Part shown: piece by piece, positions 1 through 64,000 of the stretch | Layout: each line of letters starts with the position of its first letter | How positions within the stretch are numbered: the stretch's first letter is position 1 | NCBI RefSeq assembly: GCF_036241575.1 | Contig: NZ_CP108455.1 | Coordinates: 7,175,001-7,239,000 of the forward strand | DNA length: 64,000 nt | Reading direction: 5' to 3' | Source: Streptomyces sp. NBC_01267 | GTDB lineage: Bacteria; Actinomycetota; Actinomycetes; Streptomycetales; Streptomycetaceae | Translations under genes and position numbers: made by a program | The notes under the pieces: generated by a model | The model's database searches: none | Seen by the model: only the letters and a program-made list of their open reading frames with translations | What the model was told of the DNA's origin: nothing

Positions 1-1093
1 CGTACACGGGCTCGGGAAGTTGCTTGAAGTACTCGTCGGCCTTCTTCTTGGGCGTCAGCGCCCAGGCGCCGCGCGCGGCGGGTGCCTTCGAGGGAACGCC
101 GATGCCGCCGGCGGCAGCTTTGATGATGTTCTTGCGGTCGATGGCCATGGAGAGCGCCTGGCGGACCTTGAGGTTGCCGAGCGTGCCCTTGAGGTTGAGC
201 ACGGCGAGATCGGAGGCCCCCGTGTTGGGCCCGAAGTACAACTTGCCCTTCGAGCTGGTGCGCAGCTGGTTGAAGGCGGAGGAGGGCACCAGGTAGCCGC
301 CGTCGGCCGTGCCGGACAGGAAGGCGTTGGTGCGGGCGGACGGGTCCTCGGTGAAGGTGAACTTCACGGTGCCGGTCTTGGGAGTCAGCGACCGGTCCCA
401 GTAGGCGTTGTTCTTCTTCAGGGTGATGCTGTCGCCCTGCGCCCAGTGGTCGAGCTTGTAGGGGCCGGTGCAGTCGACGCCTCCCTTGGGACCGCCGTAT
501 GCCTTCCCGGCCTTGGCCAGGTAGGCGGCGCTCTCGATGGTGCCGGGGGACGCGGCCATGAGTTCGTTGAGGAGCACGTCGGGCTTGCTGAGCCGGATCG
601 TCACCTCCAGGGGACCGCTCTTCCTGATGGAGGAGACGTTCTTGAAGGTGGAGCCCCACGGGGAGCCGGTGGCCGGATTCATCTGGCGTTTGAGGGAGGC
701 GACCACGTCGTCCGCCGTCATGGTCGAACCGTCGTGGAACTTCACACCCGGCCGCAGGGTGTACACCCAGGTCTTCGGGTCCGGGTTCGTGTACTTCACG
801 GCCAGCCCGGGTGCGATCTTCATGTCGGGGGTGACCCGGAGCAACTGCTCACACACGTTGGCGAGCACGGTGTTCGGCGGGTAGTCGTAGGCGAGGGCGT
901 AGTCGAGCGTGTACGGCTCGGCGTACAGCGACCAGGTGAAGGAGTCGAGAGACCCCTTCGCCGCCGGGGAGTTCGGCGTGACGGTGTAGGCGGGGGCGGC
1001 ACTGCCGCCGTTCCGCGACGTCGTCGCGCCGGAGCAGCCGGCGGCGGCCGCGATGACGGCGGAACAGGCGAGCAGCGCGGTGGTTCTGGACAT
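1..1093 (-). CDS. ABC transporter substrate-binding lipoprotein, family 5 (3' part beyond window)
   Basis: This gene reads off the left edge, so its C-terminus is missing; about 364 codons are visible, starting at ATG 1093. The N-terminus is a lipoprotein signal with a lipobox ending in AAGC near residue 20, so the protein should be anchored outside the membrane. The body matches SBP_bac_5 (oligopeptide/nickel type) proteins: an early segment with SLYAEPYTLDY, then WVYTLRPGVKFHDG and DDVVASLKRQMNP, and later RQALSMAIDRKNI. It would capture a peptide or similar solute for an ABC importer whose permease and ATPase genes probably follow outside the window. It diverges from a LacI-type repressor gene, and the two share an operator region, so it is probably repressed by that protein. 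The ligand cannot be told from sequence. Confidence 0.9.
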   Translation of the reverse strand, partial: MSRTTALLACSAVIAAAAGCSGATTSRNGGSAAPAYTVTPNSPAAKGSLDSFTWSLYAEPYTLDYALAYDYPPNTVLANVCEQLLRVTPDMKIAPGLAVKYTNPDPKTWVYTLRPGVKFHDGSTMTADDVVASLKRQMNPATGSPWGSTFKNVSSIRKSGPLEVTIRLSKPDVLLNELMAASPGTIESAAYLAKAGKAYGGPKGGVDCTGPYKLDHWAQGDSITLKKNNAYWDRSLTPKTGTVKFTFTEDPSARTNAFLSGTADGGYLVPSSAFNQLRTSSKGKLYFGPNTGASDLAVLNLKGTLGNLKVRQALSMAIDRKNIIKAAAGGIGVPSKAPAARGAWALTPKKKADEYFKQLPEPVY

Positions 1094-1158
1094 GCGCAAG
1101 AAGACCCACCCCTTTACGGGTGTAGTGACGGGCGCTGAGGGATGGGGTGAGTATTGAT

Positions 1159-1200
1159 GCGGGAACGTTCCCGCGCAAGGCTTTGCGGGAACGGTTTTGC
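1159..1200. promoter_or_regulatory. Tandem LacI-type operators
   Basis: A perfect 16-bp palindrome, GCGGGAACGTTCCCGC, lies at 1159-1174. An imperfect copy, GCGGGAACGGTTTTGC, lies at 1185-1200. The centres are 26 bp apart. Both have the central CG typical of LacI/GalR operators, and they sit between the divergent substrate-binding protein gene and the LacI-type gene. Control of both genes is inferred. Confidence 0.7.
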
Positions 1201-1229
1201 TGAGGTCGCGGGGGTGGCAGCATCAGCGC

Positions 1230-2327
1230 ATGACTTCAACTCCCCAACGCGGCGCCAGCACTTCACGGACCGCCCCGCCCCGTGTCCGTCTCGTTGATGT
1301 GGCCCGCGAGGCGGGCCTCTCCAAAACCACCGTCTCGGCGGCCCTCAACGGCACCGGACGGCTCTCGCCGGCCGTCCGGGAGAAGGCCAGGGAGACCGCG
1401 CGCAGGATGGGGTACCGGCCCAACGCGACCGCCCGGCAACTGCGTGCGGGGCGGGCCCGGTTGATCGGTTACGTCGTGGGGGAGTTCGCCTGGCGCCCGT
1501 GGACGTATCTGGAATCGCCGTACTTCGCCCAGCTGACCAGCGCCACGGCGGCTTCCGCACTCAGACACGGATACGCCCTGGTGATGCTGCCCGCGGGATC
1601 GCTGCACAGCGAGTGGGCCGACCTGCCTCTCGAAGCGGTGGTGGTTGCCGATCCGGTCGACCACCGGGTGGTGGACGATCTGCTTGCCGCCCGTATCCCC
1701 GTCGTCAGCGACGGCTCGGTGGACGGCAGACCGGGAGCCCACTGGGTGGACGTCGACGCCGAGGAGGCGGTCCACGGCACCCTGGAGCATCTGGCGGCGC
1801 AGGGCGCGCGGCGGACAGCGCTCGTGATGTCCGGCAGTACCACCCGCTTCCACCGGGAGGTGCTGACCGCCTACCGGGACTGGTGTGCCGCGCGTGGCTG
1901 CACGCCCCGGGTGACCGTCACCGACGACGCCGGAAACGGCCCGGCCGTCCGGGCGGTGGAGAGTGCGCTGACGGCCGCCGAGCGGCCCGACGCCCTCTTC
2001 GTGGTGGAGGAGGTGAGCCCGCCGCTCGTCCTGGACGCGGCGCGCCGCCACGGCTACGACGTACCCGGTGACCTTCTCGTGGTGTGTGTGAGCGAGGACG
2101 ACACGGCCGAGCACACGGAACCTCCGATCTCGACGCTGAGCCTTCAGCCCCGGGAGATCGCCGAGGCCGGGATCGAACTCCTCGTCGCCGCCCTGGAGAA
2201 CGGCGATGAAGCGCCTTCAGGCCGGCTCGTGGCGACCCGCCTGCTGGTCCGGGAGTCCTCGCGGCGGCCGTCCCGGACGGTCGCCGCGTCTCCTCAGGCG
2301 GAGTGCACCAGCGTGCCGCCGACGTAG
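1230..2327 (+). CDS. LacI-family transcriptional repressor
   Basis: A 365-residue LacI/GalR regulator. The N-terminal helix-turn-helix spans about residues 20-42 (LVDVAREAGLSKTTVSAALN), followed by the hinge-helix region (GYRPNATARQLRAG) and a periplasmic-binding-protein-like effector domain. ATG 1230 is preferred over an in-frame TTG at 1197, because the TTG lies inside the second operator and would add residues before the usual LacI start. A G-rich stretch at 1210-1214 may serve as the ribosome site, though its spacing is long. The gene diverges from the ABC substrate-binding protein gene and probably represses both it and itself. Its last 34 bases overlap the 3' end of the opposing amidohydrolase gene. 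The effector is unknown, but a solute carried by the adjacent ABC system is likely. Confidence 0.9.
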   Translation: MTSTPQRGASTSRTAPPRVRLVDVAREAGLSKTTVSAALNGTGRLSPAVREKARETARRMGYRPNATARQLRAGRARLIGYVVGEFAWRPWTYLESPYFAQLTSATAASALRHGYALVMLPAGSLHSEWADLPLEAVVVADPVDHRVVDDLLAARIPVVSDGSVDGRPGAHWVDVDAEEAVHGTLEHLAAQGARRTALVMSGSTTRFHREVLTAYRDWCAARGCTPRVTVTDDAGNGPAVRAVESALTAAERPDALFVVEEVSPPLVLDAARRHGYDVPGDLLVVCVSEDDTAEHTEPPISTLSLQPREIAEAGIELLVAALENGDEAPSGRLVATRLLVRESSRRPSRTVAASPQAECTSVPPT

Positions 2328-3928
2328 GTGCGCAGGACCTGGGCCTCGGCGATCTCCTCCGGGGGCCGGGTGAAGATGTCGCGGTCCAGCACCACCAGGT
2401 CGGCCAGGTGGCCGGGGAGCAGGCTTCCGGTGTCGTCGAGCCCGTTCACGTGCGCCGAGCCGGCGGTGTAGGCGGCGACCGCGGTGGCGAGGTCGAGGCG
2501 CTGCTCCGGCAGGAAGACCCGCCCGTCGGTGGCCTCGGGCTCCATCCGGTTCACCGCCACGTGGATTCCGGCGATCGGATCGGGGCTGCTGACGGGCCAG
2601 TCGCTGCCCGCTGCCAGGGTGGCTCCGGCGCGCAGGAGGGACCCGAACGGGTACTGCCAGGAGGCTCGTTCGGGGCCGAGGAACGGGATCGTGAGCTCGT
2701 CCATCTGAGGTTCGTGCGCGGCCCAGAGCGGCTGGATGTTCGCGATGGCGCCGAGGCGTGCGAAGCGGTCCAGGTCGTCGGGGTGGACCACCTGGAGGTG
2801 GGCGAGATGGTGACGGTTGCCTCGTCGCCCATGGGCCTCGACGGCCGCCTGGACCGCGTCCAGGGCCTCGCGCACCGCACGGTCGCCGAGGGCGTGGAAG
2901 TGGACCTGGAAGTCGTGGGCGTCGAGTTCGGTGACGTACGAGCGCAGGGCGACGGGGTCGACGAAGCTCAGACCCGAGTTGGCGGTGGCGCACCCGCAGC
3001 CGTCGAGGTAGGGGGTGTTCATGGCCGCCGTGAAGTTCTCGGCGATGCCGTCCTGCATGATCTTCACCGCACGGGCCCGGAACCGCCCGTGGCTCAACTG
3101 CTCACGCCGGGAAAGAAGTTCGGGGATCTGCTCGGCTCCCCGCTCACGGTCCCACCACAGAGCCCCGGACACCCGGGCGGTGAGCGTGCCCGCACGGGCG
3201 GCCGTCAGATAGGCGTCGGACGGGTCGGAGTTGCCGTTGAACGAGCCCAGTAGGGCGTCCTGCCAGCCGGTGATGCCGAGGGAGTGCAGCATTTCCTGGG
3301 ACCGCAGCAGGCCGGCGAGCCGGTCCTGCGGTGTGCTCGGCGGCACGATCCGGGAGACCAGGGCGGTGGCGCCCTCCTGCAGCATCCCGCTCGGGGTGCC
3401 GTCCGGCTCCCGTTCGATCCGACCGTCCGCGGGATCGGCGGACTCCCGTGTGAGACCGGCCAGTTCGAGCGCCCGGGTGTTCGCCCAGGCGCCGTGGTGA
3501 TCGCGGTTGCTCAGCAGGACGGGGCGGTCCGGGACCACGGAGTCGAGGAGCTGCCGGGTGGGCAGTCCGCCGTCGAAGCTCTCCATGGACCAGCCGCCAC
3601 CCGTGATCCACGGGCGGTCGGGGTGTGCGTCGCCGTAGGCGCGTATGCGGGTGAGGTAGTCCTCGACGCCCACGGTGCCGGTCAGGTCGCACTCGGCCAT
3701 TTCCATCCCGCCGGACACGGCGTGGATGTGCGAGTCCTGGAACCCCGGAAGCAGCAACTTGCCCTGGAGGTCGACGACTTCGGTGCCCGGTCCGATCAGA
3801 TCGCGCACCTCGTCATGGCCGACGGCGGTGATGCGCTCGCCGGTGACGGCCAGGCTGCTGGCCCGGGTGCGCGCGGCATCGCCGGTGTGGACGGGGCCAT
3901 GCGTGAAGATCAGATCGGGCTCGGCCAT
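2294..3928 (-). CDS. Amidohydrolase family 3 protein (YtcJ/NfdA-like)
   Basis: A 544-residue metal-dependent hydrolase of the amidohydrolase superfamily, cytoplasmic with no signal peptide. The first metal ligands are in FQDSHIHAV near residue 65-70, after a typical beta-sandwich start (RITAVGHDEV) and LLLPGF. Later family motifs include HFHALGDRAV, HLAHLQVVHP and AAGSDWPVSSPDP, which supply the remaining His and Asp ligands. Relatives include YtcJ and N-substituted formamide deformylase, so an amide or formamide substrate is plausible but unproven. ATG 3928 has GGAG seven bases upstream. A promoter with a TTGACA -35 and an overlapping inverted repeat lies just upstream (3970-3999). Its tail overlaps the LacI gene by 34 bp. 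Confidence 0.88.
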   Translation of the reverse strand: MAEPDLIFTHGPVHTGDAARTRASSLAVTGERITAVGHDEVRDLIGPGTEVVDLQGKLLLPGFQDSHIHAVSGGMEMAECDLTGTVGVEDYLTRIRAYGDAHPDRPWITGGGWSMESFDGGLPTRQLLDSVVPDRPVLLSNRDHHGAWANTRALELAGLTRESADPADGRIEREPDGTPSGMLQEGATALVSRIVPPSTPQDRLAGLLRSQEMLHSLGITGWQDALLGSFNGNSDPSDAYLTAARAGTLTARVSGALWWDRERGAEQIPELLSRREQLSHGRFRARAVKIMQDGIAENFTAAMNTPYLDGCGCATANSGLSFVDPVALRSYVTELDAHDFQVHFHALGDRAVREALDAVQAAVEAHGRRGNRHHLAHLQVVHPDDLDRFARLGAIANIQPLWAAHEPQMDELTIPFLGPERASWQYPFGSLLRAGATLAAGSDWPVSSPDPIAGIHVAVNRMEPEATDGRVFLPEQRLDLATAVAAYTAGSAHVNGLDDTGSLLPGHLADLVVLDRDIFTRPPEEIAEAQVLRTYVGGTLVHSA

Positions 3929-3969
3929 GAAGCGCTCCGGGGCGAGAGGGAGGGATGTTTCGAACGGTC

Positions 3970-3999
3970 ATGCAACCGAGTTGCCCGCTTACATGTCAA
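3970..3999 (-). promoter_or_regulatory. Promoter with overlapping inverted repeat upstream of the amidohydrolase
   Basis: Read on the minus strand, TTGACA (3999-3994) is a perfect -35, followed 18 bp later by TTGCAT (3975-3970) as a weak -10. The inverted repeat GCAAC-CGA-GTTGC at 3972-3984 overlaps the -10 and spacer, which is a good position for a repressor. It resembles the TGCAAC/GTTGCA repeat in front of the dienoyl-CoA reductase gene at 54872-54885. Confidence 0.45.
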
Positions 4000-4138
4000 T
4001 GGCGTTGTCGTAAGGGGTCCGGCGTGGAACGTGCGGGACCTGTACGTCGTCGGTGGCACGGCCGCCGGAGCGCGACGGCGGGGGAACGTGCTCGGGAGGG
4101 GGCCGTGGTGGGTCCCCCTCCCGGACCCGCCCTTCGGC

Positions 4139-4594
4139 TCAGGCGTAGAACCTGTACACCGCCTGGGCGACGCAGGCGGGCTTCGCCGAGCCCTCGATCT
4201 CCACGGTCAGGTCGACGACGACCTCGACCCCGCCCTTGACCTCGTCCACGGACACGATCCTGCCGTGTGCGCGGACCTTCGAGCCGACCCGCACGGGAGA
4301 GGGGAAACGGACCTTGTTCAGGCCGTAGTTGACGGCCATCGAGACGCCCTCGACTTGCAGCAGTTCGCTCCACAGAGGGATCAGGAGCGAGAGCGTGAGG
4401 TAGCCGTGGGCGATGGTCCCGCCGAACGGGCCGTCCTTGGCGCGCTCGACGTCGGTGTGGATCCACTGGTGGTCGCCGGTGGCGTCCGCGAAGGTGTCCA
4501 CGCGCGGCTGGAGGATCTCCAGCCATCCGCTGTGGCCGAGATCGGCTCCGGCCTGGGCCTTGATCTCGTCTGTTCCGTTGACGGTGAGGGACAT
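4139..4594 (-). CDS. MaoC-like (R)-specific enoyl-CoA hydratase
   Basis: A 151-residue single hot-dog-fold protein of the MaoC/NodN type. The hydratase dyad is visible as Asp41 and His46 in FADATGDHQWIH, followed by the conserved GPFGGTIAHGYLTLSL segment. Such enzymes add water to trans-2-enoyl-CoA thioesters and act as dimers. ATG 4594 has AGGAG seven bases upstream, so the much longer reading frame upstream is not used. It lies about 150 bp downstream of the acyl-CoA ligase gene on the same strand, so it probably belongs with the ligase, amidohydrolase and SDR as a CoA-thioester degradation pathway. A GGGGC tandem repeat fills the space between it and the ligase gene. Confidence 0.88.
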   Translation of the reverse strand: MSLTVNGTDEIKAQAGADLGHSGWLEILQPRVDTFADATGDHQWIHTDVERAKDGPFGGTIAHGYLTLSLLIPLWSELLQVEGVSMAVNYGLNKVRFPSPVRVGSKVRAHGRIVSVDEVKGGVEVVVDLTVEIEGSAKPACVAQAVYRFYA

Positions 4595-4656
4595 GCGGTA
4601 CTCCTGGTGCTGAGGGGGATTCTGCCGATGGCGGGGCGGTGGGATTCTGTCGATGA

Positions 4657-4685
4657 GGGCGGGGCGGGGCGGGGCGGGGCGGGGC
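4657..4685. repeat. GGGGC pentamer tandem repeat
   Basis: Five head-to-tail GGGGC units at 4661-4685, preceded by a partial unit and followed by degenerate AGGC and TGGGC units to about 4715. It lies in the 149-bp gap between the ligase and MaoC genes. Runs of four G separated by one C could form a G-quadruplex on this strand. Confidence 0.8.
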
Positions 4686-4743
4686 AGGCAGGCAGGCTGG
4701 GCTGGGCGGGCTGCGCGAGGCAGGCAGGCGGCGCGTGGGGCGG

Positions 4744-6264
4744 TCAGCCGCCGAATTCGGACCGGATGACGCCCTTGAGCAGCTTTCCGGTGGCGTTGCG
4801 CGGCAACGGCGTGCCGTGCAGGAGGTGAAAGGTCCGGGGGATCTTGTAGCGGGCCAGCCGGCCGTTCAGATGGGCGAGGAGTTCGGCCTCCGTCGCGGTG
4901 GAGCCCGGCGCGAGGACGACGACGGCCCGGCCCACCTCGCCCCACTTGGGGTCGGGCACACCGAAGACCGCGCATTCGACGATGTCCGGATGTTCGAGAA
5001 GCGCGTCCTCGGTCTCGGCGGGGTAGATGTTCTCCCCACCCGAGATGATCATGTCCTTGAGACGGTCGACCAGATGCACATAGCCGTGAGCGTCGACCAG
5101 TGCCACGTCGCCGGACCGGAACCAGCCGTCCTCGGTGAGGACCGCGCTGCTCTCCGCCGGAAGATTCCAGTAGCCGGGCGTGACGTTCGGACCCGACACG
5201 ACGACCTCGCCCTTCTCGCCCGGCGCCGTGTCCTCGCCCGCCGCGTTCCGGACGCGGACATCGGTGAAGAAGTGCGGAACTCCGGCCGAGCCTGCATGGT
5301 CGACGGAATCGGCGCGGTCCAGGACGAGTACCCCGGGTGAGGCCTCCGTCATTCCGTACCCCTGGACGAACGCCAGTCCGCGCTCCAGGTAGGCGCGCGC
5401 GGTGCGGGCGGGGACGGGCGCCCCTCCGCAGAGCAGGGTCCGCAGGCTCGACAGGTCGGCGGTGTCCCAGCCCGGTGCCGCGGCCATCGCGTCGTACATG
5501 GTCGGAACCCCGAACAGGCAGCTGACGCGGTGCTGTTCCACCAGCTCCAGGGTGCGGCCCGGGTCGAAGGAGGATTCCAGCAGGACCGTGCCGCCCTTGA
5601 GCAGGGTGGGCAGGGCCGTCATGTTGAGGGCCGCCGTGTGGAAGAGGGGCGCGCTGACGAGCGCGACCTCCACACCGGACAGATCGGTGTCGACGAGGAC
5701 GTTGACGCTGTTCCAGGTGATGTTCCCATGGGTCAGGACGGCGCCCTTCGCCCTGCCCGTGGTGCCCGAGGTGTACATGATCAGGCAGGGTTCCTCGTGT
5801 CCCACCTCCTCATCGATCTCCTCCGCGGGGGCGGCGGTGATCGTCTCCTCGTACACGAGTCCCGGTCCGGCCGTCACCGCGATCAGCGTGGTGACACCGG
5901 TCCGGTCCGCGAGCTCCACCACGTCGGCGGCCGACCGGTGGGCGTGGACCAGGACGCGGCTGCCGGAGTCGGCTGTCTGGTGCGCCAGTTCGGGCACGGC
6001 GAGACGGGAGTTCAGTGGTACGAAGACCGCCCCGAGTTGCCCCACCGCGAACAGGGTTTCCAGGAAGGCCGGATGGTTCGGGCCGAGGAAGGCCACCCGG
6101 TCCCCGCGCCCGACTCCGGCGCCACGCAGGACGTGGGCCAGCCGTGTGCAGCGGTCGTGCAGTTCCCCGTACGTGAGGGCGCGGCCCTCGTGGACGACGG
6201 CTGTGCGGCGCGGGGTCTTGCGGCTGCGCCGGGCGGTCCAGGAGCCGATCCCCTGGTTGCGCAT
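4744..6264 (-). CDS. Class I acyl-CoA ligase (AMP-forming)
   Basis: A 506-residue ANL-superfamily enzyme that activates a carboxylic acid with ATP and joins it to CoA. The phosphate-binding loop is YTSGTTGRAKG (residues 164-174). The aromatic-pocket motif is YGMTEASPG, the hinge region is GWFRSGDVA to VDRLKDMIISGG, and the catalytic lysine is in PRNATGKLLK at the C-terminus. Length and motifs are complete, so it should be active. The start at 6264 is three bases from the upstream amidohydrolase stop and has GGAGGAG in front, which shows translational coupling in an operon of SDR, amidohydrolase and ligase. Medium- or long-chain fatty acids and aromatic acids are all possible substrates; the PaaX regulator upstream favours an aromatic or related acid. 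Confidence 0.92.
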   Translation of the reverse strand: MRNQGIGSWTARRSRKTPRRTAVVHEGRALTYGELHDRCTRLAHVLRGAGVGRGDRVAFLGPNHPAFLETLFAVGQLGAVFVPLNSRLAVPELAHQTADSGSRVLVHAHRSAADVVELADRTGVTTLIAVTAGPGLVYEETITAAPAEEIDEEVGHEEPCLIMYTSGTTGRAKGAVLTHGNITWNSVNVLVDTDLSGVEVALVSAPLFHTAALNMTALPTLLKGGTVLLESSFDPGRTLELVEQHRVSCLFGVPTMYDAMAAAPGWDTADLSSLRTLLCGGAPVPARTARAYLERGLAFVQGYGMTEASPGVLVLDRADSVDHAGSAGVPHFFTDVRVRNAAGEDTAPGEKGEVVVSGPNVTPGYWNLPAESSAVLTEDGWFRSGDVALVDAHGYVHLVDRLKDMIISGGENIYPAETEDALLEHPDIVECAVFGVPDPKWGEVGRAVVVLAPGSTATEAELLAHLNGRLARYKIPRTFHLLHGTPLPRNATGKLLKGVIRSEFGG

Positions 6265-6267
6265 GGC

Positions 6268-7173
6268 TCACTCCTCCGTCAGGCCGAGCAGCCGGACTGC
6301 GTTCTCCTTGAGGATCTTCGGACGTACCTCGTCCTTGACCGGCAGCTTCGCGAAGTCGGCGAGCCAGCGGTCGGGGGAGAGCAGCGGGTAGTCCGACCCG
6401 AACAGCACCTTGTCCCGCAGTAGGCTGTTGGCGTACTGCACGAGCTGCGGCGGGAAGTACTTGGGTGACCAGCCCGACAGATCGATGTACACCTCCGGCT
6501 TGTGCGTGGCCACGGCGAGAGCCTCGTCCTGCCAGGGGAACGACGGATGGGCCAGGATGATCCGCATTCCGGGGAAGTCGGCGGCGACGTCGTCGACGGC
6601 CAGCGGGTTCGAGTATTTCAGCCGGATGCCGCCGCCTCCGGGCGCCCCCGCGCCGATGCCGGTCTGCCCGGTGTGGAAGACGGCGATCGCACCGGCCTCC
6701 TCTATCGCCTCGTACAGCGGGTACGCCATGCGGTCGTTGGGGTGGAACGCCTGGATGCTGGGGTGGAACTTGAATCCCCGTACCCCGTGATCGGCGACCA
6801 GCCGCCGGATCTGGCGCACGGCGGCCCTGCCCTTGTACGGATCGACCCCGGCGAACGGGATGATCACGTCCGGGTGTTCCAGGGCCGCTTCGGCGATCTC
6901 CTCGTTCGGTACCGGTGCGGTGCCGGTGGCCGACTCGGCGTCGACCGTGAAGACCACACAGGCCATCTTCCGTTCGCGGTAGTACGCGGCGATCTCCGGC
7001 AGGGTGGGATGACGGTGCTCGGCCTTGAAGTACGCACCGGCGGCGCTGTCCAGTTCGGCGGAGAGCGAGGTGGTGCCCCGCGTGGACACCTCGGCGTGGA
7101 CATGCATGTCGATGGCGACGAGCCCGGCCGGGTCCGGCCCGCCGGCGGTGCTCGTGGCCGCGGTGCCGGTCAC
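6268..7173 (-). CDS. Amidohydrolase family 2 protein (metal-dependent hydrolase/decarboxylase-like)
   Basis: A 301-residue TIM-barrel protein of the Amidohydro_2 family (PF04909), which includes ACMSD-type decarboxylases and lactone hydrolases. The N-terminal metal site is IDMHVH (His24, His26). Further ligands are likely in RGFKFHPSIQ, FHTGQTG, ILAHPSFPWQ and the C-terminal LFGSDYPLLSP. The start is GTG 7173, which overlaps the SDR stop as GTGA, so the two are translationally coupled. The next gene, an acyl-CoA ligase, begins three bases after its stop. The reaction could be decarboxylation or hydrolysis of a ring-cleavage-type intermediate; only the family is certain. Confidence 0.88.
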   Translation of the reverse strand: MTGTAATSTAGGPDPAGLVAIDMHVHAEVSTRGTTSLSAELDSAAGAYFKAEHRHPTLPEIAAYYRERKMACVVFTVDAESATGTAPVPNEEIAEAALEHPDVIIPFAGVDPYKGRAAVRQIRRLVADHGVRGFKFHPSIQAFHPNDRMAYPLYEAIEEAGAIAVFHTGQTGIGAGAPGGGGIRLKYSNPLAVDDVAADFPGMRIILAHPSFPWQDEALAVATHKPEVYIDLSGWSPKYFPPQLVQYANSLLRDKVLFGSDYPLLSPDRWLADFAKLPVKDEVRPKILKENAVRLLGLTEE

Positions 7174-8072
7174 AGCTGCGGCGCCGGGATGCCGTAGGTC
7201 TGCTCGGACCGGGCGAACACGCTCGGCCAGGCCGCCGCGACCGCGTCCGCGCTCCAACCACCGTCCGCGTAGGCCACGGTGACCTCCTGCGGGTGCGACC
7301 AGAGGGCGAGTCTGTCCCCGCCGACGCCGATGCACTGTCCGGTGATGCCGGCCGAGGCGTCCGAGGCGAGAAAGGCGACGAGACCGGCCACGTCCTCCGG
7401 GGTGCCGAACCCCTCGCCCTTGCGCAGGCTGTCGGGGAACGCGGTGCCCTCCAGCTCCAGCGCGTCGATGTACGGGGCGAAGGCCGGGATGGTCTTCGTC
7501 ATCGCGGTGGCGGCGACCGGTATGACCGCGTTGGCGGTGATCCCGGCGCGCGCCAGCTCCAGTGCCCAGGTACGCACCATGGCGGCGATTCCCGCTTTGG
7601 CTGCCGCGTAGTTGGTCTGCCCGAAGTTGCCGCGCTGGCCCGCGGGGGAGCCTGCGACGATCACCCGCCCGCCCTCGCCCTGCTCCCGCATCCGTTCGAC
7701 AGCGGCACGGACGCAGGTGAAGGTGCCCCGCAGATGTACCTGGACGACCGTGTCGAAGTCGTCGTCCGACATCTTCCACAACACCTTGTCGCGCAGGACG
7801 CCCGCGTTGGTGACGATCGTGTCCAGGCGGCCCCAGGTGTCGACGGCCCGGGACACCAGGGCTTCGGCAGCCTCGGTGGAACCGACGGGGACCACCTCCG
7901 CCACCGCGCGCCCGCCATCGGCGGTGATCTGTTCCACGGCCGCTGTGGCGGCCTCCTCGTCCACGTCGTTGACGACGACGGCTGCGCCCGAGGCGGCGAG
8001 CGAGCGGGCGTACGCCAGGCCCAGACCACGGCCGCTGCCGGTGACTACGGCGACCTTGCCGGAGAGATCCAT
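7170..8072 (-). CDS. Short-chain dehydrogenase/reductase
   Basis: A 300-residue classical SDR with the nucleotide-binding motif TGSGRGLG (residues 11-18), the NAG motif TNAGVL near residue 89, and the catalytic set Ser142, Tyr155 and Lys159 (YAAAK). The C-terminus extends beyond the usual 250 residues, as in peroxisomal multifunctional-enzyme-type SDRs that oxidise 3-hydroxyacyl-CoA. ATG 8072 is chosen because the Rossmann strand follows directly and AGGAAG lies ahead; an upstream in-frame start would add 17 unlikely residues. It is the first gene of a coupled operon (SDR, amidohydrolase, acyl-CoA ligase) with a strong promoter at 8144-8172, opposite a PaaX regulator gene. Confidence 0.92.
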   Translation of the reverse strand: MDLSGKVAVVTGSGRGLGLAYARSLAASGAAVVVNDVDEEAATAAVEQITADGGRAVAEVVPVGSTEAAEALVSRAVDTWGRLDTIVTNAGVLRDKVLWKMSDDDFDTVVQVHLRGTFTCVRAAVERMREQGEGGRVIVAGSPAGQRGNFGQTNYAAAKAGIAAMVRTWALELARAGITANAVIPVAATAMTKTIPAFAPYIDALELEGTAFPDSLRKGEGFGTPEDVAGLVAFLASDASAGITGQCIGVGGDRLALWSHPQEVTVAYADGGWSADAVAAAWPSVFARSEQTYGIPAPQL

Positions 8073-8143
8073 GCTGCTTCCTTTCGTGAAGGCCGGTGCG
8101 TGGGTGCGGGAAGAGGCGACCACAGCGGCGACCGGCGGTCACA

Positions 8144-8190
8144 AAGCTAGGCAGAATTTCGACTGTGGTCAACAGAGTGCCGAATATCTG
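8144..8190 (-). promoter_or_regulatory. Promoter of the SDR operon with candidate PaaX operator
   Basis: On the minus strand TTGACC (8172-8167) and TAGCTT (8149-8144) are separated by exactly 17 bp, a very good housekeeping promoter. An imperfect inverted repeat, CAGAATTTCG (8152-8161) and CGAATATCTG (8181-8190), matches in 8 of 10 positions and flanks the -35. This arrangement would let the divergent PaaX protein block the promoter. The promoter is seen directly; the operator assignment is inferred. Confidence 0.6.
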
Positions 8191-8225
8191 GCACGGGCGA
8201 ACGGTGCGGCGCCTACGCTGTCCCC

Positions 8226-9143
8226 GTGACCCGACCCCACTCGCCCCAGGAATCGACGGACGCGGCCGAGGGCGTCGCACCCGCCAGGCCGCAGTCGCTG
8301 ATGATGAGCTTCTTCGGCATCCATGTGCTCGGCCGCGACATCGCGCTCTCCTCGGCGTGCGTCATCGACGCGTTCGCCCGGGTACGGGTGGGCGAGGACG
8401 CCGTCCGCTCGACACTGACGCGCATGGTCGGCCGCGGCCTGCTGGAGCGGCACCGGCGAGGACGCCGCATGTACTTCTCGCTCACGGAGCGCGCGGCCAC
8501 CGTCCTGTCCGACGGGCAGGAGCGCATCTGGCGTGACGGAGCCGTCAACCGGGAGTGGGACGGCACGTGGACCCTGGTCGGTTTCTCGTTGCCGGAGTCC
8601 AGGCGCCGTGAACGGCACGACCTGCGCTCACGCCTGGTGTGGGCCGGATTCGGGCCGGTGCAGAGCGGCCTGTGGGTCGCTCCGCGCCGGGTCGACGTCG
8701 CCCCGCTGGCGGCGGAACTCGGGCTGGCGGGGCACATCAGGGCCTTCCACGGCGAGGCCGCGCCGCCTACCGAGGCCGGGTCGCTGCTGCACGCCGCCTT
8801 CGACGTGGACGCCATCGCCGCCGGCTACCGGTCCTTCGTCGAACGCTGGGACGGCCCCGTTCCGCCGGGCGGCGCGGCGGACGACATGGCGCGTCAGCTC
8901 CTGCTGCACACCGACTGGCTGGAACTGGTGCGCGACGCCCCGTATCTGCCCGCGGAACATCTGCCCGAGGGCTGGCCGGCCGCGCGCGCCGAGGAACTCT
9001 TCCGCGAGCTGGCACGGCGGTACGAGCCCGGTGCGTCGCGGCTGGCGGACGAGATGCTGGAGCGGATCGACCTGGTCGGCGAATCCGCGGCCGGCGAGGC
9101 CGGGACGGAGGAAGCGGCAACCGGCGGGTCCGGCAGCGACTGA
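8226..9143 (+). CDS. PaaX-family transcriptional regulator
   Basis: A 305-residue PaaX-type repressor. The N-terminal winged helix (about residues 20-85) contains SLMMSFFGIHVLGRDI and VRSTLTRMVGRGLLERHRRG, followed by the central WDGTWTLVGFSLPESRR segment and the typical C-terminal domain with ARQLLLHTDWLELVRDAPYLP. In known systems PaaX responds to an aryl-CoA such as phenylacetyl-CoA. Here the divergent operon encodes an acyl-CoA ligase, so the inducer may be that ligase's product. GTG 8226 has no ribosome site; TACGCT at 8214-8219 lies seven bases upstream, so the transcript may be leaderless. Confidence 0.9.
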   Translation: MTRPHSPQESTDAAEGVAPARPQSLMMSFFGIHVLGRDIALSSACVIDAFARVRVGEDAVRSTLTRMVGRGLLERHRRGRRMYFSLTERAATVLSDGQERIWRDGAVNREWDGTWTLVGFSLPESRRRERHDLRSRLVWAGFGPVQSGLWVAPRRVDVAPLAAELGLAGHIRAFHGEAAPPTEAGSLLHAAFDVDAIAAGYRSFVERWDGPVPPGGAADDMARQLLLHTDWLELVRDAPYLPAEHLPEGWPAARAEELFRELARRYEPGASRLADEMLERIDLVGESAAGEAGTEEAATGGSGSD

Positions 9144-9315
9144 CCCGGCGGGTGGGCGGGTGTCCGGACTGCGACGACGTGGTTCTCCGGCGACGATTGT
9201 TCCGGCGCCGCACGGGCCTTGTCCCTGGCGTGTAACGCCTACTGACCCCGGCCCCCGCAGGATGCACGATGGCTGTAGGCACCGTGCCGCGCACTCCGTA
9301 CGAAAGTGGGAAGCC

Positions 9316-10002
9316 ATGCTCAGCAGGACAGCCCGTCGCAGCCTCCCGGCCGTCGCGCTCGTTACCGCCGGACTCGCACTGACGGCGTGCGGCGCCACGG
9401 ACGCGTCGTCATCGTCCTCGCCCGCGAGCTCGCCCTCCGCGGTGAGCGGGAGCGACTCGACGCACACCACGGACCCCACGAACAATGCGAACACCACGGA
9501 CAGCCAGGGCACTTCGCCCTCGTCCTCGACCAAGGCGTCCGGCACCAGGAGCACGTCCGCCGCCGCGTCGGGGAAGTCGCCCGGGGCCTGCGCGACCAGC
9601 CGGCTGAGGACCACCGTGGTGAACACCAGCAGCGGCGCCGGACAGACCGGCTTCCAGCTGGACTTCCGGAACACCGGCACGACCCCCTGCACCCTGAGCG
9701 GATACCCCGGAGTCTCCTTCGTCAAGATCCACAACACCCAGCTGGGCAAGGCGGCCAGCCGCACGGGCGGCGCGACCCCGATCGTCACGCTGATTCCGAA
9801 CGCTCACGCCTATGCCGACGTCCGGACGGCCAACGGCCAGAGCGGTTACACCACCGAGGAGTGCGACCTCACCACGGTGCCGACCCTGCGCGTCTACCCG
9901 CCGAACCAGACGGAGTCGACGAACATCCCCTGGAACAGGCAGGAGTGCGTCGGCCCCACCATCCAGAACCTGCAGGTCGGCCCGGTACACGGCAACAAGT
10001 AG
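9316..10002 (+). CDS. DUF4232 lipoprotein
   Basis: A 228-residue secreted lipoprotein. The signal peptide ends in a lipobox LTAC near residue 24. A Ser/Thr-rich linker of about 65 residues follows, then a DUF4232 domain beginning at ACATSRLRTTVVN with the family features FRNTGTTPCTLSGYPGVSF and a later pair of cysteines. DUF4232 proteins are common in Streptomyces and function is unknown. ATG 9316 follows GTGGGAAG. It ends 97 bp from the opposing lectin gene, with a hairpin terminator between them. Confidence 0.88.
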   Translation: MLSRTARRSLPAVALVTAGLALTACGATDASSSSSPASSPSAVSGSDSTHTTDPTNNANTTDSQGTSPSSSTKASGTRSTSAAASGKSPGACATSRLRTTVVNTSSGAGQTGFQLDFRNTGTTPCTLSGYPGVSFVKIHNTQLGKAASRTGGATPIVTLIPNAHAYADVRTANGQSGYTTEECDLTTVPTLRVYPPNQTESTNIPWNRQECVGPTIQNLQVGPVHGNK

Positions 10003-10045
10003 TCCCCACCGGCGCCCTTCGATGTGACCGTGCTCCGGGTGATCA

Positions 10046-10068
10046 GACCCCCGCTCGACGCGGGGGTC
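10046..10068. terminator. Hairpin terminator between convergent genes
   Basis: GACCCCCGC (10046-10054) pairs perfectly with GCGGGGGTC (10060-10068) across a five-base loop. It lies between the DUF4232 and lectin stop codons and could serve both strands. There is no U tract, as is usual in Streptomyces. Confidence 0.6.
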
Positions 10069-10098
10069 CGATACGTCTGCCGACCGGGGAAGCGCGGG

Positions 10099-10671
10099 TC
10101 AGCGGAGGGGCTCCTCCCAGACCGGCAGCCAGACGTCGTTCGGCGCGCCGCCGACCACACAGGTGTACTGGATCAGGCTGTTGCCCTGTCCGGTGCCGCC
10201 CCGGACGTTGAGGCACTTGCCGCTGACCTTGACCACGATCTGGTAGCCGATGCCCTTGGGTACCAGCTTCCACAGCTCGTTGGCCGCGCTGCCGCAGGTG
10301 TACTGGATGACCCTGGCACCGTCCGCGCTGCCGCCGCCCTCCACGTTGAGGCACTTGCCGCTGCTCACGGACTTGAACCGGTAGTAGCCGCCGCCCGCGG
10401 CTTCGGGTTCCCACCGCTCGTTGGCCGCTCCCGACCACGGCCACTGGATCACCGGCGCGAGATTCTCCTTGGACGCACCTCTGACATTGGCGACCTGACC
10501 CGGCTCACTGGCGAGGCGCAGGGTGACCTGCTGGACGACGACCGAGGCCACGCGCGACTGCGTCGGCGTACCGGCCGACGCCGGGGACGCGGCTCCCGAT
10601 GCCAGCGAACCGGCGAGTACGGCTGCGGCTGCCGCCGCGCCGATGGCGTAGCGCTTGCTCATGGCCTTCAT
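10099..10671 (-). CDS. Secreted ricin-type beta-trefoil lectin
   Basis: A 190-residue secreted protein. The signal peptide (residues 1 to about 33) has a long alanine-rich core ending ASPASAG. The rest is a single RICIN/beta-trefoil domain: GAANERWEPEAAG, then FKSVSSGKCLNVEGGG and GSAANELWKLVP, then VVKVSGKCLNVRGG and NDVWLPVWEEP. The repeated GKCLNV and Q/E-W pattern marks the three-fold sugar-binding repeats, so it should bind carbohydrate outside the cell. No catalytic domain is attached. ATG 10671 is chosen because GGGAGAAG sits directly ahead; a second ATG at 10662 is possible. Confidence 0.88.
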   Translation of the reverse strand: MKAMSKRYAIGAAAAAAVLAGSLASGAASPASAGTPTQSRVASVVVQQVTLRLASEPGQVANVRGASKENLAPVIQWPWSGAANERWEPEAAGGGYYRFKSVSSGKCLNVEGGGSADGARVIQYTCGSAANELWKLVPKGIGYQIVVKVSGKCLNVRGGTGQGNSLIQYTCVVGGAPNDVWLPVWEEPLR

Positions 10672-11045
10672 GTCTTCTCCCACGTTCCGGGCAGCCACGG
10701 ACGGGCTACCGGCCGAACCGATTTCCGTGATCAACCCAACACCGGTCGGGGCCACAGCGGAATGGCCGCAGACCGGCAGGCGGGAGCATCCGCCGCCCCG
10801 CGACGACCTCCCGTACGCCCCGCCTGCTGCGCCGTGGTCACTCCTGCGTGAGGTTTCGATCCGCTCGCGTTGACCTCGGACACCCACGACTTCGGCACGC
10901 TCAGCACTGCCGCCGGCAGGCGATCGCCGGTCCTGATGTCCGACGAGCGGTCGCGTCGGATGTGAACCACCATGGGAACCGCGCTTCCGGTACGAGCGAG
11001 CCTCACCTCACCACATGCGACGCGGCGGAAAGGCGATCTCCCCTG
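10672..11045. other. Intergenic region between lectin and transketolase genes
   Basis: A 374-bp divergent gap. A TTGACC hexamer at 10870-10875 on the plus strand could be a -35 for the transketolase gene, but no convincing -10 follows at 17-18 bp. The in-frame codons upstream of the transketolase ATG from 10848 have no homology to transketolases. I see no RNA gene or repeat. Confidence 0.5.
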
Positions 11046-13226
11046 ATGACCGAGCACCCGCAAGGCAGAGCCCCTTCGCAGGCCCTCGCACCGGCAGGCC
11101 GTGACCCGTCGCTGGCGCCACCCCGGGCCGTCCGCGCCGGATGGTCGGCGCTCGACGTGCGGGCCGTCGACACCGTACGGGTGCTCGCCGCGGACGCGGT
11201 GCAGAAGACCGGGAACGGCCACCCCGGCACCGCGATGAGCCTGGCGCCGCTCGCCTATCTGCTCTTCCAGAACGTGATGCGCCACGACCCCTCCGACGAC
11301 CGCTGGCCGGGCCGCGACCGCTTCGTGCTGTCCTGCGGGCACACCAGCCTCACGCTGTACATCCAGCTCTACCTCGCCGGGTACGGGCTGGAACTCGGTG
11401 ACCTGGAGAAGCTGCGTACGTGGGGATCGCTCACCCCCGGCCACCCGGAGTTCGGGCACACCCGCGGGGTGGAGGTCACCACCGGACCGCTGGGCCAGGG
11501 AGTGGGCAACGCGGTCGGCATGGCCATGGACGCCCGCCGCGAGCGGGGCCTGTTCGACCCCCACGCCGAGCCCGGCACCAGCCCGTTCGACCACCACATC
11601 TACGTTCTCGCCTCCGACGGCGACCTGATGGAAGGCGTCTCCTCCGAGGCCAGTTCGCTCGCCGGTCATCAGGAACTCGGCAACCTGGTCATGTTCTACG
11701 ACCAGAACCACATCTCCATCGAGGACGACACCGACGTCTCCTTCAGCGAGGACGTCGGCACCCGCTACGCCGCCTACGGCTGGCACGTCCAGCACGTCGA
11801 CTTCACCGCGACCGGCCGTTACGTCGAGGACGTCGACGCACTGCTGACCGCCACCGAGGCCGCTCGGGCGGAGACCTCACGGCCGTCCCTGATCGTCCTG
11901 CGCACCATCATCGGCTGGCCCGCGCCCAAGAAGCAGAACACCGGAAAGGCACACGGCGCCGCACTGGGCGACGAGGAAGTCGCCGCCGTCAAAAGGCTGC
12001 TGGGCTTCGACCCCGCCGACAGTTTCAGCGTCGAGGACGAGGTCGTCGCCCATACCCGACGGGCCCGGGAACGCGGCCGGAAAGCCCACGAGCAATGGCA
12101 GCAGGTCTATGCCGCGTGGCGCGCCGAACAACCGGAGCGGGCCGCGCTGTTCGACCGGCTGCAGCGCCGGGAACTCCCCGCGAACTGGACCGCGGCCCTG
12201 CCGCGATTCCCGGCCGACGCCAAGGGCATGGCCACCCGCAAGGCATCCGGTGAGGTCCTCACCGCGCTCGCGCCGGTCCTCCCCGAACTGTGGGGCGGCT
12301 CCGCCGACCTGGCCGGGAGCAACAACAGCACGATGGAGGGCGAACCGTCGTTCCTGCCGACGGAGCGCCAGACCGCACTGTGGAAGGGCGGCCCCTACGG
12401 CCGCACCCTGCACTTCGGTATCCGTGAGCACGCCATGGGCGCCGTCCTCAACGGCATCGCGCTGCAGGGAGTGACCCGCCCGTACGGCGCCACGTTCCTG
12501 ACCTTCAGCGACTACATGCGCCCGGCCGTGCGGCTGGCCGCGCTGATGAAGCTGCCGGTCGTCTACGTCTGGACCCATGACTCCATCGGCCTGGGCGAGG
12601 ACGGACCCACCCACCAGCCCGTCGAACACCTCGCGGCGCTGCGGGCCGTCCCCGGTCTGGACGTGGTCCGGCCGGGAGACGCGAACGAGACCGTCGTGTG
12701 CTGGCGCACGATCCTGGAGCACGGCGACCGGCCCACCGGACTGGTACTGACCCGCCAGGGCCTGCCGGTCCTCGACCGCGGGCCGGACGCCCACGCCGGT
12801 GCCGAAGGCGCGGCCCGTGGCGGCTACGTACTGCGCGAGCCGCGCGCGCCGCACAGCCTCGACGTCATCCTGATCGCCACCGGCTCCGAGGTGCAGATCG
12901 CGCTCGACGCGCAGGCGCTGCTCGCCGGTCAGGGCATCGGCGCCCGGGTGGTGTCGATGCCCTGCCAGGAGTGGTTCGCCGCCGAGCCCGAGGCGTACCG
13001 GAACGAGGTCCTGCCGCCGGACGTGCGGGCCCGGGTCAGCGTCGAGGCAGCGGTCGGCATGGGCTGGCGGGACTTCGTCGGCGACGCCGGACGCATCGTC
13101 GGCCTGGAGCACTTCGGCGCCTCGGCGGACTACCAGCGGCTGTACGAGGAGTTCGGCATCACCCCGCAGGCGGTGTCCGCGGCGGCGCGCGAGAGCATCA
13201 CCGCCGCGGACACCGCCCGGAGCTGA
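11046..13226 (+). CDS. tkt: Transketolase
   Basis: A 726-residue complete transketolase, which moves two-carbon ketol units between sugar phosphates in the non-oxidative pentose phosphate pathway. The TPP domain shows NGHPGTAMSLAPLAY, TGPLGQGVGNAVGMA and the metal-diphosphate motif SDGDLMEGVSSEA. The pyrimidine domain has FGIREHAMGAVLNGIAL, and TFSDYMRPAVRLAALM and HDSIGLGEDGPTHQPVEHLA follow. ATG 11046 is chosen because the family N-terminus (ALDVRAVDTVRVLAADAVQ) begins about 35 residues later. Usual Streptomyces pentose phosphate neighbours (transaldolase, zwf) are absent, so this is probably a second, stand-alone copy. It is convergent with the MMPL exporter, 48 bp apart. Confidence 0.95.
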   Translation: MTEHPQGRAPSQALAPAGRDPSLAPPRAVRAGWSALDVRAVDTVRVLAADAVQKTGNGHPGTAMSLAPLAYLLFQNVMRHDPSDDRWPGRDRFVLSCGHTSLTLYIQLYLAGYGLELGDLEKLRTWGSLTPGHPEFGHTRGVEVTTGPLGQGVGNAVGMAMDARRERGLFDPHAEPGTSPFDHHIYVLASDGDLMEGVSSEASSLAGHQELGNLVMFYDQNHISIEDDTDVSFSEDVGTRYAAYGWHVQHVDFTATGRYVEDVDALLTATEAARAETSRPSLIVLRTIIGWPAPKKQNTGKAHGAALGDEEVAAVKRLLGFDPADSFSVEDEVVAHTRRARERGRKAHEQWQQVYAAWRAEQPERAALFDRLQRRELPANWTAALPRFPADAKGMATRKASGEVLTALAPVLPELWGGSADLAGSNNSTMEGEPSFLPTERQTALWKGGPYGRTLHFGIREHAMGAVLNGIALQGVTRPYGATFLTFSDYMRPAVRLAALMKLPVVYVWTHDSIGLGEDGPTHQPVEHLAALRAVPGLDVVRPGDANETVVCWRTILEHGDRPTGLVLTRQGLPVLDRGPDAHAGAEGAARGGYVLREPRAPHSLDVILIATGSEVQIALDAQALLAGQGIGARVVSMPCQEWFAAEPEAYRNEVLPPDVRARVSVEAAVGMGWRDFVGDAGRIVGLEHFGASADYQRLYEEFGITPQAVSAAARESITAADTARS

Positions 13227-13274
13227 ACGTGTACGACGCGTCCGTGGACGCCGCGCCGAACCCCGGCGGGTACC

Positions 13275-15677
13275 TCACCGGGCCTGCGGGGTCCGGTCGT
13301 CGAGCGGCGCGCCGGGTGCGGTGCCGACGGCGGACGCCGGTGCGGGAACAACCGGCGGCGGGACGGCGGGCCGCTCCCGCCGGAACCGGGACGGCAGCCA
13401 CCAGTTGACCGGGCCCGCCAGGGCCATCACCGCGGGCACCAGCAGCGGGCGGATGAGCAGCGTGTCGATCAGCAGCGACAGCGCGACGGTGACACCGATC
13501 AGCTTGATCACCGTGATCTGGGCCGAGGCCAGGGCCAGCAGCACCGCGATGACGACGGCGGCGGAGGCGGTGAACAGCGGTGCGGCGGCCTGAAGTCCGG
13601 CAGCGGTGGCCCGAGCGGTGTCACGGGTCCGGGTGTGTGCCTCGCCGATGCGGGAGAGCAGCAGCACCTCGTAGTCCATGGACAGCCCGAAAGCCAGACA
13701 GATCGCCACCATCGGAGTGAGCAGGTCGATGGTGCCGGTGACCGTGAAGTCGCCCACCAGGAACCTGAGATGACCGTCCTGGAAGATCCAGACCATGCCT
13801 CCCGCGGTCGCCGTGAGACTGAGCAGATTCATCACCAGCGCCTTCACGGGGAGGAAGAGGCTGCGGGTGAACAGGGCCAGCAGGACCAGTGTGCAGAGGG
13901 CGACCAGCCCCGCCGCGTACGGCAGCCGGCCGGCGATGGCGGACTTGATGTCGGCCAGTTCCGCGGCGGGCCCGGCGAGACGTACCGCCGTGGGGGCGCC
14001 GGTGGAGCGGATGTCCCGGGTCAGCCGGGTGCTCGCCGGGCCGTACGCCGACGCGGGACCGCTCACCGCGACCCAGGTCCCGGCCGCCGCGCGGTGCCGG
14101 GCGGCGAGGTCGGTGCAGGTGACCCGTACCGCCGCCGGGTCGGTGGCGTGGGCCGGACAGCTCAGGACCGGGCGCCCGGCCGCGTAGACCCCGGTGACGG
14201 TGCGCACCCCGGTGGCGCCGGGCAGCGCGGACAACTGGCGTGCGTAGGCGTCGAGTTCGCTCAGCCGCCGGGGCGATTCGGGCTGCCAGCGCGGTAGTAC
14301 GACATCGGTGGAGGAGCCCGTGACCGAGGGCAGCTGCGCGTGCAGGACCCGCGCCGTACCGGCCACGGAGGCGGTGGGAGGGAGCACGCGTTCGTCGCTG
14401 AGCCCGAAGACCGCGCGGTGGAACGGCAACGCGAGCGCGGCCAGCACCAGAAGCCCCCCGACACCGACGGCGACCGGGCGGCGCATCGACAGCACGGCCA
14501 GCCGGTACCAGCGCCCCTGCTCGGTCGCCCCCCGGAACCGCCGCCGGGCGAACCAGTCGGTGCCGGCCCGGTCCTCACCGAGACAGGACAGCGCGGCGGG
14601 AACCAGCAGCAGCGCCGTGACGGCCGCCAGCGCCACGACAGCCAGCCCGGCCCAGGCGAGAGACCGCAGAAAGTACAGCGGGAAGACCAACAGCCCCGCC
14701 AGGGCGGCCCCGACGACAGCGGCGGACACCACGACGGTGCGGCCACCGGTCGTCATCATCTGCCGCAGCGCGGCGTCATGGGACGCCCCGGCGGCGCGTT
14801 CCTCCCGGTAGCGGGCCACCAGGAAGAGGCTGTAGTCGACGGCCATCGCCAGGCCCACGGCGGTCGTGAGATTCAACGCGAACACCGATACCTCGGTGAC
14901 CGTGGTCAGCGCGCGCAGCACAGCCAGCGCCCCGGCCACCGCCACCGCGCCGACGGCCAGGGGCAGCAGCGCCGCCCACAGACTGCCGAAGGCCCAGAGC
15001 AGCAGGAGCAACACGGCCGGTGCGGCGATGAGTTCGGCCGTACGCAGATCCTTCTCGCTCTGGTCCTCCAGGTCCTTGAGGGCTGCGGCCTGCCCGGTCG
15101 CGTCGACCCGGAGCGGACCCCGGACCCCGGTGACCTCCGGCAGCAGCCGGTCCACCGCGGCGCGTGTCCCGCCCGCGCTGCCGCGTAGCCGCACCAGCAC
15201 GACCGCGGTGTGCCCGTCCGCCGTGCGCAGCGCCCGCACCAGGGCGTCCGCGGCCCGATCCGTCCCGGCCGGCGCCGCCCGGCGGGGACGCACCGAGCCG
15301 GTCCAGTAGGAGTCCACCCCGACGACCTGCGGGTCGGTGAGGAGCCGGGAGACGAGGTGTACGCCGTCACGCCGGGCCTCCGGCGCGTCGACCGTGCCCC
15401 TGGTGCGCGCCAGCAGGACGAAGCCGGGGGCGCCGCCGCCGAAGGACTCCATGGTTCTCTGTGCGCGGGCGGAAGGTGCGGAATCGGGTACGAACCCGCC
15501 GTTGACCAGGCGCCCGCTGACGTCGTGGCCCGCCAGTGCGCACAGCAGTGTCAGGGCCGCCGCGAGCAGCAGCACCACGCTCCGCCGCCGTACGGCGAGG
15601 CGCCCCGCCAGGGCGAGCAGGCCGTTCAGACCGCCGGGGGCCGGAGCGGGTGGATGCGGGGCCGATGTGTCGCGCAC
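13275..15677 (-). CDS. MMPL/RND-family transporter
   Basis: An 800-residue inner-membrane transporter of the MMPL/ActII-3 type. It has the two-fold repeat of a first helix, a large extracytoplasmic loop (about residues 55-190) and six-helix bundle, then a second loop (about residues 420-555) and bundle. The MMPL signatures TTAVGLAMAVDYSLFLVARY and FGLSMDYEVLLLSRIGE, with conserved Asp-Tyr pairs, are intact. Such proteins export lipids or lipid-like natural products. GTG 15677 has GAGAGGGA upstream. It diverges from the reductase, ACP, ketosynthase and P450 operon across 401 bp, so it is the likely exporter or self-resistance pump for that cluster's product. Confidence 0.9.
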   Translation of the reverse strand: MRDTSAPHPPAPAPGGLNGLLALAGRLAVRRRSVVLLLAAALTLLCALAGHDVSGRLVNGGFVPDSAPSARAQRTMESFGGGAPGFVLLARTRGTVDAPEARRDGVHLVSRLLTDPQVVGVDSYWTGSVRPRRAAPAGTDRAADALVRALRTADGHTAVVLVRLRGSAGGTRAAVDRLLPEVTGVRGPLRVDATGQAAALKDLEDQSEKDLRTAELIAAPAVLLLLLWAFGSLWAALLPLAVGAVAVAGALAVLRALTTVTEVSVFALNLTTAVGLAMAVDYSLFLVARYREERAAGASHDAALRQMMTTGGRTVVVSAAVVGAALAGLLVFPLYFLRSLAWAGLAVVALAAVTALLLVPAALSCLGEDRAGTDWFARRRFRGATEQGRWYRLAVLSMRRPVAVGVGGLLVLAALALPFHRAVFGLSDERVLPPTASVAGTARVLHAQLPSVTGSSTDVVLPRWQPESPRRLSELDAYARQLSALPGATGVRTVTGVYAAGRPVLSCPAHATDPAAVRVTCTDLAARHRAAAGTWVAVSGPASAYGPASTRLTRDIRSTGAPTAVRLAGPAAELADIKSAIAGRLPYAAGLVALCTLVLLALFTRSLFLPVKALVMNLLSLTATAGGMVWIFQDGHLRFLVGDFTVTGTIDLLTPMVAICLAFGLSMDYEVLLLSRIGEAHTRTRDTARATAAGLQAAAPLFTASAAVVIAVLLALASAQITVIKLIGVTVALSLLIDTLLIRPLLVPAVMALAGPVNWWLPSRFRRERPAVPPPVVPAPASAVGTAPGAPLDDRTPQAR

Positions 15678-16078
15678 GCCGATGTCCCTCTCGTTCGTCT
15701 ACGGAAATTTCCCCCGGATCCGCTGTGAATTCCGCGAAGACCCCGAACAGGGAAGACACCGGAGGGGAAGGAATTTCACGGGAGGGGATGCACAGAGGGA
15801 ACGAGGGGGCACCGGATTCCGGCACGGCCGATTTCGGCGGAACCTCTCACGGGTGGGCCGACATGAGGCATCAGAGCCAGGTGCAGTGGCTGAACCTCCC
15901 CTCGCGTGAAGGAAATCCGTAAAACGGAGAAGTCCCTCGTTGGTGTGGATGTTCCCTGTTCCGGCGGGTCGGGGGCCGCGGGCCGGGATACGTTTCTGTT
16001 CTCCCGTGAACTGAGCCGTTTGCCGGGCGAGTTGAAGTCAGCTTTGAAGTCAGCTTTGAAGTCAGCGAAGAAAAGTGA
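15678..16078. other. Divergent promoter region of the mini-cluster
   Basis: A 401-bp gap between the MMPL exporter and the reductase operon. It is noticeably less GC-rich than its surroundings and holds three 12-bp direct repeats at 16032-16067. I see no gene, RNA or clear -10/-35 pair, but both transcripts must start here. Confidence 0.6.
16032..16067 (+). repeat. Three tandem 12-bp repeats (TTGAAGTCAGCT)
   Basis: TTGAAGTCAGCT occurs at 16032-16043 and 16044-16055, and TTGAAGTCAGCG at 16056-16067. The array ends 11 bases before the ATG of the reductase gene. Iterated short direct repeats at promoters are the usual binding pattern of SARP-type activators, although their period is normally 11 bp. 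This array could be an activator site or part of the leader. Confidence 0.75.
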
Positions 16079-17278
16079 ATGTGCTTCATGTCCGATGTGG
16101 TAGGCCCGGCCGAACAGGCAACGGCGTTTCCGTACGGGAGCTCCGGAGGATCCACGGTCGCCATGACCGGCGCCACCGGATTCCTCGCCTCGCATCTTCT
16201 GCTGCACATGCTGCCGCGGGGCATCCAGGTGGTGGCGCTGGTCCGCAGACCACCGGAACGGGCACTGGCCTCCCTCGCGCTGGCACTGCGCTCGGCCGGT
16301 GCCCCGGACGAGACCGTGCGACGGGTACCCCGCCAGGTACGGGCCGTCCAGGTCACCCTGGACCAGCCCCGACTCGGCCTGTCCCGGGCCGAGTTCCGTA
16401 CGGTCGCCGACAGCGTGGACGCCGTCTGGCACTGTGCCGCCCTGACCAAACTGCGCGGGGCTGCCGACGACCTCCACCGGACCAATGTGGAGGGCACCCG
16501 CCAGATCCTCGCGCTGGCCACCGCGGGTACGCGCCGCCCGTATCTCTTCCACGTCAGCACCGCCTTCGTGGCCGGAGCCCGCCTCGAAGGCCATGTGCCC
16601 GAAAGTGAACTGACGGCGCACAGCGGATTCCTGACGCCGTACGAGGAGTCCAAGCACCGCGCCGAGACCCTGGTGCACGCCTGGGCGCGCGGCACCGGCC
16701 GCGGCGTCCGGATCTTCCGTCCCAGCGTCCTGCTGAGCGACCGCACCGCCCTGCCGCTGGCGCCGCAGCACACCTACGCGGTCCTGGCCGCCAAACTCGC
16801 CCTGTTCCTCCGGACCGGCTCCCGGGCGGCGGCCGAGCTGTCCACCGCCGCGGGGGACGCCACCGGTCGCCTGACGGTCCGGCTGCTGGGGGAATCCGAC
16901 GCCCGTATCAATCTGCTGCAGGTCGACGACGCGGCCCGGGGCATGCTGCGGCTGGCCGAACAGCCGTCCGGGCCGGGCGTGCACGTCCATCACATCGTGC
17001 ATCCCACCGAGACCCCGGTCGCCCGGGTGAACGACGCGCTGCAGCGGTCCGTACCGCGCCTGCGCCTCACGCTGGTCCCCGACCGGCCGGAGCCCACCGG
17101 TCTGGAGCGGGCCCTGGACCGGTACGGCGCCGAGGCCACCGCCTACCTCGGGCTGCGCCGCAGCTATGAACGCACCAGTCTCCAGGACCTGGAACGGCGT
17201 CAACTGGCCGTGCCACCGGCCCCGGTCGACAGTTCCTATCTGGATGCCGCTCTCGCCCCACCCGTCATGGCTCGCTGA
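16079..17278 (+). CDS. Stand-alone thioester-reductase-like extended SDR
   Basis: A 399-residue NAD(P)-binding protein of the male-sterility/thioester-reductase type (NAD_binding_4, PF07993), as seen in the terminal R domains of NRPS and carboxylic acid reductases. The dinucleotide motif is MTGATGFLASHLL near residue 29, with Ala in place of the usual last Gly. The family marks VWHCAALTKL, NVEGTRQILALA and HVSTAFVAG are present, and the active-site YxxxK is YEESK. It would reductively release a product from a carrier-protein thioester as an aldehyde or alcohol. ATG 16079 is used; ATG 16088 is an alternative. It leads an operon with ACP, ketosynthase and P450 genes. Confidence 0.8.
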   Translation: MCFMSDVVGPAEQATAFPYGSSGGSTVAMTGATGFLASHLLLHMLPRGIQVVALVRRPPERALASLALALRSAGAPDETVRRVPRQVRAVQVTLDQPRLGLSRAEFRTVADSVDAVWHCAALTKLRGAADDLHRTNVEGTRQILALATAGTRRPYLFHVSTAFVAGARLEGHVPESELTAHSGFLTPYEESKHRAETLVHAWARGTGRGVRIFRPSVLLSDRTALPLAPQHTYAVLAAKLALFLRTGSRAAAELSTAAGDATGRLTVRLLGESDARINLLQVDDAARGMLRLAEQPSGPGVHVHHIVHPTETPVARVNDALQRSVPRLRLTLVPDRPEPTGLERALDRYGAEATAYLGLRRSYERTSLQDLERRQLAVPPAPVDSSYLDAALAPPVMAR

Positions 17279-17316
17279 CGCGGCCACCAATCAGAGGAGG
17301 AATCATCAGCGTTTCG

Positions 17317-17565
17317 ATGGAAACCCGGATCACCGCCGTCATCTCCCGGCACTTCGGACTGGATCCGGCAGAGATCACTCCGGCCACCACCTTCGAGGAC
17401 CTCGACATGGACTCCCTCGCCCTCGCGGAGACCGTCGTCGTCCTGGAGGAGGAACTGGGCTTCGAATTCCCGGACATCGAAGGGGCCTTCTCGCCGAAGG
17501 CCACCCTGGCCCAGGCCGCCGAGGCACTGGCCCTGCTGGTACCGACCGCGCCCGCCGGGTCATGA
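17317..17565 (+). CDS. Acyl carrier protein
   Basis: An 82-residue free-standing carrier protein. The phosphopantetheine site is Ser33 in DMDSLALAE, preceded by ITPATTFEDL and followed by the acidic helix VVLEEELGFEFPD. It is acidic, as expected. It should carry the growing or finished chain for the neighbouring ketosynthase, reductase and P450. A strong AGAGGAGG lies at 17293-17300, but its spacing to ATG 17317 is 16 bases, unusually long; no standard start codon lies closer. The stop overlaps the ketosynthase start as ATGA. The sequence resembles FAS/type II PKS ACPs, but the location makes a dedicated role likely. Confidence 0.92.
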   Translation: METRITAVISRHFGLDPAEITPATTFEDLDMDSLALAETVVVLEEELGFEFPDIEGAFSPKATLAQAAEALALLVPTAPAGS

Positions 17566-18788
17566 CCCGGCGCTCCGTCTCGGTCACCGGCATCGGGATG
17601 ACGACCCCCGCGGGTGTGGGCGTGTCCGCCGGGTGGTCCGGCCTGTGCCAGGGCCTCTCCACCGCCGCACCCGACCCGAGGCTGACCGGCATGCCGGTCA
17701 GCTTCTCCTGCCGGATCCCCGGATTCGACGCGACCGAAGCGATCGGCCGCCGCATCGTCTGGCGCACCGACCGGTTCGTGCACCTCGCGCTGGTCACCGC
17801 GCGGGAAGCCCTCGCGGACTCCGGCATCGACACCGGGACCTGGGACGGCAGCCGGGTCGGTGTCGTCATCGGGGTCGGCTCCAGCAGCCAGGACACGGCC
17901 ACCCGCGAGTACGAACATCTGGCCCGCGGCGCCTACCGGGCGCTCTCACCGACCGATGTGCCCCGCAGCATGCCCAACATGGCCCCCGCGGAGATCGCCA
18001 TCGACTGCCGGGCCACCGGGCCCAACTTCGCGGTCAGCACGGCCTGCGCGTCAGGTGCCACCGCCATCGGACTCGCCCACGACCTGATCGTCTCGGGGAC
18101 CTGCGACATCGTCATCGCCGGGGGCGCGGAGTCGGCGGGATCCTCCCGGCTGGCCGCCGGCGCCTTCTGGCGGATGGGCGCCCTGTCCACCAGGTCCGAC
18201 GACCCCGCCGGTGCCTCCCGGCCCTTCGACGCCGACCGCGACGGCTTCGTCCTGGGCGAGGGCGCGGGCATCCTCGTCCTGGAGGAGACCCGGCACGCCA
18301 GGGCCCGCCGGGCGACCGTCCACGCCCAGCTCGCCGGATACGGCACCACCTGCGACGCCCACCACTGGACCACCCCGCACCCGCAGGGGCGCGGCACGGT
18401 GCAGGCGCTGGGCACGGCCCTCGCCGGAGCCGGACTCGAACCCTGCGACATCGGCCACGTCAACGCACATGCCACCTCCACCCCGGCCAACGACATCAGC
18501 GAGGCGGAAGCCCTGCGTACGTTCTTCGGCACGCCCCCGCCCGTGACCGCCACCAAGAGCGTCATCGGGCACGCCATCGCGGGCGCCGGAGCGATCGAAG
18601 CCGTGGTGAGCGTCCTGAGCCTCACCCGGCAGACCATCCACCCCACCGCCAACCTCGACCGGCTCGACCCCGCGGTGGACCTCGACGTGGTCACCAAAGT
18701 GCCGCGCAGCCACCGGATGGACGCCGTGGCGAGTACGTCCATCGGTTTTGGCGGCCAGAACACCGCCCTGGTCTTCACCTCCGCATGA
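17562..18788 (+). CDS. Beta-ketoacyl-ACP synthase (FabF-like ketosynthase)
   Basis: A 408-residue KAS II-type condensing enzyme with a complete Cys-His-His site: Cys162 in STACASG, His303 in NAHATSTPAND and His337 in KSVIGHAIAGAG (with Lys332). It should catalyse decarboxylative Claisen condensation of malonyl-ACP with an acyl primer. No chain-length factor, acyltransferase, ketoreductase or dehydratase gene is adjacent, so it may perform one condensation or borrow fatty-acid-synthase partners. It starts at ATG 17562 within the ACP stop codon and its own stop overlaps the P450 start, so all three are translationally coupled. Confidence 0.93.
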   Translation: MTRRSVSVTGIGMTTPAGVGVSAGWSGLCQGLSTAAPDPRLTGMPVSFSCRIPGFDATEAIGRRIVWRTDRFVHLALVTAREALADSGIDTGTWDGSRVGVVIGVGSSSQDTATREYEHLARGAYRALSPTDVPRSMPNMAPAEIAIDCRATGPNFAVSTACASGATAIGLAHDLIVSGTCDIVIAGGAESAGSSRLAAGAFWRMGALSTRSDDPAGASRPFDADRDGFVLGEGAGILVLEETRHARARRATVHAQLAGYGTTCDAHHWTTPHPQGRGTVQALGTALAGAGLEPCDIGHVNAHATSTPANDISEAEALRTFFGTPPPVTATKSVIGHAIAGAGAIEAVVSVLSLTRQTIHPTANLDRLDPAVDLDVVTKVPRSHRMDAVASTSIGFGGQNTALVFTSA

Positions 18789-20068
18789 ACGCTTCGTCGC
18801 GTGCCGCCGGTGCGGTGCCCGAGCCGGTACCGCTGGGCTGCCCGGCCCTGTACGAGCGGGGATTCGACGCGGCGGCCGGACGACTGGCGGCACCGGGCGG
18901 TCCGGCGCTGCGCCCGGTCACGCTCAACGGGGGGCTGCGCGCCTGGGCCGCCACGGAGCCCGCGCTGGCGCGCGGCATCCTCACCGACCCCCGGCTGACC
19001 AACGACATCGCCGAGGTGGGCACGCCCGTGCAGGGCTTCCCCGACCGCCGGTACCCGGAGGACTTCTTCGCCCACGCGCCACAGTTGCTGTCCGCCTCCG
19101 GGGAGCGCCACCGCAGACTCCGCAGGATCGTCGCGCCCTACTTCAGCGCCGCCGCGGTGGCGTCGATGGCCGCGCGGCTGCGGTGCGGCACGGCCCGGAT
19201 CATCGAGGACCTCGCCGACCGCGACCGGATCGACATCGTCACCGACTTCGCCCTGCCGCTGGCCGGCGCCGCGGTCGGCGAGATCCTCGACATCCCGGCC
19301 GACCGGCGGCTTCCGGCGGTGACCGCCGCTCTCGCCGCCAGCGCGGTGGACCCGGCGGCCGAGGACGCGGGGGCGGCGCACCGCGCCTTCTCCCGTACCG
19401 TCCTGAACGTCATCGGTGTCGCCCGGCGTTCCACGGCCGCCACCCCGGCCACCGCCCTGCTCCGGGCCCAGCGGGCCGGAGAGATCTCCAGCGCCGAGTT
19501 GGCCGGGATGATCGGGATGCTGCTGATCGGCACGGTCGACTCGCTCACCACCGTCGTCCCGGCCGGCACCCTGATGGCCGTGCGGCGCCCGGACGTCCGC
19601 CACGGCCTCAGCCACGACACCGGTCCCACGACGGCACTGACCGAGGAGATCCTGCGGCTCAACCCGCCGTTCCAGCACACCGGATGGAGATTCACCCGTG
19701 AGCCGTGCCGTATCGCGGACGTCCCGCTACCGCACGGCGCCGTGGTGGTCACCTCGCTGCTCGCGGCGAATCTCGACCCAGGACTCTGGCCGGACCCGCT
19801 GCGCGCCGATCCGCACCGTGCCGCGCCGGGCAGCCATCTCTCCTTCGGGCACGGACCGCACTACTGCCTGGGCGCGGCGCTCGGACGTCAGCTCGTCCAC
19901 TCCGCACTGACCGGGCTGTTCGGCAGGCTGCCCGGACTGGGGCTCGCGGACACCGCGGGCGAACTCACCTGGCACGGCACGTGTCTGCGCCGGCTGGACA
20001 GCCTTCCCGCGGACCCCGGCGGCGGACACCGGATGCCACCGGGACGGGTCCCTCACTCCTCGAAGTAG
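18785..20068 (+). CDS. Cytochrome P450 with atypical oxygen-activation motif
   Basis: A 427-residue bacterial P450. The heme loop FGHGPHYCLGAALGRQ gives Cys361 as axial ligand, and the K-helix ExxR is EILR. The I-helix motif, normally (A/G)Gx(D/E)T, reads GTVDS at residues 249-253, so the conserved Gly is Thr and the catalytic Thr is Ser253. Such changes occur in P450s that act on carrier-bound substrates or do unusual chemistry. ATG 18785 overlaps the ketosynthase stop as ATGA, so it is part of the operon and probably oxidises the ACP-bound or released acyl chain. No dedicated ferredoxin gene is adjacent. The 3' end overlaps the opposing gene by 16 bp. Confidence 0.93.
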   Translation: MNASSRAAGAVPEPVPLGCPALYERGFDAAAGRLAAPGGPALRPVTLNGGLRAWAATEPALARGILTDPRLTNDIAEVGTPVQGFPDRRYPEDFFAHAPQLLSASGERHRRLRRIVAPYFSAAAVASMAARLRCGTARIIEDLADRDRIDIVTDFALPLAGAAVGEILDIPADRRLPAVTAALAASAVDPAAEDAGAAHRAFSRTVLNVIGVARRSTAATPATALLRAQRAGEISSAELAGMIGMLLIGTVDSLTTVVPAGTLMAVRRPDVRHGLSHDTGPTTALTEEILRLNPPFQHTGWRFTREPCRIADVPLPHGAVVVTSLLAANLDPGLWPDPLRADPHRAAPGSHLSFGHGPHYCLGAALGRQLVHSALTGLFGRLPGLGLADTAGELTWHGTCLRRLDSLPADPGGGHRMPPGRVPHSSK

Positions 20069-20622
20069 GCGTCCAGGACCGCGTCGAGCTGCGCCGCCCA
20101 CGTCTTGAGACCGTCCCGGCTGTCCGCCGCGACATCGGCCTGGTAGGTGTGACGGTTGGGCATGTGGACGTAGACGGTGAGCCGCCGCCCGTACTTGGAC
20201 GTCTCGAACTCGACGGCGCCGATCTCGCTCCACTCGAACTCGGCCTCCTGGTCGTCCAGCCGGAGCAGCACGCCGGTGTGGTTCGCGATGATCGCCGAAC
20301 GGCGGTCGGAGACCTCGAACGAGGGTCCGTCGACCACGGCGGCCCCGTCGCCGCCCGGCCCGTCGGCGTCGCGTCCATCGGCGTCCGGTCCATCGGCCTC
20401 GGGTTCGGAGCCTTCGGACCCGGCGGCCTCCTGTTCCGGTGACGCCTCTTCGGGCGGTGTGTCCCGCGGCACGGAGTCCTCCGGCGCCGCCTCGTCGTCG
20501 ACCGGCGGCGCCGCTACGGCCGACGGCGAGTCCCGGGGTGCGGGCATGAGGCCGGGGACGTACGCCGGATCGGTCGCGGCGCCGTGCACGGGTGGGCTGT
20601 TCGGACCTGTCTGCTGTTCCAC
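20053..20622 (-). CDS. Conserved hypothetical protein, acidic N-terminus with PH-like C-terminus
   Basis: A 189-residue protein of unknown function. The first 110 residues are low-complexity, rich in Pro, Glu and Asp. The last 80 form a compact domain (DRRSAIIANHTGVLLRL, FEWSEIGAVEFETS, GRRLTVYVHM) with the alternating strand pattern of a PH-like fold, ending in an acidic helix. It looks cytoplasmic. GTG 20622 is chosen because a -10-like CATACT ends seven bases upstream, giving a leaderless start; a longer reading frame to 20691 is possible. It is convergent with the P450, overlapping by 16 bp. Confidence 0.65.
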   Translation of the reverse strand: MEQQTGPNSPPVHGAATDPAYVPGLMPAPRDSPSAVAAPPVDDEAAPEDSVPRDTPPEEASPEQEAAGSEGSEPEADGPDADGRDADGPGGDGAAVVDGPSFEVSDRRSAIIANHTGVLLRLDDQEAEFEWSEIGAVEFETSKYGRRLTVYVHMPNRHTYQADVAADSRDGLKTWAAQLDAVLDAYFEE

Positions 20623-20706
20623 GGTGCGCAGTATGGACGATGGACCTGTGCGACGGCCAGCGGATCCGTCCCCGTACCGGGGGCCGAGCACCGGGGCGCG
20701 CGTCGG

Positions 20707-21618
20707 TCAGGTGCCGATGCGGTCGCCGATGAGGCGGGCGTAGGCCCGCTCACCGCGGGCATTGGGGTGCAGCGGTGCGGCGGGCGCGGTCGGGACGAAG
20801 CCCTCGATCCATTTCACGCCGGGTGCCCCGCAGGCGTCGTGCCCCTTGCCGGGTGTCCGCACGTCGACGTACTCGGCGCCGTGCGCCGCCGACTGCGCGG
20901 CGATCACCCGGTTCATCCGGTCGATGCTTCCCTGCAGCCAGTCGGCGTCACCGCCGAGCACCGGGACGACCGGCCAGCAGCCTCCCGGCCGGAGGTACGC
21001 GCCGTAGCCGGTGACCAGCACCCTGGCCCGTGGGGAGCGCTCACGGATGGTGTCGAGCACGGCGGCGAGCTCGGGCCCCAGCGCATCGATACGGACGGCC
21101 TCCTGGTCCACGCCGTCCTGGACGTACGCGTCCTCGCAGCGGGTCCCGAAGGGGGTGAGCCGGACGCAGTTCCCGGCGACGCCGACCAGCCCGGCGTCGT
21201 TGCCGCCGACGGTGAGCGTCACCAGCGTGGTGCCGGTGCTCAGCGCGTCGAACTGCGGCGGGACCGTGCCCGCTTCCGCCCCGAGTACGGAGAGCTGCTG
21301 CGGGGCGGTCAGGTCACCGGTCCGGGCGCCGCCGCACGTCACGTCGCGGAATGCGTCGACCTTCAGCCGAGCGGCAAGCAGATGCGCGTAGTTACGGGCC
21401 GACCGGCCACAGGCGAGCGGTCCCGTCGCGGGCGGTACGAGCGGACCCGAGGCCATCGAGTCGCCGAGCGCCACATAGACCTGCCGGGCCGGGGCGTCCG
21501 CGCTCGCGGACCCGGTATCGGCCACCGCGACCGACCCCACCAGCGCGACCAGCGCGAGCGCCGCCCCGAACCACCGGCGCACACCGGGTGAAGTCCCCTG
21601 ACAGTACGAAGAGTTCAC
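20707..21618 (-). CDS. Secreted SGNH/GDSL lipase-esterase
   Basis: A 303-residue secreted hydrolase. The signal peptide runs to about residue 42 (core FGAALALVALVGSVAVA). SGNH blocks are clear: nucleophile Ser in GDSMASG, Gly in CGGARTGDL, Asn in TVGGNDAGL, and the catalytic His with its acid in PLHPNARGE. Six cysteines suggest the three disulfides of the Streptomyces rimosus/SCO1725 lipase group, which cleaves lipid or acyl esters. GTG 21618 has GGGAGAAG directly ahead. It diverges from the AfsR-like ATPase gene; no functional link with the P450 cluster is proven. Confidence 0.9.
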   Translation of the reverse strand: MNSSYCQGTSPGVRRWFGAALALVALVGSVAVADTGSASADAPARQVYVALGDSMASGPLVPPATGPLACGRSARNYAHLLAARLKVDAFRDVTCGGARTGDLTAPQQLSVLGAEAGTVPPQFDALSTGTTLVTLTVGGNDAGLVGVAGNCVRLTPFGTRCEDAYVQDGVDQEAVRIDALGPELAAVLDTIRERSPRARVLVTGYGAYLRPGGCWPVVPVLGGDADWLQGSIDRMNRVIAAQSAAHGAEYVDVRTPGKGHDACGAPGVKWIEGFVPTAPAAPLHPNARGERAYARLIGDRIGT

Positions 21619-21882
21619 TGCTTCTCCCGGCTGCTGTCGGTGCGGTGGTGACTGCCGGGGTGGTCCGTGGCGGCGGCTGCCCGCCGGCCGTGGACTCCGG
21701 AGCCCCGCCCGAGCACGCTACCGGTCGCGCCACCCGAGCCGCCGGACCTTTCACGGCCCGCCCCCGAACGGCCCCCGGCACACCGGCCGGGCCGTCAACC
21801 GGGCGCCGGTGAACCGGGGTTCCTCCCGCCGGGAACCCGGGGGCGGTACCCCACCGCCGGGCAGGTGCGCGAAACTGGTCGC

Positions 21883-23922
21883 GTGGCGGCATACCTTCCC
21901 ACCGAGACCACGAGTCTCGTGGGGCGAAAGAACGAGCTGGACCATCTGCGGAGCGCTTTCGCGAGGTACCGGCTGATCACACTCACCGGGATCGGCGGGG
22001 TGGGCAAGACCCGCATCGCGCTGCGCGCGGCGAGCCGCGCGGCGCCCGACTGCCCCGACGGGGTGTGGTGGGCGGATCTCTCCCCGCTCTCCGGCGAACG
22101 GCTGCTGCTGGCCACCGTCTCCGACGCGGTGGGGCTCTCCGACCACACGGCGCGCAGCCAGGTGGACGCACTCTGCGAGTGGCTCACGGACAAGCAGGGG
22201 CTGTTGGTGCTGGACTCCTGCGAACATCTCGTCGACGCCTGCCGAAGCCTGGTGGGGGACGTCCTCACCTCGGCCCCCGGGCTCACTGTGCTGGTCACCA
22301 GCCGTCAGGCGCTGGGTGTCGGCGGCGAACACACGGTGGCCGTCGAACCCCTTCCCGTCGAGGGCGACCAGGGGGCGCTCGCCCTGTTCACCGACCGCGC
22401 CGCCACCGCCGCACCCGGCCTCTCCCTCGCCGATCCGGGCACGGCGAAGGCCGCCGCCGACATCTGCCGTCGGCTGGAGGGCATCCCGCTCGCCGTGGAA
22501 CTGGCTGCGGCCCAGCTCCGGGCCCGCTCGGCAGAGCAGGTGGCCGAGCGGCTGAACTCCCGTTTCGACGCGCTCGTCGAGGGCGGACAGGAGCAGGCAC
22601 CCCGCCATCGGACGCTCAGGACCGCCATCGGGTGGAGCCACGAACTGTGCGAGCCGCTGGAGCGGTTGATGTGGGCGCGGCTGTCCGTCTTCCGCGGCTG
22701 GTTCGACGAACACTCCGCGCGCGCCGTCTGCACCGGCGGCCCCCTGTCCGGGAAGACCGTGGACCGGGCCCTGGAGGGGCTCGTCGAGAAGTCCGTACTG
22801 ACCTGGGACGGCGCCCGGTACCGGATGCTGGACACCATCAGGGAGTACGGCCGGTTGTGGCTGGAGGAACTGGGCGAGAGCGCGGCGCTCTCCGACCTCC
22901 ACGCGGCGCACTGCCTCGCCGTCGCGCGTGAGGCCGACGCCGGCTGGCTGAGTTCCGAACAGAGCTCCTGGTACCAGCGGATCGCCGATGTCCACACCGA
23001 TCTGTGCACCGCGATGGACCGGCTGCTGGTCACCGACACCGAGCGGGCCCTCGAACTGATCGGACTCGTCGGCTTCTTCTGGAGTTGCTGCGGCCATCTG
23101 CACGAGGTGCGCAGCTACCTGGAGCGGGCCCTCGCGCTGCATCCACGGCCCGGTCCGTACCGCGGCAGGGCGTTGTGGGCGCTGGGCGTCGCCACCCTGC
23201 TCCAGGGTGAGCACGACCTCGCCCACGAACTCGGCGTGCAGTGCGACGAGGCCGCACAGCAGCAGAACGACAGGGAGATGTCGTTCGCGGCGGGCTATCT
23301 TCTCGGCCTCAGCCATCTGATGTCAGGGCGCCCGCTGGCCGCGCACACCGTGGCCGTACGGCTTCCCGGCCCCGGCCGGGACACCGACGAGACGTCCGCG
23401 TCCCGGCGCAAGTGCCGACTGGTCGAGGTGTTCGCCCTCACCGGCCTGGGTCTGCTGACCGAGGCCCGGCAGGAGGCGGAGGCCCTGCGCACGGCGTGCC
23501 TGCGGACCGGGGACTGGTGGACCCGCTCCTACACGGACTACCAGCTCTCGCTGATCTCGCTCTTCCAGGACCGGCCCGACGACGCGGCCGACCACGCGCG
23601 GGCGATGCTCACGGGCAAACGCCGGATCGGTGACGCGTTCGGGATCGCCCTCGGGCTGGACCTGCTCGCAGCCGCCCTCGCCGCACAGGGCAAGGGCGAA
23701 CGGGCCGCCCTGGTCTTCGGGACGAGTCAGGCGTACTGGCGGACGGTCGGCCACCCGCAGCGCGGCACCCCGGAGCTCGGCCCGGTGCGCGAGGAGTGCG
23801 AACGCAGCGCCCGCGCCGTCATCGGGGACGACGCCTACGCCGAGGCCTTCCAGCGGGGCGCCTCGGTGCGTACCGCGTCCGGACTCGCGCGGGCACTCGA
23901 CGGTCAACTCGCCCTCCCCTGA
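21883..23922 (+). CDS. AfsR-like NB-ARC/TPR ATPase without a DNA-binding domain
   Basis: A 679-residue STAND-type ATPase. It starts directly with TTSLVGRKNELDHL, then Walker A GIGGVGKT, Walker B LLVLDSCEHL, the sensor LVTSRQALG and the GIPLAVELAA motif. A winged-helix region and about 250 residues of TPR-like helices follow to the C-terminus. Relatives (AfsR, LuxR-type LAL regulators) normally add an OmpR/BTAD or LuxR DNA-binding domain, but none is visible at either end. It could therefore act through a partner protein. GTG 21883 is chosen because a -10-like GAAACT ends six bases upstream and the conserved domain begins nine residues in. A perfect hairpin follows the stop. Confidence 0.82.
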   Translation: MAAYLPTETTSLVGRKNELDHLRSAFARYRLITLTGIGGVGKTRIALRAASRAAPDCPDGVWWADLSPLSGERLLLATVSDAVGLSDHTARSQVDALCEWLTDKQGLLVLDSCEHLVDACRSLVGDVLTSAPGLTVLVTSRQALGVGGEHTVAVEPLPVEGDQGALALFTDRAATAAPGLSLADPGTAKAAADICRRLEGIPLAVELAAAQLRARSAEQVAERLNSRFDALVEGGQEQAPRHRTLRTAIGWSHELCEPLERLMWARLSVFRGWFDEHSARAVCTGGPLSGKTVDRALEGLVEKSVLTWDGARYRMLDTIREYGRLWLEELGESAALSDLHAAHCLAVAREADAGWLSSEQSSWYQRIADVHTDLCTAMDRLLVTDTERALELIGLVGFFWSCCGHLHEVRSYLERALALHPRPGPYRGRALWALGVATLLQGEHDLAHELGVQCDEAAQQQNDREMSFAAGYLLGLSHLMSGRPLAAHTVAVRLPGPGRDTDETSASRRKCRLVEVFALTGLGLLTEARQEAEALRTACLRTGDWWTRSYTDYQLSLISLFQDRPDDAADHARAMLTGKRRIGDAFGIALGLDLLAAALAAQGKGERAALVFGTSQAYWRTVGHPQRGTPELGPVREECERSARAVIGDDAYAEAFQRGASVRTASGLARALDGQLALP

Positions 23923-23954
23923 GGCGTGTCCGGCAGAGAGAGGCCGGACACGCC
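23923..23954 (+). terminator. Hairpin terminator after the AfsR-like gene
   Basis: GGCGTGTCCGGC (23923-23934) and GCCGGACACGCC (23943-23954) form a perfect 12-bp stem with an eight-base loop, beginning directly after the stop codon. Confidence 0.75.
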
Positions 23955-24058
23955 CATCGGCCGGAGGCATCCCCGGATCATCGGCGGGCGCGGTCTTGCG
24001 GGCGGCCGTACACCTGCCATGATGTTCACACTTTGTGCACAGATGACCTGGGGGGGCC

Positions 24059-24781
24059 ATGGGAACCGTGGGCACCGCGCTGCTCGAACTGCGATCGGCG
24101 CAGAAGTCGGCCAAGGGAGTGTCGCTCTACTCCCGCTTCGTGAACCGTCCGGTGGGCCGCTGTCTGGCTGCGGTGTCGCACGGCCTGGGGCTGACTCCCA
24201 ATCAGGTCACCCTGGTGAGCGCCGCGTTCAGCTTCGCCGCGATAGCCGCGGTCATGGTCGGGGAGCCGTCCTGGGGGCTGGGGTTCGCCGTGTGGCTGGG
24301 CCTGTTCCTGGGGTTCGCCTTCGACTCGGCGGACGGGCAGCTCGCCCGGCTGCGCGGCGGTGGCAGCCCGGCGGGGGAGTGGCTGGACCATGTGGTGGAC
24401 TGCGCGAAGATCACCGCCCTGCACGCCGCCGTCCTGATCGCCTTCTACCGCCACCCGGAACACTTCGGCGCGACGGACGAGAGCTGGCTGCTGGTCCCGC
24501 TCGGATTCCAGTGGGCCGCGGTGGTGACCTTCTTCGGCGGCCTGCTCACCGAGAAGCTCAAACCGCGCCCCGTACCCGGCAGCCCCGCCGCCGCGCCGTC
24601 CACCCTGCGGGCGGTGGCGCTGCTGCCCGTCGACCACGGCATCTTCTGCCTGGTGTTCCTGCTGCTCGGGGCGGGGACCGGATTCCGCTGGGCCTATACG
24701 GTGCTCGCCTGCTTCAGCGTGCTCTTCCTGGCCGCCTTCCTCATGAAGTGGTTCCGGGAACTGAACGCAGTTCCCCGCTGA
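24059..24781 (+). CDS. CDP-alcohol phosphotransferase, membrane
   Basis: A 240-residue integral membrane enzyme. The diagnostic CDP-alcohol phosphotransferase motif D-x2-DG-x2-AR-x8-G-x3-D-x3-D is intact from about residue 89 (DSADGQLARLRGGG, then GEWLDHVVD). Six hydrophobic segments surround it. The enzyme swaps CMP of a CDP-alcohol for a second alcohol, making a phosphodiester as in phospholipid synthesis. It is tail-to-tail with a cytidylyltransferase gene (41-bp overlap) at the edge of an exopolysaccharide locus. The pair may supply a CDP-alcohol and transfer it to a lipid or glycan. ATG 24059 follows a G-rich ribosome site. Substrates are unknown. Confidence 0.88.
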   Translation: MGTVGTALLELRSAQKSAKGVSLYSRFVNRPVGRCLAAVSHGLGLTPNQVTLVSAAFSFAAIAAVMVGEPSWGLGFAVWLGLFLGFAFDSADGQLARLRGGGSPAGEWLDHVVDCAKITALHAAVLIAFYRHPEHFGATDESWLLVPLGFQWAAVVTFFGGLLTEKLKPRPVPGSPAAAPSTLRAVALLPVDHGIFCLVFLLLGAGTGFRWAYTVLACFSVLFLAAFLMKWFRELNAVPR

Positions 24782-25226
24782 ACGGCGCCTCGGGCTGCGC
24801 CAGTACGTCGAGCGCGCGGCGCAGTTGGGTGCTCGACGTGTGCACCGTGTACGGGAAGTAGACGATCTCGACGCCGACGGCGGCGAAGTCCTGCTCCAGC
24901 TTCTCGCCCTTCGATGTGCCCCGCCAGTCGTCCCCTTTGAACAGCACGTCGAAGCGGACCTGCTTCCAGGTCTCGACCTTGTCGGGAACGGTCTCCACGA
25001 AGGCGGCGTCCACGTACTTGACGCTGCGTACTATCTCCAGCCGCTCCACGAGGGGGATCATCGGACGGCGCCCCTTGGCCCGCTCCGCCATCTCGTCGGA
25101 CACGACTCCGGCGACCAGGTAGTCGCACCGACTACGCGCGTGACGAAGGATGTTGAGGTGTCCGATGTGGAAGAGATCGTAGGCGCCGGGCGCGTATCCG
25201 ACCCGGTACGGTTTGCCTGTTGTCAT
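24741..25226 (-). CDS. Cytidylyltransferase, glycerol-3-phosphate/TagD type
   Basis: A 161-residue nucleotidyltransferase with the HxGH signature in YDLFHIGHLNILRHA near residue 18, the KGDDW segment typical of glycerol-3-phosphate cytidylyltransferases (LFKGDDWRGTSKGEKL), and a diverged ISTT-type motif (TVHTSSTQLRR). It would make a CDP-alcohol, such as CDP-glycerol, from CTP and an alcohol phosphate. ATG 25226 has AGGGGGG about eight bases upstream. Its 3' end overlaps the CDP-alcohol phosphotransferase gene by 41 bp, so they are functionally paired although on opposite strands. The acceptor alcohol is not certain; ADP-type relatives exist. Confidence 0.88.
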   Translation of the reverse strand: MTTGKPYRVGYAPGAYDLFHIGHLNILRHARSRCDYLVAGVVSDEMAERAKGRRPMIPLVERLEIVRSVKYVDAAFVETVPDKVETWKQVRFDVLFKGDDWRGTSKGEKLEQDFAAVGVEIVYFPYTVHTSSTQLRRALDVLAQPEAPFSGELRSVPGTTS

Positions 25227-25290
25227 GACTGAACCCCCCTGCGAGCCACACCCCCCGGTGTGGAAGGTATCGACGATAGCGTGCACATTC

Positions 25291-25309
25291 CGTTCAGGTT
25301 GAGTGAACG
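25291..25309. promoter_or_regulatory. Inverted repeat in the divergent promoter of the polysaccharide operon
   Basis: CGTTCA (25291-25296) and TGAACG (25304-25309) form perfect 6-bp arms around a seven-base spacer, between the cytidylyltransferase and first glycosyltransferase genes. It is a candidate operator; the binding protein is unknown. Confidence 0.35.
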
Positions 25310-25353
25310 ATGGGGGTGACAATGGGTTCACCTCTGGGGGAAGGGACCGCCGC

Positions 25354-26613
25354 GTGGTAAAGACGCGACGTATCGACGAGTCGGCCGGACGGCAGCGCCG
25401 CCTGCTGCTGGTTTCCACGAACTACGCGCCCGAGCATGCCGGTATCGGCCCGTACGCGACGCAGATTGCCGAACACTGGGCGGGACTCGGTCACGAGACC
25501 CATGTACTGACCGGGATGCCGCACTACCCCGCGTGGTCGACGGACCCGGCGTACGCCGGTGCCTGGCGCCGCACCGAGGAGCGCGGCGGCGTCCGGGTGC
25601 ACCGCAGGCGGCACAGCGTGCCGCCGCGGCAGACCGCTGTGCGGCGCGCGCTGTTCGAGGGCACGATCCTGCTGCACGGTCTCGCGGCGCCACCCGGCAT
25701 CGGCAGACCGGACGCCGTACTCGCGCAGATGCCCAGCCTCGCCGGAGGGGTGCTCGGGGCGCGGATGGCGGCCCGCTGGAAGGTGCCGTACGTCCCGGTC
25801 GTGCAGGACCTGATGGGGGCCGCCGCCGCGCAGAGCGGGATACGCGGCGGTGACCGCGCCGCCGCCCTCGCCGAGCGGGCCGAGTCGTACGCCCTGCGGC
25901 GGGCGGCCCTCGTGGGTGTCATCCACGAGACCTTCGTCGACAAGGTACGGGCGATGGGCGTCGACCCCGGCCGGATCAGGCTGGTACCCAACTGGAACCA
26001 CGTCCCCGGCCCTTCGCGCCCCCGTGAGGAGAGCCGGGTCAGGCTCGGCTGGCGGGCCACCGACACCGTCGTCCTGCACTCCGGGAACATGGGTCTCAAA
26101 CAGGGACTTGAGGTCCTCGTCGAGGCGGCCAGACGTGATCCGGCGCTGCGGGTCGTGCTGATGGGGGAAGGAAACCAGCGCGAGACGCTGGGCAGGCTCG
26201 CGGCCGACGTACCCAATCTGGTCTTCCTGCCACCCGCCGGGGAAGGTGAGTTCCCGGACATTCTGGCGGCGGCCGACATACTGGCCGTCACGCAGCGGGC
26301 GTCGGTGCTCGACATGAGCGTCCCGTCCAAGCTGACCTCGTACTTCGCGTCCGGCCGGCCCGTGGTGGCGTCGGTGGCCGCCGCGGGCGGCACCGCGCAG
26401 GAAGTACTGCGCTCCGGCGCCGGGGTGCTGGTTTCTCCCGAAGATCCGGACGCCCTGCTGACAGCGGTGCGTAGACTCGCCGGAGATCCGGTGACCGCCG
26501 ATGCGCTGGGGGCCGAGGGGCCGCGCCACGTCGCGTCCCACCTGTCGAGGGACGAGGGACTGGCGCGGATCGACGCACTGATCGACGAGGCCTTGGGGGG
26601 TCCAGTCAGGTGA
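25354..26613 (+). CDS. Glycosyltransferase family 4 (WcaI-like)
   Basis: A 419-residue GT-B-fold glycosyltransferase, cytoplasmic or membrane-associated. The N-terminal half begins LLLVSTNYAPEHAGIGPYA, which is the typical WcaI/colanic-acid type start, then HVLTGMPHYPAW. The C-terminal donor domain shows VVLHSGNMGLKQGLEVLVEA, VLMGEGNQRETL and VPSKLTSYFASGRPVVASV. It would add a sugar during repeat-unit assembly on a lipid carrier. GTG 25354 is preferred over GTG 25303, because GGGGAAGGGA lies just upstream of it and the earlier start falls inside an inverted repeat. It overlaps the next gene by four bases. Confidence 0.87.
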   Translation: MVKTRRIDESAGRQRRLLLVSTNYAPEHAGIGPYATQIAEHWAGLGHETHVLTGMPHYPAWSTDPAYAGAWRRTEERGGVRVHRRRHSVPPRQTAVRRALFEGTILLHGLAAPPGIGRPDAVLAQMPSLAGGVLGARMAARWKVPYVPVVQDLMGAAAAQSGIRGGDRAAALAERAESYALRRAALVGVIHETFVDKVRAMGVDPGRIRLVPNWNHVPGPSRPREESRVRLGWRATDTVVLHSGNMGLKQGLEVLVEAARRDPALRVVLMGEGNQRETLGRLAADVPNLVFLPPAGEGEFPDILAAADILAVTQRASVLDMSVPSKLTSYFASGRPVVASVAAAGGTAQEVLRSGAGVLVSPEDPDALLTAVRRLAGDPVTADALGAEGPRHVASHLSRDEGLARIDALIDEALGGPVR

Positions 26614-28325
26614 CGGACATGCATGCTTCCGCGGCGCGGGACGACGAACCGGATCTGCTCAGAGACCAGTTCAGGCAACTGCTGCGCTACCGCCGCCTCA
26701 TCGGCGCGGGCATCGGCATCGGCCTGCTCGGCGGCGCGTGGCTCGGTGTGACCTCGGCGGACAGTTACGCCGCCGCCAGCGACATCCGGCTGCGCGCGCC
26801 CACCAACGACCCGTTCAACCCCGCGGTCTCGGTGGACAAGACCATCAACATGGGCACCGAGCGGCAGACCGCGAGCAGCAGCAGCGTCGCCGAGGTGGCC
26901 GCGCGGGCGCTGGGGCTGCCCGACAGCCAACTGGCTTCCCTCCAGCACGGTCTTCAGGTCACCAACCCGCCCCAGACCATGGTGCTGCACTTCAGCTACA
27001 CGGCGACCACGCCCGAAGAGGCCGCCCGCCGTGCCAACGCCGTCACGAAGGCCTACCTCGATCTGCGGAAGAAGCAGTGGGGCGATCTCCGGGACAGCAT
27101 GATCAAGAAGACCCGCGACCAGCTGGACCCGATGGCGAAGGAGCAGCAGGACCTCGCCAGGACCCTGGCGAACCAGGGCAGTTCGGCCTCGGAGTCCTCG
27201 ATCGCCCGCAGGGACGACCTGGCCAACAAGGTGTCCACGCTGACCAGCCAGATCGCCAGCCTGAACGCGCTCGACATGACCGCGGGCACCGTCATCGTCA
27301 AGGCGGTCCCGCCGACCTCGTCCAACGGCCTGGGGCTGTCCGTCTCGCTCGGCGTCGGCGGCGCCGTCGGTGTGGCGCTCGGACTGCTCGCGGCCTGGGT
27401 CCGGCTGGTCTTCGACCCCGCACCGCGCTCGTCCGGCGACGTCGCCCGCGCGGTACGCGCCCCGGTCCTCGGCACCCTTCCACGGGTCACCGCCGGAGGC
27501 CCGCTGCTCGCCGTCGACCAGGCGGACTCGCGCCTCGCCGAGGAGTACCGCTCGGTCGCCTTCCGGCTCGCCTACGACCAGCGGTTCGCCGACCGCCGCC
27601 GACTGCTCGTGGTGGCGCCCCGCGGCAGCAACAGCGAAGCGGCTGCGGCCGTCGCCTCCAACCTGGCGGCCTCCTTCGCGGAGACCGGCAAGGACGTCCT
27701 GCTCATCGAGGCCGATCTGCGGACGCCCTCCCTCACGGGCAGACTGCGGGCGAACGCGGAGAGCCGCCCCGGCTGGAGCCTGCCACCGCAGCCGGGCGAG
27801 TCCGGCTGGCCAGGACCGCGCCAACTCCAGGTCGACGCCGGGGAGTCGGGCGCCTTCGACCTGGTACCCGGTGAGCGGGTGCGCAACGTGGCGCGCGCGC
27901 TGACCTCGGCCCGGGTGACCCGGCTGATCGAGGAGGCCGACCTGCCGAACGCGACGGTCGTCGTCCTCGCCCCGCCCGTCCTCGCCTACGCCGACGCGCT
28001 GGCCCTGGTCGACCGGGTCGACGGCGTGCTCATCGTCTGCGACCCGCGCGCCGTGCACCGCGCGGAACTCGTCCGGATCAGAGAGCTGATCGCGGGCGCC
28101 GGCGGGACGGTGCTCGGCGCGGTCACGCACTCCGCGCTGCGCCACCCGGGACGCGGCGCCGCCAAGTCCGGCCATCGCGGCGGTGGGGGCCGCTCGTCGA
28201 ACAGATCCACGCCGCAGCGCATGGACCCGGCGAACTCCGTCCCGTACCCGCCGCTTCGGCAGTACCCGCCGGGGGACGGCAGCGACACGATGGCCCTGCG
28301 CACCATCCCGGCGAGAGACCGGTGA
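26610..28325 (+). CDS. Wzz-like chain-length protein with degenerate tyrosine-kinase domain
   Basis: A 571-residue co-polymerase. An N-terminal Wzz region lies between two membrane helices (about residues 33-52 and 230-258), with a long coiled periplasmic part. A cytoplasmic BY-kinase-like domain follows from about residue 305. The usual Walker A (PGEGKST) is replaced by a Gly-Ser-Asn-Ser-Glu-Ala stretch near residues 338-345, so the ATP-binding lysine and Ser/Thr are lost. The A' region LLIEADLRTPSL is still recognisable. It probably sets polymer length without kinase activity. No C-terminal tyrosine cluster is seen. GTG 26610 overlaps the glycosyltransferase stop, and its own stop overlaps the flippase start. 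Confidence 0.82.
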   Translation: MTDMHASAARDDEPDLLRDQFRQLLRYRRLIGAGIGIGLLGGAWLGVTSADSYAAASDIRLRAPTNDPFNPAVSVDKTINMGTERQTASSSSVAEVAARALGLPDSQLASLQHGLQVTNPPQTMVLHFSYTATTPEEAARRANAVTKAYLDLRKKQWGDLRDSMIKKTRDQLDPMAKEQQDLARTLANQGSSASESSIARRDDLANKVSTLTSQIASLNALDMTAGTVIVKAVPPTSSNGLGLSVSLGVGGAVGVALGLLAAWVRLVFDPAPRSSGDVARAVRAPVLGTLPRVTAGGPLLAVDQADSRLAEEYRSVAFRLAYDQRFADRRRLLVVAPRGSNSEAAAAVASNLAASFAETGKDVLLIEADLRTPSLTGRLRANAESRPGWSLPPQPGESGWPGPRQLQVDAGESGAFDLVPGERVRNVARALTSARVTRLIEEADLPNATVVVLAPPVLAYADALALVDRVDGVLIVCDPRAVHRAELVRIRELIAGAGGTVLGAVTHSALRHPGRGAAKSGHRGGGGRSSNRSTPQRMDPANSVPYPPLRQYPPGDGSDTMALRTIPARDR

Positions 28326-29560
28326 GACGCTCGGCCGTCGTCGCCGCATCGGTACTGGACCAGGCAGCTTCCAGCCTGACCAACATCCTGGTGCTGGTGA
28401 TGGCGGCCCGGGTCTCCACGACCGGCGGCTTCGCCGCGTTCTCGATGGTCTACCTGACGTTCACCGTGCTGCTCGGCCTCAACATGTCCTACGTGGGGCA
28501 GGCCGTCGTCCTGGAACGGGGCGACAGCGCCGCGCTCGCCTCGGCCTGCCGCTCCGCCGCGGCCTTCACCGCCCTCGCCTCGCTCGTCGCGGGCGCGCTG
28601 CTGGCGGCGGGCGGAGCCGTCGTCGGCGGGCGCCTCGGCCACACCTTCCTGGCGCTGGGCCTCGTGCTGCCCTTCGTGCTCCTCCAGGACGGCCTGCGGT
28701 ACTCCTTCTCCGCGCTGCAGCAGCCGCACCGCGCGCTCGCCGCCGATGCGCTGCGGCTGCTCTGCGTGGTGCCCGCCCTGCTCGTACAGCCCCCGCACGC
28801 GAGCCCCGCCCGGCTGGTGGCGGTCTGGGGCCTCTCCGCCGGGCCGGCCCTGCTGACCGGCCTGCTGCTGCTCAGACCGCTGGTGACCGGCGCCGCCACG
28901 CAGGTGCGCCGCTATCTGCGGCGCGGCCACCTCGGCATGCGGTTCGTCGTCGAATTCGCCGTCGGCAACGCCTCCAGCCAGCTGGCCGTCCTGGGCCTCG
29001 GGCTCTTCGCGAGCCCACTGGCGGTCGGTGCGCTGCGCGGGGCCACGACCCTCTTCGGCCCGCTCAACGTGCTGTTCAACTCGGTCAACGCCTTCGGCCC
29101 GCCCGTCCTCGGCCGCCTCGGCGGCCGGCGGGCGACCGCGCGCGCCGCCGCCGTCCTCGGCTGCGTCCTGGCCGCGACGGCGTTCGGCTGGGCCGCCGTG
29201 CTGTACGCCCTGCCCGACCGGATGGGCCACCAACTCCTCGGCGCCACCTGGCAGTCGGCCGCCGGACTGCTCCCCGCCACCGGCAGCCAGTACGCCGTGA
29301 TGGCCCTGGGCACCTGCGCCCTGGTCACCCTGCGGGTCCTCAGCCCACGTGCCACCCTCTCGCTCCAGGTGGTGTTCTCCCTGGTCTCGGTGGTGCTGAT
29401 GCTCGGCGGATACGCGGTCGGGGGAGCCATCGGCGCGGCCTGGGGCCTGGCCGCGGGCTCCGCGCTGAAGGCGGTCGCCGCCTGGGCGCGGGTCGCTGTG
29501 CCCGGCCCGGCGGCCGAACCGGCCACGGACGGTCAGCGCAGCACCGCGCCCCTGTCCTGA
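28322..29560 (+). CDS. Polysaccharide flippase (Wzx/MATE-like)
   Basis: A 412-residue multi-pass membrane protein with about 12 hydrophobic helices, small and alanine/leucine rich, of the polysaccharide-transporter (MVF/Wzx) type. Segments such as LDQAASSLTNILVLVMAARV at the N-terminus and RGATTLFGPLNVLFNSVNAF in the middle match that fold. It would flip lipid-linked repeat units to the outside for polymerisation. GTG 28322 overlaps the Wzz-like stop by four bases, so the glycosyltransferase, Wzz-like and flippase genes form one coupled operon. The 3' end overlaps the opposing polymerase gene by 28 bp. Confidence 0.8.
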   Translation: MRRSAVVAASVLDQAASSLTNILVLVMAARVSTTGGFAAFSMVYLTFTVLLGLNMSYVGQAVVLERGDSAALASACRSAAAFTALASLVAGALLAAGGAVVGGRLGHTFLALGLVLPFVLLQDGLRYSFSALQQPHRALAADALRLLCVVPALLVQPPHASPARLVAVWGLSAGPALLTGLLLLRPLVTGAATQVRRYLRRGHLGMRFVVEFAVGNASSQLAVLGLGLFASPLAVGALRGATTLFGPLNVLFNSVNAFGPPVLGRLGGRRATARAAAVLGCVLAATAFGWAAVLYALPDRMGHQLLGATWQSAAGLLPATGSQYAVMALGTCALVTLRVLSPRATLSLQVVFSLVSVVLMLGGYAVGGAIGAAWGLAAGSALKAVAAWARVAVPGPAAEPATDGQRSTAPLS

Positions 29561-31038
29561 CGGTGGGTGAGGACCATCGCGATACAGAGCATCGCGATGG
29601 CCACCCGGCCCGAGGCCTGGAGCAGCGGGCCGCGCAGCAGGATGAACGAATAGCCCGCGACGAGCGGCACCACGAGCGAGATCAGACTGCCGGGCGGTGT
29701 GCGCCGGACCGCTCTGCGGGCGTATCTGCGGTCCACCCGCGCGGCGGCGTACCCCATCGCGAGGAGACCGAGGGACATCCCCACCGGCCCGAAGTCGATC
29801 CAGAGCTCCGCCCAGACCGGGGAGGAGAGATTGGTGTTGACCGCGCCCATCCACTGCCCCACCAGCACCCCCGTGTCGTGCGGCTTGCCGGGCCACACCG
29901 AGCGGGGGACGGCGAACAGGACGGACCCGGCCAGCTGGCGGCCGTAGAGGTGGCCGCCCCCGGACTTCTCGAACGTGATGGTGTTCGCGAACATCCCGAT
30001 CTGGTCGTAGTCCTTCAGCGCGAGCGGCTCCAGCACCGAAGTCGTCTCCACCGGACGGTAGTTCTGGTCGTCGTAGCGGAAGCGGTCGGCGAACGGGAAG
30101 ATCACCAGGGCCACCACCACCCCCAGGCTCAGCGCCGAGCGGTACATCGCCGCGCTGACCGGGAAGACGGTGAACAGCAGCGAGAGCAGGACGGTGAGGA
30201 ACCAGTAACGCGGGTTGGATATGGGGTTGTTGACCACCGTGTTCAGCGCGGCGAGCGCGATCCAGACGGCGATCACCGCCGGGGATCTGCGGGCCCGCCG
30301 CGAGGTGACCAGCCAGCGGGTGTACGCCAGCAGGGCGAACAGTGCGGGCACGGTCCCGAACCCGCGCAGAAACGCCTGGCCCGCCTGCGAATCGGCCTGC
30401 GAGATGCCCGCTTCCTCGATACCGGCGATGATCTCCTGGCGGCTGCTGAAGAACACCGCGGGGCCACCCAGCTTGAGGATGAACACGGCGCTGCACACGA
30501 AGGCCACCACCACCAGCAGGTACAGCCTGCGGCGGTGCACCAGCGCGGGCCGGGTCGCGCCGCGTCCCTTGCCGCCCGGCCGGTGCCTGGCCAGCAGCGC
30601 CCCCACGTCGAAGGCCGCGCAGCCGATGAGGACGAGCGCTACCGCCTGGGACACGTCCGAGCGGGGTCCGACCACCGGCGTGGGGACCTTGCCGAGCACG
30701 GCCTGGGCGAGCGGCGCCACCCCCATCGCCATGTAGACGAAGAGCCAGAACGACCCCTGGAGCAGCTTGCGGTGACTGGTCAGCACCATCGCGGACAGCC
30801 GGGCACCCGCGTACACGGTCAGGACGAGCTGGAGCCGGTACGCGGTGTCATGGACCCCGTCGCCCGGCTGGACGGCGACGATCCCCGGCAGGACCAGGGA
30901 GAGCCCCAGCGCGAGCGGCACCGACAGGGCGCGGGAGAGTAGGGTCCGCGGCGACACCGCGGACGCGAAGCGCGGGACCGGAACCGGCAGGGCCCGGACA
31001 GGACCCGGCCGGACGTCCTCGTTCGTGTCCGTCGCCAT
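29533..31038 (-). CDS. O-antigen/exopolysaccharide polymerase (Wzy-like)
   Basis: A 501-residue integral membrane protein with 11-12 predicted helices and a large extracytoplasmic loop (about residues 315-390). The loop includes VPRSVWPGKPHDTG and is followed by LWIDFGPVGMSLGLLAMGY, the usual O-antigen polymerase-type C-terminal pattern. It should join flipped repeat units. Wzy proteins are poorly conserved, so the call rests on topology and neighbours (Wzx and Wzz-like genes). ATG 31038 is used. It is convergent with the flippase gene, overlapping by 28 bp, and divergent from the acetyltransferase gene. Confidence 0.8.
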   Translation of the reverse strand: MATDTNEDVRPGPVRALPVPVPRFASAVSPRTLLSRALSVPLALGLSLVLPGIVAVQPGDGVHDTAYRLQLVLTVYAGARLSAMVLTSHRKLLQGSFWLFVYMAMGVAPLAQAVLGKVPTPVVGPRSDVSQAVALVLIGCAAFDVGALLARHRPGGKGRGATRPALVHRRRLYLLVVVAFVCSAVFILKLGGPAVFFSSRQEIIAGIEEAGISQADSQAGQAFLRGFGTVPALFALLAYTRWLVTSRRARRSPAVIAVWIALAALNTVVNNPISNPRYWFLTVLLSLLFTVFPVSAAMYRSALSLGVVVALVIFPFADRFRYDDQNYRPVETTSVLEPLALKDYDQIGMFANTITFEKSGGGHLYGRQLAGSVLFAVPRSVWPGKPHDTGVLVGQWMGAVNTNLSSPVWAELWIDFGPVGMSLGLLAMGYAAARVDRRYARRAVRRTPPGSLISLVVPLVAGYSFILLRGPLLQASGRVAIAMLCIAMVLTHRQDRGAVLR

Positions 31039-31160
31039 CGTCGGCCCCCGCCCCCTGATGAAGTTTCCCCCCGCGGCAGTCTACCGACGCCGGGTCGCCG
31101 TCCAGGGGTAACCAGTAGGCTGAGCGGTCAGGCGCCTGGGGAGGCGCCGGTGGGGGTGAA

Positions 31161-31700
31161 GTGGTGCGTAATCTCCCGGCGTTCACGCTGGCCGGATACG
31201 ACAAGGGCCGCGGCAGACTGGTGCAGGCCCTGTGGTTCGCCGTGATGAACACCGTCTTCATGGCGTGGTTCTGCCCGGCCCGGCTGCGGGTGGCCCTGCT
31301 GCGGGCGTTCGGAGCCACCATCGGCGAGGGGGTGCTGATCCGGCACCGGGTACGGGTCCTGTGGCCGTGGAAGCTGACGGTCGGTGACCACACCTGGATC
31401 GGGGAGGGCGCCTGGCTGCTCAACCTGGAGCCCGTCACACTGGGCGCGCACGTCTGCGTGTCGCAGGAGGCCCTGCTGTGCACGGGCAGCCACGACCACC
31501 GCGCCGCCGACTTCCGGTACCGCAACGCCCCGATCGTGGTCGAGGACGGCGCCTGGATCGCCACCCGGGCCACCGTGCTCGCGGGCGTCACGATCGGCGC
31601 GCACGCGGTCGCCGGAGCGGGCACGGTCGTCCACCGCGACCTCCCGGACCTCACCCTGCAGACCGCCGAGGGCCGACGCCCGGTGGAGGAGCCCGTATGA
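31161..31700 (+). CDS. Hexapeptide-repeat acetyltransferase (WcaF-like)
   Basis: A 179-residue left-handed beta-helix acyltransferase resembling colanic acid WcaF. The hexapeptide repeats run from about residue 50 (IGEGVLIRHRVRV, VGDHTWIGEGAW, LGAHVCVSQEALL) to residue 160 (IVVEDGAWIATRATVLAGVTIGAHAVAGAG, in parts). The catalytic His is probably in CTGSHDHRAADF. It would O-acetylate a sugar of the exopolysaccharide using acetyl-CoA. GTG 31161 follows GGGGGTGA; GTG 31164 is equally possible. A small GGCGCC hairpin (31131-31148) lies just upstream. Its stop overlaps the next glycosyltransferase start (ATGA). Confidence 0.87.
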   Translation: MVRNLPAFTLAGYDKGRGRLVQALWFAVMNTVFMAWFCPARLRVALLRAFGATIGEGVLIRHRVRVLWPWKLTVGDHTWIGEGAWLLNLEPVTLGAHVCVSQEALLCTGSHDHRAADFRYRNAPIVVEDGAWIATRATVLAGVTIGAHAVAGAGTVVHRDLPDLTLQTAEGRRPVEEPV

Positions 31701-32824
31701 GAGTCCTGCACGCGGTCACCCTGCACAGCCCGACCCACGCCTTCGGCGGTCCGGTCCGGGTGGCGCTCAACCTCTCGGCGGGGCTGCGGGCCCGCGGACA
31801 CGACGCGCGGCTGCTGGCTCTCGGCGACGGGTTCGACGGCCCGCTGCCCGGCGAGGTGGAGGGCGTCCCGGCCCGGCTGTTCCGGGCGCGCAGACTGCTG
31901 CCGCTCGGCTTCAGCGGAATCACCTCGCCCACGCTGCTCGCCGCGGCGGGCAGGATCGTCCGTGACGCCGACCTCGTCCATGTGCATCTCGCCCGGGACC
32001 TGGTGACCCTGCCGGTCGCCCTGGCGGCCCTGCGCGCGGGCCGGCCGCTCGTACTCCAGACGCACGGCATGATCGACCCCAGCGACCGGCGGCTGGCGAA
32101 GGTACTGGACGCGCTCGCCGTCCGCCGTGTACTCCGCCGGGCCTCGGCCGTGCTGTATCTGACCGGCCACGAACGCAAGGACCTCGAAGCGGTGGCCGGA
32201 CCGCCCGCCCTGGGCGGCACGGTCCGGCTGGTCAACGGCGTGCCCGCCCAGCAGCCCCGCCCCACGCCGACAGGCCCACCGCGCATTCTGTACGCGGCCC
32301 GCCTCCAGGCCCGCAAACGACCCCGGGACTTCGTGGCCGCGGTCCCGGAGATCCTGCGCCACCACCCGGACGCCGAGTTCGTCCTGGCCGGTCCGGACGA
32401 GGGGGAACTCGCCTCCGTACGCGCCCTCATCGCCGAACTCGGCGTCGGGGAACGGGTCCACTGCCCCGGGGCCCTGTCGGGCGCCGGCATGCTCGCCGAG
32501 CTGAGGCGCGCCCACGTCTATGTGCTGCCCTCGGTGGACGAGCCGTTCCCGATGTCGGTCCTGGAGGCGCTGTCGGTCGGCACCCCCGCCGTGGTCACGG
32601 CCTCCAACGGGCTCGCGCGCGACATCGCGGACGCCTCGGCCGGACGCGTGGTCGACGGAGCGGCCGGGCTGGCACCCGCCGTACGCGAGCTGCTGGACCC
32701 GGCCGTCAACGAGAAGGCCTCCGCGGCGGCCAGGAAGCTCGCCGCGGAGGCCTTCTCGATGGAGGCGGTGCTCGACACCCTGCTCGCGGTGTACGGCACG
32801 TCCTACGCGGGCAACCAGGCGTAA
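31697..32824 (+). CDS. Glycosyltransferase family 4
   Basis: A 375-residue GT4 enzyme. It begins MRVLHAVTLHSPTHAFGGPV, typical of the family, with an acceptor-side LVHVHLARDLVTLPVA and LVLQTHGMIDP. The donor domain shows ILYAARLQARKRPRDFVAA, FVLAGPDEGELASV and the E-x7-E motif in VDEPFPMSVLEALSVGTPAVV. It transfers a nucleotide sugar, perhaps GDP-fucose or GDP-mannose given gmd and fcl nearby, to the growing repeat unit. ATG 31697 overlaps the acetyltransferase stop, so the two are coupled. The 3' end overlaps the opposing lipoprotein gene by 22 bp. Confidence 0.9.
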   Translation: MRVLHAVTLHSPTHAFGGPVRVALNLSAGLRARGHDARLLALGDGFDGPLPGEVEGVPARLFRARRLLPLGFSGITSPTLLAAAGRIVRDADLVHVHLARDLVTLPVALAALRAGRPLVLQTHGMIDPSDRRLAKVLDALAVRRVLRRASAVLYLTGHERKDLEAVAGPPALGGTVRLVNGVPAQQPRPTPTGPPRILYAARLQARKRPRDFVAAVPEILRHHPDAEFVLAGPDEGELASVRALIAELGVGERVHCPGALSGAGMLAELRRAHVYVLPSVDEPFPMSVLEALSVGTPAVVTASNGLARDIADASAGRVVDGAAGLAPAVRELLDPAVNEKASAAARKLAAEAFSMEAVLDTLLAVYGTSYAGNQA

Positions 32825-33501
32825 CAGCCGGAGGACGTGAACTCCTCTGCCCCCGCCGGGATCCGGGCCTCGACCGGCCCCTCGGCTCCGGTCGAGGGGC
32901 CGGAGGCGAGCAGCTTCCCGCCCTTGCCGGTCGCCCGCCAGGTGCAGTTCGGGTCGGTGGTCAGGGCGCGGTAGCGTCCGGCGTCAGGCTTCTTCCGGGT
33001 GCCGTCGGGGAACCCCGCCTCAGCCGCCTCGAGCACCGGCAGCTGATCCGGGCAGAGATGGGTGATGGCGGCCTGCGCGTCGGGGATGTCCCCCGCGATC
33101 ACCGCGCCCACCGCCGCGTTCCGGTCGTGCGCGGCGGTCCTGGACACCCGCTGGCAGGTCTCCTGTCCGGTCTGGAGCACGGCGGCCGGGTCCATGTTCT
33201 TCGGTACCCGGCCGCTCAGATAGGCCTTGTCCCGCTTGCTGAACGTGCCCGTGGCGGGGGTCAGTTGAGCATCCGGCAGCGCCGAGGCCCTGGGCAGCGG
33301 CGCCGACAGCGACGCGGGCGGCGACGGTGTGTCCGGCTCGGTCTGCGCATCGGGGACGCTCTGCGCCGGGACCGGGCCGGACGAGGCGCCGGCCGCGTTC
33401 TTCCCGTTTCCCGACGAGTGGGACGAACCGCACGCGGAGACGGCGAGGAGGGCGGCCAGCACGGCCGCGGCAGCCGCCGGACGCCGGAGGAGTGGACGCA
33501 T
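32803..33501 (-). CDS. Hypothetical lipoprotein
   Basis: A 232-residue exported lipoprotein of unknown function. The signal peptide ends in the lipobox VSAC near residue 24. A Ser/Pro-rich linker follows to about residue 85, then a globular part with four cysteines (QETCQRV, ITHLC, DPNCTWRA, TSSGCYAWLP). The ending with paired cysteines suggests a small disulfide-bonded domain. ATG 33501 is chosen because the lipoprotein signal starts there, and GGAG lies close upstream. It lies just downstream of the large secreted beta-propeller-like gene on the same strand (73 bp), so the two may be co-expressed and act at the cell surface. Confidence 0.75.
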   Translation of the reverse strand: MRPLLRRPAAAAAVLAALLAVSACGSSHSSGNGKNAAGASSGPVPAQSVPDAQTEPDTPSPPASLSAPLPRASALPDAQLTPATGTFSKRDKAYLSGRVPKNMDPAAVLQTGQETCQRVSRTAAHDRNAAVGAVIAGDIPDAQAAITHLCPDQLPVLEAAEAGFPDGTRKKPDAGRYRALTTDPNCTWRATGKGGKLLASGPSTGAEGPVEARIPAGAEEFTSSGCYAWLPA

Positions 33502-33573
33502 GAAGTGGCTCCTGTGGTACGGGCGGTGCGGGGGCCGGCAGGCCGGACCCCGCACGCGGTCAGTGCGTTGCCG

Positions 33574-36306
33574 TCATCGGCGCGCATCCGGTGCGCCGAA
33601 GGTCAGTACGAGCTGCGGGGTGCCCTCGTTCGCGGCTGCCTCGTGGGACCACAGCCACAGGGGATCCGTACCCGTGCTGGTCAGCGCCAGACTGTACGGA
33701 CCGCCCAGCGCGGGGGAGAGCGCGGCCGTGTCGAGCGCGGCCGAGTAGAGAGCCGAACCCTCGGTGGCTCCGGTCAGGGTGCCGAGGGTACCGGCACCCA
33801 GCGCGGGCCGGTTGTTGTACGTGAGTCCCGTCTCGGTCCAGGCGCCGGTGACCGGGACGACGGACTGGCTGTCCGTGGAACCCGCGCCTGCCTGGGTCGA
33901 TGTCTTCACCGACAGCCTGGCGCTCTTCAGCACCGTACCGGCCGGGGCCGGGGGCAGCGCGAAGCGCAGGTAGGAGAGGTACGCCGAGGTGCCGCGGACG
34001 GCGAGCGAGCTGGACGTGCCGTAATTCGTGCTCGGGGCGCCCGCGTTGGCGTAGGTGTCGTCCGTCGCCGGGAGAGTGGCGACGGTGTCGGCCGGGGCGC
34101 TCGCCAGCTGGTGGTGGTGCGTCACCTGCTGCGCGGTGAGCGCCGACGGGTAGATGGCCGTCTCGTCGATCTGCCCGGCGAAGAAATTGCTCGTCGGCTG
34201 GTCCGGCCAGCCGCTGAGCTGGTCGCCGCCGACCCGCCAGTACCCGGCGTACTGCTGGTTGCCGGTCACGCCGGACGAGGCCTTGAGCGACCCGTCGACG
34301 TAGAGGGCGAGCCCGGACGGGCCCTGGGTGGCGACCACCTGGTGCCAGGCGCCGTTGTTGTAGCTGCCCGGGGTGGAGACGGTCTTCGCGCCGCCCGTGT
34401 ACACACCGAAGACGAGCTTGCCCGCGTTGGTCAGGTAGACGTTCTTGTCGTAATTGCTGCTGGTCTTCGTGGTGTTGTTGCCGAAACCGACGAGCTTGCC
34501 GCCCCGGTCGGTCGTCGTCCGGAACCACGTCTCTATGGAGAAGGCGCCCTCCACCGTGGTGGGGCGGTCGCTGTACACCAGCTGGTCGGTGCCGTCGAAG
34601 CCGATCGCCGTGCCCGGCCCGTTGACCGCGGCAGGCGTCTGCCGCAGGGACGGCGCGTCGAGCTGGACACCGCTGTTGTCCGAAGGGGACGAGTCGCCCG
34701 TGAACGGGCCGCTCGACTCGTCGTAGCGCCAGTACTGCGTGGCCCCGTCGTCCAGGACGGCGGCCGGGTAGGCCTCGGCCGACGTGGGCACCGTGACCGT
34801 CGCGGTGGGGGAGAGCCCACTGGCATTGCCCGCCGCGTCCGTCGCGGTGACCCGGTAGGAGTACGTCTGGCCGGGGCTGACCGTGGTGTCCGTGAACGAC
34901 ATCTGGGGCCGGGACCAGGGCAGCGAGTCGCCGTCCATGGTGTGCACCGGGGTGGAGGAGCCGTTGCGGTAGATCTTGTACGTCAGCCTGCTGTCGTCCG
35001 TGTCGGTGCTGGAGCGCCAGCGCACCTGGACCTCACCGGGTCTGATGCTGGAGGCACTGGCCTGCGGCACCCCGGGAACACCGGTGTCGGGGCTCGCCGC
35101 GAACCGGGTCAGTCCCTGCGCCGGAGCGGCGTTGACCGTGGTGAACTCGCCCCCGACCCACAGGTACTTGTTCGAGTCGGTCTCCGAAACGGCCAGTGCG
35201 CGCGGGCCGATGCCCTCGCCCAGACCGTCATTGGTGTTCGGGAACCAGCCGAGCTTGCCCACCGACGTGGTCGGCTGGGCCAGCAGATGATGGCGCGGAC
35301 CGTCGGGGAACTCGCCCACGCTGGAGCAGTCGTGGGCGTGCGACGCGCTGTAGAGGACGTTCTGGTACGACAGCACGGCCTGGGTGGCGCCCAGGCAGGT
35401 GTCACGCCAGCGCTGGCCGAAATCGCTGAGGTTCAGCGCGATGCGGCCGTCGAAGACGCCGCCGCCCGTTCCCTCGTTGCCGGTGTAGAAGCCGGTCGCG
35501 TCGGTGCCGATGCTCTTGACGACCGAGTTGGTCTCGATGAAGTCCGGATACGTCTTCACAGTGGCGCCGGTCGTCGCGTCGACCACGGCGAGGGCGTGCG
35601 AATCGGCCCCGTTCACGGTGAAGAAGTCACCGCCCAGGACGACGTCGTGTCCGTCGGGCGTGACCGCGAGGGCCCGGCCCGGCAGATCCGCGTCGGCCCG
35701 GAACGGCCGCAGCGCACCGGTCGTGCTGTCGACCGCCGCGAACCGCTTGCGGGTCTCGCCCGCGACGGTCCCGAAGTCGCCGCCCGCGTACACCGTGTCG
35801 CCCGTGACGGCCAGGGTGCGTACGGTCGCCGGGAAGCTCGGGCGGAAGTCCGGTTCCGGCGCGCAGGCGGCGATGTCGATCGCCGCGAGGCTGCTCGCCT
35901 GGACGCCGTTGACAGCGCCGAAGTAGCCGCCCGCGTAGAGGGTCTTCCCGTCGGGCGACACGGCGAGCGCGCGGACCGTCGCCGTGCCGCTGCTGATGGT
36001 GAACGACAGCTTGCAGGACGTGGGTTCGCCGGTCGCGGCGTTCATCGCCACGAAGTTGACGGCGTCCTGTGCCGTTCCGTCCACCCCGTCCGGCGGCCTG
36101 ACCTGTGAGAACGTACCGCCGACAAAGACGGTCCCGTGCGCCTCGGCGAGTGCCCAGACGATTCCGTTCGTCTGCCAGGTCGGCAGGTCGTCCGCGGTGA
36201 ACGCCACCGGAGGGGTCACCGCCATGGCCGGTGGTGCGGCGGTCACCCCCCAGCCGGCGGTGGCGGTGAGTACGAGGGCAGCCGACAGCCCCCAGGATCT
36301 ACGCAT
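33574..36306 (-). CDS. Large secreted multidomain protein (propeller, Fn3, LamG, DNRLRE)
   Basis: A 910-residue secreted protein. A signal peptide (residues 1-29, ending AMA) is followed by a beta-propeller-like region with repeated GGxF blades (VFVGGTFSQV, LYAGGYFGAVNG, VYAGGDFGTVAG, VLGGDFFTVNG, WVGGEFTTVN) to about residue 395. A fibronectin type III domain (about 400-500), a LamG/concanavalin-like domain (about 515-705) and a C-terminal DNRLRE/CBM96-like domain (DDTYANAGAPSTNYGTSSSL onward) come next. The last two bind or surround carbohydrates. It is probably a cell-surface or matrix protein tied to the exopolysaccharide. No catalytic motif was recognised. ATG 36306 begins the signal peptide directly. 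Confidence 0.82.
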   Translation of the reverse strand: MRRSWGLSAALVLTATAGWGVTAAPPAMAVTPPVAFTADDLPTWQTNGIVWALAEAHGTVFVGGTFSQVRPPDGVDGTAQDAVNFVAMNAATGEPTSCKLSFTISSGTATVRALAVSPDGKTLYAGGYFGAVNGVQASSLAAIDIAACAPEPDFRPSFPATVRTLAVTGDTVYAGGDFGTVAGETRKRFAAVDSTTGALRPFRADADLPGRALAVTPDGHDVVLGGDFFTVNGADSHALAVVDATTGATVKTYPDFIETNSVVKSIGTDATGFYTGNEGTGGGVFDGRIALNLSDFGQRWRDTCLGATQAVLSYQNVLYSASHAHDCSSVGEFPDGPRHHLLAQPTTSVGKLGWFPNTNDGLGEGIGPRALAVSETDSNKYLWVGGEFTTVNAAPAQGLTRFAASPDTGVPGVPQASASSIRPGEVQVRWRSSTDTDDSRLTYKIYRNGSSTPVHTMDGDSLPWSRPQMSFTDTTVSPGQTYSYRVTATDAAGNASGLSPTATVTVPTSAEAYPAAVLDDGATQYWRYDESSGPFTGDSSPSDNSGVQLDAPSLRQTPAAVNGPGTAIGFDGTDQLVYSDRPTTVEGAFSIETWFRTTTDRGGKLVGFGNNTTKTSSNYDKNVYLTNAGKLVFGVYTGGAKTVSTPGSYNNGAWHQVVATQGPSGLALYVDGSLKASSGVTGNQQYAGYWRVGGDQLSGWPDQPTSNFFAGQIDETAIYPSALTAQQVTHHHQLASAPADTVATLPATDDTYANAGAPSTNYGTSSSLAVRGTSAYLSYLRFALPPAPAGTVLKSARLSVKTSTQAGAGSTDSQSVVPVTGAWTETGLTYNNRPALGAGTLGTLTGATEGSALYSAALDTAALSPALGGPYSLALTSTGTDPLWLWSHEAAANEGTPQLVLTFGAPDARR

Positions 36307-36399
36307 GTTCCTACCCCTCAGGCACGGAAGCCCAGGTCTGTGGCCCGGTGCGGGCCGGTTCGCGGTGTGTTCGCGCGCCCCGCGGCCGGGGCGCGCCGG

Positions 36400-37413
36400 T
36401 CAGCGGTCGATACGTACGGTGGCGCCGGCCAGCTGGTCCTCGACCTGGCGCATATCGGCGTCCACCATGATCGCGGCGAGTTCCGCCACGAGCACGGCGG
36501 GTTTCCAGCCGAGCAGTTCCCGCGCCTTGCCCGGGTCTCCGATCAGCGAGTCGACCTCACTGGGACGCTCGTACTTCGGGTCGTACCTGACGTACGTGTT
36601 CCAGTCGAGGCCCGCGTGCGAGAAGGCCGTCTCGACGAACTCCCGTACGGTGGCGGCGATTCCGGTCGCCACCACGAAGTCGGACGGCTCGTCGGACTGG
36701 AGCATCCGCCACATGGCGTCCACGTACTCCGGGGCGTACCCCCAGTCGCGTACGGCGTCCAGATTGCCCATGTAGAGCCGGTCCTGGAGCCCGGCCTTGA
36801 TGCGCGCCACGGCCCGGGTCACCTTGCGCGTCACGAAGGTCTCGCCACGGCGCGGCGACTCGTGGTTGAAGAGGATGCCGTTGACGGCGTACATGCCGTA
36901 CGCCTCGCGGTAGTTGACGGTCGTCCAGTAGCCGAAGACCTTGGCCGCACCGTACGGGCTGCGCGGGTGGAACGGCGTCCGCTCGTTCTGCGGCGGCGGG
37001 GTCGCGCCGAACATCTCGGAGGAGGAGGCCTGGTAGTAGCGGGTCTCGATGCCGCTGGCACGGATGGCCTCCAGCAGCCGCAGGGCGCCCAGCCCGGTCA
37101 CGTCTCCGGTGTACAGCGGCGCGTCGAAGGAGACCCGGACATGGGACTGCGCGCCGAGGTTGTAGACCTCGTCCGGTCTGAGGTCGCGCAGCAGGTTCAC
37201 CAGGGCCACACCGTCGGACAGGTCCGCGTGATGGAGCACGAACGACCGGTTGGCCTGTTGCGGGTCCTGGTAGATGTGGTCGATGCGCTCGGTGTTGAAA
37301 CTGGAGGACCGTCGGACCAGGCCATGGACGGTGTACCCCTTGGAGAGCAGCAGCTCCGCCAGATAGGAACCGTCCTGACCGGTGACCCCGGTGATCAGTG
37401 CGGACTTGCTCAT
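36400..37413 (-). CDS. gmd: GDP-mannose 4,6-dehydratase
   Basis: A 337-residue extended SDR that converts GDP-D-mannose to GDP-4-keto-6-deoxy-D-mannose. The coenzyme motif is [12 protein letters not shown] (from residue 9). The family-specific [16 protein letters not shown], the catalytic region SSSEMFG and the YxxxK in [12 protein letters not shown] are all present, as are [16 protein letters not shown] and [15 protein letters not shown]. Length and identity are typical. It faces the fcl gene across a short divergent promoter region; the two together make GDP-L-fucose (or GDP-rhamnose-type sugars) for the exopolysaccharide. GGAAGGGG lies ahead of ATG 37413. Confidence 0.97.
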
Positions 37414-37464
37414 AGGAGATGCCCCTTCCCGGCGGACCGGCCCATGACCGGACCAACCCCCTTG

Positions 37465-37493
37465 TTTATGTGCTGAATTGAGAGAGAAGTCAG
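37465..37493 (-). promoter_or_regulatory. Predicted gmd promoter
   Basis: On the minus strand CTGACT (37493-37488) and CATAAA (37470-37465) are 17 bp apart, a reasonable housekeeping promoter 50 bp upstream of the gmd start. The stretch 37461-37500 is AT-rich for this genome. Confidence 0.45.
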
Positions 37494-37538
37494 AATGTCT
37501 GTGCCGCTGATGTGCTTCGTCCTGGCATGATCCGGCTC

Positions 37539-38477
37539 ATGACTGATTCGCTGCTCCTGCCAGAAGGTGCCCGCATATTCGTCGCCGGGCACCGCGGCCT
37601 CGTCGGGTCCGCCGTGGCCCGCCGGCTCACCGCGGACGGCTACGAGGTCCTCACCCGCGGCCGTACCGAATTGGATCTGCGCGATGCCGCGCGCACCGCG
37701 GACCACCTGAGGAACATCCGGCCCGACGCGGTCGTGCTCGCCGCCGCCAAGGTCGGCGGCATCATGGCGAACAGCACCTACCCGGTCCAGTTCATCGAGG
37801 AGAACCTGCAGATCCAGCTGAGCGTGATCGCCGGTGCGCACGCCGCGGGCGTGGGCCGGCTGCTCTTCCTCGGCTCCTCCTGCATCTACCCGAAACTGGC
37901 ACCGCAGCCGATCACCGAGGACGCCCTGCTGACCGGCCCGCTGGAGCCCACCAACCAGGCCTACGCCCTCGCGAAGATCGCCGGGATCGTGCAGATCCGG
38001 TCCTACCGGCAGCAGTACGGGGCCTCGTACATCTCCGCCATGCCGACGAACCTCTACGGCCCCGGTGACAACTTCGACCTGGAGACCTCGCACGTCCTGC
38101 CCGCGATGATCCGCCGCTTCCACGAGGCCCGCGCGGAGGGCCGGGAAGAAGTGGTGCTCTGGGGCTCCGGCAACCCGCGCCGGGAGTTCCTCCACGTCGA
38201 CGACCTCGCCGCCGCCTGTGCGCTGCTGCTGCGCTCGTACGACGGTGACGAGCCGGTGAACGTCGGCTGCGGATCTGACCTGACCATCCGTCAACTCGCC
38301 GAGACCGTGGCGGAGGTGACCGGATTCGAGGGGCGGATCGGCTGGGACACGTCCAGGCCCGACGGCACCCCGCGCAAGCTGCTCGACATCGCACGGCTCA
38401 GTTCGCTCGGCTGGCGGCCGGGCATCGCGCTGCGGGACGGCATCGCTGCCACGTACGCGGCGTGGCAGCGCGGCTGA
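37539..38477 (+). CDS. fcl: GDP-L-fucose synthase
   Basis: A 312-residue epimerase/reductase that turns GDP-4-keto-6-deoxymannose into GDP-L-fucose. The dinucleotide motif is GHRGLVGSAVARRL. The family marks AAKVGGIMAN, LFLGSSCIYPK, the YxxxK in NQAYALAKIAG and MPTNLYGPGDNFD are all present, and REFLHVDDLA follows. The catalytic Ser, Tyr and Lys are intact. Three in-frame starts exist (GTG 37512, ATG 37527, ATG 37539); 37539 gives the usual length, and CATGAT seven bases upstream would make it leaderless. It diverges from gmd, its pathway partner. The stop codon lies within the first unit of a 15-bp tandem repeat. Confidence 0.95.
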   Translation: MTDSLLLPEGARIFVAGHRGLVGSAVARRLTADGYEVLTRGRTELDLRDAARTADHLRNIRPDAVVLAAAKVGGIMANSTYPVQFIEENLQIQLSVIAGAHAAGVGRLLFLGSSCIYPKLAPQPITEDALLTGPLEPTNQAYALAKIAGIVQIRSYRQQYGASYISAMPTNLYGPGDNFDLETSHVLPAMIRRFHEARAEGREEVVLWGSGNPRREFLHVDDLAAACALLLRSYDGDEPVNVGCGSDLTIRQLAETVAEVTGFEGRIGWDTSRPDGTPRKLLDIARLSSLGWRPGIALRDGIAATYAAWQRG

Positions 38478-38580
38478 CTCCGTTCGAGCCGACTCCGTTC
38501 GAGTCGACGTCGTACGGGTTGAATTCGTGCGAGTCGAATTCGTACGAGGTGAATCCGTCCGGGTTGACTTCGCGCGACGG
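38476..38580. repeat. Seven-copy 15-bp minisatellite
   Basis: Seven head-to-tail 15-bp units occupy 38476-38580, between the convergent fcl and sugar transferase genes. The consensus is about GA(C/A)TTCGT-N-CGAGTC. The first two units differ at one base, and the later ones diverge more. The array starts inside the fcl stop codon and fills almost the whole gap. Confidence 0.85.
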
Positions 38581-38616
38581 GGGCGGGGTCCCTCCGGCCT
38601 CATCCGCGGGTGCCGG

Positions 38617-40101
38617 TCAGTACGCACCGCGACCGTCGACGACGGCGCGGAGCGTACGGGCCATGACGTCGACATCGCTGGTGAACGACCAGTTGTCGAC
38701 GTACTGGAGATCGAGCTGGACGGCTTCGTCCCAGGAGAGGTCCGAGCGCCCGCTGATCTGCCACAGCCCGGTCATGCCGGGCCGCACGGCCAGCCGCCTG
38801 GCCTCCGTCTCGGTGTAGAGCGCGGCCTCCTCGGGCAGCGGCGGGCGCGGGCCGACCAGGGACATGTCACCCAACGCCACGTTGACCAGCTGCGGGAGTT
38901 CGTCGAGCGACGCCCGGCGCAGCAGCCGGCCGGCCCGGGTCACCCGCGGATCCCGGCGGATCTTGAACAGCGGGCCGTCGACCTCGTTGGAGGCGGTGAG
39001 CTCCGCCTTGCGGGTCTCCGCTCCCAGGTGCATGGTGCGGAACTTCCACATCACGAACGGTGAACCGGCCTGCCCGATCCGCTCCTGCCGGTAGAAGACC
39101 GGCCCGGCCGAGCTCAGCCGGACCGCGAGCGCGATCACCAGGAACAGCGGAGAGAGCGCGATGAGCCCCAGCGCGGCGCCCACCCGGTCCGTGACTGATT
39201 TCAGCACGGGCTGAACCCCGCGGCGGACCGGCGGCACGACGCGCAGCAGGGCCATTCCGGCTGCCGAGGTGGGCTCCAGACGCTTCACGGAAATCTCCAC
39301 CAGGCCCGGAGCCAGGGCCAGTTCGACCCCCGCGTCGTGCAACGCCCAGGACAGTCGGCGTAATCGGTCGCCGGTCATGCTCGCCCCCGGCGCGACCAGG
39401 ACGACATCGGCCGCCAGTTCCAGGGCGGCGCCCAGCAGGGGGGCGGTGTCGTCCCGGGGGACGGCGGGTGCGCGGGACGCCAGCCGGCCCGCCGGCCGGG
39501 AGCCGCTGTTGATCGCCCCCTCGCCGACCGCCACGATGCCGACCACGACGTACGGATGGTCGGTCCGCCCGGCGAGATGGTCGGCCACGTCGTCGGCGGC
39601 GGCCGGTTCGCCGACCACCAGGACCCGGGTCACGACCTGCGCCTTGCGCCGGGCCGCCGCGAGGTGGCGGTAGGTCGCCTTGTGGCACACGAGAGTGAAC
39701 AGCAGAGCCGGAAGGAGCGCCGCCAGACACAGCAGCGGCCCGTGGTGCAGCTCCGGAGCGCCCGACGCGACGGACAGCACGCCCAGCACGCCGAGCAGGA
39801 TCAGCCAGTCGTGCAGCACGGGCAGGGCGCCCCGCGACTCGCCCAGGACCCGCTTGCCGTAGCGGTGCCGGAAGGTCTGGACCCCCAGCCAGGCGACGGC
39901 CACGGCGGCGGCCGGCCCGAACGCGTACGGCTGATCCTGGGAACGGAAGAACAGTGCCACCGGCAGCGCGGCGCCGATCAGGTCGGCGAACAGCGCGGTC
40001 GGCAGGTACCACCGTGCTTTCAGGCGCATCCCGTGCGGGACTGCGCCTGATGAAGTGCTGATGTCGGACGCACGTGATTCAGGCGTTCGGACATGCCACA
40101 T
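38617..40101 (-). CDS. Polyprenyl-phosphate sugar phosphotransferase (WcaJ-like)
   Basis: A 494-residue initiating transferase that puts the first sugar phosphate on undecaprenyl phosphate. Four N-terminal membrane helices lie in residues 20-130, then a CoA-binding-like region (VTRVLVVGEPAAADDVADHL). A fifth hydrophobic segment follows (AALGLIALSPLFLVIALAV), then the catalytic bacterial sugar transferase domain: VFYRQERIGQAGSPFVMWKF, RRASLDELPQLVNVALGDMS, LVGPRPPLPEE and RPGMTGLWQISGRS. ATG 40101 is used. Leucine 247 is encoded by a TTA codon (39363-39361), so translation should depend on the bldA tRNA. It starts the repeat unit of the neighbouring exopolysaccharide pathway. Confidence 0.92.
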   Translation of the reverse strand: MWHVRTPESRASDISTSSGAVPHGMRLKARWYLPTALFADLIGAALPVALFFRSQDQPYAFGPAAAVAVAWLGVQTFRHRYGKRVLGESRGALPVLHDWLILLGVLGVLSVASGAPELHHGPLLCLAALLPALLFTLVCHKATYRHLAAARRKAQVVTRVLVVGEPAAADDVADHLAGRTDHPYVVVGIVAVGEGAINSGSRPAGRLASRAPAVPRDDTAPLLGAALELAADVVLVAPGASMTGDRLRRLSWALHDAGVELALAPGLVEISVKRLEPTSAAGMALLRVVPPVRRGVQPVLKSVTDRVGAALGLIALSPLFLVIALAVRLSSAGPVFYRQERIGQAGSPFVMWKFRTMHLGAETRKAELTASNEVDGPLFKIRRDPRVTRAGRLLRRASLDELPQLVNVALGDMSLVGPRPPLPEEAALYTETEARRLAVRPGMTGLWQISGRSDLSWDEAVQLDLQYVDNWSFTSDVDVMARTLRAVVDGRGAY

Positions 40102-40209
40102 GTACCCCCCAGGCACGTGTTGACTGACTTCGTTCCCCACGTCGATTCCCCGATCGACGAACAGGCGTCGCAACAGGGACAGTACGACAAACTCCGGGCC
40201 GCACAATGC

Positions 40210-40223
40210 CGTTTACGTAAACG
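40210..40223. promoter_or_regulatory. Palindromic operator candidate CGTTTACGTAAACG
   Basis: A perfect 14-bp palindrome with a central CG, in the 267-bp gap between the divergent sugar transferase and GH71 genes. This form fits LacI/GalR-family operators. It is AT-rich, which is rare here. The regulator is not in the immediate neighbourhood. Confidence 0.5.
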
Positions 40224-40368
40224 TTGCGACCGATTGGCCCCCCGGGTATCTGTGGAGACCATGTGGAAGACGTGTCGATCTTGTGGCCTCCAGTTCTATG
40301 ATTGGCCACTCTTCCGGACCGGGCGAACGGCCGTACCGTAGAGCGGGCGGCTCTTGGAAGGAACGACC

Positions 40369-41949
40369 ATGGCGCAAGCGCCGGTACGACCATTGACGCA
40401 CCGCCGCCCCTGGGCCGGCGGGCGGCGGCTCCTGTTACCGGGCATCGGGCTGGGCCTGCTGCTCATCGGCCTGTTGGCGGGCAGCGGCATGGCCTGGACC
40501 CCGTTCACCGAGGGCGGCAGACCTTTGTCGGCAGGGGCGGGCGCCACGACTCCGTCCGGCGCTCGGGGGTCGACGCGGGCCGGGGCCGCCACGGCCCTCC
40601 CGTTCGACCTGCCGTCGGCCGGTACTCTGCGCCGGAGCCAACACCTGGTGTTCGCGCACTACTTCACGCCCTACCCGCTCTCGCTGGACAACCAGCCGGC
40701 CGGGAAGGACTACTACAGCCGCAACTACCTGACGGCGCAGGGGGAGGGCGGCAAGCACGCCGCGTACGGGGGACTGCTGCGCGACCGTCCGCTGCCCGTG
40801 CCGCAGCAGAGCGGCGACTGGCAGCTCGCCAACCTCGAACGGGAGGTCCGCACGGCCAGGAACGCGGGAATCGACGGTTTCAGCGTCGACATCCTCGCGC
40901 TGTCCGGGCCCAACTGGGACCGCGTCAACCTCCTGCTGAAGGCGGCTGCTTCCGCCGACCCCGGATTCCGGATCGTGCTGATGCCGGACATGACGTCCCT
41001 GCACACCGACCCCAGGACCCTGGCGGACGCCCTCGCCGGGCTCGCCGCGTCCCCGGCCGCGTACCGGCTGGGCGACGGCCGTCTCGTGGTCTCGCCCTTC
41101 AAGGCCGAGGCCCACAGCCCCGGTTGGTGGTCGCAGCTGACCACTCGGCTCGACCGGCGGTGCGGCATCAGGACGGCGCTCGTCCCGCTGTTCCTGAACT
41201 TCACGGCGAACGCCCAGCGCTTCGCGCCGATCAGCTACGGCTTCTCCGAGTGGGGCAACCGCAGTTACACGGCCCAGGCCGGGGCGACGGCGGACACCGC
41301 GCTGGCCCACCGTCTGGGGAAGAAGTGGATGCAGCCGGTCTCGGTACAGGACGCCAGGCCCAACCAGGGGGTGTACGACGAGGCGGGCAACACCGCGACG
41401 CTGCGGGCCAGTTGGGGTCACGCGATCGACGACGGGGCGGACTGGGTCCAGCTCACCACCTGGAACGACTACTCGGAGAGCAGTCAGTTCGCGCCGTCGC
41501 TGCACAACGGCTACGCCTACCTCGACCTCTCCTCGTACTACCTCACCCGATTCAAGACGGGCGGCTGGCCCCGGATCGTCCGCGACACCGTGTATCTGAC
41601 GTCGCGTGTCCAGTTCGCCGCCGCGACGCCCACTTCCGGCCGCCAGCGGCTGCTGATGAGCCCGCGCGAAGGCTCGGCGGCGCCACGCGACAGGGTGGAG
41701 GTGCTCACCTTCCTGACCGCGCCCGCGACGCTGGACACGGTGGTCGGGACCAGCAGGGACCGTCGCCGGGTGCCCGCCGGGGTCCGGCCCACGTTGCTGC
41801 CGCTGCACCCGGGCCGGAGCTCCGCGACCGTGCGCCGCGGTGGCCACCCGGTGGCCGCGGTGGCCGCTCGCCATCCGGTGGAGCGGCGGTTCGCGGTCCA
41901 GGACCTCCAGTACTACGCGGCGACGAGCGGACGCCCGGCCGCACCGTGA
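40369..41949 (+). CDS. Secreted GH71-type alpha-1,3-glucanase-like glycoside hydrolase
   Basis: A 526-residue exported enzyme. An uncleaved or cleavable signal helix lies at about residues 21-43. The catalytic domain matches glycoside hydrolase family 71 (endo-alpha-1,3-glucanase, mutanase): FAHYFTPYPLSLDN at the start, NAGIDGFSVDIL, FRIVLMPDMTSL, KKWMQPVSVQDARPN and WVQLTTWNDYSES, with acidic residues in the last two suited to catalysis. A C-terminal beta domain follows. Leu23 is a TTA codon (40435-40437), implying bldA dependence. GGAAGGA precedes ATG 40369. It diverges from the initiating transferase and may trim the polymer or attack fungal alpha-glucan. A strong terminator follows directly. 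Confidence 0.83.
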   Translation: MAQAPVRPLTHRRPWAGGRRLLLPGIGLGLLLIGLLAGSGMAWTPFTEGGRPLSAGAGATTPSGARGSTRAGAATALPFDLPSAGTLRRSQHLVFAHYFTPYPLSLDNQPAGKDYYSRNYLTAQGEGGKHAAYGGLLRDRPLPVPQQSGDWQLANLEREVRTARNAGIDGFSVDILALSGPNWDRVNLLLKAAASADPGFRIVLMPDMTSLHTDPRTLADALAGLAASPAAYRLGDGRLVVSPFKAEAHSPGWWSQLTTRLDRRCGIRTALVPLFLNFTANAQRFAPISYGFSEWGNRSYTAQAGATADTALAHRLGKKWMQPVSVQDARPNQGVYDEAGNTATLRASWGHAIDDGADWVQLTTWNDYSESSQFAPSLHNGYAYLDLSSYYLTRFKTGGWPRIVRDTVYLTSRVQFAAATPTSGRQRLLMSPREGSAAPRDRVEVLTFLTAPATLDTVVGTSRDRRRVPAGVRPTLLPLHPGRSSATVRRGGHPVAAVAARHPVERRFAVQDLQYYAATSGRPAAP

Positions 41950-41996
41950 CCGGCGGCCCGCTCCCCGGTGGCGTTCTCCGGGGAGCGGGCCGCCGG
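41950..41996. terminator. Strong hairpin terminator
   Basis: A perfect 19-bp stem: 41950-41968 pairs with 41978-41996 across a nine-base loop, beginning at the base after the GH71 stop codon. It lies between convergent genes and can serve the beta-helix gene as well. Confidence 0.88.
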
Positions 41997-42025
41997 CCGC
42001 GCGGTTCCTCAGGGGCGGTCGCGGG

Positions 42026-43780
42026 TCACGGGTACGAGACGACGGTGGACGGTACCGTCGAGGTCCCCGAGGTGGGTGAACCCGTGTTGTTGATGACGTG
42101 GTTGTACTGGCCCATCCCGCCGAGCGAGACGACCAGCAGGTCGTGGAACTTCACCCCGGCCTTGTCGGGAGCGGCGAAGCCGTGGTCCTGCTGGATACCC
42201 GGGTCCGCGGTGAAGTTGCAGTAGCTGCCGAGTCCCCAGCCCTCGTGGGTGTTGACCGAGTCGGCGACCTTGTAGGCGGCGTAGCCCTTGGTGTTGCCGT
42301 CCTGCACCGCGGCCTGGTTCGGGGCGTCGTACGCCTTCTCGTTCTGGAAGAAGATCGTTCTGCCGTTCTCGCCGTTCCACTGGACGTCGTACTTGTTGAA
42401 GTGCTCGACGAAGAGCCCGGTGGCCAGCACACTGTCGCCGTTGACGGTGAGCCCGTAATCGGCTCGGTTCGTGTCCCAGCCGACGCCGTCACCGTGGTCG
42501 GCGCGCCAGAGCCAGGTGTGGTCGATGATGGTGTTGTTGCTGTTGATCTCCATGCTGGTGGTGGCCTTGCCCGCGCCCGCTCCGCCGATCCGGACGAAGA
42601 CGTCCTGGACCGTGGTCGGGTTGGCCGAGTGGTCGGCCGACGAGCCGTCCGGACCGACCTGGAGGAGGACGTCGGAGTTCGTGGTCCCCGCGTCGATGAG
42701 CAGACCGGCCAGCTTCACGCCGTCCACGTCGGCGACCTTCATCGCCGTCACCCCGTTGTCCGGGACGATCGTCGCGTACCCGAGGCCCAGCACCACCGTG
42801 TCGGCGCGGTTCACGTCGATCGACCGGTCGACGTGGTAGATGCCCGGCGTGAACAGCAGGTCGAGACCCTGATCGAGCGCCTGGTTGATGGTCTCGGCGG
42901 TGGCTCCCGGCTTCACCACGTAGAACTGGCTCAGCGGGATGGAGTCACCCTTCGGTGTGCCGTTCTCCCAGGTCGTGCCGCTGGCGTCGGTGCGCTTCTC
43001 GGGCGCGAAGACCTTGTACTCGTTCCCGTCCAGGTACAGGAACGGTTTCTCCCGGGAGACCGGTGTGGTGTCCAGGGTGGTGTACGTCGGGTTCGGGAAG
43101 CCCTGCGCGGGCGCCCCCTTGACCCCGGAGAACACCATGTTCCAGACCCCGTTGGCCCAGCCGCCGACCGAGCTGTCCCGGGTGTACCACTGCTGCTGGG
43201 AGTACGGCCCCACCGTGCCGTCGATCTTGCTGTCGGCGATGTAGCCGCCACTGGCCCAGCCGTATCCGGCGGGCGCCAGATTCAGTCCGCCCCTGACGTG
43301 CATCCGCCGGAACGGCGCTGCCTGCGCGACGGCCCAGCGGTCCGTGCCGTTGACCGGCGTGAGCGCGAGGTTCTCCGCCGAGCGCCAGAAGTTCTGGGTC
43401 GCGTTCCCGTTGAACCACCCCGCGTCGACGGTCACGTCACCGTTGATGCCGGTGTCGTCGGGTGACAGTCCGAGCCCGGCGATGGAGGTGTAGAAGCCGA
43501 GCTGGGCGTTGATGTTGTTGTACGTGCCCGGTTTGAAGAAGAAGGCATCGCGCCCGGTGCCGAACTGGGCCGACTCCTGCTGCTTGAACACGGAGTCCAA
43601 CTGGCCCTGGATGTCCGGGGTGGACGGATCGAAGACATGCACGTTCGGGCCGAGATCACCGCCGCCCGGCAGATCGGCGGCCTGTGATTTCGAGGGGGCG
43701 ACCACGAGCAGCGCCGCTGCCAGGGTGGCCGCCGCCACCATCGACAGCCTTGTCCTTCGTCTTGTGGGGGGAGCAAGCAT
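42026..43780 (-). CDS. Secreted right-handed beta-helix protein
   Basis: A 584-residue secreted protein with a signal peptide to about residue 34 (ending SQA). The body has the repetitive Asn- and Gly-rich strands of a pectate-lyase/GH55-like right-handed beta-helix, for example NINAQLGFYTSIAGLGLSPD, AGWFNGNATQNFWRSAENL, FTPGIYHVDRSIDVNRADTV and STMEINSNNTIIDHTWLWR-type segments (start of the latter TTSMEINSNN). Homologues in Streptomyces are often labelled adenylyl cyclase or discoidin protein without evidence; a polysaccharide-active role is more likely. ATG 43780 has AGGAG seven bases ahead; a TTG two codons earlier is less likely. It diverges from a GH31 gene across a region with a CebR-like box. 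Confidence 0.75.
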   Translation of the reverse strand: MLAPPTRRRTRLSMVAAATLAAALLVVAPSKSQAADLPGGGDLGPNVHVFDPSTPDIQGQLDSVFKQQESAQFGTGRDAFFFKPGTYNNINAQLGFYTSIAGLGLSPDDTGINGDVTVDAGWFNGNATQNFWRSAENLALTPVNGTDRWAVAQAAPFRRMHVRGGLNLAPAGYGWASGGYIADSKIDGTVGPYSQQQWYTRDSSVGGWANGVWNMVFSGVKGAPAQGFPNPTYTTLDTTPVSREKPFLYLDGNEYKVFAPEKRTDASGTTWENGTPKGDSIPLSQFYVVKPGATAETINQALDQGLDLLFTPGIYHVDRSIDVNRADTVVLGLGYATIVPDNGVTAMKVADVDGVKLAGLLIDAGTTNSDVLLQVGPDGSSADHSANPTTVQDVFVRIGGAGAGKATTSMEINSNNTIIDHTWLWRADHGDGVGWDTNRADYGLTVNGDSVLATGLFVEHFNKYDVQWNGENGRTIFFQNEKAYDAPNQAAVQDGNTKGYAAYKVADSVNTHEGWGLGSYCNFTADPGIQQDHGFAAPDKAGVKFHDLLVVSLGGMGQYNHVINNTGSPTSGTSTVPSTVVSYP

Positions 43781-44108
43781 GGGCAATCTCCTGTAGTTGG
43801 CGACTCATTGACGAGCCTTCAAGAACTGAAGAGCGGAGGGGGCTTGGGAGCGCTCTCTGACGGCATGGATCGTTCTCCTGGCCAGCCTTCACGTCAAGAG
43901 TTGTGAACAAAATGGTCCGGGCGACCCGTGATTCATCAACTCTGTTGCCGAGTACGGCATTTACAGGTCCGACCTGTGACGGAACCACGCCGAATCGTTG
44001 ACATGTACCAACCGGACGGTGAATTGTGATGCTCGAAATACCAGTGTTCCAAGCATGTTTGCGCAGAAATCGCACATTTAACTGTTCGGTACGAACGGAG
44101 AACACTCC
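43781..44108. other. Divergent promoter region of beta-helix and GH31 genes
   Basis: A 328-bp gap, AT-richer than the genome average. It holds a CebR-like box at 43845-43858 and GGAG at 44097-44100, the ribosome site for the TTG start of the GH31 gene. No gene or RNA was recognised. Confidence 0.5.
43845..43858. promoter_or_regulatory. CebR-like operator
   Basis: TGGGAGCGCTCTCT matches the known Streptomyces CebR box TGGGAGCGCTCCCA in 12 of 14 positions, with the central palindrome GAGCGCTC intact. It lies 65 bp upstream of the beta-helix gene start. CebR-type LacI regulators respond to cello-oligosaccharides; which paralogue binds here is unknown. Confidence 0.5.
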
Positions 44109-46781
44109 TTGCGAATCCTTCGAAGCCGCCCCAGACAGGGCGCGGCCGCCGCGGTGTCCGCGCTGGTGCTCGGCCTCACCACCCTGACCGTCCCGGCGAC
44201 GCAGGCGCACGCGGCGGCGACGCCGTCGGGTGTCCTCGACAGCGGTACGAAGAGCGTCACCTGGCAGAGCCCGGTCTACGCCAAGGGCACGGTCGACGGG
44301 CCCACCAAGTGCGGTACCCCGGCCGAGGACCCGGACAACGCCAAGTGCGCCCGCTTCGACCTGACCGTCAACCCGCCGGCCGGTGAGTGGGACGACAATC
44401 CCGAAGGCGGTGTCCCCGTCTCCATCCAGTGGGAGACGCCCACCGACGACTTCGACATGTACATCTACGACGCGGACAACAAGCAGGTCGCGTCGAGCGC
44501 GGGCACGGCCGACCCCGAGGCCACGGTCATCCCGAAGGCCTCGGGCACCTACCACGTCGTCGTCGTTCCCTACGACGTCCACGACAACTCCTTCACCGGC
44601 AAGGCCTACCTCCCCGAGTCCACCGACGCGGGGAACCTCACCGGCTTCACCGGTTCGCACGGCACGTACGACATCGCGGCGGGCGACCTCAAGACCCGCG
44701 CCTCCTTCTTCACCGACGAGACGATGCGGCTCCAGGCCTCCCCGGACGGCGACCTCGCCGACCCGCCGGGCAGCCACATGATCCAGAACCAGCCCGAGGC
44801 CCAGCGGAACACCTCGGCCTTCGACGCCGGTTCCTACTACGGGATCCGCTCGAAGGGCGTGGTGCTGCGCGTCTACAAGAAGCCGCTGAAGTTCGCCCTG
44901 TACAAGGCGGACGACCGTACGGTCGTCTGGGCGGAGGCCGACCCGCTGCGCTGGACGACGGGCGGGATGCGGCAGAGCCTGAAGCGCGGTGCCGAGGAGC
45001 AGTTCTTCGGCGGCGGCGAGCAGAACGGCAGCTTCTCCCACCGCGACCAGGTGATGAACGTCGGCAACAACACCAACTGGAACGAGGGCGGTTACAACAA
45101 CTCCCAGCCGTTCTACATCTCTTCGGCCGGATACGGCGTCTTCCGCAACACCATGACGCCCGGCACCTACGACTTCGGCTCGCCGGTCCGCACCGGCCAG
45201 CAGGAACGCCGCCTGGACGCCTACTACTTCACCGGTGACACCAAGTCGGTCATCGGCAAGTACACCTCCATGGTGGGCAAGCCGTTCATGCCGCCGGTCT
45301 ACGGCCTGGAGCCGGGCGACGCCGACTGCTACCTCCACAACGCGAACCGGGGCGAGCGTCACACCCAGGACGCGGTGAAGGTCGCCGACAGCTACGCCGA
45401 CAATCAGATGCCGCTCGGCTGGATGCTGGTCAACGACGGCTACGGCTGCGGCTACGAGGACCTGTCGCAGACCGGGGCGGGTCTCAACAAGACCCATGCC
45501 CAGCTCGGACTCTGGACGCAGAACGGTCTGCCCGACCAGGCCGCCGAGGCCAAGGCCGGGGTGCGCGTCCGCAAGCTGGACGTCGCCTGGGTCGGCAACG
45601 GCTACGGCATGGCCCTGGACGCCTGCGACCAGGCCAAGGCCGGTATCGAGGACAACAGCGACGCCCGCGGCTTCGTCTGGATGCCGGTCTCCTGGGCCGG
45701 AGCCCAGCGCTGCGGCGTGCAGTGGAGCGGTGACCAGAGCCTGTCCTGGGACTACATCCGCTGGCAGATTCCCACCTACGCCGGTGCGACGCTGTCCGGT
45801 ATGGCGTACAACACCGGGGACGTCGGCTCCATCTACAGCCACGACCCGAAGATGTACGCGCGCGACCTCCAGTGGAAGGCCTTCCTCCCGGCCATCATGA
45901 CGATGGACGGCTGGGCCAGCGACATCACCTCCAAGAAGCCGCACGACCAGCAGCCCTGGCTGGACGGTGAGCCGTACACCTCCATCAACCGGAAGTACCT
46001 CCAGTTGAAGGAGCGGCTGCTGCCGTACATGTACACCCTGTCGAAGGACGCGACGAAGACCGGTGTCGGGGCGGTGCGCCCGCTGTCGCTGGAGTACCCC
46101 GACGACCCGGCCGCGCTGGGCCCCGACGCCAAGTACGAGTTCATGTCCGGCTCGGACTTCCTGGTCGCGCCCGTCTACAGCGACACCGACGTCCGCAACG
46201 GCATCTATCTGCCGAAGGGCACCTGGACCGACTACTGGACGGGCAAGACCTACCAGGGCCCGACCACGGTCAACGGCTACAAGGCACCGCTCGACACCCT
46301 CCCGCTGTTCGTCAAGGGCGGCTCGATCGTGCCGATGTGGCCCAAGGGCACGACGTCCTGGGAGACCCGGGACAAGGGCGAGCTCGACTACGCCGTCTAC
46401 CCGAAGGGCACCACCGACTACACGCTCTACGAGGACGACGGGGTGACCCGCAAGTTCGCGAAGGGCGCGTCGGCCACCCAGCACGTCCAGGTGAAGGCGC
46501 CCACCCACGGTAAGGCGGCCACCACCATCAAGGTGGGCGCGAGCGTGGGCAGTTACACCGGCAAGCCGGCCACCCGCTCGTACCACTTCTCGGTGCACGG
46601 CACGGACGCGCCGGCGCAGATCGCACTGGACGGCAGCCGGCTGCACGAGCTGGACTCCGCCGAGGCGTTCGAGGCGGCCGGATCCGGCTGGTACACCGAT
46701 TCGAAGACGGGCGTCACCGAGATCAAGACACCGTCGGTCTCCACCGGCCATGCCTTCTCGCTGACGCTGCGCCGTCGATGA
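44109..46781 (+). CDS. Secreted glycoside hydrolase family 31 enzyme
   Basis: An 890-residue secreted alpha-glycosidase-type protein. The signal peptide ends near residue 37 (AHA). An extra N-terminal beta domain of about 160 residues (FDMYIYDADNKQVASSAG, prepeptidase-like) precedes the GH31 N-domain and barrel. Catalytic nucleophile Asp491 lies in VRKLDVAWVG and the acid/base Asp542 in QWSGDQS; FFGGGEQNG and GYNNSQPFYIS are further GH31 marks. It resembles GH31 alpha-glucosidases or 6-alpha-glucosyltransferases. The start is TTG 44109, supported by GGAG eight bases ahead. Together with GH71 and the beta-helix protein it forms a secreted polysaccharide-active set. An 18-bp hairpin terminator follows. 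Confidence 0.88.
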   Translation: MRILRSRPRQGAAAAVSALVLGLTTLTVPATQAHAAATPSGVLDSGTKSVTWQSPVYAKGTVDGPTKCGTPAEDPDNAKCARFDLTVNPPAGEWDDNPEGGVPVSIQWETPTDDFDMYIYDADNKQVASSAGTADPEATVIPKASGTYHVVVVPYDVHDNSFTGKAYLPESTDAGNLTGFTGSHGTYDIAAGDLKTRASFFTDETMRLQASPDGDLADPPGSHMIQNQPEAQRNTSAFDAGSYYGIRSKGVVLRVYKKPLKFALYKADDRTVVWAEADPLRWTTGGMRQSLKRGAEEQFFGGGEQNGSFSHRDQVMNVGNNTNWNEGGYNNSQPFYISSAGYGVFRNTMTPGTYDFGSPVRTGQQERRLDAYYFTGDTKSVIGKYTSMVGKPFMPPVYGLEPGDADCYLHNANRGERHTQDAVKVADSYADNQMPLGWMLVNDGYGCGYEDLSQTGAGLNKTHAQLGLWTQNGLPDQAAEAKAGVRVRKLDVAWVGNGYGMALDACDQAKAGIEDNSDARGFVWMPVSWAGAQRCGVQWSGDQSLSWDYIRWQIPTYAGATLSGMAYNTGDVGSIYSHDPKMYARDLQWKAFLPAIMTMDGWASDITSKKPHDQQPWLDGEPYTSINRKYLQLKERLLPYMYTLSKDATKTGVGAVRPLSLEYPDDPAALGPDAKYEFMSGSDFLVAPVYSDTDVRNGIYLPKGTWTDYWTGKTYQGPTTVNGYKAPLDTLPLFVKGGSIVPMWPKGTTSWETRDKGELDYAVYPKGTTDYTLYEDDGVTRKFAKGASATQHVQVKAPTHGKAATTIKVGASVGSYTGKPATRSYHFSVHGTDAPAQIALDGSRLHELDSAEAFEAAGSGWYTDSKTGVTEIKTPSVSTGHAFSLTLRRR

Positions 46782-46802
46782 GGTAGTTCCGGACCACCGG
46801 CA

Positions 46803-46846
46803 GGCGCCGGTCAGGGGCCGTTCACCCACGGCCGCTGACCGGCGCC
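46803..46846 (+). terminator. Hairpin terminator after GH31
   Basis: An 18-bp stem with one mismatch: 46803-46820 pairs with 46829-46846 across an eight-base loop, 21 bp past the GH31 stop. The rest of the gap to the next gene (46847-47080) shows no feature. Confidence 0.8.
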
Positions 46847-47080
46847 CGTGCGTCCGGGCGGTCCCCCGGGCACGGCATCAGGATTCGCCATGGACACGAT
46901 CGCCACCTGGGACCCGGCCGCCCTCGCGGCGGCAGCCGTGCTGGCTGAGGACCGCGAGACCGGGCCGCACCGCTGCCCGCGAACGGACGCTCTGCGTTCG
47001 TCGGGCTCCCCCTGACGGTTCATGATGGTCCCGACGCACGCGCACCTGCACCGGGCAGGGCGGACGGGGGAGAGGTTCGG

Positions 47081-48700
47081 ATGGGCGAGGGCACGGAACA
47101 CGACGGCCGCCACCGGGACGACGGAGCGGACGGCACCGGCACCGGCCTGGGCCGCAGGCACTTCCTCGGCGCAGCCGCGGTGGGTGCCACCGGCCTCACA
47201 GCAGGGCTGGTCGCCGGATGTGACGCGTCGCCGGGCGGCAGCGCCGGTGCCTCGCCCCGCCCCACCGCGTCCAGCTCCGCCGGTGGAGTCAGGTCCGCCG
47301 CCGACGCGGAGCGGGCGCGGCCCGGCAGCCCCGACTGGCGGATCCGCTCGCTGGGACCGCCCGAGGCGGTCCAGGGCTACACGGACAAGGTGAGCGTGCT
47401 GCCCGGCGAGGAGTTCGGGCTGCACGTCTCCACCACCGCACCCGGCTTCCGGGTCTCGGCCTACCGGGTCGGCTGGTACGGCGGGGCGCAGGCCCGGCTG
47501 GTCTGGCGGTCGGACCGGGTGGCCGGAGCGCACCAGCGGCAACCGCGGACGATCTCCTCCACCCGCAGCGTACGGGCGGACTGGGAGCGCACCGTCGGCG
47601 TGCACACCGAAGGCTGGTCGGCGGGTGCGTACCTGCTCCGGCTCGACGCGGAGAACGGGCACCAGCGGTACGTCCCGCTGATCGTCCGCTCGGCGAGCGC
47701 CGCGGGCACGACCCTGCTGATGCACGCCCCGGCGACCTGGCAGGCGTACAACACCTGGGGCGGGTACAGCCTTTACCAGGGTGAGAACGGCGCGTACACC
47801 TCACGGTCGCTGGCCGTCGGCTTCGACCGGCCGTACGACGCGAACGGCGCCGAGAAGTTCATGGTGTACGAGCGTGCGGCGGTGGTCCTCGCGGAGCGGC
47901 TCGGCATCCCGCTCGCCTACACCACGGGACTCGACGTCCACCTCGCCCCGTCGGTGCTCCAGGGAGCCACGACGGCCGTCTCGCTCGGCCACGACGAGTA
48001 CTGGACCCCGGAACAGCGCCGACACGTCACCCGGGCGCGCGACACCGGCACCAATCTGGTCTTCCTGGGTGCCAACACCTGTTTCCGCCGGATCAGGCTG
48101 GAGCACGGGCCGTCCGGCACCGACCGCACCGTGGTCTGCTACAAGACCGCCTACCAGGACGACCCGCACTTCGCGGACCACCACGGCCTGCCGACCCACG
48201 ACTTCCGCCAACCGCCCGCCGCGGACCCGGAGTCCACCCTGACCGGCGTCTTCTACGAGGGATTTCCCACCGACGCGCCCTATGTCGTCCACAGTGCGGA
48301 CCACTGGCTCTTCGAGGGGACCGGGGTGAAGCGGGGTGACTCGTTCAAGCACCTGGTGGGCGTGGAGTACGACCGGGTCACGCCGGGCGCGCCCACACCG
48401 GCGCCGCTGGAGATCCTGGCCCACTCCCCGCTCGTCTGCAACGGCCGGAGCAGCCACTCGGACTCGGCCTACTACACCGTCCCGAGCGGCGCCGGGGTCT
48501 TCGCCTCCGGGACGATGCGGTGGGTCGAGGGTCTGATGGCCGGGACCCGGGACGGCGGGCGTGATCACGGTATGGACGCCCGGACGAGGGCCTTCGTCAC
48601 CCGCACCACCGAGAACCTGCTCCGGGCCTTCGCCACCGGTCCGGCGGCGAAGGCCCGGCCCGCGCCGAAGGACAACGTACGGAGCGTGTACGCGAGCTGA
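47081..48700 (+). CDS. Tat-exported lipoprotein with N,N-dimethylformamidase large-subunit-like domain
   Basis: A 539-residue exported protein. A twin-arginine signal (GRRHFLGAAAVGATG, residues 24-38) is followed by a lipobox VAGC near residue 47, so it should fold inside the cell before Tat export and be lipid-anchored. The body matches the C-terminal region of the DMFase large subunit: ISVLPGEEF-type beta domain (VSVLPGEEFGLHV), RVGWYGGAQARLVW, then FDRPYDANGAEKFMVYER, VSLGHDEYWTPEQRRHV and FLGANTCFRRIRLE. In the true enzyme this region holds an iron centre; activity here is unknown. GGGGGAGAGG precedes ATG 47081. No neighbour suggests formamide metabolism. Confidence 0.8.
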   Translation: MGEGTEHDGRHRDDGADGTGTGLGRRHFLGAAAVGATGLTAGLVAGCDASPGGSAGASPRPTASSSAGGVRSAADAERARPGSPDWRIRSLGPPEAVQGYTDKVSVLPGEEFGLHVSTTAPGFRVSAYRVGWYGGAQARLVWRSDRVAGAHQRQPRTISSTRSVRADWERTVGVHTEGWSAGAYLLRLDAENGHQRYVPLIVRSASAAGTTLLMHAPATWQAYNTWGGYSLYQGENGAYTSRSLAVGFDRPYDANGAEKFMVYERAAVVLAERLGIPLAYTTGLDVHLAPSVLQGATTAVSLGHDEYWTPEQRRHVTRARDTGTNLVFLGANTCFRRIRLEHGPSGTDRTVVCYKTAYQDDPHFADHHGLPTHDFRQPPAADPESTLTGVFYEGFPTDAPYVVHSADHWLFEGTGVKRGDSFKHLVGVEYDRVTPGAPTPAPLEILAHSPLVCNGRSSHSDSAYYTVPSGAGVFASGTMRWVEGLMAGTRDGGRDHGMDARTRAFVTRTTENLLRAFATGPAAKARPAPKDNVRSVYAS

Positions 48701-48760
48701 CCGACGCCGGACAACCGCTCCGGCCGTCGCCTGGTCCGGACCGCTGCGGCCTGTCCTCGC

Positions 48761-49396
48761 TCAGCCCCGGTCCGGCTCGGCCGTCCGGAGGTCCCTCACC
48801 ATCACCGAGAACCGCTCCTGCCGTTCGGCCTCGGTGAAGCCGATGGCGAGATAGAAGGCCCGCGCCCCCGGGTTGCCGCCGCCGACGCTCAGCTGCAGCC
48901 CGCGGACCCCGCGCTCCCGCAAGGCTTCCAGCAGAACGGTGATCAGCCGCCGGCCGAGGCCCGCGCCCTGACCGCGCGGCAGGATGTCGATGTGCAGATG
49001 GGCGGGGAACCTGTCGTACAGGGCGTCGCCCGCCGACGGGCCCGGCTGGTGGACCTGGGCCACCCGCTGCCAGTCACGGGTGCCGTCGCCCGGGTCGTGC
49101 GCCATGGATTGCGGGTAACGCAGCCGCAGCGGCGGATACCACTCCTTCTCCAGCCACTTCTCGTGCGCGGCGGAGTCGGCCGTCGCGACGACATAGCCCA
49201 GGACGCCGTGCTCGTCCGCCGCGATGAAGGTCAGGCCCGGATCGGCGACGGGGTAGGGGCCGGCGAAGACGTGCCCCAGCAGATCGGGGTCGCTGTACAG
49301 CGCGGTCGCGTCCCGGCCCGAGTCGCCGGTCTGCAGGCAGACCCGGTACATCCCCGGCAGGTCGAACGGCTGGTAGGGGCGTATCTCGATACTCAT
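48761..49396 (-). CDS. GNAT acetyltransferase, O-GlcNAcase C-terminal-domain-like (copy 1)
   Basis: A 211-residue GNAT-fold protein. It starts IEIRPYQPFDLPGMYRVCLQ, has the acceptor-side GLTFIAADEHGVLGYVVATAD and FPAHLHIDILPRGQGAGLGR (acetyl-CoA pyrophosphate loop, QGAGLGR) and ends GGGNPGARAFYLAIGFTE. This pattern is that of bacterial homologues of the pseudo-acetyltransferase domain of human O-GlcNAcase. It is a clear paralogue of the next gene (104 bp away, same strand), so the pair arose by tandem duplication. The acetyl acceptor is unknown. ATG 49396 starts the conserved N-terminus. Confidence 0.85.
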   Translation of the reverse strand: MSIEIRPYQPFDLPGMYRVCLQTGDSGRDATALYSDPDLLGHVFAGPYPVADPGLTFIAADEHGVLGYVVATADSAAHEKWLEKEWYPPLRLRYPQSMAHDPGDGTRDWQRVAQVHQPGPSAGDALYDRFPAHLHIDILPRGQGAGLGRRLITVLLEALRERGVRGLQLSVGGGNPGARAFYLAIGFTEAERQERFSVMVRDLRTAEPDRG

Positions 49397-49500
49397 CGGA
49401 CCGGCACACGGCCGGTCGGTTCGGCTGTCATCCGGGCAGCGTATGTGATCGGGTCAGCACGGGACGCGGGAGGTACCCGGGCGCGGAGGGCCCCCGGCGC

Positions 49501-50130
49501 TCAGCCGCCGGTGGCGCGGCCGAGATAGGTGAGCGGCCCCGGATCCGCCACCGGTATCTCGTGGAAGCCCAACCGGTCGTAGAACGCCCTGGCCGGGGTG
49601 TTGGCCGTGACCATCCCCAGGTGCACGGCGGGCACCCCCTGCTCCGCCAGCGCGGCGAGGAAACGCGTCATCAGCGCCCGCCCGAACCCCGAACGCTGGT
49701 GACCGGGCAGCAGATCGATGTGCAGATGCGCCGGGTACGCCGACAACTCGGGCAGCAGCATGCGCTCGGGGCGGTGCAGGAGCGCGGTCATCTGATCGGC
49801 CGGTGTCCGCAGCGGCCCGGACGGGTCCGGATACCGGTCCGCGACGGTGGGCAGCCACTCCTTGCGGAACCGCTCGACGAACCCGGCCGTGTCCGCGGTG
49901 CCGAGGACGTACCCCACGGCGGAGCCCGCGTCATCGACGACGAACGTGAGACCGGGCTCCAACTCCGCGTACGGGGCGGCGAAGACGCTGCCCAGCAACG
50001 CGTGGTCGGGGTACAAGTGCCGTGCGTCGCCGCCCTCTTCGCCGGTGCGGACGCAGATCTCGTACAGGGCGGGACGGTCCTGGGCGCGGTAGCGGCGCAC
50101 GAAGGGCTGAGTAGTCACACAGGCAACCAT
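49501..50130 (-). CDS. GNAT acetyltransferase, O-GlcNAcase C-terminal-domain-like (copy 2)
   Basis: A 209-residue paralogue of the downstream gene. It shares VRRYRAQDRPALYEICVRTG, GLTFVVDDAGSAVGYVLGTAD, YPAHLHIDLLPGHQRSGFGR and ANTPARAFYDRLGFHE with it. The pyrophosphate loop is QRSGFGR, compatible with acetyl-CoA binding. ATG 50130 or GTG 50118 are possible starts; the conserved domain begins a few residues after either. A near-perfect CebR-type box (50139-50152) lies immediately upstream of ATG 50130, so transcription is probably sugar-responsive. Copy 1 may be co-transcribed. Confidence 0.85.
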   Translation of the reverse strand: MVACVTTQPFVRRYRAQDRPALYEICVRTGEEGGDARHLYPDHALLGSVFAAPYAELEPGLTFVVDDAGSAVGYVLGTADTAGFVERFRKEWLPTVADRYPDPSGPLRTPADQMTALLHRPERMLLPELSAYPAHLHIDLLPGHQRSGFGRALMTRFLAALAEQGVPAVHLGMVTANTPARAFYDRLGFHEIPVADPGPLTYLGRATGG

Positions 50131-50138
50131 GAGGGATG

Positions 50139-50152
50139 TGGGAGCGCTCCCG
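50139..50152. promoter_or_regulatory. CebR-type operator upstream of the paired GNAT genes
   Basis: TGGGAGCGCTCCCG matches the CebR consensus TGGGAGCGCTCCCA in 13 of 14 bases; GGGAGCGCTCCC (50140-50151) is a perfect palindrome. It lies eight bases upstream of the ATG of GNAT copy 2. Confidence 0.65.
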
Positions 50153-50192
50153 CAAGCGGTATTCACGGGCCGCGACGACCGGTTGCGTCAGC

Positions 50193-50711
50193 TCAGTGCC
50201 CGGTCAACTCGTACGCCCACAGCCCGTCCAGGTCGGCGCGCCGGGTGAAGCCGGCCCGGGTCAGGACGCGCTGCGAAGGCAGGTTGCCGGGGTCGGTGGT
50301 GGCCAGCACCGTGTGCACACCGGGCAGTTCGAGCGACCAGTGCGCGAGGGCGACCACCGCGTCCGTGGCCCAGCCGGCGCCCCGGGCCGACTCCGTCAGG
50401 TCGTAACCGATCTCCACCGAACCGTCGGAGGGCGGCCCGTGGAAGCCGATGCCGCCGAGCGCCGCACCGTCCGTGGTCCGCTCGATCACGTACAGGCCCC
50501 AGCCGGGCAGGAAGGCCCCCGCCTCGGTGGCCATGGCGACCATCTTCGCGGCGATCTGGGTACCGCTGCCGGGGGAGCCGTCGAGCCAGTCCAGGCCCGC
50601 CGTGCCGCCCTCGGCGAGCACGGCGGCTGCGGCGGGCGACTGCTCACGCAGCCTCAGCCGTCCGGCGTCCAGGACCAGCAGACCGTCTTCGCGGAAGTAG
50701 TTCAGGGTCAT
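50193..50711 (-). CDS. GNAT acetyltransferase, RimJ/RimL type
   Basis: A 172-residue N-acetyltransferase of a different GNAT subgroup from its two neighbours. It shows LYVIERTTDGAALGGIGFHG, the strand 4 motif SVEIGYDLTESARGAGWATD (pyrophosphate loop, ARGAGWATD) and the C-terminal HTVLATTDPGNLPSQRVLTRAGF. Such enzymes acetylate protein N-termini, amino acids or small amines. ATG 50711 is used. It is 62 bp upstream of GNAT copy 2 on the same strand, separated by the CebR-type box, so it is probably a separate unit. Confidence 0.88.
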   Translation of the reverse strand: MTLNYFREDGLLVLDAGRLRLREQSPAAAAVLAEGGTAGLDWLDGSPGSGTQIAAKMVAMATEAGAFLPGWGLYVIERTTDGAALGGIGFHGPPSDGSVEIGYDLTESARGAGWATDAVVALAHWSLELPGVHTVLATTDPGNLPSQRVLTRAGFTRRADLDGLWAYELTGH

Positions 50712-50836
50712 GACGTCGGGCCACCTCGGTGCGGGAGGGTGGAGACCAGCGGCTCCAGGAACACAACGGGTTCAGTATCCCCCGGGCGGTCGAACGGAGG
50801 CCCCCGGCCGCGATTCCCACGTTACGATTCGCGCTC

Positions 50837-51151
50837 ATGAGCACTCCTGACCAGAGCGAAGCCGTGGACACGGACCTGACCGAACCGGAGACGCCGGGCC
50901 TGACACCGCGTCAGGCCCGGCGGATACGGATAGTGGTGGCATCCGTGATGATGGCCGCCGTCGCCGTGGTGCTCGTGGAGCGGATCACGAGCCGTTCGTC
51001 CCTGCTGGTCGTCGCGGACTACGGGACGGCCCTGATCCTCTGCGGGGTGGTGATCGAACTCAGCCGCAGCGGGCGCACCAGGATCGCGAGCTGGGTCCTG
51101 GGTGTGGGGCTGGTGGCCGCGGTGGCCGCGGACTGGCTCGTACTGCCCTGA
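50837..51151 (+). CDS. Small membrane protein
   Basis: A 104-residue protein with an acidic N-terminal 25 residues and three hydrophobic segments (IVVASVMMAAVAVVLVERI, ADYGTALILCGVVIEL, WVLGVGLVAAVAADWLVL). Function is unknown. ATG 50837 is chosen because TACGAT (50823-50828), a good -10, ends eight bases upstream with no ribosome site, so the mRNA is probably leaderless. A longer upstream frame has no support. It is convergent with the DUF2510 gene, 36 bp apart. Confidence 0.72.
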   Translation: MSTPDQSEAVDTDLTEPETPGLTPRQARRIRIVVASVMMAAVAVVLVERITSRSSLLVVADYGTALILCGVVIELSRSGRTRIASWVLGVGLVAAVAADWLVLP

Positions 51152-51187
51152 CTCCGGCTCCGTGCCCCCGATCCCGCTGCCCGGGTG

Positions 51188-52123
51188 CTACGCGCCCTCG
51201 CCCGAGCCGCTTCCCGACGTCGAGGCCGCCTTGATGCCCTTCGTGATCTCGTCCATCACGGAGAGCTCGGGCGCTTTGGCGTTGATGTCGAACCCGGAGC
51301 GGACGACGATGAGCATGTTCTTGGCCTGGGGCGAGGGGAAGGCCAGCGACTGGACGTAGCCGTCGTCGCCCTTCTTCGTCACGACCTTCCAGCGCACCAG
51401 ATAGCCCTGCTGTCCGGCGACCGTGACCGCCTGGGATTCGAGCTGCTGGTGCGAGGTGATGCCCGACGAGGAGTCGCCGTACGACTCCTTGGCGTTGGTG
51501 GAGATGTCCTTCTCCGCCGCGCCCTTGGCCGTGGTGGCCGAGAGCTTCAGGGCGACCGCAGGCGCGGAGAACACCCCGCCGCGCACGCACTCGGCAGGGG
51601 CCCCCTTGGAGTCGGTGCCGCTGGCGCAGGTGTACTTGCCGATGGTCACCCCGGCCCCGACGGTCCCCGATTGGCCGGTCCAGCCGTCGGGTACCGGGAT
51701 GCTGATCCCGCTCGCCGCGTCCGTGGCGTAACCGTCCTCGGTCGGCGGCGTCTGCTGCTGGGGGTCCTGGTTGCCGCCCCCGTCACTGCTCCCGCCGCCG
51801 CTTCCGTCGCCGCCTCCGGTCCCGCCCGGTACACCGGGGCGGCCAGGTGCCTTGGACGGGGCGGTGGACGGCGCCGTCGCCACGTTCCCCGATCCGTGGC
51901 CCGAGCCGTCCGTCAGCAGGTAGATGCCGCCGCCGACCGCGGCAAGCACCACCACGCCCGCCGTGACGGCGGCGCCGATCCGGACCCTCCGGCGCCGGAC
52001 CGCCGTGGGCGGCACGCGGAGCAGGTCGGTCCACTGGCTGCCGTCCCACCAGCGTTCCTGGGCAGGGCCTATTCCTGTATACCCGGGGTCTCTGTGCCAG
52101 CCGGGCGGGCTTGTCTGGGTCAC
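51188..52123 (-). CDS. DUF2510 membrane-anchored protein
   Basis: A protein of about 311 residues. It opens with a DUF2510 domain (PGWHRDPG, then RWWDGSQWTDLLR), followed by a single membrane helix (AAVTAGVVVLAAVGGGIYLL), a long Gly/Ser/Pro linker and an extracytoplasmic domain of about 170 residues. That domain begins SGISIPVPDGWTG and resembles lipoprotein-type folds common in actinomycetes. Function is unknown. The start is uncertain: GTG 52123 puts the conserved motif at the N-terminus as in relatives, with TACGGT seven bases upstream for a leaderless start. GTG 52132 and ATG 52159 are alternatives. Confidence 0.78.
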   Translation of the reverse strand: MTQTSPPGWHRDPGYTGIGPAQERWWDGSQWTDLLRVPPTAVRRRRVRIGAAVTAGVVVLAAVGGGIYLLTDGSGHGSGNVATAPSTAPSKAPGRPGVPGGTGGGDGSGGGSSDGGGNQDPQQQTPPTEDGYATDAASGISIPVPDGWTGQSGTVGAGVTIGKYTCASGTDSKGAPAECVRGGVFSAPAVALKLSATTAKGAAEKDISTNAKESYGDSSSGITSHQQLESQAVTVAGQQGYLVRWKVVTKKGDDGYVQSLAFPSPQAKNMLIVVRSGFDINAKAPELSVMDEITKGIKAASTSGSGSGEGA

Positions 52124-52182
52124 AGGGGTCACCGTAGTTGGGCTGAGTGAAAATCGCATGAAACCAGGTCGTGGCCGAGCCC

Positions 52183-52215
52183 CCGCCGACGGTGCCCGCC
52201 GACGCCCGTCGGCGG
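52183..52215 (-). terminator. Hairpin terminator after padR
   Basis: CCGCCGACGG (52183-52192) and CCGTCGGCGG (52206-52215) form a perfect 10-bp stem just past the stop of the PadR gene, which reads leftward. Confidence 0.6.
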
Positions 52216-52217
52216 TG

Positions 52218-52748
52218 TCAGCGGTCCGGGAATTCCGGCAGCGCCGCGGTCAGCCAGCCGATCCAGTACCGTTCCAGGTCGATGCCGCCCCGCAGCACCA
52301 GATACTGAAGCCGGGCCTCGGCCGACAACGCAGGTTGCGCGAAGTCCCGCTCCTCGATCGCCAGGTACTCCGCCAACTGCCGTTCGTGCAGCCGGAGATG
52401 ACGCTCCATCTCGGCGCCCAGGCCCTGCTGCCCCACCACGGCTGACGCGCGCAGCCGCAGCAACAGGGGATCGCGCACCGGCCGGGGGTCCTCGCTCCTG
52501 CCCACCCAGGCGACGAGTTCGGCGCGGCCCGCGGGCAGGACCTCGTACTCCCGTTTCCGTCCCCGGGACGGCTGCTGCGGCAGGGCCCGGATGAAGCCGG
52601 ACTCCTCCAGCTTCGCCAGCTCCCGGTAGATCTGCTGGTGCGTGGCCGACCAGAAGTATCCGATCGACTTGTCGAACCTGCGGGTCAGCTCCAGCCCCGA
52701 CGACGGCTTTTCGAGCAGGGCGGTGAGGATCGCGTGCGGGAGTGACAT
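52218..52748 (-). CDS. PadR-family transcriptional regulator
   Basis: A 176-residue PadR regulator. The N-terminal winged helix has HAILTALLEKPSSGLELTRR, FWSATHQQIYRELAKLEESG and RKREYEVLPAGRAEL. The C-terminal Vir_act_alpha_C domain is helical (LRASAVVGQQ to YLVLRGGIDLERYWIGWL) for dimerisation. It lies 44 bp downstream of the dienoyl-CoA reductase gene on the same strand, so the two are probably co-transcribed from the promoter at 54847-54885. That promoter contains an inverted repeat that PadR could bind to autoregulate both. PadR proteins often sense phenolic or lipophilic compounds. Confidence 0.92.
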   Translation of the reverse strand: MSLPHAILTALLEKPSSGLELTRRFDKSIGYFWSATHQQIYRELAKLEESGFIRALPQQPSRGRKREYEVLPAGRAELVAWVGRSEDPRPVRDPLLLRLRASAVVGQQGLGAEMERHLRLHERQLAEYLAIEERDFAQPALSAEARLQYLVLRGGIDLERYWIGWLTAALPEFPDR

Positions 52749-52792
52749 GCGGGCATCCTAAGGAGTTGTCCCGGACAGGCCCTGACCACGGC

Positions 52793-54885
<2,093 letters not shown>

Positions 54886-54892
54886 GAATGGG

Positions 54893-54948
54893 CTGCGTCA
54901 CTGCGTCACTGCGTCACTGCGTCACTGCGTCACTGCGTCACTGCGTCA
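54893..54948. repeat. Seven perfect 8-bp tandem repeats (CTGCGTCA)
   Basis: CTGCGTCA is repeated seven times without error at 54893-54948, followed by a broken copy. It lies just upstream of the reductase operon promoter and 82 bp before cobK. Perfect copies suggest recent slippage. Confidence 0.93.
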
Positions 54949-55029
54949 CTGCGGTCGCTGTGTCACTTCGGAGCTCCGGGCCCGGGGCCCCGAGAGCCTG
55001 GCCCGGTTCGGCGGACGTAATCTCGGACC

Positions 55030-55797
55030 ATGCATGTGCTCATCCTCGGCGGCACTACGGAGGCCGGACAGCTGGCCGCCGAACTGACCGCCCGTCCGGG
55101 GCTACGGGTGACGACATCCCTGGCCGGACGTGTCGCGCGGCCCAGGCTCCCCGCGGGGGAGGTCAGGATCGGCGGCTTCGGTGGCGTCGAGGCCATGACC
55201 GACTGGCTGTCCGGACAGCGTGTCGACGCGGTGGTCGATGCCACCCACCCCTTCGCCGCCGCCATCAGCGCGAACGCGGTGCGGGCGGCGCGGGCCGCTG
55301 GGGTCCCGCTCACCGTGCTGCGCCGACCGGGCTGGCAGGCCGTACCGGGCGACCGCTGGCACAGCGTCGCCACCCTCGCCGAGGCCGCGGCCCTGCTGCC
55401 CTCCCTCGGCCGGCGGGTCTTCCTCACCACCGGCCGGCTCGGCCTCGCCGCCTTCGCGGACCTCGGCCAACTCCACTTCCTCGTACGGTCGGTGGAGCCC
55501 CCCGGTCCGCCGCTGCCGGCCGACGCCGAGGTGCTCCTCGACCGGGGCCCGTACACCGTCGACGGCGAGACGGCCCTGCTGCGCGCGCACGCCATCGACG
55601 TCCTCGTCACCAAGGACAGTGGGGGACGGGCGACCGCCGCCAAGCTCACCGCTGCCCGTGCACTGGGCCTGCCGGTGGTCGTGGTGCGGCGGCCACCGGC
55701 GCCCCGGGACGTGACCGTCGCCGAGGACGTCGCGGGAGTCCTGCACGTACTCAGTCCGACTGGTCCCGGTCCCGGCGCAGCAGATAGGTGTCCATGA
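55030..55797 (+). CDS. cobK: Precorrin-6A reductase
   Basis: A 255-residue CobK enzyme, which reduces precorrin-6A to dihydro-precorrin-6 with NADPH in aerobic cobalamin synthesis. It shows MHVLILGGTTEAGQLAAEL, VVDATHPFAAAISANA, RVFLTTGRLGLAAF and the late LVTKDSGGRATAAKLTAA, all diagnostic. The length is typical. The 3' end overlaps the opposing cobF gene by 47 bp. No other cobalamin genes and no cobalamin riboswitch are seen in the window, so the pair is split from the main cob cluster. An 8-bp tandem repeat lies upstream. Confidence 0.95.
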   Translation: MHVLILGGTTEAGQLAAELTARPGLRVTTSLAGRVARPRLPAGEVRIGGFGGVEAMTDWLSGQRVDAVVDATHPFAAAISANAVRAARAAGVPLTVLRRPGWQAVPGDRWHSVATLAEAAALLPSLGRRVFLTTGRLGLAAFADLGQLHFLVRSVEPPGPPLPADAEVLLDRGPYTVDGETALLRAHAIDVLVTKDSGGRATAAKLTAARALGLPVVVVRRPPAPRDVTVAEDVAGVLHVLSPTGPGPGAADRCP

Positions 55798-56530
55798 TCC
55801 AGCCCTTGCGGTTCCGGGCCTCGGATCGCAACTCCTCGATCTGCCCCGCGACTTCGGACAGCCGTCCGGACACCAGGATCTCGTCCTCGGTACCCACGTA
55901 GGCGCCCCAGTGGATCACCGGATCCTTGTCCATGTGGTGACGGAACGACTGGTGCGCGTCGAGCATCACCACGACATCGTCCACCCCCTCCGGCCATCCC
56001 TCGGCCAGGCGGCGCCCGGTGGTGATCTGCACGGGTCCGGCAACCCGGTTGAGCCCGGTACGGTGCCGGGCCACCAGCGCCGACACGCTGCTGATCCCAG
56101 GAATCACCTCGTACGTGAAGGTGACCGAGCCCCGCTCCAGGATCTCCTCCAGGATGCCGAGCGTGGAGTCGTACAGCGCGGGGTCCCCCCACACCAGGAA
56201 AGCGCCGCACTCGTCGTCGCCCAGGTCTTCGGTGAGCATCCGCTCGTAGATGTCGGCGCGCGCCCGCCGCCAGTCGTCGACGGCCGGCGAGTAGTTCGCG
56301 CCCCCGGCCCTGCGGTCCCGTTCCGGATCGCGCGCCTCGACGAGCCGGTAGCCACGGTCGTGCCGGATGTGTTCGTGCAGGATGTCGTGGCGCAGCCGGA
56401 TCAGATCCGACTTCTCCGCTCCCTTGTCGAGGAGGAAGAAGACGTCCGTCCTGTTGAGCGCCTTGACCGCTTGAATCGTCAGATGGTCGGGGTCACCCGC
56501 CCCGATGCCGATCACATAGATCTTTCTCAC
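55751..56530 (-). CDS. cobF: Precorrin-6A synthase (deacetylating)
   Basis: A 259-residue SAM-dependent tetrapyrrole methylase. CobF methylates precorrin-5 at C-1 and releases the acetyl group, giving precorrin-6A. Motifs are KIYVIGIGAGDPDHLTIQAV at the N-terminus, FLVWGDPALYDSTLGILEE and YEVIPGISSVSALVARH. The product is the substrate of CobK, encoded by the opposing gene, and the two stop regions overlap by 47 bp. ATG 56530 begins the conserved strand. Length is normal for the family. Confidence 0.96.
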   Translation of the reverse strand: MRKIYVIGIGAGDPDHLTIQAVKALNRTDVFFLLDKGAEKSDLIRLRHDILHEHIRHDRGYRLVEARDPERDRRAGGANYSPAVDDWRRARADIYERMLTEDLGDDECGAFLVWGDPALYDSTLGILEEILERGSVTFTYEVIPGISSVSALVARHRTGLNRVAGPVQITTGRRLAEGWPEGVDDVVVMLDAHQSFRHHMDKDPVIHWGAYVGTEDEILVSGRLSEVAGQIEELRSEARNRKGWIMDTYLLRRDRDQSD

Positions 56531-56624
56531 CCCGTCGAGTCTGCCTCATGTACCTCGGGTCTCTTACGGGGCCGTCGACGGCGCCTGTCCGGGGCGAGGA
56601 GTACGGCACTACGGCGGCGGTCGG

Positions 56625-57098
56625 TCAGGCGCGGGTCAGCCGGGGCGCGCAGGCCTTGGCGTCGACCGGCCCGCGCAGCCGTCCCGCGAGCTGTTCCGCC
56701 CAGGCGGTCAGCCCGGTGATGTCGATTCCGTACGGCCCGCTCTCCCGGTAGGCAGTGAGTCCGTCCGCACCTCTGCGCAACAGGCGTGCCCCGCCTGCGG
56801 TGTTCCCGCGGGCGGCGTGCGTCAGCCCCACGGCGAGCTGCGCGAGCCCCCGCCACAGTGCTCGTTCCGTCTCGGGCCCTGCCTTCCAGGCGTCCTCGAA
56901 GACCTCGTGGGCGTGGAAGGGCATCCCGGCGTCGAGCAGCCGCTGGGCCTCCCGCACGGTCTCCGCCGGACTGCGCACCACGCCTTCCGGCTGACGCTCC
57001 ACACCCGCGGCCCCATAGGGAAGAGGCCGCCCGAGTCCGTCCCGGGGCCGCGCACTGCGCGCGCGTCCCTCTGCGTCGCGATCTCTCATGTCGTTCAT
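56625..57098 (-). CDS. DUF309 domain protein
   Basis: A 157-residue helical protein with the DUF309 pattern: MPFHAHEVFEDAWK, then RALWRGLAQLAVGLTHAARG and GARLLRRGADGL. The His and Glu residues in HAHEVFE are the most conserved of the family and may bind a metal, but function is unknown. The first 40 residues are variable and charged. ATG 57098 is used; ATG 57089 is in frame and gives nearly the same protein. It lies between cobF and the tRNA-Pro gene. Confidence 0.85.
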   Translation of the reverse strand: MNDMRDRDAEGRARSARPRDGLGRPLPYGAAGVERQPEGVVRSPAETVREAQRLLDAGMPFHAHEVFEDAWKAGPETERALWRGLAQLAVGLTHAARGNTAGGARLLRRGADGLTAYRESGPYGIDITGLTAWAEQLAGRLRGPVDAKACAPRLTRA

Positions 57099-57137
57099 CC
57101 GCTGATTGTCGCCCGGCTACCGTCCGACCAGGCGGAG

Positions 57138-57166
57138 TCGGACCTTCGCTCGGAGTGAGGTATGGT
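57138..57166 (+). promoter_or_regulatory. Predicted tRNA-Pro promoter
   Basis: TCGGAC (57138-57143) and TATGGT (57161-57166) are 17 bp apart, about 45 bp ahead of the mature tRNA. Confidence 0.5.
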
Positions 57167-57211
57167 TCTCATGCAGGTCAGGCCAGGGGAAACCCCAGGT
57201 CAGACGGGCAT

Positions 57212-57285
<74 letters not shown>

Positions 57286-57304
57286 CTTGAGAGAGTCGAG
57301 GTCA

Positions 57305-57336
57305 GGGCCGGTTTCGGAGAAATCCGAAACCGGCCC
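57305..57336 (+). terminator. Terminator after tRNA-Pro
   Basis: GGGCCGGTTTCGGA (57305-57318) pairs perfectly with 57323-57336 across a GAAA tetraloop. It lies 19 bp past the tRNA. Confidence 0.9.
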
Positions 57337-57859
57337 TTGACTATTTCTGGAGATCCGTTGGGGGACAGGCGTTCCTTGACCGGTGCCTGCGGGCGAGAGC
57401 GTGCGGGCACGGCGGGGCGCGCAGCATGCCGAGGGGTGCGATCCGAACGACGGACCAGGCGACGGTGAGGGCAGGGCAGTCTCGGCGGGGGCGAGTTGAC
57501 GGTAGTAGTGGCCCCTCGGCCACAGAGGCTGGACTCGGTCGGCGACGGAGGTATCGGTGAGGCTGTGGTTGACCAGGACGACAGCCCGGTCGCCGGTCAG
57601 CTCTCGCAGCCCGGTGGAGATGCGGTGCTTGGCCTTGGCGTCGAGCGTTGCCCATAGCCGTCAAGTGCTGGTCCGAGTTGGACGACATGGTTGTCTCCAG
57701 GCACGTAAGGCGTGTTCTCGGTCTGGGTGTGTGCGGTCGCTGGTTCTACAGGGAGTGTGTTGGCGTGGTGAAGGGCTGGGCCACGGTTCCCAAGTCCTTG
57801 TAGGCCAGACCGGATTTGGTCAGAATCGTCCTGGAACTTCTTCTAGCCAGGGGGACGGG
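57337..57859. other. Gene-poor region with gene debris
   Basis: 523 bp between the tRNA terminator and the pseudokinase gene. Apart from the ABC ATPase fragment (57533-57654) I see no coding sequence; codon third positions lack the strong GC bias of the real genes. AGGGGG at 57849-57854 is the ribosome site of the next gene. Confidence 0.5.
57533..57654 (-). pseudogene. Fragment of an ABC exporter ATPase gene
   Basis: Translated on the minus strand from 57654, about 40 codons read as the C-terminal part of an ABC exporter ATPase: TLDAKAKHRISTGLRELTGD (D-loop region) and AVVLVNHSLTDTSVADRV, where the H-loop is NHSL instead of THRL. Walker A, the signature motif and the rest of the protein are absent, and the frame then runs into unrelated sequence. 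It is a decayed remnant. It lies 250 bp past tRNA-Pro, so the region may have been an insertion point. The fragment assignment is by eye. Confidence 0.55.
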
Positions 57860-59104
57860 ATGAGGTATTCGGCAGACAGTGATCCGGTAGGAGGCGGGTC
57901 GGGGCAGGTTGGGGCGTGGTCCGGAGGAGAGCTTGCGCGGAAGGATGCCGGCGGTCCCGGGCCCGCGCCCTCGCTCGCCGAGGTCGTCGGGGCTGCCGGC
58001 GGGCTGCCGGAGGATGCGGTGCTGTGGATCGCGGCGGGGCTGGCCGGGGCGCTGGCCGTGCTGCACCGGGCCGGGCGGGCGCACGGCGACGTGCGGGCCG
58101 GGAACGTACTGCTGACGCGGGGCGGACCTCGGCTGACCGGTGACGCGCCGGGGCGGGGCGGCAGGGCCTCCGTGCCCGCGGCTGACATGGTCGCGCTGGG
58201 GATGCTGCTGGTCGCCGCGTACACGGGCGTCAGCAACCGACGGCCCGACCTCGACAATCTGCCGGTGCGGCTGCGGCAGGTCGTCGCCGTATGCTTGGCC
58301 GAGGATCCGGAGGAGCGGGCGACTCCCGCCCAACTGTTGGCCGTGGTCATGGAGTTGGAGCCAGAGGCGCCCGTCTGGACGGTCGAGGTCGACGACCTGA
58401 TCACCCCCACCGGCGGCCCCGTAGACACCACCCCGCCCTCGGACACCCCGGTCGAGGCGCCGCCGCGCCCGGAGCCGCACGGCCTGTCCGGGGCCCGGCT
58501 CGCCCTTGTGGTTGTGGCCGCAGTCCTCGTCGGCGTGGTCGTCACGGCGCTGCTGCTCCTGATGCCGGGCCGCGACGGTGGCACCCCCACCGCCGACGCC
58601 CCGGTGACGAGCCGGCCGACCCGGCTGCAGCCGACCGAGGACGACACACCGGGACAGCGGACGACCCCGCAGCAGGAGCCGAGCGAGGAGCAAACCCCCT
58701 CCGCGGATCCCGCCACCCAGCCTGCCGCGCCCGCCAGCAAGTCACCACCCGCCCCGACCCCCCAGCGGACCCGGCAGACCGGGACGATCGACGACTGCTC
58801 GGGCAAGCCCCTGACCGCGCCCGTCTCGCTCCTGCTGCTCTGCGGGGACGGCACGGCCATGCTGCACGACCTGATCTGGACCGACTGGGGCAGCGCCACG
58901 GCCACCGCGCAGGGCATCGTCTCGGAGGTGGTCTGCCAGCCGAGCTGTGCCGCCGGCCGGGAGGTCACCTCGGCCGCGACGGTCGCCGTCTCCGGCCTTG
59001 CCGACGGCCGCTACACCGTCATGGAGATCAGGGCCCCGCAGTCGCCCACCGACCCCGACGCCAACTACACGCTCGACCGGCTCGGCCCGACCTACCGGGG
59101 CTGA
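57860..59104 (+). CDS. Membrane-anchored serine/threonine pseudokinase
   Basis: A 414-residue protein with only the C-lobe of a protein kinase. The catalytic-loop remnant HGDVRAGNVLL is at residues 75-85, followed by helices up to about 165 (MVALGMLLVAAYTG, LRQVVAVCLAEDPEERATPAQLL). There is no glycine loop or VAIK lysine, because only about 74 residues precede the loop, and no DFG motif follows. A membrane helix spans about residues 213-235, then a Pro/Thr/Ser/Gln-rich linker and an external domain of about 105 residues with four cysteines (DDCSGKPL, LLCGDGTA, VVCQPSCAAG). It is convergent with the CHAT gene, six bp apart. It probably works as a sensor or scaffold. Confidence 0.75.
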   Translation: MRYSADSDPVGGGSGQVGAWSGGELARKDAGGPGPAPSLAEVVGAAGGLPEDAVLWIAAGLAGALAVLHRAGRAHGDVRAGNVLLTRGGPRLTGDAPGRGGRASVPAADMVALGMLLVAAYTGVSNRRPDLDNLPVRLRQVVAVCLAEDPEERATPAQLLAVVMELEPEAPVWTVEVDDLITPTGGPVDTTPPSDTPVEAPPRPEPHGLSGARLALVVVAAVLVGVVVTALLLLMPGRDGGTPTADAPVTSRPTRLQPTEDDTPGQRTTPQQEPSEEQTPSADPATQPAAPASKSPPAPTPQRTRQTGTIDDCSGKPLTAPVSLLLLCGDGTAMLHDLIWTDWGSATATAQGIVSEVVCQPSCAAGREVTSAATVAVSGLADGRYTVMEIRAPQSPTDPDANYTLDRLGPTYRG

Positions 59105-59110
59105 TCCCGC

Positions 59111-62100
59111 TCACACCCCCCACGCGGTGAACGCCGCCCAGTGCACGGGGGAGGCGAAGGGGCGTTCGTCGGCGTGATGCTCGGGCCGGGCGTACCGTCC
59201 GGCCAGGGCCGCGAGGTGGGGGTGGGCGTCGGTGTACCGTGCGAGGCCGGACCAGGTCAGCCGCCGCAGCCAGGTCCGCGCCGCGCGCAGCGCGGACACT
59301 GGAGGCTCACCGTGCGCACCGCCGACGGGGGCGAGCAGCTCGTACAGGCGGGTCATCAGCAGCGCCGTCGCCAGGTCGTTCACCTGCCACAGACTGGTGA
59401 TCACACAGGCGGCACCGGCCTGGAGGAAGCCGCCCGGCAGCCCGACGAACTCGTCGGGCGCGTCGATGACCTCGTACCGCCCGGACTGACAGGCCCCCGC
59501 CACCACCAGTCGGCAGTACGGGAGTTGGTGCCGTGCGAGTACGCCCAGATCCAGAGTGCCGTCCGCGAGCGCCAACGTGCCGCCCTGCCCGATGAGTTCC
59601 GCGCTCCCGTGGCAGCACAGATGCAGATATGATGCCTCCGCCAGGTGCCCGAGCAACCACTCGACCGTGGCATCGTCCCCCACGGCGGACACGGCCTCCC
59701 CGCCTGCCTCGAACAGCCCCCGGATCTCCGCCAGTTCACTGCGCGCGCCCGGCAGTGAGCCGTCGGGATCCGAGACGGCGACCAGCCGCGGCACGGGCGA
59801 CGGCGGCCGACCGGCGGCGACCCGGGAGGCGGCGTACGCCCCGGCCGACGGAGCGAGAGCTGACGTCCCCAGATCATCGAGCAATTCACCACCCTCGCCC
59901 ACCGGCACGGCGTGCAACGGCACCTGCCCCAGCAATCCGGTCGGTACGACCACCACCTCGTGCCGCGGATCCTCCGCCAGCAGCCCGGCGAGGGGCCGCA
60001 GCAACGGGGCGAGTCCCCGTAACCGGTCCACCGCACCCGGAAGTTCACGTCGCCGCTTGAGCGCACCGGCCTGCTGGACCAGGAACAGCCCCGCCTCCGG
60101 GGCTTCCAGGTCCAGCGCCAGGAGCCGGACGATCGAGGAGCTGGTCACCTCGGGGACGAACACGGCGCGCACCCCGGTCCGTGCGTCCCGCGGTACCACG
60201 AGGACACAGCTGCCCCAGACCGAGTTCACCAGATAGGCGAGCGGCATCCCGGCCGCCGCCCGGACGACATCCGCTACCTCGGTCGTCCGCAGAAACCCCT
60301 CGAAGCCGGGGATCGCCTGGATCTCCTCGACCACGGTGCGCACACCGCGCTCGGCTGCAGCCTGCGCGCCCATAGAGGCGACGAAGCCTCCGGCCGAGGG
60401 GACGAATCCACCGTCCGAGGTGACGAACCCCCTGGTCGGCTCAGCGTCCGCCCCCTCGACCCCGGCGACCACCACCCGGTACCGCTCCCGTGCCTCCCGG
60501 TACCGGCGGGCCAGCAGCGGATCGACACCCTCCAGCGCAGCCAGATCCACCGTGTCCCGCCCGGCCACCGCCGACAACTCGCGGGCGAGCCCCCGCTCGA
60601 TCGCCTCCACCGCACGCTCCGGGCGCCCCGCGCGGGCCAGCAGGAACGCGGCCTGGCGGGCGGTTCCGCGCGTCAGCAGGAGCACCCCCCGGCGGCCGAC
60701 GGCGGTGATCTGGGCGTCGTAGAGCGCGTGGACGGCGGTCAGCATGCCCGACGCCACATCGGCCGCGTCGCCCCAGTCTTCGGCCGCGGCGAGCGCGTCG
60801 ACGGCCTCCCGGGCGATGGACAGATGCAGGAATGGAAAGACACGCGGCGGTACGGAGGCCAGCGCCGTGCGCCGCAGCCGTAGGCCCTCGGCGCTCCCCG
60901 GACCGTCGAGCAGATCGGCCGTCCGGGCCAGGAGCCAGGTGGCGCGGCTGATGTCGAGGAGCCCTGGGTGCGCGGTGTCGAAGGCGACGACGGCGGTCGC
61001 CGCGGCTTGGGCGCCGCGTGGGTCGGCGGCATCGCGCGCGAGTGCGAGCAGCAGGTCGGCCAGGTTGCACTGGAGCTGCGACCACAGCACGGGGTCGTCC
61101 TCCGGGCGCAGTTGGCCGAGGGCGTCCCGGTAACACCGCTCGGCCTGTTCCAGGTCGCCCGGTTCGCCGCGCCGGAACAGGAGCAGCCCGAGGTTGATCA
61201 GGGAGTAGGCCCAGTCGACGCGGTTGCGTTCGGGGGAGCGTTCGCCCAGGCCGGCCTGGATATGTTCGATACCAACGGTCAGATCGGCGGGACCGCCGCC
61301 CGGACGCTGGCCGAGCACCAGCCCGTAGTTGGTCTGCACCCGGGCCCAGAACTCGCCGTGGGCGCGGCGGTCCACCGCGGCGGTGGCGCGGGCGAGCAGA
61401 TCGCGGGCGGACTCCCAATGTTCGATGCGGTCGCCGTCGTCACGGAAGTACTGGGCGGCGGCGAGATTGGCGACCACCTCGGCCCATTGGAGGGTGCCCT
61501 CCGGAAGCCGGGCGAGGGAGAGCTGAAGCACGCGCACCACTTCGGCTGGGTCGGCAGGATGGGCCGTATGCAGGGAAGACACCAACAACCCACCCAGCCG
61601 TGCTGCGAGTTCGCCCTCGACTTCCATCTCGCCCGTCTGCCCGGCGAGTTCGAGTGCTTCGCGCGCGAGAGGAATGATCTCCGGGCTATCCGTGCCCCGA
61701 ACCTGGTCGCAAATCTCGTACAGCCGGGCCCGCAGCCCCTGCCCGAAGGCTGCCATCGCCGCTGCGTAGCGCTCGATCGCCGCGCCCACGGGCGTACGGC
61801 CCCCGCACAGATCCTCCAGCAACCCCTGCCGCAGCCGCAGCGGAGTCTCCAGCGGAGTGCCGACGGCCTCGCGCAGCTCCCCCGCCCCGGCGTCGCGCAC
61901 CAGGGTGTCCGCGGTGAGCCGTGGATGCGTCCGGACCAGATCGGCGAGCTGGTCCGGCATGGTCACGGTGACGGCGTACAGCAGCTCCCGGACACCGGAT
62001 CCGGCCAACTCCGCCGCCGCGTTGACCAGGAAGATCCGGTAGTTGTCCACCGTCGGCGCCCCGTACGGTGCCAACTCCGCGCACGCCGCATCGGGGTCCG

Positions 62101-62515
62101 CCAGATCCCGTTCCGTGTCCCGACTCAGCACGAACGGCAGCAGCCTGCGCGGCAACACGACCACGTTCCCGCCGAACCGGCCACTGGCGAAGGCCCCGGC
62201 GAGCCGCGCCTCCTCCACCAGCGAGGCCGCGCTCGCGGTGGCATCGTGCTGGAGCTCCGCGACGGAGGTGGCGAACAACGACGGTGCGAGCGCCCCGGCC
62301 CGCAGCACCAGCATCGGCGCCTCGACATGTGCCCGGGTTCCGCAGTCGGGGCAGCCCGCCCAGTGCAGACCGGGCCCGAACCCGTCCGGCCCATCGCGAC
62401 TTTCGAGGACATCGGCACGCTCACGGCTGTCGACGATGCGCCATACCGGCGCCTGACACTGTCGACCGCACTGCTCACAACACCAGTCGTGCGGCGCTCT
62501 CGTGGAGACCGTCAC
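59111..62515 (-). CDS. Zinc-ribbon, helical-repeat, CHAT-domain caspase-like protease
   Basis: A 1134-residue cytoplasmic protein. Residues 12-62 form a CxxC zinc ribbon (WCCEQCGRQC, then GCPDCGTRAHV). Residues 90-700 are helical, with TPR-like repeats in the middle (AYSLINLGLLLFRRGEPGDL, WSQLQCNLADLLLALARD). The C-terminal CHAT peptidase has catalytic His969 in YLHLCCHGSAEL and Cys1009 in LVVAGACQSGR, 40 residues apart, followed by ITSLWQVNDLATALLM. The dyad is intact, so it should be an active protease. GTG 62515 is eight bases past the stop of the small upstream gene, implying an operon. Leu832 is a TTA codon (60022-60020). TPR-CHAT proteins elsewhere act in immunity and cell death; that role here is inferred. 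Confidence 0.88.
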   Translation of the reverse strand: MTVSTRAPHDWCCEQCGRQCQAPVWRIVDSRERADVLESRDGPDGFGPGLHWAGCPDCGTRAHVEAPMLVLRAGALAPSLFATSVAELQHDATASAASLVEEARLAGAFASGRFGGNVVVLPRRLLPFVLSRDTERDLADPDAACAELAPYGAPTVDNYRIFLVNAAAELAGSGVRELLYAVTVTMPDQLADLVRTHPRLTADTLVRDAGAGELREAVGTPLETPLRLRQGLLEDLCGGRTPVGAAIERYAAAMAAFGQGLRARLYEICDQVRGTDSPEIIPLAREALELAGQTGEMEVEGELAARLGGLLVSSLHTAHPADPAEVVRVLQLSLARLPEGTLQWAEVVANLAAAQYFRDDGDRIEHWESARDLLARATAAVDRRAHGEFWARVQTNYGLVLGQRPGGGPADLTVGIEHIQAGLGERSPERNRVDWAYSLINLGLLLFRRGEPGDLEQAERCYRDALGQLRPEDDPVLWSQLQCNLADLLLALARDAADPRGAQAAATAVVAFDTAHPGLLDISRATWLLARTADLLDGPGSAEGLRLRRTALASVPPRVFPFLHLSIAREAVDALAAAEDWGDAADVASGMLTAVHALYDAQITAVGRRGVLLLTRGTARQAAFLLARAGRPERAVEAIERGLARELSAVAGRDTVDLAALEGVDPLLARRYREARERYRVVVAGVEGADAEPTRGFVTSDGGFVPSAGGFVASMGAQAAAERGVRTVVEEIQAIPGFEGFLRTTEVADVVRAAAGMPLAYLVNSVWGSCVLVVPRDARTGVRAVFVPEVTSSSIVRLLALDLEAPEAGLFLVQQAGALKRRRELPGAVDRLRGLAPLLRPLAGLLAEDPRHEVVVVPTGLLGQVPLHAVPVGEGGELLDDLGTSALAPSAGAYAASRVAAGRPPSPVPRLVAVSDPDGSLPGARSELAEIRGLFEAGGEAVSAVGDDATVEWLLGHLAEASYLHLCCHGSAELIGQGGTLALADGTLDLGVLARHQLPYCRLVVAGACQSGRYEVIDAPDEFVGLPGGFLQAGAACVITSLWQVNDLATALLMTRLYELLAPVGGAHGEPPVSALRAARTWLRRLTWSGLARYTDAHPHLAALAGRYARPEHHADERPFASPVHWAAFTAWGV

Positions 62516-62523
62516 CGCCGGAC

Positions 62524-62988
62524 CTACTTGCCGTCGGTGAGATGGGAGAGCAAAGCCGTCAGCACCCTCGTGAGAGCTGCATCCTTGAGGGCCCGCTTGT
62601 GCACGGTCACACTCCACCGCCCCCGGGCGTCCCGCTTGATCACGACCTCGGTCTGCAACAACGTGACAGCCAGCATCCCTACGGACACGGACACCGGGTC
62701 GAACCGCTCCATCGGCGACCGCACGTACTCCACGGCCTCACCGACGACGCCGTCTCCGCTCAGGGCGACATACTCCAATGCCGCCCGCGCGACGTCTCCT
62801 TCTCCTTCACTGCTGCCCGGCTCGATCCCTGCGGCCTTGAGCGCGTCACTCAACTCCTCGTCGGGCAAGGCAATGTCCATGGCGGAAGGCAGCAATCCCT
62901 TGTCTTCCACCAGCACCGTCAACGCCCGTACGGCCTCCACATCGGAGAGCGCACGAATCTCGCCCACCTGCTCATCTCTTTGCGACAT
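62524..62988 (-). CDS. Small acidic protein encoded with the CHAT protease
   Basis: A 154-residue protein with no family I recognise. It is acidic at the N-terminus and mostly helical: ALSDVEAVRALTVLVEDKG, then LPDEELSDALKAAGIEPG. A C-terminal strand-rich part follows (SVGMLAVTLLQTEVVIKRD, then WSVTVHKRALKDAALTRVL), ending with a helix. The N-terminal helical part resembles a small death-like or effector-associated adaptor in composition only. It is the first gene of the pair and its stop lies eight bases before the CHAT start, so it may be substrate, inhibitor or adaptor of the protease. ATG 62988 has GGAGAGG about 12 bases ahead. Confidence 0.72.
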   Translation of the reverse strand: MSQRDEQVGEIRALSDVEAVRALTVLVEDKGLLPSAMDIALPDEELSDALKAAGIEPGSSEGEGDVARAALEYVALSGDGVVGEAVEYVRSPMERFDPVSVSVGMLAVTLLQTEVVIKRDARGRWSVTVHKRALKDAALTRVLTALLSHLTDGK

Positions 62989-63349
62989 GAGCCAAGTCTG
63001 CCTCTCCGCGGGGCGTGCGGGGCCGGCTTACGGGTGATTCGTCGCCATGGGTGCTGCGTCTGTCCGCCGCCGGCGAGGAGTTCGGTCGGAATTCCGGCCC
63101 GCACTCCTTCCTGGAGGAGTGCGGGACCTCGTGTCTGATGGCGATCCCGAAGAACACCGAACTGATCGATTCCACCAAACACCCAGGAAGACAGCGAAGT
63201 TGACGGCACGCCTGCCGGAACGCGGCCTTCACCCGCCGGGCCTGCGGAATCGGCGCCAGGGGCTTCCTCGCCTACGACTGGGCCGTGATCGAAACCCCCG
63301 ACGACCGTCGCCCTTGCTGCCGAATACACCACCAGTGCCGCGATCACCC
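62989..63349. other. Unassigned stretch with a possible decayed or small gene
   Basis: 361 bp between the small acidic gene and the Nudix gene. On the minus strand an open frame begins at ATG 63368 with a hydrophobic start (MGLGKLGVIAALVVYSAARA) that looks like a signal anchor, and runs to 62919. The last 70 bp overlap the next gene, and codon quality falls after about 63240. A second minus-strand frame (63232-62972) is cysteine-rich. A frameshifted or decayed gene is possible. I recognise no family. Confidence 0.3.
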
Positions 63350-63934
63350 CTAGTTTCCCCAGTCCCATGAGCCGAAGTATGCAGCGGCCCCGGTGCGACG
63401 GGCCTCCAACACCGCCTCCAGCCGGGCGAAGTCCCGTCGTGGCATGAGCGCCTGCCATTCCGCCAGTGGCAGCACACGTACCTCGTCGTGTTCGGCCGGG
63501 TCCAGGGTGAGGGTCTGGATCTGGCCGGTGGTGAGCCGGCCACCGTCGAAGACGAAGCCGATCGTGGCATAGGGCCACTCCGCTCCTGGCTGGCCGAACA
63601 CCGACGCGAGGAGCTTCACGGGACCCTCGAAGCGGATCCCGGTCTCCTCCCGGCACTCCCGCAGGGCCGTCTCCCACGGGCGCTCACCCGGATCCATCGT
63701 TCCACCGGGCAGTTGCCACGGATGCGTACGGGAGTACACCGCCCTCAGTTGCAACGGGTGGTCGTGCTCGTCGGTGAAGAGCAGGCATGCGAACGCCGTC
63801 GCCTTCAGGACCGTTTCGGCGTATTCCTCAGGTGGCATCCACGCCGGGCTCACGCCGTGCTCCTCGAAACCTGCGGGTGGTTCTTCGCCACCCGCAGGAG
63901 AGAGGGGCTGCTCGTGGATCGGATGTGTGGTCAA
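63350..63934 (-). CDS. Nudix hydrolase
   Basis: A 194-residue Nudix-fold pyrophosphohydrolase. The Nudix box is complete: G-x5-E-x7-REUxEExGU is matched by GTMDPGERPWETALREC followed directly by REETGI, with the metal-binding glutamates present. QLPGG precedes it, as in MutT-type and ADP-ribose pyrophosphatases. The C-terminus has FDGGRLTTGQIQTLTLDP and ARRTGAAAYFGSWDWG. It hydrolyses a nucleoside diphosphate linked to another group; substrate unknown. ATG 63934 starts the protein; no strong ribosome site is visible. It is upstream of the small acidic gene and CHAT gene on the same strand, but 361 bp away. Nothing else is seen to the window end. Confidence 0.9.
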   Translation of the reverse strand: MTTHPIHEQPLSPAGGEEPPAGFEEHGVSPAWMPPEEYAETVLKATAFACLLFTDEHDHPLQLRAVYSRTHPWQLPGGTMDPGERPWETALRECREETGIRFEGPVKLLASVFGQPGAEWPYATIGFVFDGGRLTTGQIQTLTLDPAEHDEVRVLPLAEWQALMPRRDFARLEAVLEARRTGAAAYFGSWDWGN

Positions 63935-64000
63935 GGTTCTCTGACCTTCCTGAGGACGTGTCCGAGGTGCTGGGGGGGGGCGAGGACGGGCCGGGCGGCG

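What the first reader, a model, noticed from the sequence alone, without database searches (positions are those of the whole stretch)
59111..62988. CHAT protease with zinc ribbon and a small unknown partner: candidate conflict system
An intact His969/Cys1009 caspase-like dyad is fused to TPR-like repeats and an N-terminal zinc ribbon, and a 154-residue protein of no recognised family lies eight bases upstream in the same operon. A pseudokinase gene converges on it with a six-bp gap, and a Nudix gene is nearby. CHAT-TPR proteins elsewhere are switch-activated proteases in phage defence. The combination looks like a stand-alone two-gene system that could be undescribed.
Basis: partly seen in the sequence, partly recalled or inferred. 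Interest (0 to 1): 0.72.

Follow-up and report, generated by a model that had tools for sequence, protein, structure and literature searches.

The report
Mobile three-gene caspase-like protease module
A rare, mobile set of three Streptomyces genes pairs a caspase-like (CHAT) protease with a small partner protein and a damaged membrane kinase; it looks like an undescribed, switchable self-protection system, but no function has been shown.

Summary
In detail: a 1134-aa CHAT protease (H969/C1009, four-cysteine ribbon) follows a 154-aa orphan gene by 8 bp. "Two-gene system" is too small. The unit is a ~5.4-kb cassette (57757-63163): small gene, CHAT gene and a convergent membrane pseudokinase gene. 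Eleven loci carry it in nine genomic contexts, one a 1.56-Mb linear plasmid. It is rare: full-length CHAT gene in 2 of 150 Streptomyces genomes, decayed in a third. The small gene precedes the CHAT gene in 12 of 12 loci. In another actinobacterial family, homologues of the small protein (31-34% identity) lie beside a CHAT-NTPase gene, or its remnants, in 7 of 8 loci; that protein does not align with this one by BLASTP. In two of these an AbiE pair lies nearby. The small protein therefore recurs as a CHAT partner across architectures. Best model: a securin-like regulator or substrate of a CHAT protease, in a defence or cell-suicide module with a membrane sensor. The module is well supported; the function is inferred. 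The small protein matched no known family and failed the EACC1 tests.

The parts
62524..62988 (-). Small gene, 154 aa; conserved CHAT-partner family of unknown fold
   Evidence: Upstream of the CHAT gene in 12 of 12 loci; dN/dS 0.13-0.38; homologues in a second actinobacterial family
59111..62515 (-). CHAT protease gene, 1134 aa: N-terminal four-Cys zinc ribbon, helical TPR-like middle, variable Gly-rich linker, C-terminal CHAT domain
   Evidence: PF12770 E 5.2e-41; dyad and cysteines invariant in 10 of 10
57860..59104 (+). Convergent membrane pseudokinase gene, 414 aa: kinase C-lobe remnant, one TM helix (residues about 216-234), C-terminal domain probably outside the cell
   Evidence: Pkinase E 3.9e-4, under cut-off; hydropathy 3.19 over 19 residues and alignment of 7 orthologues; orthologue in 2 of 91 genomes, both with the CHAT gene
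57757..63163 (.). Mobile cassette: block shared with loci in other genomic contexts; extends to 63302 in the plasmid copy
   Evidence: Blastn edges; flanks not shared except two pairs of loci
62989..63055 (-). Likely promoter stretch: CAGACT seven bases before the ATG, imperfect dyad further up; probably a leaderless start (inference)
   Evidence: Aligned in 11 loci; CAGACT-N7-ATG in 8 of 11, exact GGTGAC-N2-GTCACC dyad in 3 of 11, not in the window
63056..63302 (.). Weak transposase remnant at the cassette edge
   Evidence: Shared by window, L012 and L066; Pfam DDE_5 and DDE_Tnp_1 on the L066 copy, both under cut-off
57212..57286 (+). tRNA-Pro (GGG), 470 bp from the cassette edge
   Evidence: ARAGORN; synteny break behind it in relatives

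Best explanation
A mobile three-gene module centred on a caspase-like CHAT protease that is held off until triggered. Shown: three conserved genes that travel as one cassette; intact dyad and zinc ribbon; constant pairing of small gene and zinc-ribbon CHAT gene; the small family recurs beside a CHAT-NTPase protein of other architecture. Inferred: the small cytosolic protein binds the CHAT protein and regulates it, most likely as a securin-like inhibitor and/or first substrate; the zinc ribbon and helical middle sense or recruit the trigger; activated protease cuts the small protein or other host proteins and stops growth or kills the cell, which blocks a phage or mobile element; the membrane (pseudo)kinase reports or tunes the trigger at the membrane.
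For: Homology block with sharp ends and nine genomic contexts among 11 loci, one on a plasmid. Small gene with the CHAT gene in 12 of 12 loci. Dyad and cysteines invariant in 10 of 10. Purifying selection on all three genes. Small homologues beside a CHAT-NTPase gene or remnants in 7 of 8 loci of a second family, with AbiEi/AbiEii between in 2 of 8. Rare and decayed in several loci. Pseudokinase orthologue only in the 2 of 91 genomes that carry the CHAT gene.
Against: No functional data. In the window genome the neighbours are sugar, YcaO and P450 genes; PADLOC gives only generic kinase models (PD-T4-6, mad6) for the pseudokinase and a weak PDC-S07 for the Nudix gene, and BovA at E 0.055 for the CHAT protein. 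Distant CHAT proteins do without the small gene. L014 does not show the kinase-like gene at the expected place. L063 has a small-gene remnant with no CHAT-NTPase gene found. No complex could be predicted.
Confidence: 0.45

Rival explanations
1. The small protein is the effector precursor: the CHAT protease cuts it to release an active fragment, as Craspase's TPR-CHAT cuts Csx30, rather than being inhibited by it.
For: Same operon and constant pairing; cleavage of a partner by a TPR-CHAT protease is known (PMC9729208, passages). Two-part build: conserved N-terminal stretch, variable linker, conserved C-terminal 60 residues.
Against: No toxin or effector family matched. In L065 the small gene stays open where the CHAT-NTPase gene has collapsed, which fits an inhibitor at least as well.
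Confidence: 0.25
2. A developmental or stress signalling cassette of Streptomyces: membrane kinase-like sensor, adaptor and protease act in regulated proteolysis, not in defence.
For: Membrane kinase-like gene with a probable extracytoplasmic domain; no defence island around it in the window genome.
Against: Rarity, mobility and repeated decay; AbiE next to two relatives.
Confidence: 0.15
3. A selfish addiction module: the CHAT protease is the toxin and the small protein the antitoxin that stabilises the plasmid or island carrying it.
For: Two-gene operon with the small gene first, a plasmid copy, transposase remnants at the edge.
Against: The CHAT protein is very large for a toxin-antitoxin toxin (recalled, no call); the third gene with a membrane segment has no place in it.
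Confidence: 0.12
4. The pseudokinase is a passenger: a degenerating neighbour kept only because the cassette moves as one piece.
For: Looser constraint, dN/dS 0.29-0.57 in six comparisons; not shown in L014; absent from the second family's loci by the gene calls made there.
Against: Open in 7 of 7 full-length orthologues with TM helix and C-terminal domain kept; dN/dS below 1; constant convergent place.
Confidence: 0.3

Closest known systems
EACC1-caspase two-gene systems (Kaur et al. 2020, PMC7159879; passages seen)
   Same: Small 5' gene followed by a gene for a caspase-superfamily protease; actinobacterial; thought to be a sensor with an autoproteolytic switch.
   Different: Small protein is not EACC1 by the tests run; no long TM helix in it; caspase domain is C-terminal here, N-terminal there; zinc ribbon and convergent pseudokinase are extra.
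Craspase TPR-CHAT, Csx29 (PMC9729208, passages seen; NCBIfam NF041237)
   Same: CHAT protease with His-Cys dyad behind a helical region; partner-controlled.
   Different: NCBIfam match only 16.4 bits against a cut-off of 300; no CRISPR-like partner recognised among the cassette's genes.
Separase-securin (PMC9729208, passages seen)
   Same: Proposed logic: large caspase-like protease held by a small inhibitor.
   Different: Analogy only; no sequence link of the small protein to anything.
CHAT-NTPase genes with the small homologue in a second actinobacterial family (L049, L050, L051, L064)
   Same: Same small partner family (31-34% identity); CHAT dyad motifs in 4 of 4.
   Different: CHAT N-terminal, followed by an AAA_16/STAND-like region (under Pfam cut-off); no alignment to the window's CHAT protein better than E 0.89; small gene downstream, no kinase-like gene called.

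Membership tests
CHAT protease family (PF12770) | CHAT domain over Pfam's cut-off with His-Cys dyad | tested here: met
   141.4 bits against 24; H969/C1009 invariant in 10 of 10
CHAT protease family (PF12770) | Protease activity | not testable with these tools
   Needs an assay of wild type and C1009A
EACC1-caspase system | Small 5' gene encodes an EACC1 domain (PF19953) | tested here: not met
   No EACC1 match in 15 of 15 members at E <= 1; no EACC1 in the window's genome; hhalign probability 0.76% and 0.15-0.19%, score 9.5 against a shuffled mean of 12.4 over 40 shuffles, one outlier at 130
EACC1-caspase system | Conserved TM helix in the small protein | tested here: not met
   Best 19-residue hydropathy 1.81 in the window protein, against 3.19 for the kinase-like protein
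EACC1-caspase system | 3' gene with a caspase-superfamily protease | tested here: met
   CHAT domain; position in the protein differs
Type III-E Craspase (Csx29) | Csx29 family score and gRAMP partner | tested here: not met
   16.4 bits against 300; the other two genes of the cassette do not match a Cas family
Known anti-phage systems in PADLOC-DB 2.0.0 | Significant model match of small or CHAT protein | tested here: not met
   None for the small protein at E <= 1; BovA at E 0.055 for the CHAT protein
Serine/threonine kinase (third gene) | ATP-binding N-lobe, HRD and DFG | tested here: not met
   Window clade has only HGDVRAGN and no N-lobe or DFG in 7 orthologues; the L017 version reads VALK, HRDLKPSN and DFG in a draft contig with frameshifts
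Toxin-antitoxin pair | Large protein toxic alone, small protein neutralises | not testable with these tools
   Needs expression with and without the small gene

The most novel reading that the evidence does not exclude
A family of small proteins acts as a portable, securin-like regulator of CHAT proteases: one partner family has been paired with CHAT proteins of two unrelated architectures (zinc-ribbon/TPR-like and NTPase), and in Streptomyces it was further wired to a membrane kinase that in most copies lost its kinase parts, giving a membrane-to-caspase-like death switch not described before.
Probability: 0.3. Interest if true: 0.78.

Novelty: new variant of a known kind. Interest (0 to 1): 0.56.

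Why it matters
CHAT proteases recur in bacterial conflict systems, but how they are held off is known for few; Craspase is the case whose passages I saw. A small partner family that recurs beside CHAT proteins of different design is a candidate general inhibitor or adaptor, and can be tested with two genes. The series from a kinase with its motifs (L017) to a C-lobe pseudokinase in the window clade would also let one ask what a kinase fold does once catalysis is lost. In the listings of seven literature searches I saw no paper describing this module; the library holds open-licence papers only and I saw listings, not most texts.

Tried and rejected
EACC1 membership: suggested by gene order and by a helix-hairpin-helix look; not supported. 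For the EACC1 alignment I used 15 of the 18 matches (L035, L037, L038 left out as partial or stop-bearing). DUF7825: 5 of 15 small proteins at E <= 1, best 0.02; not pursued. Nudix gene as part of the unit: rejected, outside the shared block. An attL/attR pair for the cassette: not found; the second exact copy of the tRNA-Pro 3' end in the genome is a full tRNA gene on the other side. L012 has a 43-bp copy of the tRNA-Pro 3' end 6 kb from its cassette and no tRNA gene; suggestive only. Phage records and viral contigs: no relative. Plasmids: one record with the pair; six others match the CHAT region only, under 60% identity; CHAT-NTPase protein: no plasmid match. Solved structures by sequence: none. 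Weak small-protein matches were not followed: 3 of 8 (E 2.6e-4 to 0.007) and 3 of 10 (E 0.004 to 0.007). One of ten loci (L020, a Saprospiraceae MAG, 29% over the CHAT region) was left out of the counts. The phylum search found only the window's own genome, 1 of 296.
Full report
What is there. On the minus strand a 154-aa gene (62988-62524) is followed after 8 bp by a 1134-aa gene (GTG 62515 to 59111); a plus-strand gene (57860-59104) ends 6 bp from it. The large protein has a CHAT domain at 838-1133 (E 5.2e-41), H969 and C1009, and a four-cysteine ribbon at residues 13-58, all invariant in 10 of 10 aligned proteins. The ribbon resembles CpXC weakly in 9 of 9 members (best E 1.6e-4). The middle is TPR-like at best. 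The small protein has no significant family in Pfam, NCBIfam or PADLOC.

The unit is three genes. Blastn of the window against ten Streptomyces loci with the cassette, and one decayed locus, shows a block with sharp ends: 57757 to 63163 in S. himastatinicus (L012) and to 63302 in the plasmid copy (L066). Identities among seven cassettes are 80.5-93.9%. With the cassette masked, only two pairs of 11 loci share flanking DNA at E <= 1e-20 (L013/L019, L016/L017), so the 11 loci lie in nine contexts as far as their contigs reach. One is a 1,564,239-base linear plasmid of Streptomyces sp. NBC_01483. The edge next to the small gene carries a transposase remnant shared by window, L012 and L066 (Pfam matches under cut-off).

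Pairing. The small gene precedes the CHAT gene in 12 of 12 loci: the window, L011-L019, L066 and the decayed L041. The gap is 6-8 bp in most, 25, 85 and 91 bp in L015, L016 and L017. L017's CHAT gene is split over frames in a draft contig; L041 has a stop codon in the small gene and only a truncated CHAT gene. L013 and L019, and L016 and L017, share their place, so fewer than 12 are independent.

The third gene. Full-length pseudokinase orthologues are in the window, L011, L012, L013, L018, L019 and L066. L015 and L016 (contig ends) show its C-terminal part and L017 a version with kinase motifs, in two frames. L014 does not show it in the 98 bases available. That is 10 of 11 non-decayed loci; the decayed L041 has no match. 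In the window clade it lacks the N-lobe and DFG and keeps HGDVRAGN, one strong TM helix and the C-terminal domain; in L017 the same gene reads VALK, HRDLKPSN and DFG. L016 has a further kinase gene beside it (Pkinase E 7.3e-38). In 91 Streptomyces genomes the orthologue is found in the two that carry the zinc-ribbon CHAT gene; three others match only the kinase lobe at about E 1e-13. Its dN/dS is 0.29-0.57 in six comparisons, looser than the small gene (0.13-0.38) and the CHAT gene (0.29-0.38) in nine each.

Distribution. The CHAT gene is full-length in 2 of 150 Streptomyces genomes including the window's own; two more match at 33-40% identity over part. The small gene is in 3 of 150, one the decayed copy. 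The zinc-ribbon part is in 2 of 394 genomes of the class, both of the window's genus. The scan of named genomes gave nine Streptomyces loci and one distant CHAT match. Carriers: S. himastatinicus, S. griseofuscus, S. hygroscopicus, S. laculatispora, S. huasconensis and five strains without a species name, the plasmid host included. No relative was found in phage records or viral contigs.

Where it sits. The cassette begins 470 bp behind tRNA-Pro (57212-57286). In two of three relatives compared, alignment stops just behind this tRNA and resumes about 20 kb further right (extended window coordinate about 77,400, outside the window), with 5.4 and 6.3 kb of other DNA between. In the third, alignment does not resume in the stretch fetched. 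None of the three matches the cassette in its 19.5 kb. The genes to the right are glycosyltransferase, sugar-dehydrogenase, YcaO and P450 genes (9 proteins). PADLOC on 7 proteins gave generic kinase models (PD-T4-6, mad6, best E 5.6e-10, over the lobe) for the pseudokinase and a weak PDC-S07 (E 6.3e-5) for the Nudix gene, nothing for five others.

The second family. A profile of the small protein finds homologues (31-34% identity) in another actinobacterial family: 8 of 120 genomes. In 7 of these 8 loci a CHAT-NTPase gene or its remnants lie beside it; L063 has only a stop-bearing C-terminal piece and no such gene. These proteins carry CHAT at the N-terminus (Pfam CHAT in 2 of 3 scanned) and an AAA_16/STAND-like region (AAA_16 E 7.8e-6 to 2.2e-7, under cut-off in 3 of 3); dyad motifs stand in 4 of 4 inspected. 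BLASTP of the window's CHAT protein against one of them gives nothing better than E 0.89. In L049 and L050 an AbiEi/AbiEii pair (PADLOC best E 2.1e-71 to 4e-87) and a fragment of a second CHAT-NTPase gene lie between the CHAT-NTPase gene and the small gene. In L065 the small gene is open while the CHAT-NTPase gene has collapsed; in L061 and L062 remnants of both run together. These describe decay and do not prove an interaction.

How it probably works. The pairing of one small family with two CHAT proteins that do not align is the main clue: its job concerns the CHAT protease itself. TPR-CHAT resembles separase, which securin holds off, and Craspase is switched on allosterically and cuts Csx30 (PMC9729208, passages). 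By analogy I infer a small regulator that is inhibitor, substrate or both; a zinc ribbon and helical middle that detect the trigger; and a membrane (pseudo)kinase that adds a signal. CAGACT seven bases before the ATG in 8 of 11 loci suggests a leaderless start; an exact upstream dyad is in 3 of 11 only (inference). Defence against phage or mobile elements is the likeliest use, from rarity, mobility, decay and AbiE next to two relatives; there is no direct evidence.

Known systems. EACC1-caspase systems share the gene order (PMC7159879, passages), but the small protein fails the EACC1 tests; it may work like one without being one. Csx29 matches at 16.4 bits against a cut-off of 300. PADLOC has only BovA at E 0.055 for the CHAT protein. 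The term 'CHAT' does not occur in the main text of PMC7159879. PMC8195603 was seen in passages. A survey of actinobacterial antiviral genes has no caspase, protease or AbiE and 'chat' only in an author's name (PMC10482375, term search).

Limits. Genomes of the second family are unnamed. The genome sample is 1,999 genome-searches with overlapping sets, not a census.

Noticed in passing
L012:20760-20802: A 43-bp exact copy of the tRNA-Pro 3' end with no tRNA gene around it, 6 kb from the cassette, with IS3-like and PIN genes between; looks like an integration scar.
   Followed up: partly
L049:11976-13535 and L050:7017-8576: AbiEi/AbiEii pair between a CHAT-NTPase gene and the small-gene homologue.
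   Followed up: partly
L039:797-8364 and L040:5131-12948: Pairs of neighbouring large CHAT genes (tandem in L039, convergent in L040) without the small gene or zinc ribbon.
   Followed up: no
window 60360-60460: Gly-rich GGFV-like repeats in the linker before the CHAT part of the protein, very variable in length between homologues; a possible autocleavage stretch.
   Followed up: no
L069:9537-14420 (right of the window): YcaO gene next to P450 and other genes, possibly a RiPP cluster.
   Followed up: no
L041:1004-1531 and 8636-8899: A macro-domain gene and a second partial macro domain near the decayed copy of the pair.
   Followed up: no
L016:13174-15426: An additional kinase gene between the CHAT gene and the membrane kinase-like gene (Pkinase E 7.3e-38).
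   Followed up: no
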